Made by a program: the position numbers and the translations under genes | DNA from: Diplonema papillatum | Lineage: Eukaryota; Euglenozoa; Diplonemea; Diplonemida; Diplonemidae | DNA length: 64,000 nucleotides | Assembly: GCA_030068145.1 (NCBI GenBank) | Contig: JAPJBO010000226.1 | Span: 124,001 to 188,000, forward strand | Reading direction: 5' to 3' | Notes under the pieces: model-generated | Databases searched by the model: none | Told to the model about the DNA's origin: nothing | What the model saw: only the letters and a program-made list of their open reading frames with translations | Shown here: positions 1 through 64,000 of the stretch, piece by piece | Layout: each line of letters starts with the position of its first letter | Numbering within the stretch: position 1 is the stretch's first letter

Positions 1-563
1 GCACACTGCAACGACGGGCTTCCCCCCGGCGACCCGCCAGCACCGACCCCCGAGTCGATGACGATGTGGGACGCGAGATGCGACGCGGCATCCGAAGAAC
101 TCCCGTACGCATCCAACCCCTGCTGCTGGTGCTGCTGCTGCTTCTGCGGCCATGGGTTGCCGTCGGTAGCGCCGCGGAGCGCATCGTCTGGCTGCGGCGA
201 CAGGTCGTGGTGGGAGTGCGTCTGGTCGTCAGGCCGGCGCTCGCCGTTTCTCCAGAAGTCGTTGGACGAATGGAAGGTGCGGTCGCCCTTCGAGCCGGCG
301 GCTGCGTCGAGTTTGCAGACGACGTGCGGGTTGACCTCTTCCCAGCCGACGATGAAGTTCTTGAGGAACTTCGCGTTCACGAGCAGCCCCTCCTTCATCT
401 GCGGGCAGTCGACGTGCATGTGCGGCGCCTTCAAGGCGCCCGGGTACTGCCCGACGCTGCGGATGAGCTCGGTCCAAAACTTGCTGTCGGCGGGGAACGA
501 GTACAGCCGGCTCAGGGGGTCCACAGGCGGCGGCTCGCGCTCCTTCTTTTCGAACAGCGGCAT
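1..563 (-). CDS. hypothetical protein, 3' part beyond window
   Basis: An open frame starts with ATG at 563 and stays open for 187 codons to the left edge, so the C-terminus is missing. Residues about 25-90 look like an ordered domain rich in aromatic and hydrophobic residues (FWTELIRSVGQYPGALK, then FLKNFIVGWEEVNPHVV). From about residue 100 the protein becomes polar with a glutamine/histidine run (QKQQQQHQQQ). I recognise no family. Codon use is GC-rich like the other host exons here. A partial copy of its exon lies upstream at 785-910. The antisense open frames over this interval are shadows. Confidence 0.55.
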   Translation of the reverse strand, partial: MPLFEKKEREPPPVDPLSRLYSFPADSKFWTELIRSVGQYPGALKAPHMHVDCPQMKEGLLVNAKFLKNFIVGWEEVNPHVVCKLDAAAGSKGDRTFHSSNDFWRNGERRPDDQTHSHHDLSPQPDDALRGATDGNPWPQKQQQHQQQGLDAYGSSSDAASHLASHIVIDSGVGAGGSPGGSPSLQC

Positions 564-784
564 CGCGCCGCGGGAAGCGGGGGAAGAGAAGGAAGGGGGG
601 GGGCTGCGAGGGGGCGGGTGGCAAGTAGCCAAATGCCGGAAGGCAGTCTCCTTTCTTCCACCCCTGCAACCACACGCAGCCAGCCTATGTTAAGGGTCGA
701 AGTATATCTTGCAGCTAACTCATTAGGGGAGTAGTTAACCTGAGAAGTAGACGGCGGACACCAACCACCCCCCGCGCCGCGAGG

Positions 785-910
785 GTCTGGTCGTCAGGCC
801 GGCGCTCGCCCGATGAATGGAAGGTGCGGGCGCCCTTCGAGCCGGCGGCTGCGTCGAGTTTGCAGACGACGCGGAATGGAAGGCAGTCCCCTATTTTTCT
901 CCCCCTAACC
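785..910 (-). pseudogene. partial duplicate of the 1-563 exon
   Basis: Segments of the neighbouring exon recur here in the same order and orientation with parts missing: the stretch at 221-244 recurs at 788-811, the stretch at 269-325 recurs at about 817-873, and the GGAAGGCAGTC stretch at 639-649 recurs at about 879-890. The blocks are brought together by deletions, so no reading frame is kept. It looks like a decayed local duplication. Confidence 0.6.
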
Positions 911-1859
911 TAAGGAGAAGAGCGCCGGACGACAACGGCTCCGCCCACATTTCTGATGTGGTACAGATCTTCGGAAATAGCCCCGCACACGCGCGCGCTC
1001 GAGCACCACTCCGCCCGCGTGATACTCCAGGCCCCCATCAGCAGCCCGGTGGGGCATCAGCAGCAACCTAGAAGAAACCCCGCGTGGACGCACTCTCGCT
1101 AAGAGGCCACGCTAAAATAGGCTCGCAACACACGCACGCGGGGGCGGCAGTCGTCAGCATTGCACCTCCCTGGACGACAGGTGATTCCGACAGGTCACGG
1201 TACGCTTGCACTTCGTCCACGTGCTTTCTACCACGGCAGTATTTTGACAGAATTCTCTTTCTTCTTCTCTTTACAACGTTGCAACAACAGCTGGGAGGTG
1301 CTTCTTTTCGCTCATTTACGGGAGTACGCAACCGGAAAACGAACAATGCAAAAAGTGAGGGACAAAGTTTGAGCACACGTCTGTCTCAGTAGACAGGGCG
1401 CTAGAAAAGAGTCACACACAACAACAAACATGCAAAGAAGCATCTTCTGAGACACACCGCTCGCTTTTGCTTTGACTTCCACGACGTTCGTCATTTTAAG
1501 CGCTTGAAATCAAGTGAGGCGAAGTACGCAACATCTAGGCTAGAAGAATCAGCGGTGGCAACGGCAATCCGTTTCAAGAGGGGGGAGCGAAGAGGATGAC
1601 CCGTCGCACATCGCCCATTCCCAGTGTGTAGAGAGAAGGGGATCCTTCCCGAACTCGTTTCAGTTGTTTACATTTTGGCATGCTCACTCCAGTAGCCGAG
1701 ATTGCAGATCATCTGCCGAAGAGCTGGAGGAAATCAAGACACCCGTTGCCGGTGCTCACCTAAGGTAAAGACCTTTCTCATAAGGGAGAAGGACGCGGGC
1801 CTGGCGAATGAGATCGTAAGGGCTGGGACCGCTTCGAGGACCGGAGCTGCCGCATCGTC
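911..1859. other. intergenic, no gene seen
   Basis: Only short frames without family signatures are present on either strand. It separates the hypothetical gene on the left from the repeat copies downstream of the methyltransferase-like gene. Confidence 0.4.
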
Positions 1860-2520
1860 GTCAGAGTCGGGGCCGCCTCGACCGCCTGCGACGATGGCTA
1901 GCTGCTGGGGCCACTGCTTTTGGAAACGGGACCGACGAGCATCGCCACCGCATCGTAGCCAAAAGCCGGGGCAGCCTCGCGTGGGGCCTTGTAGCCAATG
2001 GGAACGTCGAGCTGGTGGGCCTTCGGGTTGTCGCCGAGGGCATCTCGCACAGCGGTGGTGTCGATGGTTTGCGTCGGATTGGTCATCGTCGCGTTCGAGC
2101 CGAGCCAGGTCGGCCGGATTGCCGATGTCGAACACGCGGAGGAACCTCAGACACTTGTCGTACACCGGTACCGCAGCACAGGACCCCGCAGCTAAAACTC
2201 TGGAGACTAGTGAGTGCGGGCCTGAGATGGCTACTAGCTGCTGGGGTCACCGCTTTTGGGAACAGACCCGACGAGCTTCGCCGATGCATCGTCAAGACCC
2301 CAGGCAGCTTCGCCTGGGGCCTTGTAGCCAATGGAAACGTCGAGCTGCGGGCCTTCGGGTTGTCAGGGCCTCTCGCACAGCGGTGGTGTCAATGGTTTGT
2401 GTCGGAGTGGTCAGCATCGCGTTCGAGCCGAGTCAGGTAGCCCCTTCCGGGCTGCCGATGCCGAACACGCGGAGGAGCCTCAGGCACGGGTTGTACACCC
2501 GCTGCGGGTACCGCATCGCA
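1860..2520 (-). pseudogene. two decayed tandem copies of the methyltransferase-like gene's 3' coding end
   Basis: Two blocks (about 2190-2520 and 1860-2190) repeat the last 330 bp of the adjacent gene with a period of about 330 bp. Both keep recognisable stretches such as LRLLRVFGIG and TPTQTIDTTAVRE. The nearer copy has a TGA soon after the GSPEGAT stretch and a 4-bp deletion relative to the gene inside the region encoding EALGDNP. The farther copy has a different 4-bp deletion after GIGNP that shifts the frame, but it still ends in GPSS plus stop. Decay by independent indels argues against use as alternative last exons, although that cannot be excluded for the farther copy. Confidence 0.8.
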
Positions 2521-2554
2521 GCTAAAACTCAGGAGACAAGAGAGTCGATGGCTA

Positions 2555-5500
2555 TTAGCTGCTGGGGCCTCCGTTTTCAGGAACAGACCCGACGAGCGTC
2601 GCCGATGCATCGTCGTCAAGAGCCGGGGCAGCCTCGCCTGGGGCCTTGTAGCCAATGGGAACGTCGAGTTGGTGGGCTTTCGGGTTGTCGCCGAGGGCCT
2701 CCCGCACAGCGGTGGTGTCGATGGTTTGCGTCGGACTGGTCAGCGTCGCGTTCGAGCCGAGCCAGGCCGCCCCTTCCGGATTGCCGATGCCGAACACGCG
2801 GAGGAGCCGCAGGCACTTGTCGTACACCCGCTGCCGCCACTGCAGCACCGGCGCCGCGGCCGTGTCCGGCCGGTCACCCACTTCGGCCTCGTCGACGCCG
2901 AACTCGGCGCACAGGATCCGTGCCCCGAGGAACGATTCGACGGGCTGCTCGATGGGCGAGTTGCGGACGGCGAGCGCCGCGCGCAGGTCTTCCGTCCCGT
3001 ATTCGGCAAAAAAGCTGGGCAGGTCGAGGCACCGCAGGTGCAGCGGGTGCTCCGGCGGCAGGCGCATCATGTTGTAGTACAGGGTCCGGAAGTCGTTGTA
3101 GTTCATTTGGTACCGAAACTCGGTCGGTCCCATCGATTGCTCGTGCGTGTAGTAGTAGTCGATGTCGCTCCACGTTCCGAAGTGGTACTGCCGGATGGAC
3201 GGCGCGTTGTAGCCCTTCTGCAGAGCTCCCAATCCTGCAGAGTGTTTGCGTAGAGTGGATTTTGGAAAAGAGCAGGAGTATACAACCAACCTTTTTCAAC
3301 CCATTTCGACGGAATGGGACTATAGAAGGTTGGCCATACGCGACTAGGTTAATAGTAGTGTCTTACAGAGTGTTTCAGACACGGCTGCGTCACGCATGCC
3401 CTTGCCCGACGCTAGCCGACCCGGCATTGTGCACGCGCGTCGCAGTCGTTGGCGTAATGACGGGGGTTCCATCGGACCCTCGAACGAGCTTCATGACTTC
3501 ATTCATCGCCGTAGGCTCCCTCTTCCCTGCCAAGTCTGCTTGGCCGTTATCGGGGGGGGTGTTGCCTCCGAGTCGGCGCCGTTTCGCTTGCTTTTGTCGC
3601 GCTAGTAGGTCTTCATTGTACACCAAGGAAACTCAATCCGGTAAGCCCACTGAGGGCCGCTCTGATCCAGAAAACTGCCCACTGCCGCAGGAAATAGTGG
3701 GACTGGAACGTATTGCGATAGTGTGCCGCCCTGTTCACGATTCGCTGCCAGGCATGTTTATTTCTTGCCTGCGCTGGAGGTCTAAGTTCAGCGCGAGATC
3801 TTCAACAGCATGAAGGTGCCTCGGTATTATGTTTCTACTGGTGTGCCTCGGCTATTTTCCATGAGGAAGCTGGAAGGAAAAGTGAGTGCTGACCTAACAA
3901 CGCACTTGCACGGCGGATGCGAGCTCACTTTGCGCCGCTTGCGGATACCGCCGATATTTATCCTGCCACGTGGGCAGAGGAGAGGAACGAAATCTTACTG
4001 GATTTGGTTTTTCGTTTGACGGAGGCTCCCCTTGAATGAGGAAGACCGAGTTTCTTGGTTCCTTCTGCAGGGGTTAAGTTAGAGATATTTCAAAGCTCTA
4101 TTTCCGGTTCTCGGTTGTACCGTCGATCCACCAGCTTCTTCTTTTGTGCAGCATGGTGGCAGAGTAGTTCTGGAGCAGTGCAATGAAGGGTGGAATCCTA
4201 TTTTGTGTTCCGGCAATAATTATCCCCTTTATCCCACCCCTGCCTTGGCTCACCCCTTTATCCCTCCCTGCCTTGGCTCACCCCTTTATCTCTCCCCTCC
4301 TCGGCTCCCCTCACCCCTTGCCGCTGATCCCGGTTGATAGTGACCCGGCCCTATTCCAACCCCCAGCCCAAAATGAATTCAACTTTTTTTTCGCGCTCGG
4401 GGTGGCCCCGAGCCCCAGTCCCATAAATAAATCACTGGCCCACCGTGGTGACCACCTTAGAGTGTGACAGGTAGCGTCTCCCCCCTCAGTGAAAATAGAC
4501 GCGTTTTTTTGAGTATTTCTTCGAGTTCTTTTTGTTTTGTGCGTGCCATCGTTTTCCCACTTGTATTTACCCTGAGCATATTCAGGTAAGGAATTCTGAT
4601 CAACCACCACCAAAACACGCTGCCTACGTCTTTTTAGCCTGCACAACACATTGAAGGGCGACCCGCAAGATTATTGAACGCCTACGCCCGCCACTAAACC
4701 CAGATGTACCTGTGTTTCGCGTGGGCTACAGCACATTTACCTCCTTTGATCTATCGCAACTGGCAGTCTCCTCAAGCATTTCCTACAAAGCAGGTGCTTA
4801 TACAATAAAATATAGAAAGAAGCGTGGCAACACACCGCTCTGATCCAGCACGAACAGCGTGTGCCGAGGGAAGTACTTCCGGAGTTTTTCGCACAGCGAC
4901 ACGTGCAGCGAGGGGATCCAGAAGTAGTTGTTCAGCATGCCCGCGGCGTTGCGGAGCGCCGTGCCGATGTTCAGGTTCGCCTGGAAGCCGCGGAAGAAGA
5001 ACACTTCCGGCGGGAACCGGTCTGTCGACCGGTACATACCCCGGTAGAGGCTCTGCTCTATGAGCTCCGGCGTGAAGATGCCGCTATGGTCCACGGCGCG
5101 CAGGTAAGCGATAATCAGCTCGTCTTGCAAAGGCCGGTGCACGTCTTTGTTTTTGATCCTCGAGTACTGAATTGGCAGCTGCACCTCAAACCTCTCGTCG
5201 GGGTCGATGTCTTCCTTGATTCCTGAAAGAAGGAAGGGGATGGGGTCGTCGTAATAGGTTTTGATTTTTAGAGTGCAAGTTCGCTTAGGTATCCGGGGTT
5301 TAAAAGTCTCCGGGTGACCATTGTCGTAAAGGTTCCTTTAGGTATAGTATGTTAGTGTGTGTATCGTATCTGCTGTAGTGGCAGTACGTGTGCTTGTGCG
5401 CGTATCTTCGCGCTGCCTATGGCCGACTATTCGACTTATTTTAGCGCGCGCTCTTATTTCCGATGTGCTTTGCCACACCCGTGGCTCTTGTGACCAACAC

Positions 5501-8500
5501 CGAGTTCACGTTCGCGAGGAAAGCGATCTCGGGCCCCCACGTGCATACATGGTTTTGGGGGGGGAATCTTAGTTTCGTGCCCATAATAATATCCGGAAAA
5601 TCCCGAAAGAATTTCCTCTAGATCGGTGTAGATTGAAAAAAACGGCCGGGAAACGCACCGCCAACAAGCCAGGACCCCAAAAGGACCCCAAATCACCGGA
5701 AGAAGGGGGGTCGTAGGAAACCCAAAACTGGAAGCCGCTAGCCTAGTTGAACCCGATGGCTTCTTCATCGAAGAAGTCTGAAGGCTTGGTGGGCGTCCAC
5801 TGCTGGTGGTTCCTCGAGTGGGGAACAAGCCTTACGTTCAGCGTGCTGAACGTACTGATTTCAGCACGTTAATTTTCGGTGTACCTACCCCCCCCCCCGT
5901 GTTTAAGATCGCGCCCTCCCCCCCCGTGTATAAGATCGGTTTTTTTGAGAAATGAGGGCGATCTTATACACGGGGGGGGAGTGGGGTGGGGTCCCGCGCA
6001 GCGGGAAAGTTTTTTTTTTGGGGCATTTTTACTGTGGGGGGGTTTTTTGGCCCCGCGCAGCGGGAATATTTTTTTTGGGGTACTTTTTCTCTGGGAGGTT
6101 CTGGCGGGAAGAATATCTCTTGGACCCCCCAAGTTGGGAGATACCATGCAGGGTCAAAACCTTGTCTTTTTTAAACGCTGCCGCGGGGGAAGTTACGGAT
6201 CCAGTTTGCCGACTTCCCTTACCTACATTGTTCTGTCGGCCAGAGGCTTTTAGCCTAGGAGACCTATTGCGGTTAACGGTACGGCCCGATGCAAGAGAAT
6301 GAGATCTCCCCTGTTTTTTCCATGCACATCCACAAGACACCCTACAACACGAAGAAAGTGCAGCTTTCCAGGATAGTTAACCCTGTCCCCGCGTGAAGCG
6401 TTTCGAGGGTCAACCCTTCCTTCAAAAAGAGACGACTGCATCATCCGGGGCCTGTGGACATGGTCAACAGGATCGTCAATGTGCCACCACTTCAGATCTC
6501 TGCATCCGGGTTGCGGAATGTTCACGCATTCCCTTTCGGCAATCCGATGCGACTACGAAGTAATGCTCGAGTACATCTGTACATTACCCAGCTTCCCCTC
6601 AGGGAAGTATGGGCTTCTCGTAATGGTGGATGGGTACAAGTCGCACTACAGCATTCCTGTCGTGAAGCAGCCATCCCTGCAGGATGGCGTCCACGTGTCC
6701 CGCAGGTACGCGAACCAGGAGTTCACGGCGGCCCTGTTGCGACGTCACGCCCCACATGGAGGCCGCTTCGAGGCGCGTCTGCGCCGAAGTCGCCTTCACC
6801 GCCCGGCGGCAGAGACGCGTCATCGCCGTGAGCGGGTCCTTCTCCACGCATGCCCACGTCTCTGCCGTCGCGTGCTTGCGTGCCACGGTGAGGACGAGTA
6901 CCGCCGTGGCCGCCCCGGGCTTCCGTCCGCCTTCAGTCGCCGCCTGCCGGACCTTCCCTACCTTCCCGGCCTGCCGAACGTCCCCGTGCGTCCACAAGTG
7001 CATCCGCCGCACCACGCCTGTTTCCATGAGGACGTGGCGCGCCTCGCTCTTCTCGAACGGCTGTCGGCACAACACCGCGTACCGAACCTCCTCTGTCGCC
7101 AGCGCCGCAGCATCGACCGCCACGCCCATCGCCGTCTCGGCCTCATCGACGCTGGGTGCGACCCAGAGCCCCTCCTTCTTCGCCTCGAATGAGCACGACT
7201 CGAGGATCGGCACGTTCCAGTCGAAACTGTGCACGCCGCACACGGTCGCCTTACGTCTGACGACGTCTACCCACTGCTGATGTTGCCGCTGCTGCGGTTG
7301 CTCTTGTTGTTGCGGGCGGTTCCGCCGTTGCTGTTGCGGTTGCTGTTGTTGCTGTGGCTGTTGTTGCTGCTGTTGCGGTTGCTGGTTTTGTTGCTGCTGC
7401 TGTTGTTGCTGTTGCGGTTGCCTCTGTTGCTGTCGCTGCTGTTGTTGTGGTTGCTGTTGTGCTTGTTGCCGCGGTTGCCGTTGTTGTTGTGGCTGTCGCT
7501 GCTGTTGCTGTTGCTGTTGTTGTTGTTGCTGCTGGTGCGGTTGCTGTTGCTGTTGCTGTTGTTGCTGGTGCGGTTGCTGTTGTTGCTGGTGCGGTTGCTG
7601 TTGTTGCTGGTGCGGTTGCGGTTGCTGTTGTTGCTGTTGCTGTTGCTGTTGCTGTTGTTGCTGTTGCGGTGCTCCTTCACGATCCTCGCCTTGGTACTTC
7701 GGCCGTCCTTGCGACAGCGCCGGTTCCCCCTGGCTCGTCTCGTTCCGCTGCTCCGCCTCCAGGAGGCTGATCGCCGCCTCCAGGAGTGTCAGCGCCACCC
7801 CTCGCTCCTCCTGACTTCGAGCCGCCGCTGCTGCCCGGCTAGCCCGCTCTGCTGCATCTCCGAGGCGGTCGAGCATCGACGATGGCGCCGCCGAAAGCGC
7901 CGCCATCGCCGTGATGTGTTCCCCCCGCTCCCTTGCCAGTCTCCCCCACAACTTTTCGTCGTCTTGTTGCGTTAGTGGGGAGTCATTTGCAAGCAAATGA
8001 GTACCACACTATGCCAGCTTTTCGCTACGTGACTCCAGAAGGGTCACTTTTTCCGCGCTTTCGGCGCGGCGCAACTCTAGTCGGCTGCAACTGTTGTTGG
8101 CAGTTGCTCACGATCTCATAATCCGAAAAGGAATCGGAGTCTTCGCTTTCTCGCTTGCGCCGATAGGCACGCCGCGATGCGGAGGACGCGAGTAGCCGGG
8201 AAGAGCCGGCGGGAGGGCGCGATCGTTGTGTGACCCGTGGAGGGTCGGAACCAGAATCAGTAAAAGGGCCCGAGTCAGGGCCTGCCATCGAAGAGGGCCG
8301 GGCGGGGCCGGGTGGGCGCGGTGTGTTCGGGCCGGCGAGGCCAGTGCCGTCGTCGCCGAGATCGGCGCGTCGTCGTCGTCGTGCGCGCAGCGCGGCTGCG
8401 GGAGAGGCCGTGGGGGTGCATGGCGCGGGTCGCTTCCTGCCTGCTGGCGGGGGGGCGCGCTTCGGGGGCGACTTCGTCGTCCGCCTCCTCCGGCCACGGC

Positions 8501-11500
8501 TGGTAGGTGTTCCAGGTGGGGACGGCGCGCGCCGCTTCCGGCCTGTGAGGCCGTCGCTCTCGCCTAGGCTGCGACCGCCACCGCCGCCGCCGCCGCGATC
8601 CCCGCCGCGACCGCTGCCGCGACCGCCGCCGCGTGCGCGGCCGCGACCAGTGCCGCGGCCGCCGCCACCGTCTCCGTCACTGTCGTCTCCGCCGCCTCGG
8701 CCGCCGCGGCCGCGGCCACGGCCGCGGCCGCCCGCCACCCCGTCGCCACTGCTGCCGTCGCGGCCAGCACCACCCCTGTGATGCCCCCGTCCGCAGCACG
8801 CGTCGGCGTTCGGGCAGGTCCCACATCGCGTCAGCCGATGCGCCCGGCAGCACTGAATGCGCAGGCCGTCGTCAGGGCGGTGGTGCACCTGGCAGCACTG
8901 GTCAACTACAAGGCTGTAGTTTCTTCGCATGCCAGTGCACACCGCGCACTTCTGCTTCGCGCAGGCATCGCAGACCGACTGCGTGCGGAGCAGAGGGTCC
9001 GCCTGCGCAGCCGGTACAAGCACGGGAAGGCGCGGGCGTTGCGGCAGAGGGGTGGGCACGTCCCAGCGCAGCGAACGCTGTGCCCGCCGCGCCGCGTCGT
9101 ACTGCGGGAACACGTCCCCGCCCCAGTTCTTCCCGTCCCCGGCAGCTGCCCGCGGAAAGCTCGTCCCCAGCACCCCGTGCGTCTCCTCGCCCCCGGCGAA
9201 GCGTGGGCGAGGTGTCAATCCCCCCCACAGCATCGGCGCCCCCAGGGTCCTCATCGAGCCCACCCGGACCTTCCGCTCGGCAGGCAACGGCGACGGCAGC
9301 TGCAGGTCCTGGCACAGGCGGCACAATGTCGACAGCATCGTCCAGAGGGTCTTCCCCCTCTGGTTGGCGGCGAGCCTTCGTATTCCCGGGGGGGCAGGGA
9401 CGTCGACCCCGGTGTGGACCTCGAAGTCCACTGCCAGCTCAACGCACGACACCTCGCCTGCGTTCGTCCACCTCAGTGCCGACAGCCAGCCCTTGAGCGC
9501 CCGCATCGCACGGCCGCCGTACGGCCATCTCGGCGGCTCATCCGGAAGGCGGTCGAAGTTGAACACGTGTTGCACCGCCGGCAGCGGCGCAGCTGCGTGC
9601 CAGGGGTGCATCGGTTGCACCGCGGAGAGGCGGCGTCGCTCCGCCTCCACGCGTGCAGTGTACACCGCCGCCATGAGGCGGTGAAGGGCCGCGACCTCCA
9701 CCCGCATTCCTTCGACAATAACCCCATGCACACGCGTGCAAGACGGCCACCTCGCCCGGTCCGCCCGCAGGAGTTCGGCGAAGCAAGGACGGCCGCGAAT
9801 CTCGTCGTAGGCGGGGCACTCCCACCACAGGTGATCCGCTGTGTCCTGGACGCCCAGGTCGCAGTCCCTGCAGCCGCGGTCCAGCGGCGGACGCTGAGGT
9901 TCCGAAGAGGAGGATTCGGAGACGTGCTCGTCAAAGCTGCCGGTCGTATCAGAGGCGGTCGACGACACGGACGCCGAGGAGCTCGGCGACCCGTCTGTCC
10001 CGGCCGCCCCTCCGTTCGCACGCGCATTCCGTCCCCACCGCGCAGCGAGGAACATACCCCCGGACAGAATCACCGCCAGCGCACGTTTCTCGCCAGCGTC
10101 AGCCGTCGCAACTTTTCGTCGTCTTGTTGCGGTAGTGGGGAGTCATTTGCATGCAAATGAGTACCACACTAACAACTTTTCACAACTTTGCAGACCTTTG
10201 CAGAGCTCTGCAGAACAATGTGTCAAACCTAATTATGAAAAGTTGTGATTTTTTGTGCTAAAAAATAGGTGGATGACCCCATAACGTGAGTTTTATCGGG
10301 CTCAGGCTGGGCTTGTTTGACAGTCGGTGCCGACGGTGACTGTGGGCGGGGCGAGGAAAAAAAGACCCATGGCGTGCTGTCTTATACGACAGAAAGAGGC
10401 GCACACCAACTTCCCAGATTATCGGCGGCTGCTCGGCGGACACGTCGTCTGGCAGGATGTCCACGCGGTCAAAGGGGAGGTAGCTGAGAACTTCGAGGCA
10501 AAGAAAGAACACCCGGTCCGGCACGAGGACTTCCCAGTCGAAAATTGACACGTGGTGTTCAAAGTAGTGCTCGTAGTGGTGCGCTTTGATATTCACGTCT
10601 CTGTGCGTCATCCAGACACCCAAAACGTCGATCATGTGATACTCGCACGACGCATATATCTCCGGGTGGTTCTCCTGCAGTAGGTCCAGTATGCCGAGCG
10701 CTGTTTGCCCGTTGTGGCCAGAAAGCTCGTATATGATGAGCCGCTTCGTGCCGAGCTTTTTCATCTGCTTCAGAAGGTAGTTAAGCACTGCAGCGGCGAA
10801 TTGCGGGTTCAAAAGGGACGGGATCTTCGGACGGAGGAGCGGCTCCGATTTCAACTTGCGCATCTCGTCAGCGTACTCACCCCCGGTCATATGCTTGAAG
10901 TCGGTGTCGTAGATCCTCTCGAGCATCCCGCTCAGATCCGACAGTCGGGCTCGTTGCAGGAATCCCTTCATGCCTCGGAACCTGTGTTTCTGTTTTCATG
11001 AGCGCCGGCTTGGTAGGAAATGCTCGACAAAAAAGCTGCCGGACAGAGAACCGAAGGGATCCCAAGTGTAACTACCGAACCACGCGGGTCTACCCCTACA
11101 CGACAAGATGTATGCAGCCGGGAGGACGACGTGTTCGACCCATCCATGCTTCGGACAACCGGTATAGGAAGGTGACGTAGCTGGTTCCTTCGACTATCCT
11201 GCACAACCGGAACTTGCTGCGGATACTCAGGTTCGGGGGGTATCGCTCCAGCGGTCGCTGGTGCGAATTATTTCCGCACTCTGTCGACCCCCTCTGCCAA
11301 CCCACTCTGTCGACTCAACGGCGAAGTGTGGGGATTGAAAGGTGCAAAGAAATAAACAGGAAAGAAGGATTATACCTGTTCGGCAGGCCCCACAGGCAGG
11401 CGTGCATGTAGTCCCGGAACAGCATCTGGCCGTTTGATTGCTTCTCGCCGCCCGCTGTGATGTACAGAGGCTTACACTCGTAAAGGAGAATGTCGTCTCG

Positions 11501-11890
11501 AGTCTCAGCGTCAGCCCCGTCCCAATCGCCAACCACCCGCATTTGCTCCTTCAGCGCCAACGCCTGCCGCACGTCTTCCTCTGTGTACTGCCGTTGCCCA
11601 CTGGCAGCCCCACCGGAGTTAATGGGCTCTTCCTCTTTGTCGCCATCTTCACCTTGAGCCGTCACGGGCTCCCATCGCCCCCGACGATGCCTCTTCTGCC
11701 GCTTGTCGGCGGCTGCCGTCCTGAGCCCCGGACACGCAAAGCGCCTCATGTTCCACCCTTTCCTGCTTCCGGGTGTGGCCCGGGTAACAGAACGTGGGGT
11801 GGAAGGGGCTGCTGGCCCCACTCTTCCCCTCCGCCGCCCACCCTGTTTGCGATGCGTTTTCGGGTGGCTGTGGTTTCTCGGTTCCTTCAT
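2555..11890 (-). CDS. MidA/NDUFAF7-like (DUF185) SAM-dependent methyltransferase, four exons
   Basis: The model is complement(join(2555..3234, 4836..5222, 10407..10981, 11376..11890)). All junctions are GT-AG and all phases agree; the CDS is 2157 nt, giving 718 residues. Exon 2 carries the glycine-rich SAM-binding motif, here YELSGHNGQT at 256-265, with a following hydrophobic strand ending HMID. Exon 3 has the LCEKLRKYFPRHTLFVLD stretch, and exon 4 opens with GYNAPSIRQ, as expected in the MidA family, which includes the mitochondrial complex I assembly methyltransferase NDUFAF7. The protein is longer than the usual 400-450 residues, with a basic, low-complexity N-terminus that could be a targeting region. 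I chose ATG at 11890; ATG at 11749 is an alternative, and an upstream exon is possible. Intron 2 is about 5.2 kb and filled with retroelement remnants in the same orientation. The family call is by motif memory. Whether it methylates NDUFS2 or another protein cannot be read from sequence. Confidence 0.78.
3235..4835 (-). other. intron 3 of the methyltransferase-like gene
   Basis: The donor reads G|GTGTGT at 4836/4835 and the acceptor CTGCAG|GATT at 3235/3234. A competing CTGCAG lies 17 nt further into the exon, but only the first keeps the phase-1 frame. Inside, 4437-4500 is an inverted copy of a short repeat found again at 29786-29850. No other gene is seen. Confidence 0.7.
5263..5455 (+). 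repeat. dispersed 190-bp repeat, copy 1
   Basis: The sequence from the TTTTTAGAGTGCAAG stretch to CGACTTATTTTAGCG recurs in the same orientation at 13122-13304 with scattered differences. The shared short frame beginning MCIVSAVVAVRV is probably incidental. Confidence 0.8.
5885..6075. repeat. C/G-run hairpin and GCGCAGCGGGAA double motif
   Basis: A C-run followed by GTGTATAAGATCG at about 5921-5939 is repeated inverted (CGATCTTATACACG and a G-run, about 5960-5981), so the strand can fold back. Just after, a CCCGCGCAGCGGGAA motif followed by a T-run and GGGG occurs twice (about 5993 and 6052). A relative of the GTGTATAAG motif occurs near 57880. Confidence 0.6.
6599..7906 (-). CDS. LINE-like ORF1 (gag-like) with polyglutamine tract
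   Basis: An open frame of about 435 codons runs from ATG at 7906 to TGA at 6599. The frame is also open upstream through the motif ANDSPLTQQDDEKL at 7948-8011, without an in-frame ATG there. After an alpha-helical N-terminus comes a glutamine-rich tract of about 130 residues (7265-7670, CAA/CAG with proline and histidine). A globular C-terminal half follows, containing VDVVRRKATVCGVHSFDW and WGVTSQQGRRELLVRV, similar in layout to ORF1 proteins of non-LTR retrotransposons. No zinc knuckle was seen. It lies immediately downstream of an ORF2 3' end in the same orientation. ORF1 identity is inference from context. Confidence 0.5.
   Translation of the reverse strand: MAALSAAPSSMLDRLGDAAERASRAAAAARSQEERGVALTLLEAAISLLEAEQRNETSQGEPALSQGRPKYQGEDREGAPQQQQQQQQQQQQQQQPQPHQQQQQPHQQQQQPHQQQQQQQQQPHQQQQQQQQQQQQRQPQQQRQPRQQAQQQPQQQQRQQQRQPQQQQQQQQQNQQPQQQQQQPQQQQQPQQQRRNRPQQQEQPQQRQHQQWVDVVRRKATVCGVHSFDWNVPILESCSFEAKKEGLWVAPSVDEAETAMGVAVDAAALATEEVRYAVLCRQPFEKSEARHVLMETGVVRRMHLWTHGDVRQAGKVGKVRQAATEGGRKPGAATAVLVLTVARKHATAETWACVEKDPLTAMTRLCRRAVKATSAQTRLEAASMWGVTSQQGRRELLVRVPAGHVDAILQGWLLHDRNAVVRLVPIHHYEKPILP
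7948..8011 (-). repeat. 64-bp element-terminal motif, copy 1
   Basis: The motif is shared with 10109-10171 and 17701-17759. Its centre is a near-perfect 16-bp palindrome, CATTTGCAAGCAAATG. It follows the end of an ORF2 and precedes ORF1 in element orientation. Confidence 0.85.
8025..10073 (-). CDS. C-terminal part of a non-LTR retrotransposon ORF2, no RT left
   Basis: An open frame of about 680 codons begins without ATG (GTG at 10073), so it is a 5'-truncated remainder. Residues 68-86 form the C-x2-C-x9-H-x4-C zinc motif (CRDC...HLWWEC) that closes many LINE ORF2 proteins. A conserved middle region (ELAVDFEVH, GSMRTLGAP) recurs in the fragment at 24629-25231. Next comes a second cysteine/histidine cluster (CDACAKQKCAVC to CGTCPNADACCGRGHH), then a long RG/GG-rich tail encoded at about 8560-8790. 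The last 200 bp are matched by 17760-17980. The absence of RT and endonuclease domains means this copy cannot move by itself. Confidence 0.72.
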   Translation of the reverse strand: MILSGGMFLAARWGRNARANGGAAGTDGSPSSSASVSSTASDTTGSFDEHVSESSSSEPQRPPLDRGCRDCDLGVQDTADHLWWECPAYDEIRGRPCFAELLRADRARWPSCTRVHGVIVEGMRVEVAALHRLMAAVYTARVEAERRRLSAVQPMHPWHAAAPLPAVQHVFNFDRLPDEPPRWPYGGRAMRALKGWLSALRWTNAGEVSCVELAVDFEVHTGVDVPAPPGIRRLAANQRGKTLWTMLSTLCRLCQDLQLPSPLPAERKVRVGSMRTLGAPMLWGGLTPRPRFAGGEETHGVLGTSFPRAAAGDGKNWGGDVFPQYDAARRAQRSLRWDVPTPLPQRPRLPVLVPAAQADPLLRTQSVCDACAKQKCAVCTGMRRNYSLVVDQCCQVHHRPDDGLRIQCCRAHRLTRCGTCPNADACCGRGHHRGGAGRDGSSGDGVAGGRGRGRGRGGRGGGDDSDGDGGGGRGTGRGRARGGGRGSGRGGDRGGGGGGGRSLGESDGLTGRKRRAPSPPGTPTSRGRRRRTTKSPPKRAPPPAGRKRPAPCTPTASPAAALRARRRRRADLGDDGTGLAGPNTPRPPGPARPSSMAGPDSGPFTDSGSDPPRVTQRSRPPAGSSRLLASSASRRAYRRKRESEDSDSFSDYEIVSNCQQQLQPTRVAPRRKRGKSDPSGVT
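10109..10171 (-). repeat. 64-bp element-terminal motif, copy 2
   Basis: This copy has the perfect palindrome CATTTGCATGCAAATG and sits directly 5' of the truncated ORF2. Read in frame it gives HANDSPLPQQDDEKL and then stops after about 15 more codons. Confidence 0.85.
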
Positions 11891-13121
11891 TTCGGGTTCA
11901 GACGTGGCGAACACGCAGCTGAACTTACTGACAAGCCTGCTTCGTCCTTGTTGCTGTGTACCACTCTGCGCGGGCACAGGACGCCACGGGCTTGTGTGCA
12001 ACTGCACAGTGCGGGTGGTGTCAGAACGCGAAGCGCGCCAAGATTCGACTATTTTTAATCGCTCGGCTACTAGCTGAACCCTCGGGAGTTCGTGTGGTCT
12101 TATCGGGAGTGCGCAGCGTCGTCGAATAGGATACGGAAGGTCATTTTATTGCACTCACGAAGTTTTACGGAGTACAATCTCTACACAAGTTGGCCTATTG
12201 AGCCAGTCCACCCCTACTTCCTGGAACTGCATCGAATTCCTGCTGCTGTATCAGTCTATCAGCAGTCGTAAATTTGTTGCATTGGTGTGTGGGCCTTTGA
12301 AGCGTGGGTGATGCCTCTCGCGCTGCTCCCCTTGAGGTTCCTGGCGCATGCCAAAGCGCGCTGCCCGGGTTAAGGGGTTGCAGCTTCAGGCGTGGGCCAG
12401 GGCCAGGGAGGCTGTTCGGAGGGGTCACCACCCAATTTGTTGTTATTAGTGTGATTGTCGGGCCTTCGACTACCCTGAGCAACGCACTATCAGCAGTCTG
12501 TCAGCAGGGGTGGACCGGCTCACCTATGTTCATACAACGCCCGAGGTACGACGGATACAGGAGCCATCAATCCGTAAAGGGAAAGGCATTCGAAAACTCG
12601 AAGAAAGACACCACACATGCGACATGCTGGTACTGGTTTGCTGCAGGCGGGCAGACCGGGTCACTAGCGAGTCACGCACGCTTCACCAAGCATCGCTTCT
12701 CCCCGAGCATCACGTTTCCCCCCCTTTTGTTGTCGTTCGGAATTTCGTGAGCAGTTCTTCACAGAAACGGCTCCGGTTCATCCCTCTTTCTTTTGGGATT
12801 TTTGTTGCTTTCCGTTTTATCGAAGTTGTCGCAATGACAAAGGACCGAACCCCGGAGATGTGAAGGGTCGTTACCATTGCTTGTCTTTGGGAGTTTTTGG
12901 ATGCCAGGAAATGAGGGGAACTTGAAAAAGAGACGTTCTTGTCGCCATCCGCCACTGTAAGAGGCGTAAGAGAATGTCGTAGTAGTTAGCTTGATATGCA
13001 CCAACGATCTGTGGCAATAGACCGAACTTGATAGGCAGCAATCTGTGACGATAGACTGCGCAAATAGTAGTGTAGTCTGTGTCGTTCTAGCTTGGAGTGG
13101 TACTCCCCGATAAATAGTCCA
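11891..13121. other. 5' flank of the methyltransferase-like gene, repeats only
   Basis: It holds an inverted copy of the AATTCGATGCAGTTCCAGGA family (about 12200-12265), a 150-bp MITE-like repeat (12286-12434), and a fragment related to the 65-70-bp repeat seen at 47273-47470 (about 12990-13070). No coding gene is supported. Confidence 0.5.
12286..12434. mobile_element. MITE-like 150-bp repeat, copy 1
   Basis: This block is repeated in the same orientation at 22536-22690 with high identity. The ends of the second copy are short inverted repeats (GTGGGTGG at one end, CCACCCAC at the other), typical of a miniature inverted-repeat element. A C-rich core includes GGGCCAGGGCCAGGGAGG. Confidence 0.65.
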
Positions 13122-13304
13122 ATTTTTAGAGTGCAAGTTCGCTTAGGGATCCGGGGTTTTAAAGTCGCCGGGGTGGCCATTGACGTAAAGGTTCCTTTAA
13201 GGTATAGTATGTTAGTGTGTGCATCGTATCTGCCGTAGTGGCAGTACGTGTACTTGTGCGTGTATCTTTGTTGCCTATTGCCGACTATTCGACTTATTTT
13301 AGCG
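13122..13304 (+). repeat. dispersed 190-bp repeat, copy 2
   Basis: This is the direct copy of 5263-5455, differing by substitutions and small indels. Confidence 0.8.
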
Positions 13305-13891
13305 TTTTTTTGATACATAACACCCCACGAGAAGGCTGTGCGAGTAGTAGTCGCATTTTTGCGGAGCTCGGTGCCGACCCGAGGGTGCACCGGCACCATT
13401 CTTCCCGTTTTCTTTTCCATTCTGGGGTTCGCGTGGGACGGGATCTGGTAGGCAGCGGAAGCGACAGACCAGGCTGTGCGGGGCACGCATAAGGTGAACG
13501 CACTTGAGTGCATCGACCAAGCTACCTGTGCAGCGCCGATGCCACATTTCAAGCTTGCTGTGACCACTGCATTGCAAGTACTGCTGATGCTGCTCTTTGC
13601 AGTCGGATCGGCACCGCCCAGGCGTATGATACAGGAAACGGATTCACCAGACAGCAAGCTACTGCAGATACGTAGGCGAAACGTGTGGTGGGATGAGCCT
13701 AAAAACTCCACTTCAGACCGACTTCAGGAGCGCTGACACGAAACAATGATCAGTGATCAAGCTGTAGATACAATCGTATCTCGAGTTTGCGCATTTCCGT
13801 CTCTCACGCTTCAGCACACTTAAGCGGAATCTGGCGAAAATGCGGAGTGCAGATATCTGAGTAGCAGCACACCTGCCGGGAAGCTGGTGCT

Positions 13892-15168
13892 GGGGACATT
13901 CCCCATTATGCTATTAAAGTTTGCTAATTTCCCCATTATGCTATTAAAGTTGCTAATTTCCCCATTATGCTATTAAAGCTGCTAATTTCCCCATTCTGGG
14001 GGGGTTTTTTGCTAATTTCCCCATTATGCTATTAAAGTTGCTAATTTCCCCATTATGCTATTAAAGTGGCGCTAATTTCCCCATTATGCTATTAAAGTGG
14101 CGCTAATTTCCCCATTATGCCATTAAAGTTTGCTAATTTCCCCATTCTGCGACTGGGCTACTGGCGGTCGTAGTACCGCACAGGTAGTCTGGTCAAGACT
14201 TTTTCTGAGTAGTTTTGTCCATTTTCGAGGAAGATAATGACAATGCACTTTCTAACCGTGCCTAACGCGAGCAGTCGTTTGATGAAATCGATTCGACGGC
14301 GCTACTTAGCCTACTTTCAGTAGATTGTTTCGAGAAAACGGCTTATTTCCGAACAGTTAACTTTGCAAGTCACAGCGTCTTGGCACTGTGCTGGTCCGCG
14401 GGAAACAATCAGCATGTTCACCAAAAGGGGTCAGCAGGGTTCGCACTGACAGCTCAGCTGGTGATCTGACACCAGACTAAGTTAGAGCAGACTAAAGACA
14501 GCTGCACCGAAGCTAAGCTCTCACTGTCTCAGCTGCAGCTTCTGGCGGAAAAACTCGGGAACCATACTGCAGGCTGCACTGCAGCGTGGACCTTTGTGGT
14601 ACTCATTTGGAAATTTGATACATGAGATGAGGCTTTTCATCATTTCATGAGCCCAGTTTGTGTTGTCACAGTTGTGGATTCAGATACAGTGGAATGCCGC
14701 TGCGGTGGCCATGATGGGCGCCGGGTCAAACCCGAAGTGCCAGGGCGGGCACTTCGGGTTTGAACGTGATCCCGTCGGCCGTGCTGCCATGTCTTGGACC
14801 AACCAAGGACTCCTGAAGGAGTGTACTGAAGATTTCATGACCAGCAAGCTATTAGCCGTATCCTCACACACGTACACAAATCCAAGGGTTTGCGGGAAAC
14901 CATTCCCGAAACGGTAGGACATGTTCGTGGTAGAGGCCGCGGGAAACTGTGGAAAACGGGTGGAAACCCGCCGAAACCCAAAAAAAATGTTTTAATGGCA
15001 TAATGGGGAAATTAGCAAACTTTAATGGCATAATGGGGAAATTAGCACCGCTTTAATAGCATAACGGGGAAATTAGCAGCTTTAATAGCATAATGGGGAA
15101 ATTAGCACCACTTTAATAGCATAATGGGGAAATTAGTAAACTTTAATAGCATAATGGGGAATCACCCC
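13892..15168. mobile_element. fold-back-like element with tandem-repeat arms
   Basis: The left arm (13892-14155) is about eight head-to-tail copies of a 29-31-bp unit containing TTTCCCCATTATGCTATTAA. The right arm (about 14990-15168) is six copies of the same unit in inverse orientation. The outermost ends match as inverted repeats (GGGG-xx-ATTCCCCATTATG). The 7-bp sequence TGGTGCT lies directly outside both ends (13885-13891 and 15169-15175), as expected for a target-site duplication. The centre (14156-14989) has no recognisable transposase, so the element is probably non-autonomous. The layout is that of fold-back (FB-type) elements. Confidence 0.8.
14726..14763. repeat. perfect 16-bp stem hairpin inside the fold-back element
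   Basis: TCAAACCCGAAGTGCC at 14726-14741 is followed after a 6-base loop by its exact reverse complement at 14748-14763. It could be a structured RNA, a binding site or an older insertion end. No U-run follows that would suggest a terminator. Confidence 0.8.
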
Positions 15169-15175
15169 TGGTGCT

Positions 15176-17700
15176 GGCACACATGCGGCAGTACGCGGAA
15201 TCGGGTGTTGGCGTAAAGCGAGGGTGGTCATATCATCGAGTACCACGGTACGTATGATTGCACACCATACGCAAATTGTGGGGAACGCTTAATGAAAAAA
15301 GCAGGAAAAGTGTCACCCATTCCTCCTTCCTTGTTGACGGGTTTTTCTGCGCGAATGTTCGCAGCAGCTCGCACATGCGTTGGTTGAAGAATGAGAAATC
15401 TCTGTTGTTATGTTTATCGGTGAGTTCATTCAGACAAGAAGAACGGGTAAGATGGGAACTTCCCGGCTATTCTTCTGGGTAGGGGGCGCGAGGAATCTTA
15501 GTTACCGTAATTGGATTAATGTTGAACCGGGTAAAACCTGGGACCCCCAAAAATGGGCCTGGGTGTCCCGGGTTTTACCGGGTTCGGCTTTTTTTGTTTT
15601 TGTCAGTACTAAAGTACTTTTGGGAATATTGACACGAAGTGTGGCTCCTCGCTGGAAGACTTGTGCAGGTGAACTGATGGGGAAAACACTGTGACAACAG
15701 CCTCCAGGCGTCCTCCCCATTCACCCCCACCTGCGGAAAATAAAAAGCACGCTCGCCTAGTGTTGGATTCTCTGTCAAGTTTTACTTCTTCTCCGTTTTA
15801 TTTTCTTCCAGCGAGCACCCGTGGATACGATATTCTCCCCCGGGGTTTGCGTGCTTTGCGGAATATCGACGGGGGACGTTCGCATGCTCAATAATCAGCT
15901 CGCATCAAGGCAAGATGTGCCATCGTATCTACGAGTGGTGGTCCTGCAACATGACAGCAGCACGGGCTGTAGGATGTGCTCAAGCGGGCTGGTCCTTTTA
16001 CCCGGTCTGTCATTAACCCATTCCCCCCGTTTTCTTTCCGTCGCCACGTCACCAAATATGTTTGGTGCATGACACGTAGAACACACGTTTTCGTGTTTTC
16101 GAGGGTTCATTTTTGTCGGCCACAATTTTTTTATGCACAATTAGCCACGATTTTTGCCACAACATGTCTGCTTGCGGTAGGTTTTGGAAACAGACGGATG
16201 GAAACGCGATTAATTACCTTACCCGGAGACAATGAGTGATACAGTGACAATGAGTGATACAGTGACGATGAGTCGCATACCGCCTCAGCTCGTGTTCTGG
16301 TCTCCGGATCAAACTCTCATCAACTGAGTTGCATGCTCTTGTATTTCTTGTGGAAACTCGTCTACTCCCGTGTAGACGAGCGCAGGTTATTCTAGACTGT
16401 TTCTCATTGTGTAGTGACCTTGTGTGCTCTTTCCTTCGCCACAACACCGTAGCGCTGCGCAACATTTTTCTTCTCGAAAGCAAATGCGGGGCCCAACTGT
16501 GACAAACACGTTGCTGCACTCAGAATCGAAATCAGAACCCCCGCTTGCGCGTTCGAACAAGCTGCAGTCGCAAAAGGGTCGAGTTGAGTATAGGAGGTAT
16601 TGGTGTAGGAGCTTGCAGGTCTTGATGCTAGTATCCAGCGATGGGGATTGAGAAAGGACTAATACCGTCAGAACTGGGGAAAGACGTGGTTTGATGTTGA
16701 GCGGGCGACGGGCCGCTTTCTGGCAACCCTGTTTTGATGATTGGCTTCCCTTCTTTTTTTTTTGTAGAGGTTTGGGGGTACGGTCGTGTCTTGTTTGTCG
16801 CGAAAAAGGGCAGGAGGGGGCAGGGCTCTTGGGGCAGGATTTGAGACATCTTGTGGCTTAAGGACCGAACAAGTTTGCTGTCACGGGTGTCCCTTGTGGG
16901 CCTCTGAAGGCCAGACCAATGAGACCGTGCATATCTCAAGCAACGCTATGACAAATTGCAGCGAGGGGAATCCCAGAAGCGCGGTCCAGTGAGTCAGGAC
17001 GTTTTTGACGCCCGTCAACAATTTTCAGCCACTTGAACCAAGAGCTGCGGAGAGCAGCGGAAGGTTGCGCGTGGGTTACAGAGTTGCTTGAATTTCCAGG
17101 GTCTCCACGCGAGTTCTTCTTTGTCAACTCACTCCGCCAAGCCAGTCCATGCTCCAAGGGTGGTAGTGAAGTTCTCTCACGCTACGGCCCTGACTTCTTC
17201 CCTGAAGTTCACTGCAAGCCGGGGTTTGCTGTCACGTGTTTCACCTTTTTGGTACTGGCAAACTATGAACATTGCGAAAAAAGACGCGAGCAGCGTGTTT
17301 TTTGGCGGTTGATCAGAAACAACTGGGAGCTTGGCCGATCAGCACCCGTCCAATTCTTCTGATTCCATTCTTTTTGTTTTGGAACGCCCCCAGCTTCTGG
17401 TCCAGGTTGTGAAATTGCGGTTCCTTGACCTTCAACTAACGTCGCCACGGTTTGAACCTTCTCTTGAGAACTCTCTTTTCACCTCCGGTAAGTAAACTTG
17501 CCGTCTATATACACTGCTTCGGATTAACCCGGAATGTCCCCCTCCACATCACTTCGCAGATCTTCGCTCCTTCGTTTCCCTCACCGTCTGTCAGGGGATC
17601 AGACCCAACAAGACCTTCTGTGCTATTTTTTGATTGAGTGCAGAACACCGTACCGCTCAGAAACGACGCGAATGCTTTAGCCATCACATCAATTCGCAGA
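15176..17700. other. 2.5 kb without recognisable genes
   Basis: Open frames are short and show no family motif. A small hairpin-forming stretch around 15525-15595 contains AACCCGGTAAAACC and its inverse GGTTTTACCGGGTT. Nothing else is supported. Confidence 0.4.
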
Positions 17701-17985
17701 GCTTCGTCTTCTTGTTGCGTTAGTGGGGAGTCATTTGCATACAAATGAGTACCACACTATGCCAGCTTTTCGCTACGTGACTCCAGAGGGTCACTTTTTC
17801 CGCGCTTTCGCCGCAGTGCAACTCTAGTCGGTTGCAACTGTTGTTGGAAGTTGCTCATGAGTTCATAATCCGAGAATGAATCGGAATCTTCGCTTTCCCG
17901 TTTGCGCCGACAGGCACGCCGAGGCGCGAGTTGCCGGTAAGAGCCGGCGGGAGGGCGCTGTCGTTGCAGAGCTTCCTTCGTTTTT
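17701..17985 (-). mobile_element. 5'-truncated LINE 3' end
   Basis: 17760-17980 matches the 3' end of the ORF2 at 8025-8230 (QQQLQPTR and RRKRGKSD are kept) and runs directly into a third copy of the 64-bp terminal motif (17701-17759, palindrome with one mismatch). Homology ends at about 17980. The motif's frame continues as ANDSPLTQQEDEAL and about 60 further codons of unknown origin to 17505. Confidence 0.8.
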
Positions 17986-18100
17986 GGGCTAAGAACTGGG
18001 ATTCTTCTGCCAACCTGGGCTAGAAATCTTAGAGACTTTTTCATAGTGAAAGTTCGCTCGTGTATTAGCGTTATTTATTGTGCGAGAAAATATGAGACGA

Positions 18101-19349
18101 TGCCAAAAGGGGGAGGGGGGGGGGTTTGGGCAGATGTTTTCTGGTATAGTAAGATACTGGGCATGTGGGGTATAGGACCCATACCCCCCCAGGAACCATG
18201 TTTTCGGGCCGATTTTGGGGTCCACTGCCCTCGGAGAACCTTTTTCTGAGCGCAAAACTCAGTTGTTGTGGACTTTGAGGCCCCAGGTAGGGTTACCACT
18301 GTACAATGGCTACGGCGGCAGCACCCACCCAGAACAGGAACTTAACTCTGTTCTCAGAATGCGTGACTCGTAAATGCGTTTCGTTCGAAGAATTGGCTCA
18401 AAAATTTGCAAGGCAAGACGCACACGAAGTACGATAGGTCACAGGGCTCCATGCGGAGACACTTTAGAGCGACGAGAGCCTTTCTGATGAAAGCTGCAGG
18501 AGTTGACCCGATTGCGCCCGGGGTCTCTGTACAGAGGGCGACCGACAAAGGTGACCCATGAGGCAGCAGGCATTCGACGATCTCGTGGAGGCAACCACCG
18601 ACGTCGTGGGTCACGGAAACACTGTCGTGCACAAGACGTTCGTCGCACAAATCCTTCTAGCACAGGCTGGTGGACGAAGAAGGCCAACTAACGGCAAAGG
18701 TGTCGTACAACACGTACCGCCAGCTACGTGGTGCCCGGTTCGAACACCTGGCCGGACGTGTGCGACACCTGCAGAAGGGAACACGATTAACCATCGCCTT
18801 CGTGAGGTTACCAGCAGCAAACTCACTTCTTTCGATCCGACAAGCCGATTTCTGCCAATAAAAGTTGCCAATACTGCCAGAAGAACCTGGGGTCAGCTTT
18901 TTTAACAACCAGGGGCCTCGCCTCCTTGATGATTGATTTGCGTTGGACGACAGGTGACTCGATCCAACTTGGGGAACTGTTTTAGCTGGTGTACAGTGGG
19001 TTTCACACTGGATTTGCGGGTGTCACACTGGATTCCGCACTGGATTTTTGGGTGTCAGTGGATTTCACGCTGGATTTGCGGGTGTGGCACACTGGATCTA
19101 GCAGGTGTGCCCACGCCCGACACTTTGGCCGCACAGTTAACACCCCCACACGATGCTGGAGTGCACCGTGCGGGGCCTCGAAACCCACAGAAACAGAGTT
19201 TTGCGCTCAGAAAAAGGCTCTCCGAGGGCATTTGGCCCCAAAACCGGCCCGAAAAAATGGTTTCTGGGGGGATATGGGTCCCATACCCCACATGCCCAGT
19301 ATCTTACTATGCCATAAAACATCTGCCCAACCCCCCCCCCCTTTTGGCA
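18101..19349. mobile_element. DNA element with ~180-bp terminal inverted repeats
   Basis: 18101-18284 and 19172-19349 are imperfect reverse complements of one another, starting TGCCAAAAGG and including a G-run, GGGCAGATGTTTT and GATACTGGGCATGTGGGGTAT. Between them are frames on the plus strand: ATG at 18306 giving MATAAAPTQNRNLTLF, then pieces in other frames around 18440-18860 including VSYNTYRQLRGARFEHLAGR. These may be a broken or spliced small protein, but I recognise no transposase signature. Short tandem GGATTT.CGGGTGTCACACT units lie at about 19000-19105. Confidence 0.75.
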
Positions 19350-20877
19350 CACGGTGCAGTAGTAAACTTGTAAAATGACCCTTTTACTAGTAAATTTACT
19401 AGTAAAATTTTTTACTAGTAAAATTTACACTTTTACTAGTAAAATTTACAAGTGCACTAGTAAATTTTACAAGTGCACTTGTAAATTTTACTAGTGCACT
19501 AGTAAAAATTACAAGTGAATTCAGGTGTTTTTCAGTCCAAAACAGTGATGCATAGGGGGTTTTGCGTGAAAAATTGCGAGATTGAAAACTGGGGGAGGTT
19601 TGGTCGATGTGCACTACCCCTCGGACTGAGTTGGGCAGGGTTGTTGGGGGCCTTGATGGGAATCATCTCCCCTGATAGACAGCGGCGCCGTTGAAAAAGG
19701 ATGAGAGGAGCAGCGCGCACCCAACTGGAACTGTACGCACTGTCCAGCCCCTTTACCCTGAGACTTTTGTTGAGCTAGTTGACAGCTGCCGAGGAAAAGC
19801 GTCTACAAAATGAGAAGAAACGGAGGCAAGAGAGACGCACTGTGAGTGGTGTCGTGCCAAATTCACAACAGTGAAACACACTCTACAATAGCGACGTGAG
19901 CGGGGAGCGGGGAACCCTGGGCAGAAGCGGCCGCCTGACTGTTGCGAATACTTCCAGTCGGTCCGAGCATGCCTACCATTTCCCGACACGCTTCGGCACG
20001 GAGGCTTTGCCCAAGCAGGGATCTTGACATTGTTGTTGCCGCAGTGAGGAGTTCCACACAGCCCATCAATGTAACACTCGGGCTCGACCATAATAGTCAG
20101 AATTTGTGAGGTTTCGTAAACATGAAAAAGCGGACGAGGCAGCAGGAAGAGTGCTGAACGGACGAAGCGTCTTTGATGTGGATCAATATGTATGCGCCCA
20201 AGATGCCGCCGGCCTAGTGCAGATGGAAGAGATCGGCAGGTTTGCACGGGGGACCCTCGAGCATCAGAGAGCGACTAAACGCGCCACAGAGCAGCATCAA
20301 CGGCAAGACGCTGCACCAACTCCGGAGGTCCAGCGGAGCAGTGCGCTAGTGAGGCAATCGATTCTACAAAACGGCACAACGGAGATATGTGGTTTAGGAG
20401 GGTGCAACGAAAAGGCCACCTCTCAACACATTCTGACAGGGGGCGACACAGCGCACCTTAGATGGTTTCAGCCGGAGGCGGACCAAAGGCCGGTGTTCGG
20501 GCACCCGAATGCAGGCCCTGGACGCCTAAGCGAAGGGAACCACGCGGTAATCCGGAGTGTGGCTCTACGCGTGCCAGCTGCCCGGGAGACAAGTGCGCTG
20601 AATGGGCAACATGGGCCCTACAAGCATAGGAAGAAGGTGAGAACGCAAGCACGGCAGCGGCAGCAACACCCCAATAATCAACGACAATAAAATGAAGCAG
20701 TAGGCACACCGCGTTCGTTCCCAACACCCCGACCCGACCAAAGCAACCGCCAAACCCCAAGAAGTACTAATCTCACGGCAACAGCCCAAACAACTTCCCC
20801 TAGAACCTCGTGTGACAAGAATCCTTCAGCCCTCGAAACCCCCCGTGGATCTTCCATACCATAAGCAGAAGAAAGTT

Positions 20878-20985
20878 GGACCGGAAATATGTTGGACCGA
20901 AAATATATTGGACCGGACAAAGGTTGGACCGCGGACGACCAAAACAATTGGACCATTTTGTCCGGTCCAACATATTTCCGCCCAG
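20878..20985. mobile_element. hairpin MITE, GGACCGGACAAA family, copy 1
   Basis: CCGGAAATATGTTGGACCG at the left is answered by its reverse complement CGGTCCAACATATTTCCG at the right. Inner GGACCGGACAAA and TTTGTCCGGTCC also pair. The block is small, non-coding and foldable. Confidence 0.7.
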
Positions 20986-21483
20986 GCACGTATCCACTTA
21001 GGCGGGGTTGGGTCGATGGGCATGAGGTAAAAAATGTCCCGTGACAAATGGGTAGTCAGGCGCGAGAGATGCGTTGGGTTTCTTCTTGAGCGTACCAAGA
21101 TCGTCGTTTATTGGCGGCTCATACTTTTTCCTTCACTGTCAGCCACACAACCTCGAGCCATCTCGTTTGCACTCTGCATTTTTGCGTTTGCACTCTACCA
21201 AAGCAATGGGACAGACGGTGGACGCATCTTGGTCCACCCTCGGCACTGACCAACCGCAACCGGTCGCGATCAAACATCCTTCCGCGCAAGGAAGATCTTG
21301 TGATTCCACCACAGGGCCATGGCGACCAATGACCATGGGTGCTTCGTTGCGAGTTGCTGGAGGGAACTCAGCGGGTTACGCAGCGCCGCGCAGTGTTCGG
21401 GAACTCCACCCATGCGCGACTACGGAGTGGAGCGAGTGCTGGCCAGCCGCAAAACTGCACCAAGTACACAGAACCCCCCGAAA

Positions 21484-21570
21484 AAAAGTGGCCGGACAAA
21501 AGTTGGACCACCAGAGCCCAAAATAGGTGAGTTGGACCATTTTGTCCGGTCCAACTTATTTCCGTTTATC
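21484..21570. mobile_element. hairpin MITE, GGACCGGACAAA family, copy 2
   Basis: GGCCGGACAAAAGTTGGACCA at the left pairs with TGGACCATTTTGTCCGGTCCAAC at the right. The right end is nearly identical to that of copy 1 (TTTGTCCGGTCCAACWTATTTCCG), so the two belong to one family. Confidence 0.7.
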
Positions 21571-22535
21571 GGTATTTGCCCTTCAGAGTTGACCGCACTG
21601 TTGCCCACGACTCAGTCCAAAAAATGGATGCCAAGCCTGTCCGGCACAAGACGCACGCAGGCAGAGATATTCGTAACCTCCTGGGCCAAAAGCAAGATAC
21701 CAGAGCGTCTTTTGCCGTGCAACTCTATTTCTGGTACCAGGACGTACCTGTGCACGACTCTGCTCTGAGAGGACACGAACGCCTCCTCCTTCGCGCTCCG
21801 TCTCTTCCGATGTTATTGTCCCGTGTTCCGCATCGAGCCACAGGGGGGTCGTGTTCGAGTGTTCACGTTTGCCTTGGAGTGGGGGAAATCTGGATTGACG
21901 CGGTCTGCCTACGCGCGGGGCTCTCAAGCACTGGGTTGTCACTTTGCTCTGCTCTCCCAGCCCCATTTTGACGAGTTAGGTGAAAAAGAAGCCGGTGCTT
22001 CTGAATGTGTGCTTCACTTGCCACAGTTTCTTCTTGTTTCACCCCAAAACACCTGCCAAAACACCTGAAATCACTTGTAAATTTTACTAGTGCACTTGTA
22101 AATTTTACAAGTGCACTTGTAAATTTTACAAGTGCAAAGTCTTTACTACTGCACCGTGCATCGTACCATATAATAAAACGAGAAAGCGGGCCTGGTTGTT
22201 TGGACAATAAAACCATCTCACAAAAAGTACGCTACGCTCGGGTTTTGCTATCTCAGAAATAGTTTTGTTTCGCAGTAACTCATAACTGTAGTTTCGAAAG
22301 AGAACACTGGCGCGTGCTCGGGAGGAGACTGGCATAACAATCATGATCACTCACCAACATGTACGTACAGACAAATCGCATAGTCCAGCAACCCATGAGA
22401 AACGCTCATGCCATGCACCCTACGGTAGGTCGATCTTGAGGTTTTGTGCGTGATTTATTAGACTCCGCTGAGCCTCTGGGCGCTGAGATCGAAGTTTCTG
22501 AGTGACATACCGGGATCGTAAAACTTGTTTTGTAG

Positions 22536-22690
22536 GTGTGGGTGGGCCTTTGAAGCGTGGATGATGCCTCTCGCGCTGCTCCCCTTGAGGTTCCTGGCTC
22601 ATGCCAAAGCGCCGCCGCCCGGGTTAAGGGGTTGCGGCACCAGGCGTGGGCCAGGGCCAGGGAGGTTGTTCGGAGGGGTCACCACCCACC
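22536..22690. mobile_element. MITE-like 150-bp repeat, copy 2
   Basis: This is the direct copy of 12286-12434. Its ends GTGGGTGGGCC and GGTCACCACCCAC are inverted relative to each other over GTGGGTGG. Confidence 0.65.
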
Positions 22691-23639
22691 GTTCGCGGGC
22701 GTTACTTCACTGCCCCCGGCTCTCCCCGGCCTTCGTCATCCGGGGGGAGGGTTCCTAAACTTCCGTAAACTTGTACTTGTACCGTGGCCCACACCTAAGA
22801 AATCCATTCCAGGAGCAACAAAAATCGCCAGCAAGGATTCCTTTTTTGGCGAAGGTAGCCATCGTTTCGGTGCCTTTTGTCCGGAGCATTTTTTGCCCTG
22901 GATTTTCTTTTCCGTCCAAAGGAACCCTTCTCGTGTGGGGGATCACCATGTACAGCACAGACACATACACAAACTAAACCGGCGCCATGCACTTCGGCAT
23001 AGTGTTGGGTTGCTCTGCTCAAACTTCCAATTGTGGAACACATTGCAATGCCTCGAAAAAACATTCAGAAGAAGTGCGTAGTTTTGGTTGGAAGAAAGAG
23101 TAGTTTTTCTCACCAAAGAAGGGTGTTTGTGCTGTGTTCTTCGATTCGTTCCTTTTCGGGCCGGCTGCACACAAGATACTCAACTCCTTGGCTTCGCGAA
23201 ATGGCGCCGGAAACGGATAAGCTGCGGATCCGAAGACCCAAAGCCTTTGCCGTCTTCCCAATCATTGGATAAGTAAAACGACGACAAGAGGAGCGGTATT
23301 GCACTGTTGCGGCCTCCCCGCACCTATTCTACACCTCAACGGGCATCTCCGAGTTCTGTGGCGCGCACTCCCCACGTTCGGCCGCAGGTGACAATCGGAA
23401 ACACTTGAATCTTCGGACAAAGGTACTGGTCAGTCCCAGCCTGTGTGCACAAACTGTTAAGCTCGACGACAGGGGGTCTCCCATCTCCGCTAAGAGTGTC
23501 AAGCCCGTTCCGTGGCTGCTGTTTCGCCAGATAGAAGGGACAAAAAAAGGCGAGCCTAAACTTCGACTGATGACGTGCGGTTGTCTGGCAACACGCATAC
23601 TCGTTGCGGGAGAACCAATACTAAGCCGGTCCATCCCCT

Positions 23640-23815
23640 CCTAATAGACTGTGATAGACAGAAGCAACGCCAGGCAATACGATGCAGCTCCAGGGGATAG
23701 GGATGTACCTGATAGACTGTGGTGGACCTCGATTCGCTACAATGAACAGCGGCCGGCAATTCGATGCAGTTCCAGGAGATAGGGATCGACCGGCTTAAAT
23801 ACACCTCAATTGGTC
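23640..23815 (+). repeat. two tandem copies of a dispersed ~80-bp repeat
   Basis: The unit runs from TGATAGACTGTG through GCAAT.CGATGCAGCTCCAGG.GATAGGGATG. to ACCGGCTT. Other copies or pieces lie at about 12200-12265 (inverted), 12490-12525, 26765-26795, 26980-27050, 47630-47712 and 50815-50870. The core is AATTCGATGCAGTTCCAGGA. It may be a SINE or minisatellite-derived family; no Pol III boxes were recognised. Confidence 0.7.
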
Positions 23816-24185
23816 CTTATCTGTTGAACGCTACACCCAACCCGGATGCAACCGTGTGTCGCTGCACATTCTCCTTGGAATTGGGGCTGCTGATACAGTT
23901 TGTACGGGAGTGTAACGGCATGCTGATGATTATCACACGATGCCAGCTTTTTCGATACCCGTCCCACGGCATTTTGTGACGTGACAACAGGAGTTTTCGT
24001 TCGGTTGTGCACACCTGCGACGTGTTTCCCCTCGCATGGCACGCTTTCAATTGGTTTCGTTGTAGGGAAGGAGACGATCTCTTTCTTTATGGTAACAAGC
24101 GCGCTTGACAGTATTGAAAACACGTCGATCGGCAGCAGGTGATTTGCGCACGTGCGCGCAAACAGAAGAAGAAAAAAATAAGGGG

Positions 24186-26586
24186 TGACTGGTGTGGTCG
24201 GTGAGCCAGTTCCCCGTAGTTCCCCCGTAGTTCAACATGGGGGGGGGGTGTCTTTTTTTTTTCGTTTCTTGTTTTTTTTGCTGAGTGCTTCAGGGATGCG
24301 GCCTTGGGTCCTGGAGAGCATTTCTGAGCTACTTTGCACGTTTTCGTCACAAAATAAGGACAATTTCGGGTATTTCGAGCGTATCAAGATCAAAGACCCC
24401 AGGAGACAAGCCACCTGGTCCAGGCCAAAATCGGTGAATTTCGGGGGGTAATTCCTTTGTGGCGATCACTTTGTGCAGTCGGCCCTGGCGAAGGTGGGGC
24501 GGAAGAGCTACGAAGGTGCAGTATTACGGCCCCAACTTGCGCAGAGCGGCCATGTGCTATGCGTGCCCCGAAGAGGAAGGAATAGGATGAGAAGGAAGGA
24601 CAGACTGGGAGTCACGGTTTGACAGGTAGTGACAGGATCAGCTGCGGTAAGGAGAGCAGGAAATGTTCTACCAGAGGCCCCGCGCCCGCCGGGTTTCGAA
24701 GCGATCGCGGGACCGGAGACCTTCGCGGCGGTCGGAGGAGAGAGGTGGTTCCGGGCGCTGCAGTATTGGCTGCATGGGATGTGCTGGTCGGTGGCGGGTG
24801 ACGTCTCGATGGCGGAGCTCGCCGTCGACTTTGAAGTGTGCACCAAACTGGATCTTCCGGGCAGTGTCGTAGCGACGACGGACGGGACACCGTTGAGCAT
24901 GCGTGCGAGGGTACTCGCAAAACTTTTAAAACCCGTCGGGGATGCGCTGGAGCGAAACGGCGACGGACCGCTTCTGCCAGACAGGAAACTGGAGAAGATA
25001 GGGTCGCTGAGAACGGTGGGAGCCCCGCCGTGCCTCACGGGGTACGAGATGAGGCCGATCTTCCGTGGTAGTACGGAGACGATGGAAGTGCTCGAGACAC
25101 AGCTGACGACGGCACGAGTTCAGCGACGAGGCGTGGGGGATGGATCTTTTCCCTACGTACGGAGGTGGAAGGGCAGAGCGTGCGGCGAGATGGGCGGTGT
25201 TCAACGCTACGGAACACGAAAAGTGGAGTGAGCGGGTGTGCCGCGAGCACCAGAAAGTGAAGTGCGGCGTGTGAAAGCGCCGGTGCAGCAACCGATTAAC
25301 CTGGGCGAGCAATCGAAGAAGAAGCGAGGCACCAAACGCGCGCCTGAGCGCGACGATCAAGTCGAGCTAAAGAGGCGAAATAATGACACATCACGTACGA
25401 AGAGATAACCGCGACACCGCAAATCGCCACAGATTATTTGCATTCTAACCCAAACTATCAGAGGCGGTCGCGGTCGAAGACGGCAACCCGAGCGAGGAGC
25501 AAGGTTGATAACCAGAATGACAGGTCATAATAATAATGGCCATGCTGAAGGCAAGGTTGGAGGAGAAACTGGTGCTTGGCCGAGGATAAGATGGCTATGG
25601 CGGCGGGGGCAGAACAGAGAGACAGCGAGTCCTTCTTGTGGGGTAGTCACGCCTTCGCAGTCCCAGGACCTCCGCCCACTTGCGTACAGCCGTCGACTGG
25701 CCTTTCCCAAGAGGACGAGTTGGAATGCAGGTACCATCTCCGGAGAGCTTCCGGGTTCTCCCAGAGTAGAGGAGCTGATGCAAACGCCACCTGGGCTTCT
25801 GAACGTGATTGCAGATCACCTTCTTGCCAAACCCAAGAGGGGTTGGAGTGTCAGAATGGCGCGCAAGGAGAGGCTCTGGCTTGTTTGCTTCTTTCGCTGG
25901 CGAGAGGGACGGCAAAGCCTTCGGGTCTTCGGGCTCTGCATCCAGAGATCGTAGAGCAGTTTGCCGACAACAACATTAGCCTTGAATGGCATGCTGAGGG
26001 CATGCAGTTTATCAAGAACTTCTTATCAGCTTCTCTTCCATGCAGACACAAGTTGGACTCAAGCACATATTTTCTTCTATCACCGGACTCTTGATTGCGT
26101 GCTGCCAATTTTATCTGTGGGCTGTCCAAGACATCCTGCAGATCTCGATCGGCCAGGCCTCTGCCATCCGTCACGATAACGCGACTATTTTCAAGGACCA
26201 GTACAAGCACGCAATGGTGGCAACTGAGCTTTTCGTTCAGTCCTCTTGGGGAACGTTGAAGGGGGCCCGGTAGCGAGCTTTACTTAGGTTCCTGCGAGCG
26301 TGAGCCAACCGACATCTGCGAGTCCTACGATAGCGTTCGACTCTACTTTCCAACGAATCCTTCATGCCACGGCGAAAGCACCAACCCCGACACCCCGAAG
26401 GCTCCATTTTTCAAAAGGCTTGGCCTTCTGTGGAAAGCCCAAGCAAGAGGAACCGTTTTGCTCACTCCAAAGCTCCCGGTTTGGTGGCGTTTGAAAAAAT
26501 CCACTACAAAAAAAAAAAGACACCCCAAGGTCAGTTCCCCGTAGTTCCCCCGTAGTTCCCCCTGGCTATACCGACCACACCAGTGA
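24186..26586. mobile_element. 2.4-kb block bounded by inverted repeats
   Basis: ACTGGTGTGGTCGGT at 24188-24202 is exactly inverted at 26570-26584. Further inside, GGGGTGTC followed by a T-run (about 24245) is inverted as an A-run followed by GACACCCC (about 26507-26526). The interior holds a LINE fragment and otherwise unrecognised sequence. No transposase was seen. Confidence 0.6.
24713..25100 (+). pseudogene. LINE ORF2 C-terminal fragment
   Basis: The frame open from 24629 to 25231 encodes ELAVDFEVC, LPDRKLEKIGSLRTVGAPP and a GGERWFRALQYWLHG stretch. These align in order with ELAVDFEVH, LPAERKVRVGSMRTLGAP and GGRAMRALKGWLSAL of the ORF2 remnant at 8025-10073. The fragment lacks the zinc motif and the tail, and has no ATG start. 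It is on the opposite strand and divergent, so it comes from a different, older copy. Confidence 0.75.
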
Positions 26587-28202
26587 CACTTTCTTTTGTT
26601 TGTGCCCGCAGGACTCTTTCCTCTTTTTAGACTGTTTCTTGTGATATTTTTGTTGAGCGGAACGCACGGTAAGCCGCATGTAGTACGCTAGTGTGATGGA
26701 CCTTTCTTCGGAGGGGCTCACGCACTCAAAGATCGACTTATACGCATGTAGTACGCTGCCGGTCCACACCCTGCTGATAGACTGTGATAAACTATGCTAG
26801 TTGAGGTTAGAATGCAGAGTATCTGTAGCGATGGCCTGCATTTGTCACTAGGTGACTACCTCTTCGATTGTACCGTGTCGTGCTTCTGGAGTTAGACTCA
26901 TTCGAATCATCGTCTTCGCGCGGTCGCTTGGACCCTTCCCTTCTTTGTCGCTTTGCATGCCTGACATCCCTGTGGTAGACTGCTGATAGTCTGTGCTAAA
27001 CAGCAGAGGCAATTCGATGCAGTTCCAGGAAATAGGGGTGGCCGGCTCATAACTACACATTCTTAGCACAAGAAATGCCACGGGCGACGACGTCGACCTT
27101 GCGGACAACGCACAGGATTCGGTTCCTCGTCGCATTCCCGTAGAGTGCTGTGCCGGATGACGGGGGCACGCTACGAATGGTGCGATGTCGCTTTTGTTAA
27201 CGCCGTTGTTTTACTTCGAAAAAGAACAGAAGCAAAGAATGGCACGCCCCCCGTCGTTTTTTGATTGTTTCCTCCACTTCTGTCGATGGAGCACCTTCTT
27301 GAAGCATTCCTTCCCGATCGATTCAAGTAAGGAAGGCACATCGCACCGTCCGCCTTCACCAACAGGATGGGGATGGCTCACTTGTACCTGTGCTTGGCCT
27401 CATCAGAAGACATGCCATGACTTGCGCCGTGCGGTCAAAGCTTCGACACCAGCAGAACTACGGCAAGCGTGACGATGATAGTGCAAAGGCATATCACGCA
27501 CGCGAGCAACACCATCGTCTGTATGGTGCGGAATTGGCTTGGTTTGGAGCAAGCGGCGTTTCGAACTGAATCAACTGGGGGGTATCGGCCTTGTGTGTAT
27601 AATATGGTTCCCACCAACCCGAAGGAGCAAAAGGAGAACGGATCCATTGTTTCGCACGAATTCGAACGAGTGACGCAAGCCAGCGGCCGCCTTAGCAAAA
27701 AAGCATCGCGTCGACAATTGTTTGCAAGTCGGCGTATCAACGCCTGACGACGCAAACAGCGCAGCTCGGGTGCAGAAAGTAAACGCGCTGAAAAGCACAT
27801 TGACGACTCGTGATCCTCAAGCTTCTACCGGCCATTGCGAGCCAACGGCATGAAAAATGGCATACCATTCGGCTGAAGACGTACTTGCCACAGGTGTACG
27901 TGCTATCCTCTAAGTGCACCGGCTCTGGCGGCTTTTCGTCATCACTGATCGACTCAACGACGCAGCTCGGCATGCCGTCCGCCTGTTCCATCTGCTTCCG
28001 CAAAAGGGCCAGAACTGTCTCGTTTACCTGTGTGTGAGAGGAGGGGGCGTTGTGATGGGTGCTGGTTTTGAGGGATAAGGAAAAGTAAGAATCTTTTTGC
28101 GGTACTCTTTGACTCTTTTTCTCACTGTGGCTAGCCAGGAAAAGAGAGAGAGACGAGATAAGTACATGGGTGTTAGGACCACCCTTAGCGAGTCTAGAGG
28201 TA
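26587..28202. other. intergenic, no gene supported
   Basis: Apart from fragments of the dispersed 80-bp family near 26765 and 26980-27050, only short unrecognised frames are present. Confidence 0.4.
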
Positions 28203-29640
28203 ACCTTTTGCTCAGTCCGGCGTTTGCGCAAACCCGAACCTTTTTGTCCAGGCCGGCGTTTGTGCAAACCCGAACCTTTTTGCCCAGGCCGGCGTTTGTG
28301 CAAACCCGAACCTTTTTGTCCAGTCCGGCGTTTGTGCAAACCCGAACCTTTTTGTCCAGTCCGGCGTTTGCGCAAACCCGAACCTTTGCCCAGTCCGGCG
28401 TTTGTGCAAACCCGAACCTTTTTGCCCAGTCCGGCGTTTGTGCAAACCCGAACCTTTTTGTCCAGGCCGGCGTTTGTGCAAACCCGAACCTTTTTGTCCA
28501 GGCCGGCGTTTGTGCAAACCCGAACCTTTTTGCCCAGCCGGCGTTTGTGCAAACCCGAACCTTTTTGTCCAGTCCGGCGTTTGCCCAAACCCGAACCCTT
28601 TTGCCCAGGCCGGCGTTTGTGCAAACCCGACCCTTTTTGTCCAGTCCGGCGTTTGCGCAAACCCGAACCTTTTTGTCCAGTCCGGCGTTTGTGCAAACCC
28701 GAACCTTTTTGTCCAGTCCGGCGTTTGTGCAAACCCGAACCTTTTTGCCCAGTCCGGCGTTTGTGCAAACCCGAACCTTTTTGCCCAGTCCGGCGTTTGT
28801 GCAAACCCGAACCTTTTTGTCCAGGCCGGCGTTTGTGCAAACCCGAACCTTTTTGCCCAGGCCGGCGTTTGTGCAAACCCGACCCTTTTTGTCCAGTCCG
28901 GCGTTTGCCCAAACCCGAACCCTTTTGTCCAGGCCGGCGTTTGTGCAAACCCGAACCTTTTTGCCCAGGCCGGCGTTTGTGCAAACCCGAACCTTTTTGT
29001 CCAGTCCGGCGTTTGCCCAAACCCGAACCCTTTTGCCCAGGCCGGCGTTTGTGCAAACCCGACCCTTTTTGTCCAGTCCGGCGTTTGCGCAAACCCGAAC
29101 CTTTTTGTCCAGTCCGGCGTTTGCGCAAACCCGAACCTTTTTGCCCAGTCCGGCGTTTGTGCAAACCCGAACCTTTTTGCCCAGTCCGGCGTTTGTGCAA
29201 ACCCGAACCTTTTTGTCCAGGCCGGCGTTTGTGCAAACCCGAACCTTTTTGCCCAGGCCGGCGTTTGTGCAAACCCGACCCTTTTTGTCCAGTCCGGCGT
29301 TTGCCCAAACCCGAACCCTTTTGTCCAGGCCGGCGTTTGTGCAAACCCGACCCTTTTTGTCCAGTCCGGCGTTTGCGCAAACCCGAACCTTTTTGTCCAG
29401 TCCGGCGTTTGTGCAAACCCGAACCTTTTTGTCCAGTCCAGCGTTTGTGCAACCCGAACCGTTTGCCCAGTCGGGCGTTGTGCAAACCCGAAGCTTCTTG
29501 CCGGTCCGGTTTGTCCAACCCGAATTGTTTTGCTCAGCCTGGCGTTGGTGCAAATCCGCACCTTTTTGCCCAGGTCCGGCGTTGGTGCAAACCCGAACCT
29601 TTTTGTCCAGTTCGGCGTTTGTGAAAACCCGAACCCGTTG
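28203..29640. repeat. 36-bp minisatellite, about 40 units, with higher-order structure
   Basis: The unit TTTTTGTCCAGTCCGGCG-TTTGTGCAAACCCGAACC repeats head to tail. The unit length is a multiple of three and it lacks stops, so all six frames stay open and produce 12-residue peptide repeats (for example LDKKVRVCTNAG on the minus strand). Variants of the unit (TGTCC/TGCCC, TCC/GCC, TGTGC/TGCGC/TGCCC, GAACC/GACCC) recur in fixed blocks, notably around 28560-28640, 28860-28930, 29005-29065 and 29290-29350, indicating amplification of multi-unit segments. The right end becomes degenerate from 29440 on. The long open frames are explained by the repeat and are not claimed as genes. Confidence 0.92.
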
Positions 29641-29785
29641 AACCCTGATGGCAAGTTCGGTTGGGATGATAGCAAGTTCGGGGCGCGTACCCCGGACCCC
29701 CCCCCAGGGGTGGCCCTAAGCGGCCAGATTGCGGAGTCGTTGGCAGAATCGGACCTGACCCCACCCCCCCCCTATATACAGGCTA

Positions 29786-29850
29786 TTTTCACTGTGGAGG
29801 GGGGACGCTACCTGTCACTCTCTAAGGTGGTCACCACGGTGGGTGGTCAG
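29786..29850. repeat. dispersed 65-bp repeat, inverted copy at 4437-4500
   Basis: CTATTTTCACTG, then GACGCTACCTGTCAC and CTCTAAGGTGGTCACCACGG, match the reverse complement of 4437-4500. Confidence 0.75.
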
Positions 29851-30000
29851 AAAAAAAAAATTTTTTTTTGGCCCAAATACGCCTAAAACCACACTTTGAA
29901 AAATTTTTGTGGGCCCACTTTTGCCAGGGAATTTTGACCATTTCACCTCAGAGAATTCGACCACCCAGCCTCCAAGGCAACTGCACTGTAGAAGGGGGAA

Positions 30001-30080
30001 AATCTTAGTTTCGTGTTCAGGCGCTATCTAAGTATTTGATGCTAGCATCAAGTCTTCTTCGCGGAGTGCAGAGTCTTTTT
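30001..30080 (-). repeat. fragment resembling part of the 50918-52702 gene
   Basis: The minus strand reads REEDLMLAS, and beyond it PEHETKIF in another phase, corresponding to REEDLMLAS and PEHDEPKF of the host gene at about 51585-51660. A related fragment is at 62399-62516. In both dispersed fragments the core TTGATGCTAGCATCAA is a perfect 16-bp palindrome; in the gene it has one mismatch. Confidence 0.65.
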
Positions 30081-30469
30081 TCTTTTTTTCTTCTTTTTTT
30101 TCCGTTTTCTGTTTTTTATGTTCTTTCTTTCGTTGTCGACAATTTCTTTTTTCTCCTTTTACTTTTAATTTTTTAATTTTAATTTTCTTTACCATGGTAT
30201 TTTTGGACTTTCTGGTGCCGTAGAGTAGTTCTTCTTTCTCTATGCCGCCCACGTCGATGTTCGTTTAGCATTGAGTTCTTTTAAGTACATGAACCACATG
30301 GATTAGCATGCACTGTTCGTTTAGCAGCGGCTGCCGAATCATGCCGTGGCACCGTCCTTTTGTGCGTCTGCCTTGCTGAAGAAGTGTGGGAAAGGAGTCC
30401 AGGACTCCGTGGTTTGAAACCATGTGCTATGGCTTCACTTCCTCCTCCCTTCGTCCGTTTTTCTTTAAA

Positions 30470-30543
30470 AAAGGGGGTTTACAAATTGGGTTGTGGCTCG
30501 TAACCAACCGCCACGGGGCACTACTTCCACCAGGTGAAAGTGT
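30470..30543 (-). other. 3' end of the RT-USP element
   Basis: Immediately after the stop codon the sense strand has GTGGCGGTTGGTTACGAGCCAC, whose ends pair (GTGGC/GCCAC), followed by CCCCC and a T-run. The same segment without its coding region occurs at about 62970-63036. Confidence 0.6.
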
Positions 30544-32842
30544 TTACGCTTTCTCGAGAGAGATGACGTAGCCATTGGTTGTGAATCTCCTGGCACATTC
30601 CTCCCATGAGAGTACGAATACTTGCTGGTCGTCGTAGCACACCCATTCATCGTCTTCCTTTAACACGGTATAGTAATGACCTGCCGTTGCTCTTCCGGTG
30701 TGGATAATGAAGCCTTTTACCGTGTAGGAGTCTTCACCGATCAGTATGGTTTGTCGGATCGGGGTGCGGGCTGGTATTTTTATTTCTTCGCGTGTTTTTT
30801 TCGATAGCTGTGCTCGTTGCAGTGTTACATCCATTTGCTTTGGAAATGTGTAATACTCCTTCGTAAATCCAACGGTCCTTTTGTTACAGGTGCTACAGGG
30901 GAAGTCGTCCACTTTGGTTGCTCTCTTGTTTTGCACTTTCTTTATCAGATCCTCAACTGACTCGGTGTAGGGCTTCTCCCTGTTTTTGAGTTCAAGCATC
31001 AGGAACGGTTCTGACGCCGGCGATGCTCGTGAAGACTCTTTGCATATTGTGCACGTTGTCAAACGGGAGTATGTCACCGTAGCTTGGTCGTCGTCGTCGC
31101 CCGTCACGCAGGAGCGTATCCACGTCAGCAGTTCGTGCACGTCCCGATGCGCGGAGTCGTCTGCCGTCGTGTTGAACACGAGGCTCCGGAGTGTGGCCAT
31201 TGTACCGTGGATGTTTTGGCCTGCGTCGAAATCCGTGAACAGCCTCTGCACCATCTGCTGGTTGGTGTCCAGGTGCGTTAGGTTTGCGAGTTGTAGTCGG
31301 AAGGACGTCCTTCGCGCCAGGAACTGCACGCTGGCGGCGAAGAAACATGAGTTGCGAATGTTCGTTATGCCGTTGCGTCCAGGTGGGTTTGTTGGTTTCG
31401 TCGCAGGGTGCGTAGTGCTGGTGGGTTCGGATTTGTGCGGCGACGTAGACTGCGGCGAGGTTCTCCCGGGTGGATGTTTCGGTGAGCCGTCGGGCGGTTG
31501 CGGCGTGCGGATGCTGATGTACGGTTTTTCCTCGTTGGTCGGGCGACCTTCGTCATAGGCCTTTCCGACGAAGTGGTAAAACCGTGACAGCACTCGCGCA
31601 TCTAATTCGTACTTTCCGTACGTTTGTGCCACGAACGTGTCGAACGTGCGCCGGAGTTCCCGTCCAGAGAATCCTCGGTTCCGAAGTCTGTAGTACACCT
31701 TCATGACCTCGACCTTCAGATCTGGCATGTTGTTGCAGATGCGCGCTGCTCGGATCAGTGCGCCTTTGAAGATCGAGGTTCCGGTGTTTCGTGGTACCGT
31801 GGATTCGACGTGGGTGTACTTTATCGGATTCCAGGGGAATTCCTCACCCTTGTCCAGGACAGACATCCGAATGAAGTCCGTCTTGTCATTCCTCTCCATC
31901 CGGATCCGCATCCCCAAAAAGACTACGTCGTCGACACCTTTCGACGTTTCACCATACTCCATGCCGTAGATATCTTCCGGCGGTGGTCGAACACCCCAGG
32001 TCAGGAAGTCGTCAATGAATCTGACGCTGTCGGCGTGATTCCTGGCCTCTTCTTGCAATCCTTTCGCGACCAGGCCGTCGATGTACTGCTTTTCGCACCA
32101 GTAGCAGTATAAGTTGGCGAGGTCTGGGCTTGCATTGCCGCCCATGGGGATTCCGGATACCTGCTGGTAGCATGTTCCACCGTTGGTGACGAAGGTGTTA
32201 CCAACAATGAAGCTGACCAGTGCTCGAATCTCTTCGACATTGTAGGAGGTCGTGTTCGATTCGTCTGGTTTCCCAAATTCGAAACGGTGTTTGGCGCGCT
32301 GGGCTTCTACGTTCGCTCCTTTTTCGGACTTCATGTACTCGAAAGCCTCTGCAACCGCAGACATAACATAGTCAACAATCTGCTTCTGCGGAATCTTCGT
32401 GTACATCTCTTTGAAGTCGAAGGTTCGTGGCGCTTTTTTGCGCAGTCGAGCGTAGTTCGTCTTTATGTGTACTGCTACGTCATCGACCGACTCCACGACG
32501 AAGAAACGACGTATCCCCGTTTGCGAAAACGCCGCTTCGTCCTTGCTTCGGAGCGTAGCTAGCACCAGCTTCAGCAAACCGGAGGCTTCTTGGTGTGCAG
32601 GGGTTGTGGATGCACGTGTCTTCATTCGTTTCTTGTCGCGGCCTTTTTCGTCTCGGTCCTTCTGTTCGTTTTTCTTCTCAACGTTTCCTTTCTCCGACAC
32701 GCCGGCAATGTACCGCATCCGTGGTTCGGGTTTGTGGAGCTTCGGGATGCCGTAAAGGTACGGTAGGTTGTCGGCGTGTACGAACTTGTGTGACTTGTTG
32801 AAGTCACGGTGTCGTTCGAGCACGTCATCAATCGACTCCCCC
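30544..32842 (-). CDS. reverse transcriptase fused to a ubiquitin-specific protease (C19-type), 5' truncated
   Basis: One uninterrupted frame of about 760 codons; residues are counted from the GTG at 32823. At 21-40 is PYLYGIPKLHKPEPRMRYIAG, the finger region seen in Penelope-like and group-II-like RTs. The palm has DFKEMYTKIP (136-145), GIPMGGNASPDLANLY (224-239) and the catalytic FIDD (269-272, variant of YxDD). A thumb-like region follows to about 425, then a proline-rich linker (440-483). From 485 to the end is a whole USP domain: Cys box NIRNSCFFAASVQ with C493, a zinc ribbon C591xxC594 and C643xxC646, His box GHYY with H716, and the third catalytic residue in YDDQQV (D731). No GIY-YIG or other endonuclease follows. 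No ATG precedes the RT; the left end abuts a G/C run, so the start is lost. It is expected to be an element-encoded polyprotein or fusion; the biological role of the protease is unknown. Confidence 0.85.
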
Positions 32843-32954
32843 CCCCCCTCCGGAAAACCTTGATGATGGCAAGTTGCGGGCCCTTATCCAGGGGGGAGGG
32901 CCCCTCCGGACCGCCCCTGGTGAACCTTTGATGCTGAGTGCAGACCCGGAAAAA

Positions 32955-33027
32955 AGTCCACCGGCGGGAACCGAACCTCCCACCCGTAGGTAAGGAACGT
33001 CGTCAACTGACGACTGTGCCACGCCGT
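32955..33027 (-). other. tRNA-like sequence, possible SINE head
   Basis: The minus strand has a box-A-like GTGGCACAGTCGTCAG and about 35 bases later a box-B-like GGTTCGGTTCCC. The stems do not pair well enough for a functional tRNA. It lies just upstream of the truncated RT-USP frame. Confidence 0.35.
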
Positions 33028-33539
33028 TGTCGGCCGCGAGAAATTTTTTCGACGAATTGTGAATTCTCAAAAGTACCATGAAAAAACGGTAAAAAAAAGC
33101 CCGGGGTGGGGGTACCCCACGGCCTGCCCCAGAAAAGTGGGGTAGCTCGCTAGAGAGCTAAATTGAGAATTTCAATTTACCAACCTCTAGACTCGGAAAA
33201 AGACTCCTGTGACCGACACCACGAACACATTCGGTGACACCACGAACACATTGTGTGAGAGGAGGGGAGAGTCGAAGATTGCTCGGCCTCGTTGTCAAGG
33301 CCAAGAACCGCGGAAGAAGGCAGTGGGTGGTTGTCCGTTCTGGCTTGGCGTCAAAAGGTAAGGCTCAGCCGGTTGCGCACTTATTTGCGAAGCCATTGTT
33401 CGCACCTGCCTTGAGTGAAAGCTGCGCGACATAATATTGTAGTCGCTCCGTCAGTCCGTCAACAGGCCCACACCCACGTCCTATAGAAGTCCTACTTTCC
33501 CATTTTAGCGTTCCATTTTAGCGTTGTTTGTGACCTACT

Positions 33540-34076
33540 TTAGTGTCGCAACCTTTTCGCTACCTGCCCGTTTATTGCCAACTCGAATAGAAGTCTTACA
33601 CTTGCAATTTGGAAACAACCCAAGACAATCGTCGCAAACCCCGAAGGGGAAGTGACGTCACGCACTTCTACCGCCTGAAATACCGCTTCTCGCCCCTCTA
33701 CGTCATCCGATATTTCAAACGACAAGACTATCCCGCTGCCAGAAAGGGTGCCCGTCTCGAACGCCAACCGCCACCTGCGGTTGAGCAAAGTGAAAGCGGC
33801 GGGTCTGTGTTCTCGCGGGATGCGAAGCCACACCTGGTGCGCCGAGTCGGCCATGTGCAGCGCGGCGATGATCGGAGCCGCCAGCTGCGGGCTGCTGCCG
33901 TCCGCAAAGTCCGAGTTCTGGCGCTGGAGGTTCGAGAAGCTGCTGGTGAAGGACGCCGCCCCGGGGACGCGGTTCGGCACCCTCACAGACACCGTCGTCT
34001 CCGTTTCGAGGTCGTCCAGCTCGAGGGCCCCTACGTCGACCAGGCTGTGTGTTAGTAGAGTCAGTTTGGCCACCAT
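33540..34076 (-). CDS. hypothetical protein, possibly a single exon of a longer gene
   Basis: ATG at 34076 opens a frame of 178 codons. The first 120 residues look like a folded beta-rich domain (TVSVRVPNRVPG, HQVWLRIPREHR, WRLAFETGTLSGSGIVLSFEI) and the DNA is GC-rich like other host exons. The last 50 codons are less convincing and may be intronic read-through. I recognise no family. There is no close neighbour; repeats lie on both sides. Confidence 0.5.
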   Translation of the reverse strand: MVAKLTLLTHSLVDVGALELDDLETETTVSVRVPNRVPGAASFTSSFSNLQRQNSDFADGSSPQLAAPIIAALHMADSAHQVWLRIPREHRPAAFTLLNRRWRLAFETGTLSGSGIVLSFEISDDVEGREAVFQAVEVRDVTSPSGFATIVLGCFQIASVRLLFELAINGQVAKRLRH

Positions 34077-34982
34077 CTTCGACTCCGAGTGAAACGAGTT
34101 GAAGCCGCGTGCTATGACCCCCCCAGCAGACCTGGCTCACACACAACGCTGCTACGGCTAGCGGTGGGGTTTCGCTCGACTCGTGGTATCCACCAGAAGA
34201 GCCCGCGAGGAATTGGTTTGTTTGCCAAGGCAAGCAAGAATTTCTTGAAGAAGCTCCTTGGCGATAAACCAATAACTGCGGCCCCCGAAGGGAGCTTTTC
34301 AGCTTATTGCAGCTCAACTACGCAACGTGTTGGCAGCGGTTTTGATCTGAATGCGTACAGGACAAAAGCGGGGCAATCGCTGTGCCATACCTGAGGCACC
34401 CAGTGGCCAGCAACTGGGCGAAACGAAGTTGGTCCTCTGTGAGCGCGCCTTTGTTAGCCCGTGACGAAACTCTGACGAGGTCGCCTGCACAAGACACTGA
34501 TGCAGACAAGGAAACCGATTCGCTTCTGTAGGGGTGGGGCGCGATTGCACTAGGCAACGATACTGCCAACGAATCAAAATAGAGCGACATGTGTGATCCG
34601 GCGTAGACCGGTGATGCCTCATGTGAGGCCGATGAACATTCGAGGTACAAAATATTTTCGTTCATGTTAGGGAGCACAGATTTTTTCCTGAGCGGGCCAC
34701 CAGCCCACCATTTATAGGGGGGGGGGTGGGGGACCCACCTTTTCCCCCCAGGAGGGTCCGGTTTTCCAGAATTCTGGAATCACTCCGGATTGGTGTTCTC
34801 CGCGAGTTTTTCAGAAAATTTTCAGATATCCCGCCAAAAAACATGAAAAACAGGGGGGTGCGGGGGGCTACGCCCCCCGCCCAAACGGTACGGGTTTTCC
34901 AATAAACTTTCCAACCCCCTTTCAACAATCCTGTTGGTGTTTCTCACTTAGAAATCTACAGCTAGACCACTTTTCAGACAAC
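34077..34982. other. intergenic, no gene seen
   Basis: Short frames only. Two C/G-rich hairpin-prone patches lie at about 34705-34760 and 34850-34890. Confidence 0.4.
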
Positions 34983-35549
34983 AAAAACTGGGGTTGTCCC
35001 ACCTTTTTGGATCACCAAAACTGACGTTTGAGGGTTGTCCCACTTTTTTGGGTCACCAATACTGACGTTTGAGGGTTGTCCCACTTTTTTCGATGACCAA
35101 TACTGACGTTTGAGGTCGTCCCACTTTTTTGGATGATCAATACTGACGTTTTAGGGTTGTCCCACTTTTTCGATGACCAATACTGACGTTCGAGGGTTGT
35201 CCCATATTTTTGGGTCACCAATACTGACGTTTGAGGGTTGTTCCACCTTTTTGGATCACCAATACTGATGTTTGAGGGTTGTCCCACTTTTTTCGATCAC
35301 CAATACTGACGTTTGAGGGTTGTCCCACTTTTTTGGATCACTAAAACTGACGTTTGAGGGTTGTCCCACTTTTTTCGATGACCAATACTGACGTTTGAGG
35401 GTTGTCCCACTTTTTTCGATGACCAATACTGACGTTTGAGGGTTGTCCCACACTTTTGGATCACCAATACTGACGTTTGAGGGTTGTCCCACTTTTTTCG
35501 ATGACCAATACTGACGTTTGAGGGTTGTCCCACTTTTTTGGGTCACCAA
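34983..35549. repeat. 41-bp minisatellite, array 1
   Basis: The unit CCAATACTGACGTTTGAGGG-TTGTCCCACTTTTTTCGATGA repeats about 14 times with a 41-bp period (a few units 39-40). The junction variants CGATGA, GGATCA and GGGTCA alternate. Because 41 is not a multiple of three, the minus-strand frames cycle through three readings and give a 41-residue peptide repeat. Coding use is not claimed. Confidence 0.92.
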
Positions 35550-36550
35550 GAATTGGAGCTGGCGTCTTCTGGCCTCTCGCACTGGCTTGGCTACCTGGGG
35601 CTTGTGCTGACCCCTTCCTCCGGTCGGCTCGTGCATCTCCATCTGAAAACAAAGGGTGAAACCAAAGCGGATACTTACAGACAAACGAAGGGGAAGAACA
35701 CCGACCATGAGGCAAGCTATGATCGCCGCTGGGACGACGTCACGCGGGGGATGGAGGGTGGGAAAAAGAATCGGGAAGGTGTGACTGACATTCTTTGATC
35801 CTGTTGGTTCAGGCTTGTTCAGGAGTGCTACCATTTACCGGGATATTACTAGTCGTCGAAGCCAGCCCCACCCCGAATTCTTCTGGTATCGATTCGAGGT
35901 GGTCGTGCTCGTCTAGGCCATGCGTCTTGCTCCAGTTCCCTCAGTAAACTGCAAGAATTGGAGCTGGCGTCTTCTGGCCTCTCGCACTGGCTTGGCTACC
36001 TGGGGCTTGTGCTGACCCCTTCCTCCGGTCGGCTCGTGCAGCTCCATCTGAAAACAAAGGGTGAAACCAAAGCGGATACTTACAGACAAACGAAGGGGAA
36101 GAACACCGACCATGAGGCAAGCTATGATCGCCGCTGGGACGACGTCACGCGGGGGATGGAGGGTGGGAAAAAGAATCGGGAAGGTGTGACTGACATTCTT
36201 TGATCCTGTTGGTTCAGGCTTGTTCAGGAGTGCTACCATTTACCGGGATATTACTAGTCGTCGAAGCCAGCCCCACCCCGAATTCTTCTGGTATCGATTC
36301 GAGGTGGTCGTGCTCGTCTAGGCCATGCGTCTTGCTCCAGTTCCCTCAGTAAACTGCAAGAATTGGAGCTGGCGTCTTCTGGCCTCTCGCACTGGCTTGG
36401 CTACCTGGGGCTTGTGCTGACCCCTTCCTCCGCCTCTGCATCTCCATCTGAAAACAAAGGGTGAAACCAAAGCGGATACTTACAGACAAACGAAGGGGAA
36501 GAACACCGACCATGAGGCAAGCTATGATCGCCGCTGGGACGACGTCACGC
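35550..36550. repeat. 405-bp tandem repeat, 2.5 copies, third copy interrupted
   Basis: Copies are at 35550-35954, 35955-36359 and 36360-36550; the last has a small deletion near 36433 and stops abruptly at GACGTCACGC. The missing part of the third copy resumes at 39916. On the minus strand each unit can encode two short blocks (LLRELEQDAWLDEHDHLES in the 39.9-40.1-kb piece, EMHEPTGGRGQHKPQVAKP), the second preceded by a GTAAGT...TTTTCAG segment that looks like a 36-nt intron. The unit may therefore derive from a gene fragment. Confidence 0.88.
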
Positions 36551-36559
36551 CACCTGCCC

Positions 36560-39403
36560 CCTCGCGAGTAAAGAATGCCCTCACCGCAAGTAAAAGTCGC
36601 TGTCGATCCTCTGAGGCGTCAGCGGCAAGGGCAACTCTTGAAGGGACATCGGCCGGGTTTTCCTTCGTGCTGATCCACGAGATGGACCAGGAACATTTCA
36701 AATCCCGTAGTCGGGTCAACGCGTGCACAACTGCGTCATTCAATGACTTGTTCAACATGCAGTTTTTCTTTCGCGCCACCCCGACCACGGTCGTGTTGTC
36801 GACATGGACGTCGACTGCGCTCCCTGGGGTAGCGCATCCACCGCTCTCTTCAGAGCCAGTGCTTCGAGTGTGTTGATGTGGTGCCGAGCTTCCTGCTCGG
36901 TCCATGTACCACCCAACACAGTCAATTCTGCTGTCTGCCGGTCGACCAGGACAGCACCCCACCCCTGCAGTGACGCGTCTACGTAGACCGCGTACGGGCG
37001 ACTCGTGGACGGGCGCGTGAACTTTCTGCTCACATCGACCGAATCGATCCACGATCGCAAATCTCTCTGTACGGAGGCCGGCACAGGCACAGTCTCTGAT
37101 TGTGTGCGAGTTCCCTTGTTGAGGCTGTTCGTTATCCGTCGTAAGAACTTGACGGCGAACAAGAACGAGCCGGGGAACGCGTTCGCGACTGCACTCGCAT
37201 GGAGCAGGCGGCCGCTGAGCGATTCTAAATCGCCGGCGGAGGGACTAGACAAATCTACGGCCCGGATCTTTTCGATCAAGCGAGCCGCAGGAGAGACGGT
37301 CTTCCGACCATGGTCAAAAGTTACTCCTATAAAATCATAACCCGAGGAAGCGTCGTTGCTATCCTCGGGCTTCCAAGAAGCATGTACCCGTGCGGCCAGC
37401 CGATCGAGTTTCTCGGTCTGGCAGAGCACTGCGGCACGGGACCCACAAAGACGAATGTTGTCCACCCAGGCGTGGACTGTTACTCCGTCGGCCACAAATT
37501 CGGCGGCGGCGAAATCTGGGTGGCCAGCCAATACGGCTGTCAGAGTGTGCATCAACTCTGGTGCACACGAGTGTCCCATGGGCAGCCTATTCAGAACGTA
37601 GGCGTATCCATGCTCATCGAGGAAACCGAAGTTTTTTCGTGCATCCTCCGGGACTTCAATCTGATAGAAGCCACAACGCAAATCGCGCGTTGTGGCGCAT
37701 TCGGACTCCACGACATCGAGGTACTCCGAAACGTGGCCCAGCGGTACCTGGGCCACGTAGCCCTGGCGGTTCAGCAAGTCATTGGCCTCCTGCGTCCAGA
37801 GGATGAAACGCTGGCGCAGGCGACCTGCCTTGTCCTCCACCACCGTGAATGGCACATTGCGGAAAGTGCCCGGCGTGTCGGACGGTGACGCAATGCCCAA
37901 TCTGACGAGTTCAGAAGCGTGGGCGTTCAAAAGGTGACTCCTCTGTCCGCCCCCGGGTGTGCTTTCATTCTGATCCCGAACGGGGGAAAACGTGGCGCTC
38001 CAAACCGAGTCAAACCTAACGCGAACGTCAGGCTTCATCCTCTCCCGAAGCGACTCTGTGTCCATGGCGGGCACTTCCGCCACATGGAGGGGGGCCTCCC
38101 TCTCGGACGGAGACAACGGCAGACGCGTGTTGTGGGCACGTCTTGTGAAACTGCGGACCCGCCGGCCCACAATATCACTCAGCGGAGCCAGGGCACCTAC
38201 ATGGGGAGGTAGAGCTGTAAAACCGGAACTTGCCACGTCGAGAGGGGGAGGCAATTCGTCAGGAGGCAGCAGGTCAGCCACCCTAAACTCCGGCACCAAC
38301 GGGCGAAACAATCCCTGCGGAGCCGAGACTCCCGAGATGTGGTGCACAGGCGCCGTTGCACCGGAGCTTTCAGGTCCACCTGGTGCAGCTGATCCCCCTA
38401 CAACGCCAGGCTGAGGAAGAGACCGCGAAAACGCGGTACCAACTGGTGGTAACCACCCTGGAGGTGAAGAACCACCCATGAAAAACGGTCCTTGCGGAGA
38501 ACCCCAAGGATACAGAAATGGAACAATGGTTTGATTCAAACCAGACGGAGCGAATCCTGTAAAACATGACGGGTCAAACCCGCTAACCGCCCCGGGAGCC
38601 ATCCCAAGGGCAGGTTCCCATTCACCTGTCGCGAAACATGTCGCCTCCCCAAAAACCTCAACCGGACCGGGTCGTAGCGCGCCGCCTGAGCACGCCACGT
38701 CGTGTCCCACCAGGGAACCTTCTACCGGACCGAGTCGCTGCGCATCAGGGCATGTGCTGCCCAACCCGACACCGCCGCCGTGGCAGATGTCATGCGCTGC
38801 GTAACCGCAAGTCGTCGCGCCTGCGGGGTCACGCGCTGCGTCACTCTGCGGGTCTGAAGCCGCACCGAGTCGCTGCGCAGGGGGTTCCCCTGCAATCGGG
38901 GAAGAATGGGATTCACGGGAGTCAGGCGACCGGGCGGTGCCCGGATGGTGTCCAACGAGAGACACTCCCGCAAAGTTGATTGAATGTGGGGGATTGCCGA
39001 TTGATTGGGGGGGAAGCTGCAGCGTGTCGTCTCCAGACGCATCTCCCCTCGGGGCGGTGCACCGAGCGGGCAAGAGGGGCACCAGCCGGGCACACCGCGC
39101 CTGCACCGGGGCGGCGTGGGGGTCGTGGTAGCGGACGTGGGAGCGGGGCAACGGGCCGTCGGATGACTGGGGAGGTGAGACGGTAGTCGGCGGCATCGAC
39201 TGGCGCTGATCGCGCTTGCGCCGGCGTCGGACCGCGGGGGGAATGCGCCTCTTCCGTCCGCGAACACCGCCTCCGGTACCAGAGGAACATCCGCCGTCGA
39301 ATCCCCGGCGTTCTAGCCACAGCCACCGCTCTGTCCAGGGGGTCCTCGCTCTCCAGCTGCATGTGCATCCGGAACTCTTCGCGCGAGAACCCCCCCTGCG
39401 CAC
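36560..39403 (-). pseudogene. RT-RNase H polyprotein of insertion B, one visible frameshift
   Basis: The frame from 39403 to 36752 encodes a proline/glycine-rich N-terminal half of about 430 residues and then an RT domain (RFILWTQEANDLLNRQGYVA, FGFLDEHGYAYVLNRLPMGHS). The catalytic box is AWVDNIRL (about 37450) where YxDD is usual. RNase H starts at YAVYVDASLQGWGAVL with the acidic residue in NTLEALALK. At about 36850 the frame shifts, and the RNase H end continues in the frame ending at 36522 (VDVHVDNTTVVGVARKKN, ISTKENPADVPSR), a DIRS/caulimovirus-type RNase H signature. The frameshift makes it a probable pseudogene; programmed shifting is less likely at this position. Confidence 0.78.
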
Positions 39404-39665
39404 ACAAGAACTCTATGCGCAGCTCGCGCAGCAGCAACTCCCCAAGCGCCTTGAACTGCGGCCGACTGCGCCACCCTTCGAGCGACTCGGCGACAAACAG
39501 CCACTCTCTCAGGGGCGCAAACCTGCTCTCCAACGAGCACGCACAACCAGGTCCGAACTGATGACCCGGCAGAACGTACTCCACCTGCAGATCACGCGCC
39601 ACATCGGCCGCGCGCTGGCCACACCCCAAATCGCGCCACGCAGCGCCCGTCTTCAGGTCCCTCAT
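38922..39665 (-). CDS. N-terminal (gag-like?) open frame of insertion B
   Basis: ATG at 39665 starts a 247-codon frame that overlaps the RT polyprotein in another phase. Residues 1-130 look folded (RMHMQLESEDPLDRAVAVA, RRRMFLWYRRRC); the rest is arginine/proline-rich and probably a shadow of the polyprotein. Its position 5' of RT suggests a gag or leader protein. No known domain was recognised. Confidence 0.45.
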   Translation of the reverse strand: MRDLKTGAAWRDLGCGQRAADVARDLQVEYVLPGHQFGPGCACSLESRFAPLREWLFVAESLEGWRSRPQFKALGELLLRELRIEFLCAQGGFSREEFRMHMQLESEDPLDRAVAVARTPGIRRRMFLWYRRRCSRTEEAHSPRGPTPAQARSAPVDAADYRLTSPVIRRPVAPLPRPLPRPPRRPGAGAVCPAGAPLARSVHRPEGRCVWRRHAAASPPINRQSPTFNQLCGSVSRWTPSGHRPVA

Positions 39666-39915
39666 CTCGACATGAGCGACAAAAGGAGAAAGAGGTGTGA
39701 AAACGGGTTTTTGCCTGGAGGCTCGTCGGGGCTCCTCGTGTGTTGTGTAGGGTGCTTTCTGCTTTGCGGAAAAAGGAACTAAGTAGGAAGAAGGGAGGTG
39801 TGTTGCGGGTTTCTTCGCGTTGGGGGTGTCCGTATGCCTTACAAAAAAGAGGAAAGTAAGGCCCCTCGCGGGTTTCTACGGCCGGTTGTGTGCTTACAGA
39901 AAAAGAGGTAAGCAA

Positions 39916-40105
39916 AAAAGAATCGGGAAGGTGTGACTGACATTCTTTGATCCTGTTGGTTCAGGCTTGTTCAGGAGTGCTACCATTTACCGGGATATTA
40001 CTAGTCGTCGAAGCCAGCCCCACCCCGAATTCTTCTGGTATCGATTCGAGGTGGTCGTGCTCGTCTAGCCATGCGTCTTGCTCCAGTTCCCTCAGTAAAC
40101 TGCAA
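39916..40105. repeat. remaining half of the third 405-bp unit
   Basis: It resumes at AAAAAGAATCGGGAAGG, exactly where the copies at 35550 and 35955 would continue after 17 further bases, and ends CTCAGTAAACTGCAA before the second 41-bp array. Confidence 0.9.
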
Positions 40106-40636
40106 TACTGACGTTTGAGGGTTGTCCCACTTTTTTCGATGACCAACACTGACGTTTGAGGGTTGTCCCACATTTTTGGATCACCAATACTGACGTTTGA
40201 GGGTTGTCCCACTTTTTTCGATGACCAATACTGACGTTTGAGGGTTGTCCCACTTTTTTGGGTCACCAATACTGACGTTTGAGGGTTGTCCCACTTTTTT
40301 GGATCACCAATACTGACGTTTGAGGGTTGTCCCACTTTTTTGGATCACCAATACTGACGTTTGAGGGTTGTCCCACTTTTTTGGATCACCAATACTGACG
40401 TTTGAGGGTTGTCCCACTTTTTTGGATCACCAATACTGACGTTTGAGGGTTGTCCCACTTTTTTGGGGCACCAATACTGACGTTTGAGGGTTGTCCCACA
40501 TTTTTGGATCACCAATACTGACGTTTGAGGGTTGTCCCACTTTTTTCGATGACCAATACTGACGTTTGAGGGTTGTCCCACATTTTTGGATCACCGATAC
40601 TGACGTTTGAGGGTTGTCCCACTTTTTTCGATGACC
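40106..40636. repeat. 41-bp minisatellite, array 2
   Basis: About 13 units of the same 41-bp repeat as 34983-35549. The array ends inside the RT frame of the next element: the CGATGACCA of the last unit is joined directly to RT coding sequence. Confidence 0.92.
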
Positions 40637-41860
40637 ACGTGCCTTCCCCCAAAAGCGATGCCGCCCGGCGCAGAAAAGCCATCGCCGAACGCAGAAAACA
40701 GAGTCGTCGCCTGGTCGAGAACAAGAACCAAACCACGCCGCCGAACACAGTAAAAACCTGCCGGGGTGTCGCACTCCCGCCCATGACCGGCGCGAGGGCT
40801 TCGCCCCCTAGGAACTTTTTCACCCACGACGGCGCCGATCGGTAGCGAGAAGGCTCGACCCCCAAATCGAACTCGAGACCGAGAGCCTCGAAACGGCTGA
40901 GCGGGCGTCCGTACATGCTGTCATGAGTATTCATGGCAGCGCCGACCAGCTGGCAGCGGTGTTGGAAACGCCGATAGCGTCTCTCTGCTTCCTCGTACGA
41001 GGTGCCAATCACAAAGAAGTTGTCGACCCAGCACACACCTTCGGACTCCGGCAACAGGACACGCGCTGTCCGCTGGGCTATACAGGGGGCCCAGTTCCAG
41101 CCCATGCACATCACGGAGAGCTGAACCTTCGTAAATCGACCCCTTGGGCCAGACAGGTTCATGCCAAAGAAACGCGAGACCGACTCCTCGAGGGGGAACT
41201 GGTAGAACCAGCTCACAGCATCCGCCTGCGCTACAAACTTCGACGCGAGGAACCTGCTCACAACATCGTCGATGCCGGGAAGAAGCATGGCCGGGGGCTT
41301 CTTCATCAGTGCGTTGAGTTTCCGGCCATCCGCGACCAGACGAAGCCCCCCGGACTTCTTCTCAACTGTAAAAGCTGGCAAGACCACACAGGCGTCTGTA
41401 CGCGCCCGCACCACGCCGTACGACTCCAACGTCGGAAGGTGGCGCAGCATGAATCGAGAGAGCCCCCTCGGGAGCCCGGGGTCTCCGTCCAGGATGGGAC
41501 GCGCCCCATCGCGCATGGCCCCTAGAAAAGCCTCACGAGACCGTATAACGTCCAGCACGCCGACTAGAACGCCCTCTGTGTCCAGGCAAACGAGCGCATC
41601 AAAGTTAAGACGAGAAGTTGAGATCGGGGCCAGCTTCCCCCTCGCCTTCGCCGCGGGAACCGAGACACTTCCGCCTGTAGTCCTGATGCAGAGCGCCTGG
41701 CTGTAAGGAAAGGCGATGTCAGGACCCCCCGTCTCAAGGGACGTGGGATCGTACGGAGAAAGGTGATGGTATTTGGGACGCCGGACTCTTGGAAAAGCCG
41801 GGGCGAGCGGGAGGATCGGCTTTTTCACGGGAGGACGTTCACGGCGAGGAGGCCCGACGA
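40637..41860 (-). pseudogene. reverse transcriptase of element C, truncated before RNase H
   Basis: The frame overlaps the end of the recombinase and encodes VVLPAFTVEKKSGGLRLVAD, the palm strand FVAQADAVSWFYQFPLEES, SVMCMGWNWAPCIAQRTARV and the catalytic box VCWVDNFFVIG (about 41010-41035). As in insertion B, VDN stands in place of the usual YxDD, so this is a lineage feature rather than damage. The open frame continues into the repeat array and loses homology at 40637. Confidence 0.75.
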
Positions 41861-42850
41861 AGTCGCCGTCTCGCGGGCCACGGCCAGCTTCCCGGCTGGC
41901 AGATACCGGACCAAGGCATCCAGACTGCTGTGGCGCGACACTCGTCGTATCTCCTCCAAGTGGAGCCCCTTCTGGAGTAGGCGGAACAGGGCCCCCCGGC
42001 GAATCGAGTGGCCGGTTAACTCCGGCCGAGCCCGCTTCAGGGCCGCTTTCACCTGCGCGTATGACACGGACAGGATCAGCTCCCCAGGAGGCCGTCCCTC
42101 GACATGCCGCCGAAGCTCGGCCGACCAGTCTTCCGACAGCACCAGACCAGTGGTGACACCCAGACGGAAAGGGTCCGACTTCGTTTGTGACCAATTCACA
42201 GCGACGAAACCGTCCTCCCAGGAGACGTCCCCAACCGTCAGGCGAGTAACGTCCGACACCCGCGCGGCCCCCGCCCATGCAAGAGCTATCGCAAGCCCAA
42301 CCTGTGAGCCCGCCTCCTTCCTGAGCACCCTCTGGATGTCCTGGTGCGTAGCGGGGACCGCCTGGCGCGTCGGGCGCATAGCGCCCTGCCTCCGTAGAGA
42401 CCTCTCGAAGTCGCGCACCACCTGCGAGTCGCTGATGGGCGCGCCAACCCGGCGCTGGGCTGACTTGAGGTCCTGCAGATACTGCAGCGCTGACGAGCAC
42501 ACTATGGGAGCGCGCCCGGGCTCCCCCAGCATCTTCCTTGTCAGCCACAAAACGACAGCCGTTGGGACGTCGATCTCCCGCTCCGAGCGGGACTCCCAAT
42601 TCCACTTGAACTGGAGCATACGTCGGTGCGTCGACTCCAAGGACCGCCACGTCGAGCTCGCGAGCGCAAGCGACAGATGGTTTCGCGCCGCAACTTCGAC
42701 GCGTCGCATCTCCTGTTTTGACGGTGGCGCTTCGACGAGCACCGGTCGTCCGCGCTTCAACTTTGCGGGTGCCTCGAGCCCCTTCAAGAAGGTTGTGATA
42801 GGGAAGTGCGAGGGTGGGCAGGGTGGGCAGACGACATTTCCGTTCACCTT
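41825..42850 (-). CDS. tyrosine recombinase (phage-integrase family) of element C
   Basis: In the frame open from 43069 to 41825 the recombinase follows the end of gag. Numbered from 43069, the catalytic set is R270 (GAARVSDVTRL), a candidate lysine K297 (QTKSDP), the HxxR box H354-R357 (TGHSIRRGAL), H380 (VSRHSSLDALVRYL) and the nucleophile Y389. All key residues are present. The N-terminal core-binding region includes STWRSLESTHRRMLQFKW. The frame differs from gag and overlaps its end, so expression probably needs frameshifting or re-initiation. It would cut and join the circular cDNA without target duplication. Confidence 0.85.
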   Translation of the reverse strand, partial: KVNGNVVCPPCPPSHFPITTFLKGLEAPAKLKRGRPVLVEAPPSKQEMRRVEVAARNHLSLALASSTWRSLESTHRRMLQFKWNWESRSEREIDVPTAVVLWLTRKMLGEPGRAPIVCSSALQYLQDLKSAQRRVGAPISDSQVVRDFERSLRRQGAMRPTRQAVPATHQDIQRVLRKEAGSQVGLAIALAWAGAARVSDVTRLTVGDVSWEDGFVAVNWSQTKSDPFRLGVTTGLVLSEDWSAELRRHVEGRPPGELILSVSYAQVKAALKRARPELTGHSIRRGALFRLLQKGLHLEEIRRVSRHSSLDALVRYLPAGKLAVARETATSSGLLAVNVLP

Positions 42851-44063
42851 CCGCTGTTCGCGGCGGTCTTGCTTCCGGTCTTTGCGCCTTTTTCCCTGGG
42901 GCGAAATGGGCCTTTGCCCTCTTGGTTCGCTCTGGTGGTGGTGGTTGTCGTTTCGGGCTTCGGTTTCTTCTTCCGAAACGTGTCGGCAACGTCCATCGAC
43001 TTTTTCAGGTAGTCGGGGACCTTCGGAGCGCCGAAAAACGTGTCGCTTACCGCCTGCGCACCGTCCCATGACACCTCGTACCCCGTCTTTAGCACAAGAA
43101 GGCGGACGATAACGTTTCGCGCGAGGCGGACTGCGAACTCGTCCTGCTCCGGACTGCTGGTTCCCACGCCTGTGAGAAGCTCGGCCAGTTGGCCGAGCAG
43201 GAACCCCGATTCGTGAGGGGCCTTCGTGAGGGGGACCACAAAGTGGAGGCGGAGCTCCATTAGGAGCACCGCCTTTTCCGTGCGGTCCATGTTGACCCAG
43301 AAAGCGGGGTCGAGCAGCACCGTCTCGCGGGGGGCGTCGACCGAGATTCCGCCTTCCGAGTAATCGCTCTCCCCTCCGCGGACCGAGGGAAGAGCGTCCC
43401 CGTTTTCCGAGGCCTGGGAGTTGGCGCGCGACTGTGCTGCGTCCGGTGTCGCGCGCGGCGCTGGAGGTGCCTTCTTCAGCTGAGCTATCTCAGCCCGCAG
43501 CTCGGCCATCTCGGCCTTGCGGTCTTTCTCCATCCGCTCGATGAGAGCGATGATGGCGTTGTCAACCGGGGGGGGCGTGATGGGGGGTGAGCGCGATCGG
43601 GAAACGGGTCGGGCGTGGGGGACTCCAGGGGGCCGTAAACCGGTGCCGCGGCCTGCTGAGGCCGTTCTGTGTGCATCTTCAACGCCGCCGGCTATCGGCG
43701 TTTCGTCCTCGATGTCCTCCGTGTCATAGTCGATGTTGAGACGCGCCATTTCTGCCGCCACCACTTCCGGTGCCTTCTTGTGCAGCTGCCAGAAAGACAG
43801 CAGAAGCCGGGAGCGCCCATCAGGCTCGACACCGCAGCCGCCTCCACGCCCAGAACCCCGGCCACCACGGCGCGCAGCTGGCGCACCGCGGTCTCCTCCG
43901 TGCGTGAGAACCGCGACCTTACGAAGGAGGTCGCCTCGCCCGTCAACAGCTTCACCCCTCTCAGGGGTTTGCTCCCTGTCACCCGCTCGAAAGCTGCAGC
44001 GAGCTCGCTTGGATACGAGAACCTGCTCTTTCTCGACGGGGTGCCCCACAACATGGTAGACAT
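42844..44063 (-). pseudogene. gag-like protein of element C with one frameshift
   Basis: ATG at 44063 begins MSTMLWGTPSRKSRFSYPSE and runs about 85 codons (ELAAAFERVTGSK, TAVRQLRAVVAGVLG). At about 43810 the reading continues in the neighbouring frame (LSFWQLHKKAPEVVAAEMARL) to the stop at 42844. A coiled-coil stretch lies near 43470-43530 (DRKAEMAELRAEIAQLKK), followed by an acidic and then a globular C-terminal part (FAVRLARNVIVRLLVLKTGYEV). The frameshift suggests decay. A weakly similar frame occurs at 60890-61249. Confidence 0.6.
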
Positions 44064-44216
44064 TTAGGTGTTTTATTCGAGACTGGAGGTCCTATGAACA
44101 TGCAATGTGAATAGCCTCTATTCGAGCCAACCCCACTTTTCTCTACACTAAAAACGTGTACTGTTTTGAACTGGATAATAGCGCGGAGCTGGCTTTTTCT
44201 CCCCCTGGGAAAATGT

Positions 44217-44290
44217 ATATGGGTGGCAGAGTGAGCGGGTGTCGGCCTTCAGGCCGGTGTGTCCGGGTTCAAACCCCGCCCATGACACTT
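44217..44290 (+). other. tRNA-like sequence
   Basis: TATGGGTGGCAGAGTGAGCG, a perfect CGGCC-TTCA-GGCCG hairpin and a box-B-like GGGTTCAAACCCC are followed by GCCCATGA, which pairs with the 5' end. The middle hairpin has a 4-base loop and the D arm is poor, so I regard it as a tRNA pseudogene or SINE head rather than a functional tRNA. Confidence 0.35.
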
Positions 44291-44471
44291 TTCCGGTCGA
44301 AGATTATTTCGAGGTTTGCTGTCGTTTCGGGGCCTGATGTGCCCGAAATTTGCGTTTTTTGCGGAGTTTCTCAGCCCCCCGGAGAAATACCGGAGGGGGG
44401 GGCGGCGGGAAAAGGCTGCCCCAGGGCGGCCCCCCCCCGTGCTGGGCCCCGGGTACGAGGCCAAACTTTAC

Positions 44472-44883
44472 ACCCGAACTTAGCTTCGCCCGGACTTTGT
44501 TTCGCCCGAACTTAGCTTCACCCGAGCTTTGCTTCGCCCGAACTTTGCTTCACCTAACTTTGCTCACCCGAACTTAGCTTCGCCCGAACTTTGTTTCGCC
44601 CGAACTTTGTTTCGCCCGAACTTAGCTTCACCAGAACTTTGCTTCACCCGAACTTAGCTTCGCCCGAACTTTGCTTCACCAGAACTTAGCTTCGCCCGAA
44701 CTTTGTTTCGCCCGAACTTAGCTTCACCCGAACTTTGCTTCACCAGAACTTTGCTCACCCGAACTTAGCTTCGCCCGAACTTTGTTTCGCCCGAACTTAG
44801 CTTCACCCGAACTTTGCTTCACCAGAACTTAGCATTGCCCGAACTTAGCTTCGCCCGAACTTTGCTGTTCCCCGAACTTTAAC
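44472..44883 (+). repeat. ~16-bp minisatellite (CCCGAACTTNGCTTCG/A)
   Basis: About 26 imperfect units alternate between CGAACTTAGCTTC and CGAACTTTGCTTC/GTTTC, with CACC or GCCC joints. The alternation is not random: TTAGCTTCGCCCGAACTTTG occurs repeatedly, indicating two- and three-unit amplification. It lies just downstream of the kinase gene's stop. Confidence 0.85.
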
Positions 44884-44983
44884 TGCTGCCTCCAGTCTCG
44901 CCACGCGCCGGCCTTAGCCGAGCGCACGTACTATATTTTTTCGTTGAACGCAGTGCCTGATCGTTTTTTACGTAAAGCTGGAT

Positions 44984-47244
44984 TCAGGACGCAAGTGAAA
45001 ACGCCACGGTTTGCGGCGACGAGCTTCTCATTTCCTCCAACATTTCATGTTTGGTAAAAAAAAAAGAACGCACACACCCGTCGCGCGGGCCGACCCGATC
45101 ACAGGCGGAGGCCCCGCCGGCGCGGGGGTGGCCGCCGCCGAAGCTCGCTGCGCCCGCCAGCGTCCGGCCGTGCGACCCGACGCGCCGCGCCTTCAGCGGC
45201 GGGCACTTGCCGCGCCGGTCGGCGGCCGCGCCGCCGCCGCCGATGCCGCCGCCGTCAGCGGCCGGCGGGCCCCCAGAGCACTCTGGGCAGGTCGAGTCCC
45301 CCGCCGCGTCGTGCGCCATGCACACACACTCATGTGCCGGCGCCGCCGCCGGGGGGGGAGTGGCGGAGGATCTGGGCATCGGCTTCTGGGCCGAATGGAC
45401 GACGTACGACCCTGTAGCAGTCCCGGGCGAGCTCGAGAACGACGCGTCTATGTCGGAGTGCAGGGACCGCGAATTCAGCGACGCCCCGGTCCAAGGCCGC
45501 ACGGGCGCCGCCGGTTGCTTTTCGGAGAAGCCGAGGGCGCTGTACACAGGCAAAACCTCGCCCTCCAGCGTCCAATCCCCGCTCACCTCCGAAAACACGG
45601 CTTCCTGCAGAAACGGGTGGTGGCAGAGCACCAAGCTGTCGCCCCTGTCGCCGGCGGCGCGCTGCAGGCAGCAGTCGTGCAGGAAGCTCTGACACGCCTG
45701 CGACGCGGCCACGTCCGACGGGAGCCCGAGCCGCACTGTCCCGGCGACCAAGCACTCGCGGAAGGCGGCGGCGGTGGGGGCGGTGTGGCTGAACGGCCGC
45801 TTCGCGGTGAGGATCTCGACGATGGTGCAGCCGAGGGACCAGACGTCGCTTCTCGCAGAGGCGGGCTCGCCGGACGCGACTTCGGGCGCCTGCCAATAAA
45901 TGGTGCCGTCCTCGCCCAGCTTCTTACCCCGGTCCTTCAAGAGGGCGGACAGGCCGAAGTCAGCCAGACGCAGGTCCCCGGATATGGACACCATCACGTT
46001 CGCCGCCTTCAGGTCGCCGTGCGCGATGCCGCGGCCGTGTAGGTGGGCGAGCCCCGCTACAATCTGCCGGGCGTGGCTGGCGACGGTCCGCTCGCGCAGG
46101 CCGCCGGTCTGGGCGCACAGGGCGAGGAGGCTGCTGCCCGGGATGTATTCGAGGAACAGGTTCGCCGAGCGCTCCATGCGCTCGCAGCGGATGTACGACA
46201 CGAGGTTCGGGTGCCGCAGCTGGCGCAGGGCCTTCATCTCCTGGTGCAGCCGCAGGCTCTTCGACGGGTCGAGGTGCTCGATCGCCTTCACCGCCAGCAA
46301 CTGGCCGGTGTTCTCGTTCAGCCCTGTTTTGTGTGGCCGGCGTGCATGCCGTCTCCTTCTTTTCCCGTAAGTACGCACAAACTAAGCATGCGCCAGCCTT
46401 TTTCAGAGTGAAATCTCGCGTGAAAGTCCAAAGGGGGTTTGTTTGAACGTCCCGGGGGAGGATTAGCCTGCTAGTGGATGATGGTGAGTGAATATGCTCG
46501 TTAGGCTAATCTTCTCCCAAACACGCTGCCAGCGTTCTCTTTCGTGTGTACAATGCATCGTTACTACGAAAGAAAAGGGAATTATTATACGCAGCGCGTG
46601 CTGTATGGGCAGAGAGCGCCGGTGACCACACTGTCCGTTTGTCTCGATTGGACCTGCGTGGCGAGGAACTGTGGCTAGCAAAAACGAACAACGTACACGA
46701 TGGAGTCCAACCTTAGAAGCTGGCTGGAGTGAAGAGATGTGCCTGAGTCTTTAAAAAACAAAACGCGCGCAAGGCGACGCCCGAAAAGTTAATTCAACTT
46801 ATCTGAGGCTCGACACCGTGCACCCACTCAGGGGTCCGGCAAAGATCCGAGTTGCGCTCGGAGGCGGAAAAATACTCGGTCGAGCGTTTCCTTTCAAGCT
46901 GGCGCTTATGTAAGAGAAATGCGTGTGAAAGAGAGGCGCACACCGAGGTAAACCTTGCCGAGCTGCCCATCTCCGATGACGGCGCCTTGCTTCCACCGCA
47001 GCTTCTCGCGCGTGCCGTGGGCGGGCGCGGACGACGGCGGCGGCGGCGGCGGCGGCTCGACGGGCACCGCCAGCGGCGGGACGGTCGGCGGCGGCTGGTG
47101 CCGGCCCGGCGGCAGCCGCAGCGGCGAGCAGCTCTTCGCCACGACGACGACGCCGCGCGGAGACGGCACCCGGCCGGCTCCGCAGCTGCTGCCGTCGCTC
47201 GCCGAGCGGAGGCTCTTCGGGCCGCACGCACCGGCGTCCGCCAT
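44984..47244 (-). CDS. protein kinase, STE/MAPKKK-like, two exons
   Basis: The model is complement(join(44984..46323, 46944..47244)), 1641 nt and 546 residues. The donor CTCG|GTGTGC and acceptor AACAG|GGCTG restore VYLGLNEN in the glycine loop. Residues 1-80 are low complexity, rich in proline and alanine. The kinase domain has the loop GDGQLGKVYLG (91-101), K113 in AVK, E129, the catalytic loop HGDLKAANV (202-210), DFG (222-224) and APE (246-248). HGD replaces the usual HRD, but the aspartate and DLKxxN are intact, so activity is plausible with altered activation-loop coupling. GTIYWQAPEV resembles MEKK/STE11 kinases. After about residue 360 comes a long disordered tail with serine, glycine and a CVCMAHD...CPEC cysteine pair. 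ATG at 47244 is the first in frame. Confidence 0.85.
46324..46943 (-). other. intron of the kinase gene
   Basis: A 620-nt GT-AG intron in phase 1, splitting the glycine codon of the ATP loop. No other feature is seen in it. Confidence 0.8.
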
Positions 47245-47272
47245 CTCTCCCCGCAGACGACCGCGCCGGGGG

Positions 47273-47470
47273 CGGGTAGTGCAAACAGAAGAGTTTAAAC
47301 TGGATATGCTCCGCAACAATCTGTGACGATAGACTGCGCAAGGGGGTAGTGCAAACAGTAGTTTGAACTTGATATGCAGCAACGATCTGTGACGATGGAC
47401 GGCACAAGCCGCTACAGACTACCGCAAACAGCAGTAGTTTGTCAAACTCGATATGCAGACGATAGCCTGT
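47273..47470 (+). repeat. 65-70-bp tandem repeat, three units, upstream of the kinase
   Basis: Units of the type GTAGTGCAAACAG.AG.TT-TGAACTTGATATGCAGCAAC- GATCTGTGACGATAGACTG-CGCAAG occur three times with drift. A related block is near 12990-13070. The location 30-230 bp above the chosen ATG makes overlap with the promoter possible. Confidence 0.7.
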
Positions 47471-50502
<3,032 letters not shown>

Positions 50503-50800
50503 TTTTCCAACAGGCATTGTGTGTCTCTTGGTCACGCTACTGAACCTCGGTCACTTGCTGCGTTGGAGCAAAGTGCTGGACTTCATCCTGCACAGGTGGG
50601 AAAGCTGAGTACGCTCCGAAAGACGGATAGTACGGAGAGTACGGGTAGTAGCTGGGCGGCGGCGGCGAGTACGAGTAAGGGCTCGAGTACGACGGCCAGA
50701 ACGGGGCGGGGAACCCGAGGCTCCGCCCGGGCTGCTGCAGCGGGGCGCCGGCCGGCGTGAGCGGGTGCCAGAACGGGGCGGAATCCGGCGCTTCTTCCAC
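50503..50800 (-). pseudogene. tandem copy of the 3' coding end of the next gene
   Basis: 50503-50768 repeats 50884-51168, including the stop codon and the following 60 bases, in the same orientation. The encoded SYYPYSPYYPSFGAYSAFPP and PTQQVTEVQ are nearly identical to the gene's C-terminus. It lacks a 3-bp unit and several internal proline codons. The frame has no start codon. Confidence 0.85.
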
Positions 50801-50917
50801 GGGCGCTGACTGAGTCTGAGGGCGGCAGGCAATGCGACGCAGATACAGAAGATAGGTATGAACCGGCTTACTGAGCGACGCGCGTTTCCAACAGGCATTG
50901 TGTGTCTCTTGGTCACG

Positions 50918-52702
50918 CTACTGAACCTCGGTCACTTGCTGCGTTGGAGCAGCAAAGTGCTGGACTTCATCCTGCACAGGTGGGAAGGCTGCGTACGCTC
51001 CGAAAGACTGATAGTACGGAGAGTACGGGTAGTAGCTGGGCGGCGGCGGCGAGTACGAGTAAGGGCTCGAGTACGACGGCCAGAACGGGGCGGGGAACCC
51101 GGGGCTCCGCCCGGGCTGCTGCAGCGGCGGCGGCTGCAGCGGGGGGCCGGCCGGGGTTAGCGGGTGCGCCGCGTCGGGGGCGGGCTGCAGCAGCGGCGGC
51201 GGCGGCGCCAGCAGCTCGCCCTTCGCCGCATTTCTGGGCCGCGGCGCGGCCTGCTGCGCGGGCGCCGGCTGCCCCGCCTCCTCCGCCGCCGGGCCTTCCG
51301 CCGCCGCGCCCGCCTTTTTCCCGAGCGCCAGCCGCTCGTTCGCTTCGCGCAGCCGCCCGATCTCCTCCTTCAAGCTCAGCACCTCCGACGCATGCTCCGC
51401 CTCCCGCGGCCCGGGGAACGAAAACTCCCCGGATCGATCGCGTTCCGCCGCCGAACGGTCAGCGGCGGCGTCGTCGGGATCTACGTGCCGGTGACCCGCC
51501 AACGGGTGCTGCGAGGGCGCGCTGGTGCTCGCGGCGGGTGCAGGCGCGGCTTGTGCCTGGCGGCGGTCGGTTGGCTCTGGGGGGGAAAACTTCGGTTCGT
51601 CGTGTTCAGGCGCTGCTTGCCTCGCGTGTATGCTTGATGCCAGCATCAAGTCTTCTTCGCGGGAATGCAGTGTCTCGGGGGAGGCGTGGGTGGCCAGGCC
51701 GGCGAACGGCGGGGCGCGATAGCTGGAGGGGGCCGGGGCCCTGGCGGCAAGCACTTTCTCTGCGACTTGCAGGTCGGGTGCGAGGGCGGCGAGCGTCTTG
51801 TCGAGGACGTAGTGGATCTTCGACAGCTGCAGCCGCCAGTGGCTCGTGGACGGTGCCGCCGCGCGGACCGCGGCGGCGGAGCCGAAGAAGTCGTGCGGGG
51901 CGTCCGACAAGGCCAGGAGCTGCTGGAAGAAGGCGTGGTCCAGGCCCACAGCGGCACCCGGATTCGCGTGATGGGGCTGCTGCTGTTGGACTTGGGGGTG
52001 GGCCGGATCCGTGTGCTGCGCGTTGGGCTGGGTGTTCTCGGACGCGGCCATGGTGCACGAAGGGTGGTGGGCCGAGAAGGACGGGGTAGGGTCGCGGCCG
52101 AAGTGGGCACGGTAGCACCCGGCACAGTGGAGGGTCGACGCGGGGGGGTCCGTCTGCGTTTCTATGGTGGTGTTGTTCGCGGTTTGAGTGCCTCTGTCTG
52201 CGACGAGGACGCCCCATTCCTCCAAGCTGTCGGTGTCGGTCGTTCTCGACGCGGAAGTGGACGACGACTCGGACGAATCGCTCCTCCCGCCCCGCCGTTT
52301 TTTGCGCGGCTTCTTCTTCCGCCGAGCGCGCTCCGCCGACGAAGCGGCGCTCGTCGGGCTCCTCGTCTTGTGGATCTCCTCGCGCTTCGGGAAGACGGCT
52401 CCGTCCTTCCGGTCGGCCATATTCAAGATCGGCGTCGTGAGGTCCGCGTAGGTCTGCTCCAGGTGCTTCTCCCGGGCTTCCTGCTGCTCTCGCAGCCGTT
52501 GAAGGCGAGTCTTCGCGTCATCGTTTCCGAGCACAGGGGTCGGTTTCGACCCCCCGGCAGGGGCCGCGGCACTGGTCACCACCGGCGACGATTCCGGCAG
52601 GGCCGGCCCCGGGCTGCTGACCCGCGTGGTTCGGTACAGAGTCACCGGCGTCTCCTTATCGTCCTCGTCCGAGTCACCCAGCAGGTCGTCAAGCGAGAGC
52701 AT
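50918..52702 (-). CDS. low-complexity 594-residue protein, unknown function
   Basis: ATG at 52702 opens a 594-codon frame with no intron needed. The start MLSLDDLLGDSDEDDKE is acidic. Residues about 65-95 form a charged helix (RLQRLREQQEAREKHLEQ), followed by a basic nuclear-localisation-like run (RARRKKKPRKKRR, about 125-137). The middle has a CAGC...H cluster and a helical stretch (HWRLQLSKIHYVLDKTLAALAP). A second coiled-coil segment (SEVLSLKEEIGRLREANERL) precedes a proline/alanine/tyrosine-rich tail (SPYSYSPPPPSYYPYSPYY). The layout suggests a scaffold or nuclear protein, but I recognise no family. Its 3' end is duplicated downstream, and a short internal piece recurs at 30001-30080 and 62399-62516. 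Confidence 0.72.
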   Translation of the reverse strand: MLSLDDLLGDSDEDDKETPVTLYRTTRVSSPGPALPESSPVVTSAAAPAGGSKPTPVLGNDDAKTRLQRLREQQEAREKHLEQTYADLTTPILNMADRKDGAVFPKREEIHKTRSPTSAASSAERARRKKKPRKKRRGGRSDSSESSSTSASRTTDTDSLEEWGVLVADRGTQTANNTTIETQTDPPASTLHCAGCYRAHFGRDPTPSFSAHHPSCTMAASENTQPNAQHTDPAHPQVQQQQPHHANPGAAVGLDHAFFQQLLALSDAPHDFFGSAAAVRAAAPSTSHWRLQLSKIHYVLDKTLAALAPDLQVAEKVLAARAPAPSSYRAPPFAGLATHASPETLHSREEDLMLASSIHARQAAPEHDEPKFSPPEPTDRRQAQAAPAPAASTSAPSQHPLAGHRHVDPDDAAADRSAAERDRSGEFSFPGPREAEHASEVLSLKEEIGRLREANERLALGKKAGAAAEGPAAEEAGQPAPAQQAAPRPRNAAKGELLAPPPPLLQPAPDAAHPLTPAGPPLQPPPLQQPGRSPGFPAPFWPSYSSPYSYSPPPPSYYPYSPYYQSFGAYAAFPPVQDEVQHFAAPTQQVTEVQ

Positions 52703-53712
52703 CCCGCCCCCGCCACTTTCAGGACTTTAGGGGGGGGGTGGGTGTACTTCTTTGTTCGAAAGTCTCGCGACTTGCCTGACAAGTTTGTTGCTTTTTTTAG
52801 AGTTAAAGTTTGCTTTTCGTTTTTGTGGAAACGGAGATTGGGTAATTTCCCGTACATCGACCCAGGATGTGCAATTCTTGGTCAAAAATAGTGCGCAAGA
52901 TTTTGGTCAATCGGTCTGCTCCAGGTGCTCGCCGACTTCCTGCTGCTCTCACAGGCGAGTCTTCGCACTCGTCACGTTCAGGTGCACAGCAGACGCCAAA
53001 GCACACTTGTTTTTGCTTCCCTAATTGTCACATGTGGGTGCACGCCCTTTTCCTCAGCTTCTATTGTCAGCGAGTTGTCTCGTCTGCCGGATTGAGAGCT
53101 CGAAAGTAACAAACGCAGCGTCGGAACAAGCTGGCTTTAGTGGCAAGGCTGAGTTCTTCGATCGTCTTTTCTTTTGCTTCCGAAAACAAGAGCTCTGGGT
53201 GGCAGGGTCCGCGCGTGTTTCAGATGCATCCAAGCCGAACCTTTCCATCGCGGTATATAAGCTAGTATTTCTGTGTTGATGGAACACCGTTCGAAGAGGC
53301 GCAGGTGCGCGGAGCTTCGCGCGGAGATCGTGAGATTCACGCGACACAGCATACGCCGGGGGCGCGATGCGCGTGCTGTTGAAGGCGCAAGGGTTGGGTG
53401 CATGGAGTTCTTGGTAATGAGCCAGTCGTTTGAAGACAACCGCCGAAGTCAGTCGACTCGCGCGTGGTGTTGACCAGCGTTGCATTCATGCACGGGCGAT
53501 CGAAGGTGCAAGCACCCTCAGAAATATTTGAGGGTGGCCGCGGGTCACCCACTCACCCTTCGAGATCAGTGGCAGTCGCAATAGCACGAGCGTGTCTGCT
53601 GGAAATGCTTCACGAGGATGGTTAGTCACTTCGCTTTCGCCTTGCAGGCTCTAGCTCAGGCTTTCACTCGTTGGAGACATCATCGAAAAGCGACCAGTGG
53701 GTCACCAACGTG
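52703..53712. other. intergenic, 5' flank of the low-complexity gene
   Basis: 52935-52975 repeats a short part of the neighbouring gene (around 52450-52515: GGTGCT, TTCCTGCTGCTCTC, GGCGAGTCTTCGC). No other gene is supported. Confidence 0.45.
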
Positions 53713-53955
<243 letters not shown>

Positions 53956-54198
53956 GTGCCTCGAACGGTTGCAGTCCACGGCTTGCGCAACGAGTATGGG
54001 ACGTGCAACTGCCTGGCCAACGGGCGACCACTACACGCTTCCAAACTTTCAACACTATAGACGCCTTCCAACTGCCGAAGCCCTAAACCTTACACTCCAA
54101 CATCCCTTTATCCTCCAGTAGAACCTGCTCCAGAGCCAAGAATGCTGGAGTTGGGGACGCTTTGGCAGGGCAGATCCTACACTTCATCATTGTCGGTG

Positions 54199-54750
54199 CT
54201 AGATCGTGCCGTTCATCGTCAGATTCATGCACGTCCCATTGACACAGTCGTTGCACAGGCCTTCGGCAGCGATGCAGGTGCTATTGGAGGTGCAAGGGAC
54301 GCCGCAGTTTGGTGACGGTGAACAGCCCGAGTTGGTAACGTTGGTGCTGTTGCACCACGGGCAGCTGCTGTTGTAGCAGTCGTTGGAAGAGAGGCACTGG
54401 TGGCCGCACACGGTGGATCCGCACGTACCGTTGACGCAATACGGGCAGTAGAACGACGCGCAATCGCCGTCGAAACGGCAAGCTTCGTTGCACTGCACCT
54501 CCTGGTGGTCGCAGAAACCATCCCGGCACGCTGAGCATCGGTCGATGAGGCAGTCGCTGTCCTCGTTGCAGACGGCGTTGCAGTTTGCTGTACAAAAGTG
54601 GCCGTTGGCGAAGAAGTAGCACACCGTGCACACGCCCTCGTCGTGACACGTGTCCAAACAATCCTGCCCGCACTCCGCCGAACAAAAGCTCAAAGTCACC
54701 GCCAGAACAGCAGCGGCGAGCGTCAGCGCCGGCATCGCCGCGGTGCTCAT
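54199..54750 (-). CDS. secreted cysteine-rich repeat protein
   Basis: ATG at 54750 gives 183 residues. The upstream in-frame extension to 54771 starts with TTG and is not needed. Residues 1-25 are a clear signal peptide (PALTLAAAVLAVTLSFCSA, cleavage before ECGQ). The mature part has more than 30 cysteines in repeating pairs with spacing like C-x3-C-x4-C-x6-C-x2-C (CNEACRFDGDCASFYCPYC, CGHQCLSSNDCYNSSCPWC). At least five N-glycosylation sequons (NGT, NSS, NST, NVT, NLT) occur toward the C-terminus. It is probably an extracellular or surface protein with several disulfide-bonded modules of about 40 residues. I recognise no named family, and nothing shows its binding partner. Confidence 0.78.
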   Translation of the reverse strand: MSTAAMPALTLAAAVLAVTLSFCSAECGQDCLDTCHDEGVCTVCYFFANGHFCTANCNAVCNEDSDCLIDRCSACRDGFCDHQEVQCNEACRFDGDCASFYCPYCVNGTCGSTVCGHQCLSSNDCYNSSCPWCNSTNVTNSGCSPSPNCGVPCTSNSTCIAAEGLCNDCVNGTCMNLTMNGTI

Positions 54751-57700
54751 CTTCCGCCAGCCCCCTCGCAACTATGCTCTTTTTTTAGAGTGCGAACTCT
54801 GGTATTTCAGAGTCTCCGGGTGACCTGCGGCAGGTGGATGTTTCTTACTCGCGCGTCGCACGCATGGACAATGGAGGTGAAGCCACGATTGGAGGCATTG
54901 GGGAATTCGCTTCCTTGACCTCTCGGGGGTTACTTCATTGAGCCCCTGCTTTTGACGCCAGGCAACCGACAGTAACTGATATGTAAGGTGGGCAGAGTTT
55001 CTTCAGCAAATTACATCCGGGGCAGGGTAACACAAGCATATTCGCGTAGTCAATACAGAATTGTATCGAACTGTTGCCAACCAATGAACGTCAAAAAAGA
55101 AATTGGTGAGGTGCGCGGTTTTGCGGACATAGCAGAGATCTGAGGCACGGGGGGTTGCGTAGAAAGAGCCACCTCACCTAACGACGTGCGATGCAGCGTA
55201 CCTACAACGGTTCCACCAAAGAGGCGGATCTCAGGCTCGAATTCGGAGGCAGAGAGCCCACCAGGATAGAGGTTCTGGACGCCTTCTCGAAGGGGAACCG
55301 GGCAGTGGTCAAGAACGTTGCCTTCAGCTACCGGCAGACAAATGTGCAGAATGGCAACTTGGGCTCTGCACGCAGTCAGAAGGTCGAAGACCGTCGAACA
55401 TCGAGGCGGCAGCAAGACAAAGGCAGCCACATGAACACCGCCAACAACAACCCAGCCAGCCAGAGCCAACCAGCCTGCGCCAAGCGAGAAAAGCTCGACT
55501 AACATCGACCCAACCCCTCCACATCCCCTCCGTTCCTTAAGCTTCCGCGCCTGCAGCGCAGGACCACGTGCAGCTGGTGCAGAAAAGGCAAACTGGAACA
55601 CACTACACAGACTCAGCGCCGCCGGAAAACTGAAGCTTTTACCCTGGTCGCCAGTAGAAGCCTCACCTATTTTGCGCCAAATACGCCCTCGTAGTACCTG
55701 GATACCACGGAGGAGCTATCAGGTCTGCTACGCGGAGTCGTCCCATTGCGCAGAGAAGCGGCGGGCGAGCCACGAGGGCAGGGTATTCATGCCCCAGGGC
55801 GCCGCAGCGTGTGACGGAACACTTGCTGGTGGCTAGTATTCTTGCTCATGCAGCGCCTCATTCACGTTTGATTCACGTTTGACGTGGATCTTTGCAAACG
55901 CAAACGTTTGTAGAACTTCGTTGTACTTCCTCGATGGACGAGTCTTCTATACTAACTGGCGCGCCGCATCTTCAACTTCGTCTCCCTTTCATGGTCGCTT
56001 CCAAATCGGCCACTGCTGGCAAGCAGGACCATCGAAGCGGGATGCAGAACTGGGGTCTCAGCTAGATTTGCTGTTTCGTGAGGAAGGCGCAAGTGAGTGA
56101 CACCATCTGCTGCGAGTAGCGGAGATCGTTCTTACAAGGGTTTTACCAAAGGGTGCGAGTCTTGAGAGGAGACCGGTCCATCACACTGTCCCAGGCTATT
56201 TAGCGTATCGCTGGGTCGTGTTCGTCTCCTTCTTTTGGCCACCTGGCTCGTAACTCGTTTCTGGTGTGCGGGCTTCTCTTTCGTGTACTGTCTGTGCCGG
56301 GCCGCTTCTCACTGCTCTCCGTCTCCAATTGTGCTCTGTACTCGCCTCCGTCGTGTCTGCACCCACCCGCACCGGTCGTACCTGCGTCCGCTAAATAACC
56401 TCCCGGCATCCAGACTCGGTGGTGTAGCCTGATAACCAAACAACACTTTGGCAGACCAAAGTGTAATGCTGAAAAAAACTGAAGGATGCCGCTTCAGTCA
56501 AGCTGCGGAGGGCCGCATGCTGAGCGGCAGAAACTCGCGACCATGGGTTGCAACCTATAAGGGGTGACGTTCTTGTTGGAGCGATTTCTCCCTCACGAGA
56601 AGAGCAGGTTCTCGAACTTCTGACGAGGTCCCTTCCCTGCGCTTTGCTTGCTGGCTGGCAAAGTCACCGTTGACAAGAAATCGGTCTCTCTTGATGCCTG
56701 GCTGAGAAGTCACTAACTGACCAAATGCACAAAGTAACAAGAAGACGGCGTGGGGCTGTTCTTACTTTTTCGGAAGAAAAGAAGAATAGTCGAGTGAGCA
56801 TGAACAGAGGAAACATGTATGGGACTGAGAGAGGAAGCCCGGGGGTGGGCAGAGAGAGAGAGGGAGAGGATGAAACAACGCACAAGATTCTTCAATGGCG
56901 GCATTTCTTGTAGCTTTCCAGTACTCCGGACTATCAAGAGCCTCTCACCCAACGGGGTTCGATACGCGTGTTCTTGAAAAACAGCGTAGCGACTGTTGAG
57001 GTGGGAAGGATACCCAGGTACTGTGAAGCAGGACGCCGTCCGCAAAGACTTTTGCGCTGACGCATGTACTAAAATTTATGAGATCGGGATCTGAGCCGCG
57101 GCGCGACTCTGACCCAGTGGGCTGAAGTGTATCCTTAACGGCTTGCCTCGCAGGGTTTGCCCTCAGACCACACGCGTAGTCTGTTCACTAGGCGGCGACG
57201 GACAGCCGTGCGTCGCTCGTGCTGGGAACTGAGAAAGGCTCCGGGGATAGCCACTCAATGCAAAGGGGAAAGGCGGGCTGGATATGCGGACAAAAACAAC
57301 ACAACTACTACTCTGCTTAACACCCGGCACTAAACCCAGGGTGACCTGTGGTTCCACACATTTTCTCCGTTGAAAGTCAGACTCTGCGTCAGTGGGTTTG
57401 TCCATTGACAGAGTGACCCGATGCCTCTCGTAATACGGATACGTCGTGTTTGATCAGGACTGCGTGGCGCACGCGGGGAGCCCGGTGCTACCCCCAGGTC
57501 CTTACTGGCTTTCGTGGGCCACAATCTTCTTCCGCGGCGCAGTTTGCGATCGCGAACGCTGGGTTCCCCGTGTCGATAACGTGCCTGTCGTATACTGTCT
57601 GAAACTTTGGAGGTCGAAACCCCGACTCGGGAACCCTCATTCGCTGCCAGATGCGCGACACGAGGATTCTCTCCTTTCCGTGTTCGGGCACGCAGGGGCG

Positions 57701-58800
57701 TTATGCGAGAGAGTTCGAATAGATGCGAGATCCGGCAAACCGTGTGCGATAACTGTGTTTACCCGCGAATCTAATGAACAGTTCTGCTTTGTGCCCCGTA
57801 TGAGGGCACAAACGTGCAGCGAGAATTCCGAAGTGAATGAAAGCTCCTAAGGATTCCTTACAATATTTTTGCCTCTTCCCCCGTGTATAAGGTCAGTTGC
57901 GTACCCCGTATTTAAGGTTTGAGGTCCCGCTCTAGGAGCTTCGGCACTGAGTACGTCCATTTGCACCTGTCGTTGCTATCGATTGGCTGTGGGATAGAAG
58001 GAACCACGACAGACTGGATTTCGTCCTGTGCAAAACTCTGGAGCCACGGCAGTCTTCAGCACGTCTTCGGTACGTGCGTGCCCGTGCTCAAGAACGCCCC
58101 TCTCCCTAAATACCCCGACCTACACACGGAGAAGGGGGGACTTCTTTGTCCTATTGCAGCACAGAGGGGTTTCATTTTTGAGTAATATGCAGATACACTC
58201 CAGTCCGTAATTAATCAAGTAATATCCTGTGGAACTGTATTTCGTGAAGAGTTATTTCGTGAAGGAATTAATTGTTTTTCAGACGGGCGCTTCTGGGATT
58301 TGTTTGTTTATTTTTGCTGGAGTCTGGTGCCTGACACCCTGCTAGCGCAAAGAGGTCGGGGGGACGGGCCCTGTAAATCATGAAGCTGAATTTGTGAGTC
58401 AAGGAGCTAATTATCGTTTCACGGATTTGGCGTTCTTCACGAATTAGGAATTGAATAACTACGGGCTGCAGTGTATATGCACTTGTTCGCAAATATATGC
58501 ATGTGCATACAAACATGCATATGGGTCAATGCTACTTGTTTGATCTTGATAAGACTATGACAATGGACTGCAGAACTACTGTAGGAACAACAGTATAAGA
58601 TTTGCAGTTTCTGAACCCTTTTCTTTTGTGCGGTCGACGATTGACGTCGTGCTGATGCCTGGCGACTTTGCTTATTTTTACTTGCTCTTGTGGATCTTTT
58701 TATCTTTCCTTTTCCCCAAGCAACTACTGGGTCCGGACTTGGTTCTGCTGCCAGTTTGGCATACGCAAAAACTGGATTAGCGCCGAAGCGAAACAGTTGT
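54751..58800. other. 4 kb without a supported gene
   Basis: 54785-54835 shares GAGTGCGAAC and GTCTCCGGGTGACC with the dispersed 190-bp repeat. Open frames at 55050-55601 (minus) and 57446-57850 (plus) lack ATG starts or domain signatures and are not claimed. 57880-57920 contains CCCGTGTATAAGG, a relative of the hairpin at 5921-5981. Confidence 0.4.
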
Positions 58801-59239
58801 TGCCATGACATTGCGGATGCCCTTGTAGTTCCCCGCAACCACCCAACGAGCCGCTGCATGCGGGAGCCAGATGCCTCGTTGGTAGTATGCAATGAGCAGC
58901 GGAGATCGAACGGGCCCAATATGGGGTTCAGCGCTGTGCCCAAAACTGCGGTGGGAGGCTTCTCCTACAAGGTGACACCGCCGAAGTGAAGATCCTGTAC
59001 AGGCAAATCGCAATTTTCAACGGGAGGATCTTCACTTCAGCATAGTGAACTGCAAGCTCGCTTCCTCGGGCTGCAGCCGTTCATGAACAAGTACCCATAA
59101 GCTCCTCTCGCGAAATGATCTTCACTCCAGCGAGATCGAACGGTGGCAAGTCGTGTGGTGCCCCGCATGGGATGCAGTGCCCAAAAGTGAGCAATGGCCG
59201 CTTCTTCGGACAACAGCTCCTGCGAGAATGAGCTCCGCA

Positions 59240-60400
59240 ACATCGCAAGGGGGTTGTGTCGTGCAGTGTGGGGGCTGGCACCACAGCACCGGTGCTGGCA
59301 CCGGAGAGCACCGGCCGGTGCTCTCCGGTGCGGGGTCGGGTATTTGACTTTAACCACCCCATGGCAGACCTTTTTCAACGAGTTTTTGCTCGCGAGCAGC
59401 TCCGATGAAGAGAGCCGTGAGAAATGGATTCAGCGACCAAAGAGTATGTGCGCGTTTCTTGGGTTCGTACGAGGTAAAGGGCACCGGGTTACGGCGGATA
59501 TGGAACCCACCAGTTTTGCAATGATAAATCCCCTGTTTGGTGACATTCTTTCGCTGGCCCGTGTAGCAGACCTTTCTCGTCGAACTTTATGCTCACGTTC
59601 AGCTCCGATGAAGAGATTCGTGCAAAATGGACCCAGGGAACCCATAGTATGTGCGTGGTTGAGGCTTTGCGATGTTCAGGGCACCAGGCATGAAAACTAC
59701 ACCGCGGAATGCAAAACTTTGCATCACAGAATCACGCCAAAACGGTCAAAACTACCAGCGCAATAGTGTTGTTTCGTCGGGGTCAAAAGTCAAAAAAACG
59801 TGCCCTGCGGGAATTGATAATTTCGCGTGCACAGGCATTTGAACCAGGAAATCTGAAATGGAACTTCATTTTCACGATTTCCATTTTCACGCGCATCCAC
59901 GTCCCGGTCCCTGGCTCAACGAACCACGTACCAACTCTTTGGCCCCCGGGTCTATTTTCCACAGATCTCTTCATCGGAGCTGATCTCGAGCAAAAAATCG
60001 GCGAAAAAGGTCTGGTACTGTGGACCGGCTTCCAGGAGCCAGGATCAGGCCCAGTCGTAATGGGGAAGCACCCACTGTGACCCAGACTCAATGGGGGAGC
60101 GTGGGGGGAAAATGTTTCTTGGGTTTGAAGAGCGCGTGGTGCTTGCACCACTGAGGCCAGGTTATTTAACCGCGGATTTAGTGAAGGATTGTTCAGGAAG
60201 GAGGGGGGGGGTGCAACTCAAAAGAATTCTGCTCAAAATTCCGAGAACGAGGCCCAAACTATGGTTTAAACATTTTTTCGTTTTTTGGGGCTTTTTGGGT
60301 GTGAAAACCGAAATTATTTTTCCAGCACCGGAGAGCACCGCCAGCACCGCGGCACCGGTGCCAGCCCCCGCATTGTGTCGTGAGACCAGCATTCCCACCG
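59240..60400. mobile_element. inverted-repeat block built on CACCGG motifs
   Basis: GGGGGCTGGCACC... at about 59270-59345 matches the reverse complement of 60325-60378. Inside, GCAGACCTTTTTC...CAGCTCCGATGAAGAG (59363-59412) recurs directly at 59569-59617 and inverted at 59962-60018. No transposase frame was recognised. It may be a non-autonomous element or several nested ones. Confidence 0.5.
59284..59331. repeat. 34-bp perfect palindrome beside a 14-bp palindrome
   Basis: 59298-59331 reads identically on both strands with no loop (half-site GCACCGGAGAGCACCGG). Directly before it, CAGCACCGGTGCTG (59284-59297) is also a perfect palindrome. Related CACCGGAGAGCACCG sequence recurs inverted near 60328-60380. 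Confidence 0.9.
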
Positions 60401-60889
60401 CGGTGCCTCTCACAGCACTGCCGCCCCCCATTGAAGCCAACCATCACCAGCACCAGCAGTATTTGTAGTCACTACTGATAACAAAGCAAGAAGCCAGAAT
60501 GGATAAATTATGCCCCAAGCGCTCTTTGTCGCCCGAGTGGGGGTTCACTGTTGCTCTGGACCCTTCAAGGATGGCCCAAGGAGGCAGGCCGGTTGTTCCG
60601 AAAGCGTTGGCTAAGACCTTGGGTACGACCCAACTGTTCCGCACGACGTACACGAGCTGAACAAGGAGCATTGGCGAAGTGGTGACGTGGCTCCGGGTCG
60701 GACGCTGCAGGTCCCACGGACACCGGTCACACAGCCCTCAGCGATACCGGTCACGAAGCCCCTTGCTACACATGCCCAGAAGCACCGGCCACACATATGC
60801 CACTAGCCACACGGGCAACGATGGTAAGAAATAGCCACAGACAACGATGGTAAGAAAGGCTGGGATTCCTGGGCGCCTCAGATTTAGGC

Positions 60890-61249
60890 TCACGGCTTCG
60901 GCGCCTTGCACCCCCCTCGCACGGTGGGCAGCGGTCTGCCGGGCGGTCTCCTCCGGGAAACGCCCGTCCAGGAACGCGCCGACCACCTGCTCGGAGGTGT
61001 TCGGCGAGCTGGCCGTGTGGACTCAGGCGAGACGCCACAGGGCCGTTCCCTCCGGGGCGGCGTTGTCGCCGGTGAACCCCCGGCTTCGAGGAGGGCCCTG
61101 AGCGCTTGCTCCTTCAGGCCCACGGCGCGTTCCGCCCAATCGACGTGTTGGGCAGCCGGATTCCTCCTCTCGAAGAAGAAAGCGGACGGAACGTCCACCC
61201 CCGTCACCTTCTTTACGAGGGCGACCGCATCAGTTCGTTCGAACGACAT
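60890..61249 (-). CDS. open frame, weakly gag-like, probably a fragment
   Basis: ATG at 61249 begins a frame whose first 60 codons look coding (TDAVALVKKVTGVDVPSAFF, VGLKEQALRALLEAGG). The rest of the frame to 60890 is arginine/proline-rich; an overlapping frame there reads VVGAFLDGRFPEETARQTAA and looks more protein-like, so a frameshift near 61060 is likely. The N-terminal part has a loose resemblance to the gag-like start of element C (VTG followed by an ALRALL-type helix). I cannot assign it. Confidence 0.35.
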   Translation of the reverse strand: MSFERTDAVALVKKVTGVDVPSAFFFERRNPAAQHVDWAERAVGLKEQALRALLEAGGSPATTPPRRERPCGVSPESTRPARRTPPSRWSARSWTGVSRRRPPGRPLPTVRGGCKAPKP

Positions 61250-61792
61250 AATGTTTTTCGTTGACCGCACTACCCTGAGCCCAAATCCTGGACGTGGCAA
61301 ATTTGGCAAATGGTCATGATCAGAAGGTCCTACTTGGGCAGTTCAGTTTCCTCACACATTGCATGTGGCTAAAAGAAATATGCCTTCTCTCTTTCGCTTT
61401 CCTTTCAAAAACTGTTGCGTTGACGCATCCACACGGGGGTTTTTTTGAGCAGGCCGAGTTCCAGGCCTCTCTTCAGGTTGTTCTTCTTCTTTTTCACCTG
61501 GTATGTCTTGAGTTAGGGATCTCCATGTGAAGCACGGACATGTAAACTCATGTCAAAGCGGCCTTAAGATGTACTAAGCATGACGCCCCGCGCTGCACCA
61601 CATGTACGAGAAGGCGAATACCCTGTAGACAGCAACATGCGAATCACGAAGAAGGAAACCAATGCCAGTCGAGGCTGCATTTCCGTGTACGTCGCAACCA
61701 CCGCCAGCGGCCGGCTGGTGCATCAGCAGTAACGTAGGTGCATTGCGCAACTGGGCTAGACTCCGCTCAGGGGTTACCCATTACTGAGATTT

Positions 61793-61832
61793 CACACACA
61801 CACACACACACCACACACACACACCACACACA
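61793..61832. repeat. (CA)n microsatellite, interrupted
   Basis: CA repeat broken twice by an extra C. Confidence 0.95.
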
Positions 61833-62398
61833 CTTCCAAAGATGGGATTATTTCGTTCTCGGTGCGATCGGGGCATAAATCTTTCGGCGCCGTTTCTTCG
61901 GTTCCCTTTTCATGGCAGTCGTCGTCCCGGAAATGTTCACTTTAGTACGACTTTAGTCACTGTACTGAACAGAAAAAGAAAGTAGCAATATATGTGGTTT
62001 GAGAGGCCGGATTATTAGGTCTTTTAGTGACCGTGGGGGCTTGGAGAGGTTGGGAGTGTGAGAAAACGAATGGAGGGTATTGCTCGTGTCATAACGCGTT
62101 TAGGGGCGGTTCGGATAGGTGTAGTGACGGTTTGGTTCAACGGCAAGGTCGCCACGGCGCGGCCGGCCGGCGGTCGGCGACACGCCTCCCGCATCAGCAC
62201 GAGCCAGCAACAGAAGACGACATAAACAGAAAGAACGCCCCGCTGATGCTGGCGAAACCCCCTCAGAAGGTTGGTGGTGAGGACTACCCCCACCCACTCT
62301 CCCAGAGCCGCACCTTCAAAGTATCTTAAGCTGGAGATCACACCTGCTTTGTCGGAACCCGGGGGTCCAACAACAACCAAGAAGTAGTGACAGGTCTG

Positions 62399-62516
62399 GG
62401 GAAAATCTTAGTTTCGTGTTCAGGCTGGGGAAGGGAGGGAGGAATCTAAGTTTGCTGTTAGACAGGAATTGCCTCTCATGCTATCATGTTTGATGCTAGC
62501 ATCAAGTCTTCTTCAA
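62399..62516 (-). repeat. second fragment resembling the 50918-52702 gene
   Basis: The minus strand reads EEDLMLASN over the palindrome TTGATGCTAGCATCAA and, after an interruption, the CTGAACACGAAACTAAGATT stretch also present at 30001-30020. It shares more with 30001-30080 than either shares with the gene. Confidence 0.65.
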
Positions 62517-62969
62517 AAATGCTAAATAGAAAACCCCAGGTGGAAAAAGGGAAGCAGGGAATGTAAGACTCCGATGTGTGCACCTCGTTTTTCTAGCAGG
62601 TCGGTATTCTAAAGCCTCCGATTGACCGTAGATGGAGCCAGGAGGGGGTTGAGAAAAGTGAGAGGGTGCCGCTCGTTTCGGGTGATGTGTTACTCCGTTT
62701 GGGATTGGGTAGGGTGTGGTCGTTCTGCGACGGCGTGAAAAGCCAGGAAGTTTCGACGCTAATCTTCGACTCTTGGTTATGTTCACCGGGTTGCGTGCTC
62801 GTCAGGAAGATCCCGGTGCCTGGCTTTTCGTCTCGGGTTCGCTCGTGAACGCATCAATTCGAGTTGGAGCTCATCAGTGGGTCCTTTGGACGGGGACTTT
62901 CGGTCCTGTGGTTCGGTGCTATCACAACTTTCTGGCTTCGATGTTTACCGCATTCTTCCTTCGTCAAAT

Positions 62970-63036
62970 AAAAAAAAGGGGGTCAGGTGTGGCTCGTAAC
63001 CAACCGCCACCGGGCACTGCTTATACTAAGTGAAAG
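62970..63036 (-). mobile_element. solo 3' end of the RT-USP element
   Basis: The GTGGCTCGTAACCAACCGCCAC stretch plus flanking A-run/G-run and GGGCACT, GTGAAAGTGT match 30470-30543, directly 3' of the RT-USP stop codon. No coding part is attached, as in a strongly 5'-truncated retrocopy. Confidence 0.65.
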
Positions 63037-63763
63037 TGTATACCAAATCTAAATCTAATTCCAACACTTTTCTTAGCAACTGGCGAAACGAACTTTCGGG
63101 GGCAGGCAGCCATCACGTGTGGCCCGGCGCGAATCGCGACTCGCCCGCCACCCACTCCTTCGTCCAGGACGAAAGGGGCCGAAAAGAATACTTAACAGCA
63201 GAGCTTGGCAGAGACCGCAACAATCCACAGGGTACACATTACCATTACATACTTTGTCCCTTTTGGTTGTCGTGGCAACAAGGTGGCAGTCCAAACACAG
63301 CTGACATACACAAAAGCGCTGTCAGGTGTGATGCGACATCTGGGTTTCTCGACTCAGCCACTTCGTGAGTGTCGACGGAACCTACGTCCGCCGCAACCCG
63401 GGGGCAAGCGCGTTCACTCCCGTAACTGGACTTTCGGCTTTAAAAATGTTGGAATTGGACTTTTGACTTTGTGAAGTGAAAGGATTGGATTTTCGGCTTT
63501 TTTTGCAAAATCTCCCAACGTTTTTGGAAAAACTTCTCAACACAGGATAAGCACTGCCAACGAACACATGTGTCAGAGAGTCTCTTTTTTTCCGAAGCCT
63601 TTCGACACGCACAGGGGAAACAGATCTTTTTTCTGATTTTCCACTGTGGTGTGGGAATGGGCGGCAAGGGTAGCACCTGGAGAAAAACGTGGTTGTTCTG
63701 CTCCGCATTTCTTCAGCATTGAGTGGTGTAAAGTGCAAGTGCCACAAAGGCAGGCGAGCACTT

Positions 63764-63852
63764 GTTAAGCAGCGGTTGCCAAAACTTGTCGTGACACCTA
63801 TTTGATGCGTTAAGCAGCGGTTGCCAAATCTTGTCGTGACACCTATTTGATG
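63764..63852. repeat. 45-bp tandem duplication
   Basis: GTTAAGCAGCGGTTGCCAAA through CACCTATTTGATG occurs twice, starting at 63764 and 63809, with one mismatch. The rest of 61833-64000 holds no supported gene. Confidence 0.92.
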
Positions 63853-64000
63853 AAAGGAGAAGGTTGGGGAGCGCTTTTTCGGGAGAGAAGGAAGAACTCG
63901 TGTTCTAAATGGTAATTGGGAAGTTGATATTCTTTGGACCCTCGTAAGAAAAGTCGCGAAGAAAAGTCCAGTTGGCACGCTGGCTTGCTTGGTTGTCTGG

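Follow-up and report, generated by a model that had tools for sequence, protein, structure and literature searches.

A Penelope-like retroelement of Diplonema papillatum with a ubiquitin-specific protease fused to its reverse transcriptase

We analyzed a window of 64,000 nucleotides from Diplonema papillatum (contig JAPJBO010000226.1, positions 124,001 to 188,000). Its reverse strand carries an open frame of 759 amino acids (30544..32823, -) that joins the reverse transcriptase (RT), linker, and ubiquitin-specific protease (USP) of a Penelope-like copy, judged from the comparison given below to be 5' truncated. The RT part (residues 1 to 424; 31552..32823, -) begins in the fingers at YGIPKLHK and continues through palm and thumb, the N-terminal portion of the RT being missing. 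It is mostly ordered in the predicted model, its motifs are conserved (alignment A1), and the IDD of its catalytic FIDD box (residues 269 to 272; 32008..32019, -) is invariant in alignments A1 and A4. A Pro/Thr-rich linker (residues 425 to 481; 31381..31551, -), with a pLDDT below 50 at residues 438 to 481, leads to the USP catalytic domain (UCH, C19; residues 485 to 752; 30568..31371, -). This domain holds the triad C493 (31345..31347, -), H716 (30676..30678, -), and D731 (30631..30633, -; D or N in relatives), as well as zinc-ribbon cysteines at C591, C594, C643, and C646 (30886..31053, -).

A sequence-only reading of this DNA had described a Penelope-like RT fused to a C19-type USP with its catalytic residues intact, and that description holds. 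In the Pfam search that it had proposed, UCH was found, while the RVT_1 match of the frame was weak (E = 0.015); the RT is of the telomerase-like kind of Penelope-like elements. The USP part is predicted to adopt a USP fold. The best PDB match of the window protein was USP15, and the fold matches obtained with VIA-align included USP12, USP46, Ubp8 of SAGA, and USP1 with FANCD2.

Over 765 amino acids, the window frame is 98.8% identical to residues 106 to 870 of P0001, a relative of 870 amino acids. By this alignment, the window copy is 5' truncated and begins at residue 106 of P0001, and it is because of the truncation that GIY-YIG is missing from this copy. The truncation point coincides with a G run at the 5' edge of homology (32838..32848, -; tblastn edge at 32841), and an A-rich stretch 3' of the stop (30070..30200, -) possibly lies within the 3' end of the element. 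The 15-mer TGATGGCAAGTTCGG and its variants flank the RT-USP copy on both sides (29646-29681 and 32864-32878) and may represent a host repeat that received the element insertion.

The window also holds other repeats and mobile sequences. At 28202-29635 a 36-bp unit is repeated in tandem about 40 times and leaves several frames open on both strands; given the repeat length, these open frames are an artifact. A second retroelement, of a different kind, lies at 36752-39403 (-): a large frame with a weak RVT_1 match and an RNase H-like match (RT_RNaseH_2, E = 1.2e-5, below the cut-off). Tandem arrays built from one 41-bp unit stand on either side of it, at 34991-35549 and 40103-40637. Overlapping frames at 40509-43489 (-), which match RVT_1 (E = 7e-6, below the cut-off) and a phage-integrase-type tyrosine recombinase (E = 5e-9), look like a tyrosine-recombinase retroelement of the DIRS/Ngaro-like kind. 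The protein kinase domain at 44984-46381 (-; E = 9.1e-48) probably belongs to a host gene. A fragment of eukaryotic LSU rRNA lies at 6240-6602 (-), and about 3600 scattered 28S pieces are reported in the D. papillatum genome paper (PMC10161547).

The proteins nearest to the window frame came from D. papillatum, a marine protist. P0001 spans the entire frame at 99% and represents a 90%-identity cluster of 18 sequences, and P0007 (D. papillatum, 7 sequences) has the same domain order at 74% identity to the frame; these sizes count database sequences, and genome copy numbers may differ. The same order is found in P0011 at 49% identity. P0013 is a Trinity transcript that encodes RT and USP within one ORF, so the fusion is transcribed in its presumed source, Rhynchopus humris, another diplonemid (from the prefix "Rhum"). 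The RT-USP architecture recurs from 98.8% identity down to about 20%, with the catalytic residues retained. Copies of the RT family that lacked the USP had been named beforehand as a sign of chance fusion; protein searches instead found the fusion kept across the family, whose protein, as judged from these sequences, has the USP as a fixed part.

The D. papillatum genome paper reports about 2500 retroelement-type gene models, and its main text mentions neither "Penelope" nor "ubiquitin" (PMC10161547). Two retroelement proteins of this species are annotated as host enzymes, P0007 as "Ubiquitin carboxyl-terminal hydrolase 26" and P0017 as "putative ubiquitin carboxyl-terminal hydrolase 16," and host USP gene counts in D. 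papillatum may therefore be inflated. Five D. papillatum gene models (P0002, P0004, P0005, P0006, and P0009) join the element to other sequence, with partners named UNC93-like, dynein intermediate chain, and STIP1-like. In the two fused models that were read, P0002 and P0009, the break lies at RLTT in both, before a GT, pointing to a predicted splice donor that the models share. The gene model P0035, named Kinesin-like protein 3, contains two Penelope-like RT stretches of different types in tandem, together with GIY-YIG.

The permuted, N-terminal EN+ type of Penelope-like element is defined by a GIY-YIG ahead of the RT and a CxC motif in the linker. This arrangement was present in P0016 (GIY at 788, CxC at 1078, RT motif at 1457) and in P0017 (GIY-YIG from 86, CxC at 388, RT motif at 774), and relatives of the window copy thus combine GIY-YIG and RT in one ORF (EN+). 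An N-terminal GIY-YIG was found at or above the Pfam cut-off in P0015, P0016, P0017, and P0031 and in the loci L001, L003, and L004, and below the cut-off in P0018 and P0020. Two CxC matches to a loose pattern, in P0020 (residue 82) and in P0041 (C-terminal to the RT), look spurious. The frames of L001, L003, and L004, read from contig DNA, are GIY-YIG-RT frames that end without a protease. L003 has a similar coiled-coil-like ORF on each side of this frame (214-870 and 5487-6050), with a weak L1 ORF1-type trimerization match (E = 0.046, below the cut-off), a layout that resembles a head-to-tail tandem carrying an ORF1. The proposal that the USP sits at the endonuclease position has to be abandoned: GIY-YIG is N-terminal in this lineage, and the USP does not replace it. 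We are nearly certain that the window element is a Penelope-like retroelement with RT, linker, and USP, of the permuted type GIY-YIG - CxC - telomerase-like RT - linker - USP.

The catalytic Cys, His, and Asp/Asn were kept in all 11 aligned USP carriers and, by eye, in L002. USP identity to P0001 was only 14 to 35% in aligned carriers other than P0007; identities for RT and USP, respectively, were 81% and 68% in P0007 and 63% and 35% in P0011. In each comparison with P0001 the RT was the more similar part, so that the USP is the faster-evolving of the two. Conservation of the zinc-ribbon cysteines is weaker than that of the triad: the four-cysteine ribbon seen in the window copy is complete in some carriers and incomplete in several others. 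That intact residues imply selection was too strong a claim for the window copy alone; the wider set makes selection likely, because C/H/(D or N) is kept in all 12 complete USP domains examined and other deubiquitinase folds stand at the same place.

To survey what follows the RT, we collected 52 protein ids by protein searches and built a tree from 36 of them and all 4 loci of a genome-contig scan. Of the 16 proteins left out, P0002 to P0006, P0008 to P0010, P0015, P0016, P0025, P0035, and P0043 were chimeric or partial models or near-duplicates, P0033 and P0034 had no RT motif, and P0052 was cut in the RT. P0052 has a Josephin-like stretch by eye and no Pfam match. The main RT clade (24 rows; support, 100/99) includes all rows with a C-terminal deubiquitinase slot except P0042, P0044, and L002. 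Within it, 21 rows extend past the RT; the other three are P0024 and P0048, which stop short of this, and P0051, where no more than the start of a possible Cys box is present. The slots of the 21 rows hold 10 USPs, 2 OTUs, 4 Josephin-type domains, 4 unconfirmed papain/Josephin-like domains, and 1 Ulp1-like motif. Pfam matches with an E of at most 0.03 underlie 15 of these assignments, and motif or grouping the other 6.

All 10 USPs were assigned by Pfam, P0018 with a partial match below the cut-off (E = 2.8e-4). OTU was matched in P0050 (E = 1.8e-6) and, by a fragment below the Pfam cut-off, in P0019 (E = 0.0025); a profile of these two rows matches OTUD5 (E = 5.3e-5). Josephin was found in P0022, where a fragment scored above the cut-off (E = 1.1e-6) and the whole protein just below it (E = 3e-5), and below the cut-off in P0036 (E = 5.3e-4) and P0039 (E = 0.028). 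P0023 clusters with these three without Pfam support. The catalytic Cys is absent from P0039 and P0023, and catalysis is therefore not always retained.

P0014, P0038, P0040 (incomplete), and P0047 share a GECGW...(S/T)H(Y/F) domain that is Josephin-like by eye, in a C-terminal region predicted with a pLDDT below 50 for the P0014 group. A Josephin identity was not confirmed: their profile had no PDB match and compared weakly with that of the P0022 group (probability, 4.8%; E = 0.0083), and the Pfam matches of P0014 (Longin, E = 0.0015) and P0038 (Peptidase_C39, E = 0.026) were below the cut-off and not to Josephin. P0021 has a Ulp1-like H..D..Q....C motif, found in 3 of 20,000 shuffles of P0021, and neither a Peptidase_C48 match in Pfam nor a PDB match, so that its assignment is by motif. 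The best PDB matches of profile A6 were designed helical proteins and were discarded. As a lead only, P0017 and P0050 have in common a C-terminal zinc finger by a loose pattern (matched by 7 and 5 of 2000 shuffles, respectively), which also matched P0023; a finger in P0019 was seen by eye.

Five of the nearest outgroup rows (P0026 to P0030) end shortly after the RT, and P0032 is cut inside it. The distant USP carriers P0042 (E = 4.7e-25), P0044 (E = 7.5e-25), and L002 (E = 5.6e-27) have RTs far from the main clade, with protease-less rows in between and a bootstrap of 100 on the separating branches. A single clade for all 13 USP rows was rejected (log-likelihood 270.6 lower; p-AU 5e-63, for a group named after a first tree had been seen). 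At least 7 changes of slot state are needed over 36 labelled rows, and 4 when only the 28 more safely labelled rows are counted (USP, OTU, none, and P0022 as Josephin). The USPs may have been taken from hosts more than once or have moved from one element to another. Different host sources of the two USP clades are not supported; the L002 USP, like the window protein, matches USP15 best in the PDB. Deubiquitinase folds also occur in viruses. A viral origin of the element was rejected, scans of IMG/VR having found no relative.

On its sequence and predicted fold, the USP tethered to RT and endonuclease is most likely an active deubiquitinase. The fusion, its recurrence, the conserved residues, the predicted USP fold, and the other deubiquitinase folds are seen directly; catalytic activity, action in cis, and the substrate are what we infer. 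USP, OTU, and Josephin differ in fold and ancestry and have in common the removal of ubiquitin, not general proteolysis. Because one or another of them has repeatedly been placed at the same spot of the polypeptide, a shared activity in cis with the RT appears to be selected. This activity is probably the removal of ubiquitin or a ubiquitin-like protein, and the pattern suggests that these elements spread more readily by evading or editing the ubiquitin system.

Delivered together with the RT, the USP would strip ubiquitin in cis. The simplest use would be on the element's own RNP, which would then escape ubiquitin-dependent turnover by the proteasome; the USP might also remove ubiquitin marks on chromatin or on repair proteins where the target is nicked, and so allow target-primed synthesis to finish. 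Sequence cannot separate the two, and we propose only tentatively, at somewhat less than even chances, that RNP protection is the main use. In a rival view, the USP serves not the RNP but the target: by deubiquitinating histones or proteins of repair at the nick it would steer integration or repair, and the same fusion to RT and endonuclease could bring it there. The chromatin- or repair-linked enzymes among the fold matches (USP12, USP46, Ubp8, and USP1) agree with such a role, weakly, because USPs share one fold, and we consider it unlikely.

Proteases of many retroelements process polyproteins, and the predicted disordered linker between RT and USP would be in keeping with an enzyme that cuts the element's own protein. 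In the proteins scanned, however, Pfam gave no match to a ubiquitin-like domain, and cleavage of ubiquitin is the activity common to USP, OTU, and Josephin, which makes maturation rather than deubiquitination very improbable. It is harder still to credit that the USP is a hitch-hiker without function, picked up as a host exon or produced by fused gene models. Four D. papillatum models (P0002, P0004, P0005, and P0006) do join the element to host genes, and spurious introns near repeats are flagged for gene models of this species (PMC10161547), but in both the window copy and L002 the frame runs through contiguous DNA, and the fusion occurs in several families, for which reasons we reject a chance or gene-model fusion; the range of identity over which the architecture recurs with its catalytic residues, and the other deubiquitinase folds at the same place in relatives, also argue against it. 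We moderately favor the account in which the window holds a truncated copy of a permuted Penelope-like element whose standing USP would deubiquitinate the RNP or the target in cis.

We lean slightly toward a broader reading, in which this permuted clade has a dedicated C-terminal "ubiquitin-eraser" slot, independently filled by USP, OTU, Josephin, and perhaps Ulp1; control of ubiquitin or ubiquitin-like marks would then be an obligatory step of replication and the ground on which element and host compete in an arms race. Should the slot prove real, one RT lineage offers natural experiments with several protease folds, through which the part played by ubiquitin in retrotransposition can be tested directly.

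Permuted Penelope-like elements with an N-terminal endonuclease, Naiad/Chlamys, were reportedly described by Craig and colleagues in Mol Biol Evol in 2021. They resemble the present elements in having an N-terminal GIY-YIG, a CxC motif, and a telomerase-like RT in one ORF; they are not known to have a C-terminal deubiquitinase slot, which would set the present elements apart. A search of literature that included few subscription papers found no USP reported in a retroelement ORF, nor, in the texts covered (the 2021 Naiad/Chlamys paper and supplements aside), any Penelope-like RT joined to a USP, OTU, or Josephin domain. Canonical Penelope likewise combines a telomerase-like RT and GIY-YIG in one ORF, but its GIY-YIG is C-terminal, and the text consulted describes no element-encoded protease (PMC11167929). 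Modular enzyme capture by Penelope-like elements is known: Terminons and Athena have Penelope-like RTs with captured enzymes common to several retroelement types, but their GDSL esterases, DEDDy exonucleases, Rep, and others lie in separate ORFs, and no RT-fused deubiquitinase is described in the texts consulted (PMC6431247, PMC5408684). Helitrons and Helentrons are also transposable elements with a protease of deubiquitinase fold, an OTU-like cysteine protease, but they are rolling-circle DNA elements and carry OTU rather than USP (PMC6431247). Cellular USPs such as USP12, USP46, and USP15 have the same C19 fold, catalytic triad, and zinc ribbon as the protease of the window element, but they are host genes without an RT.
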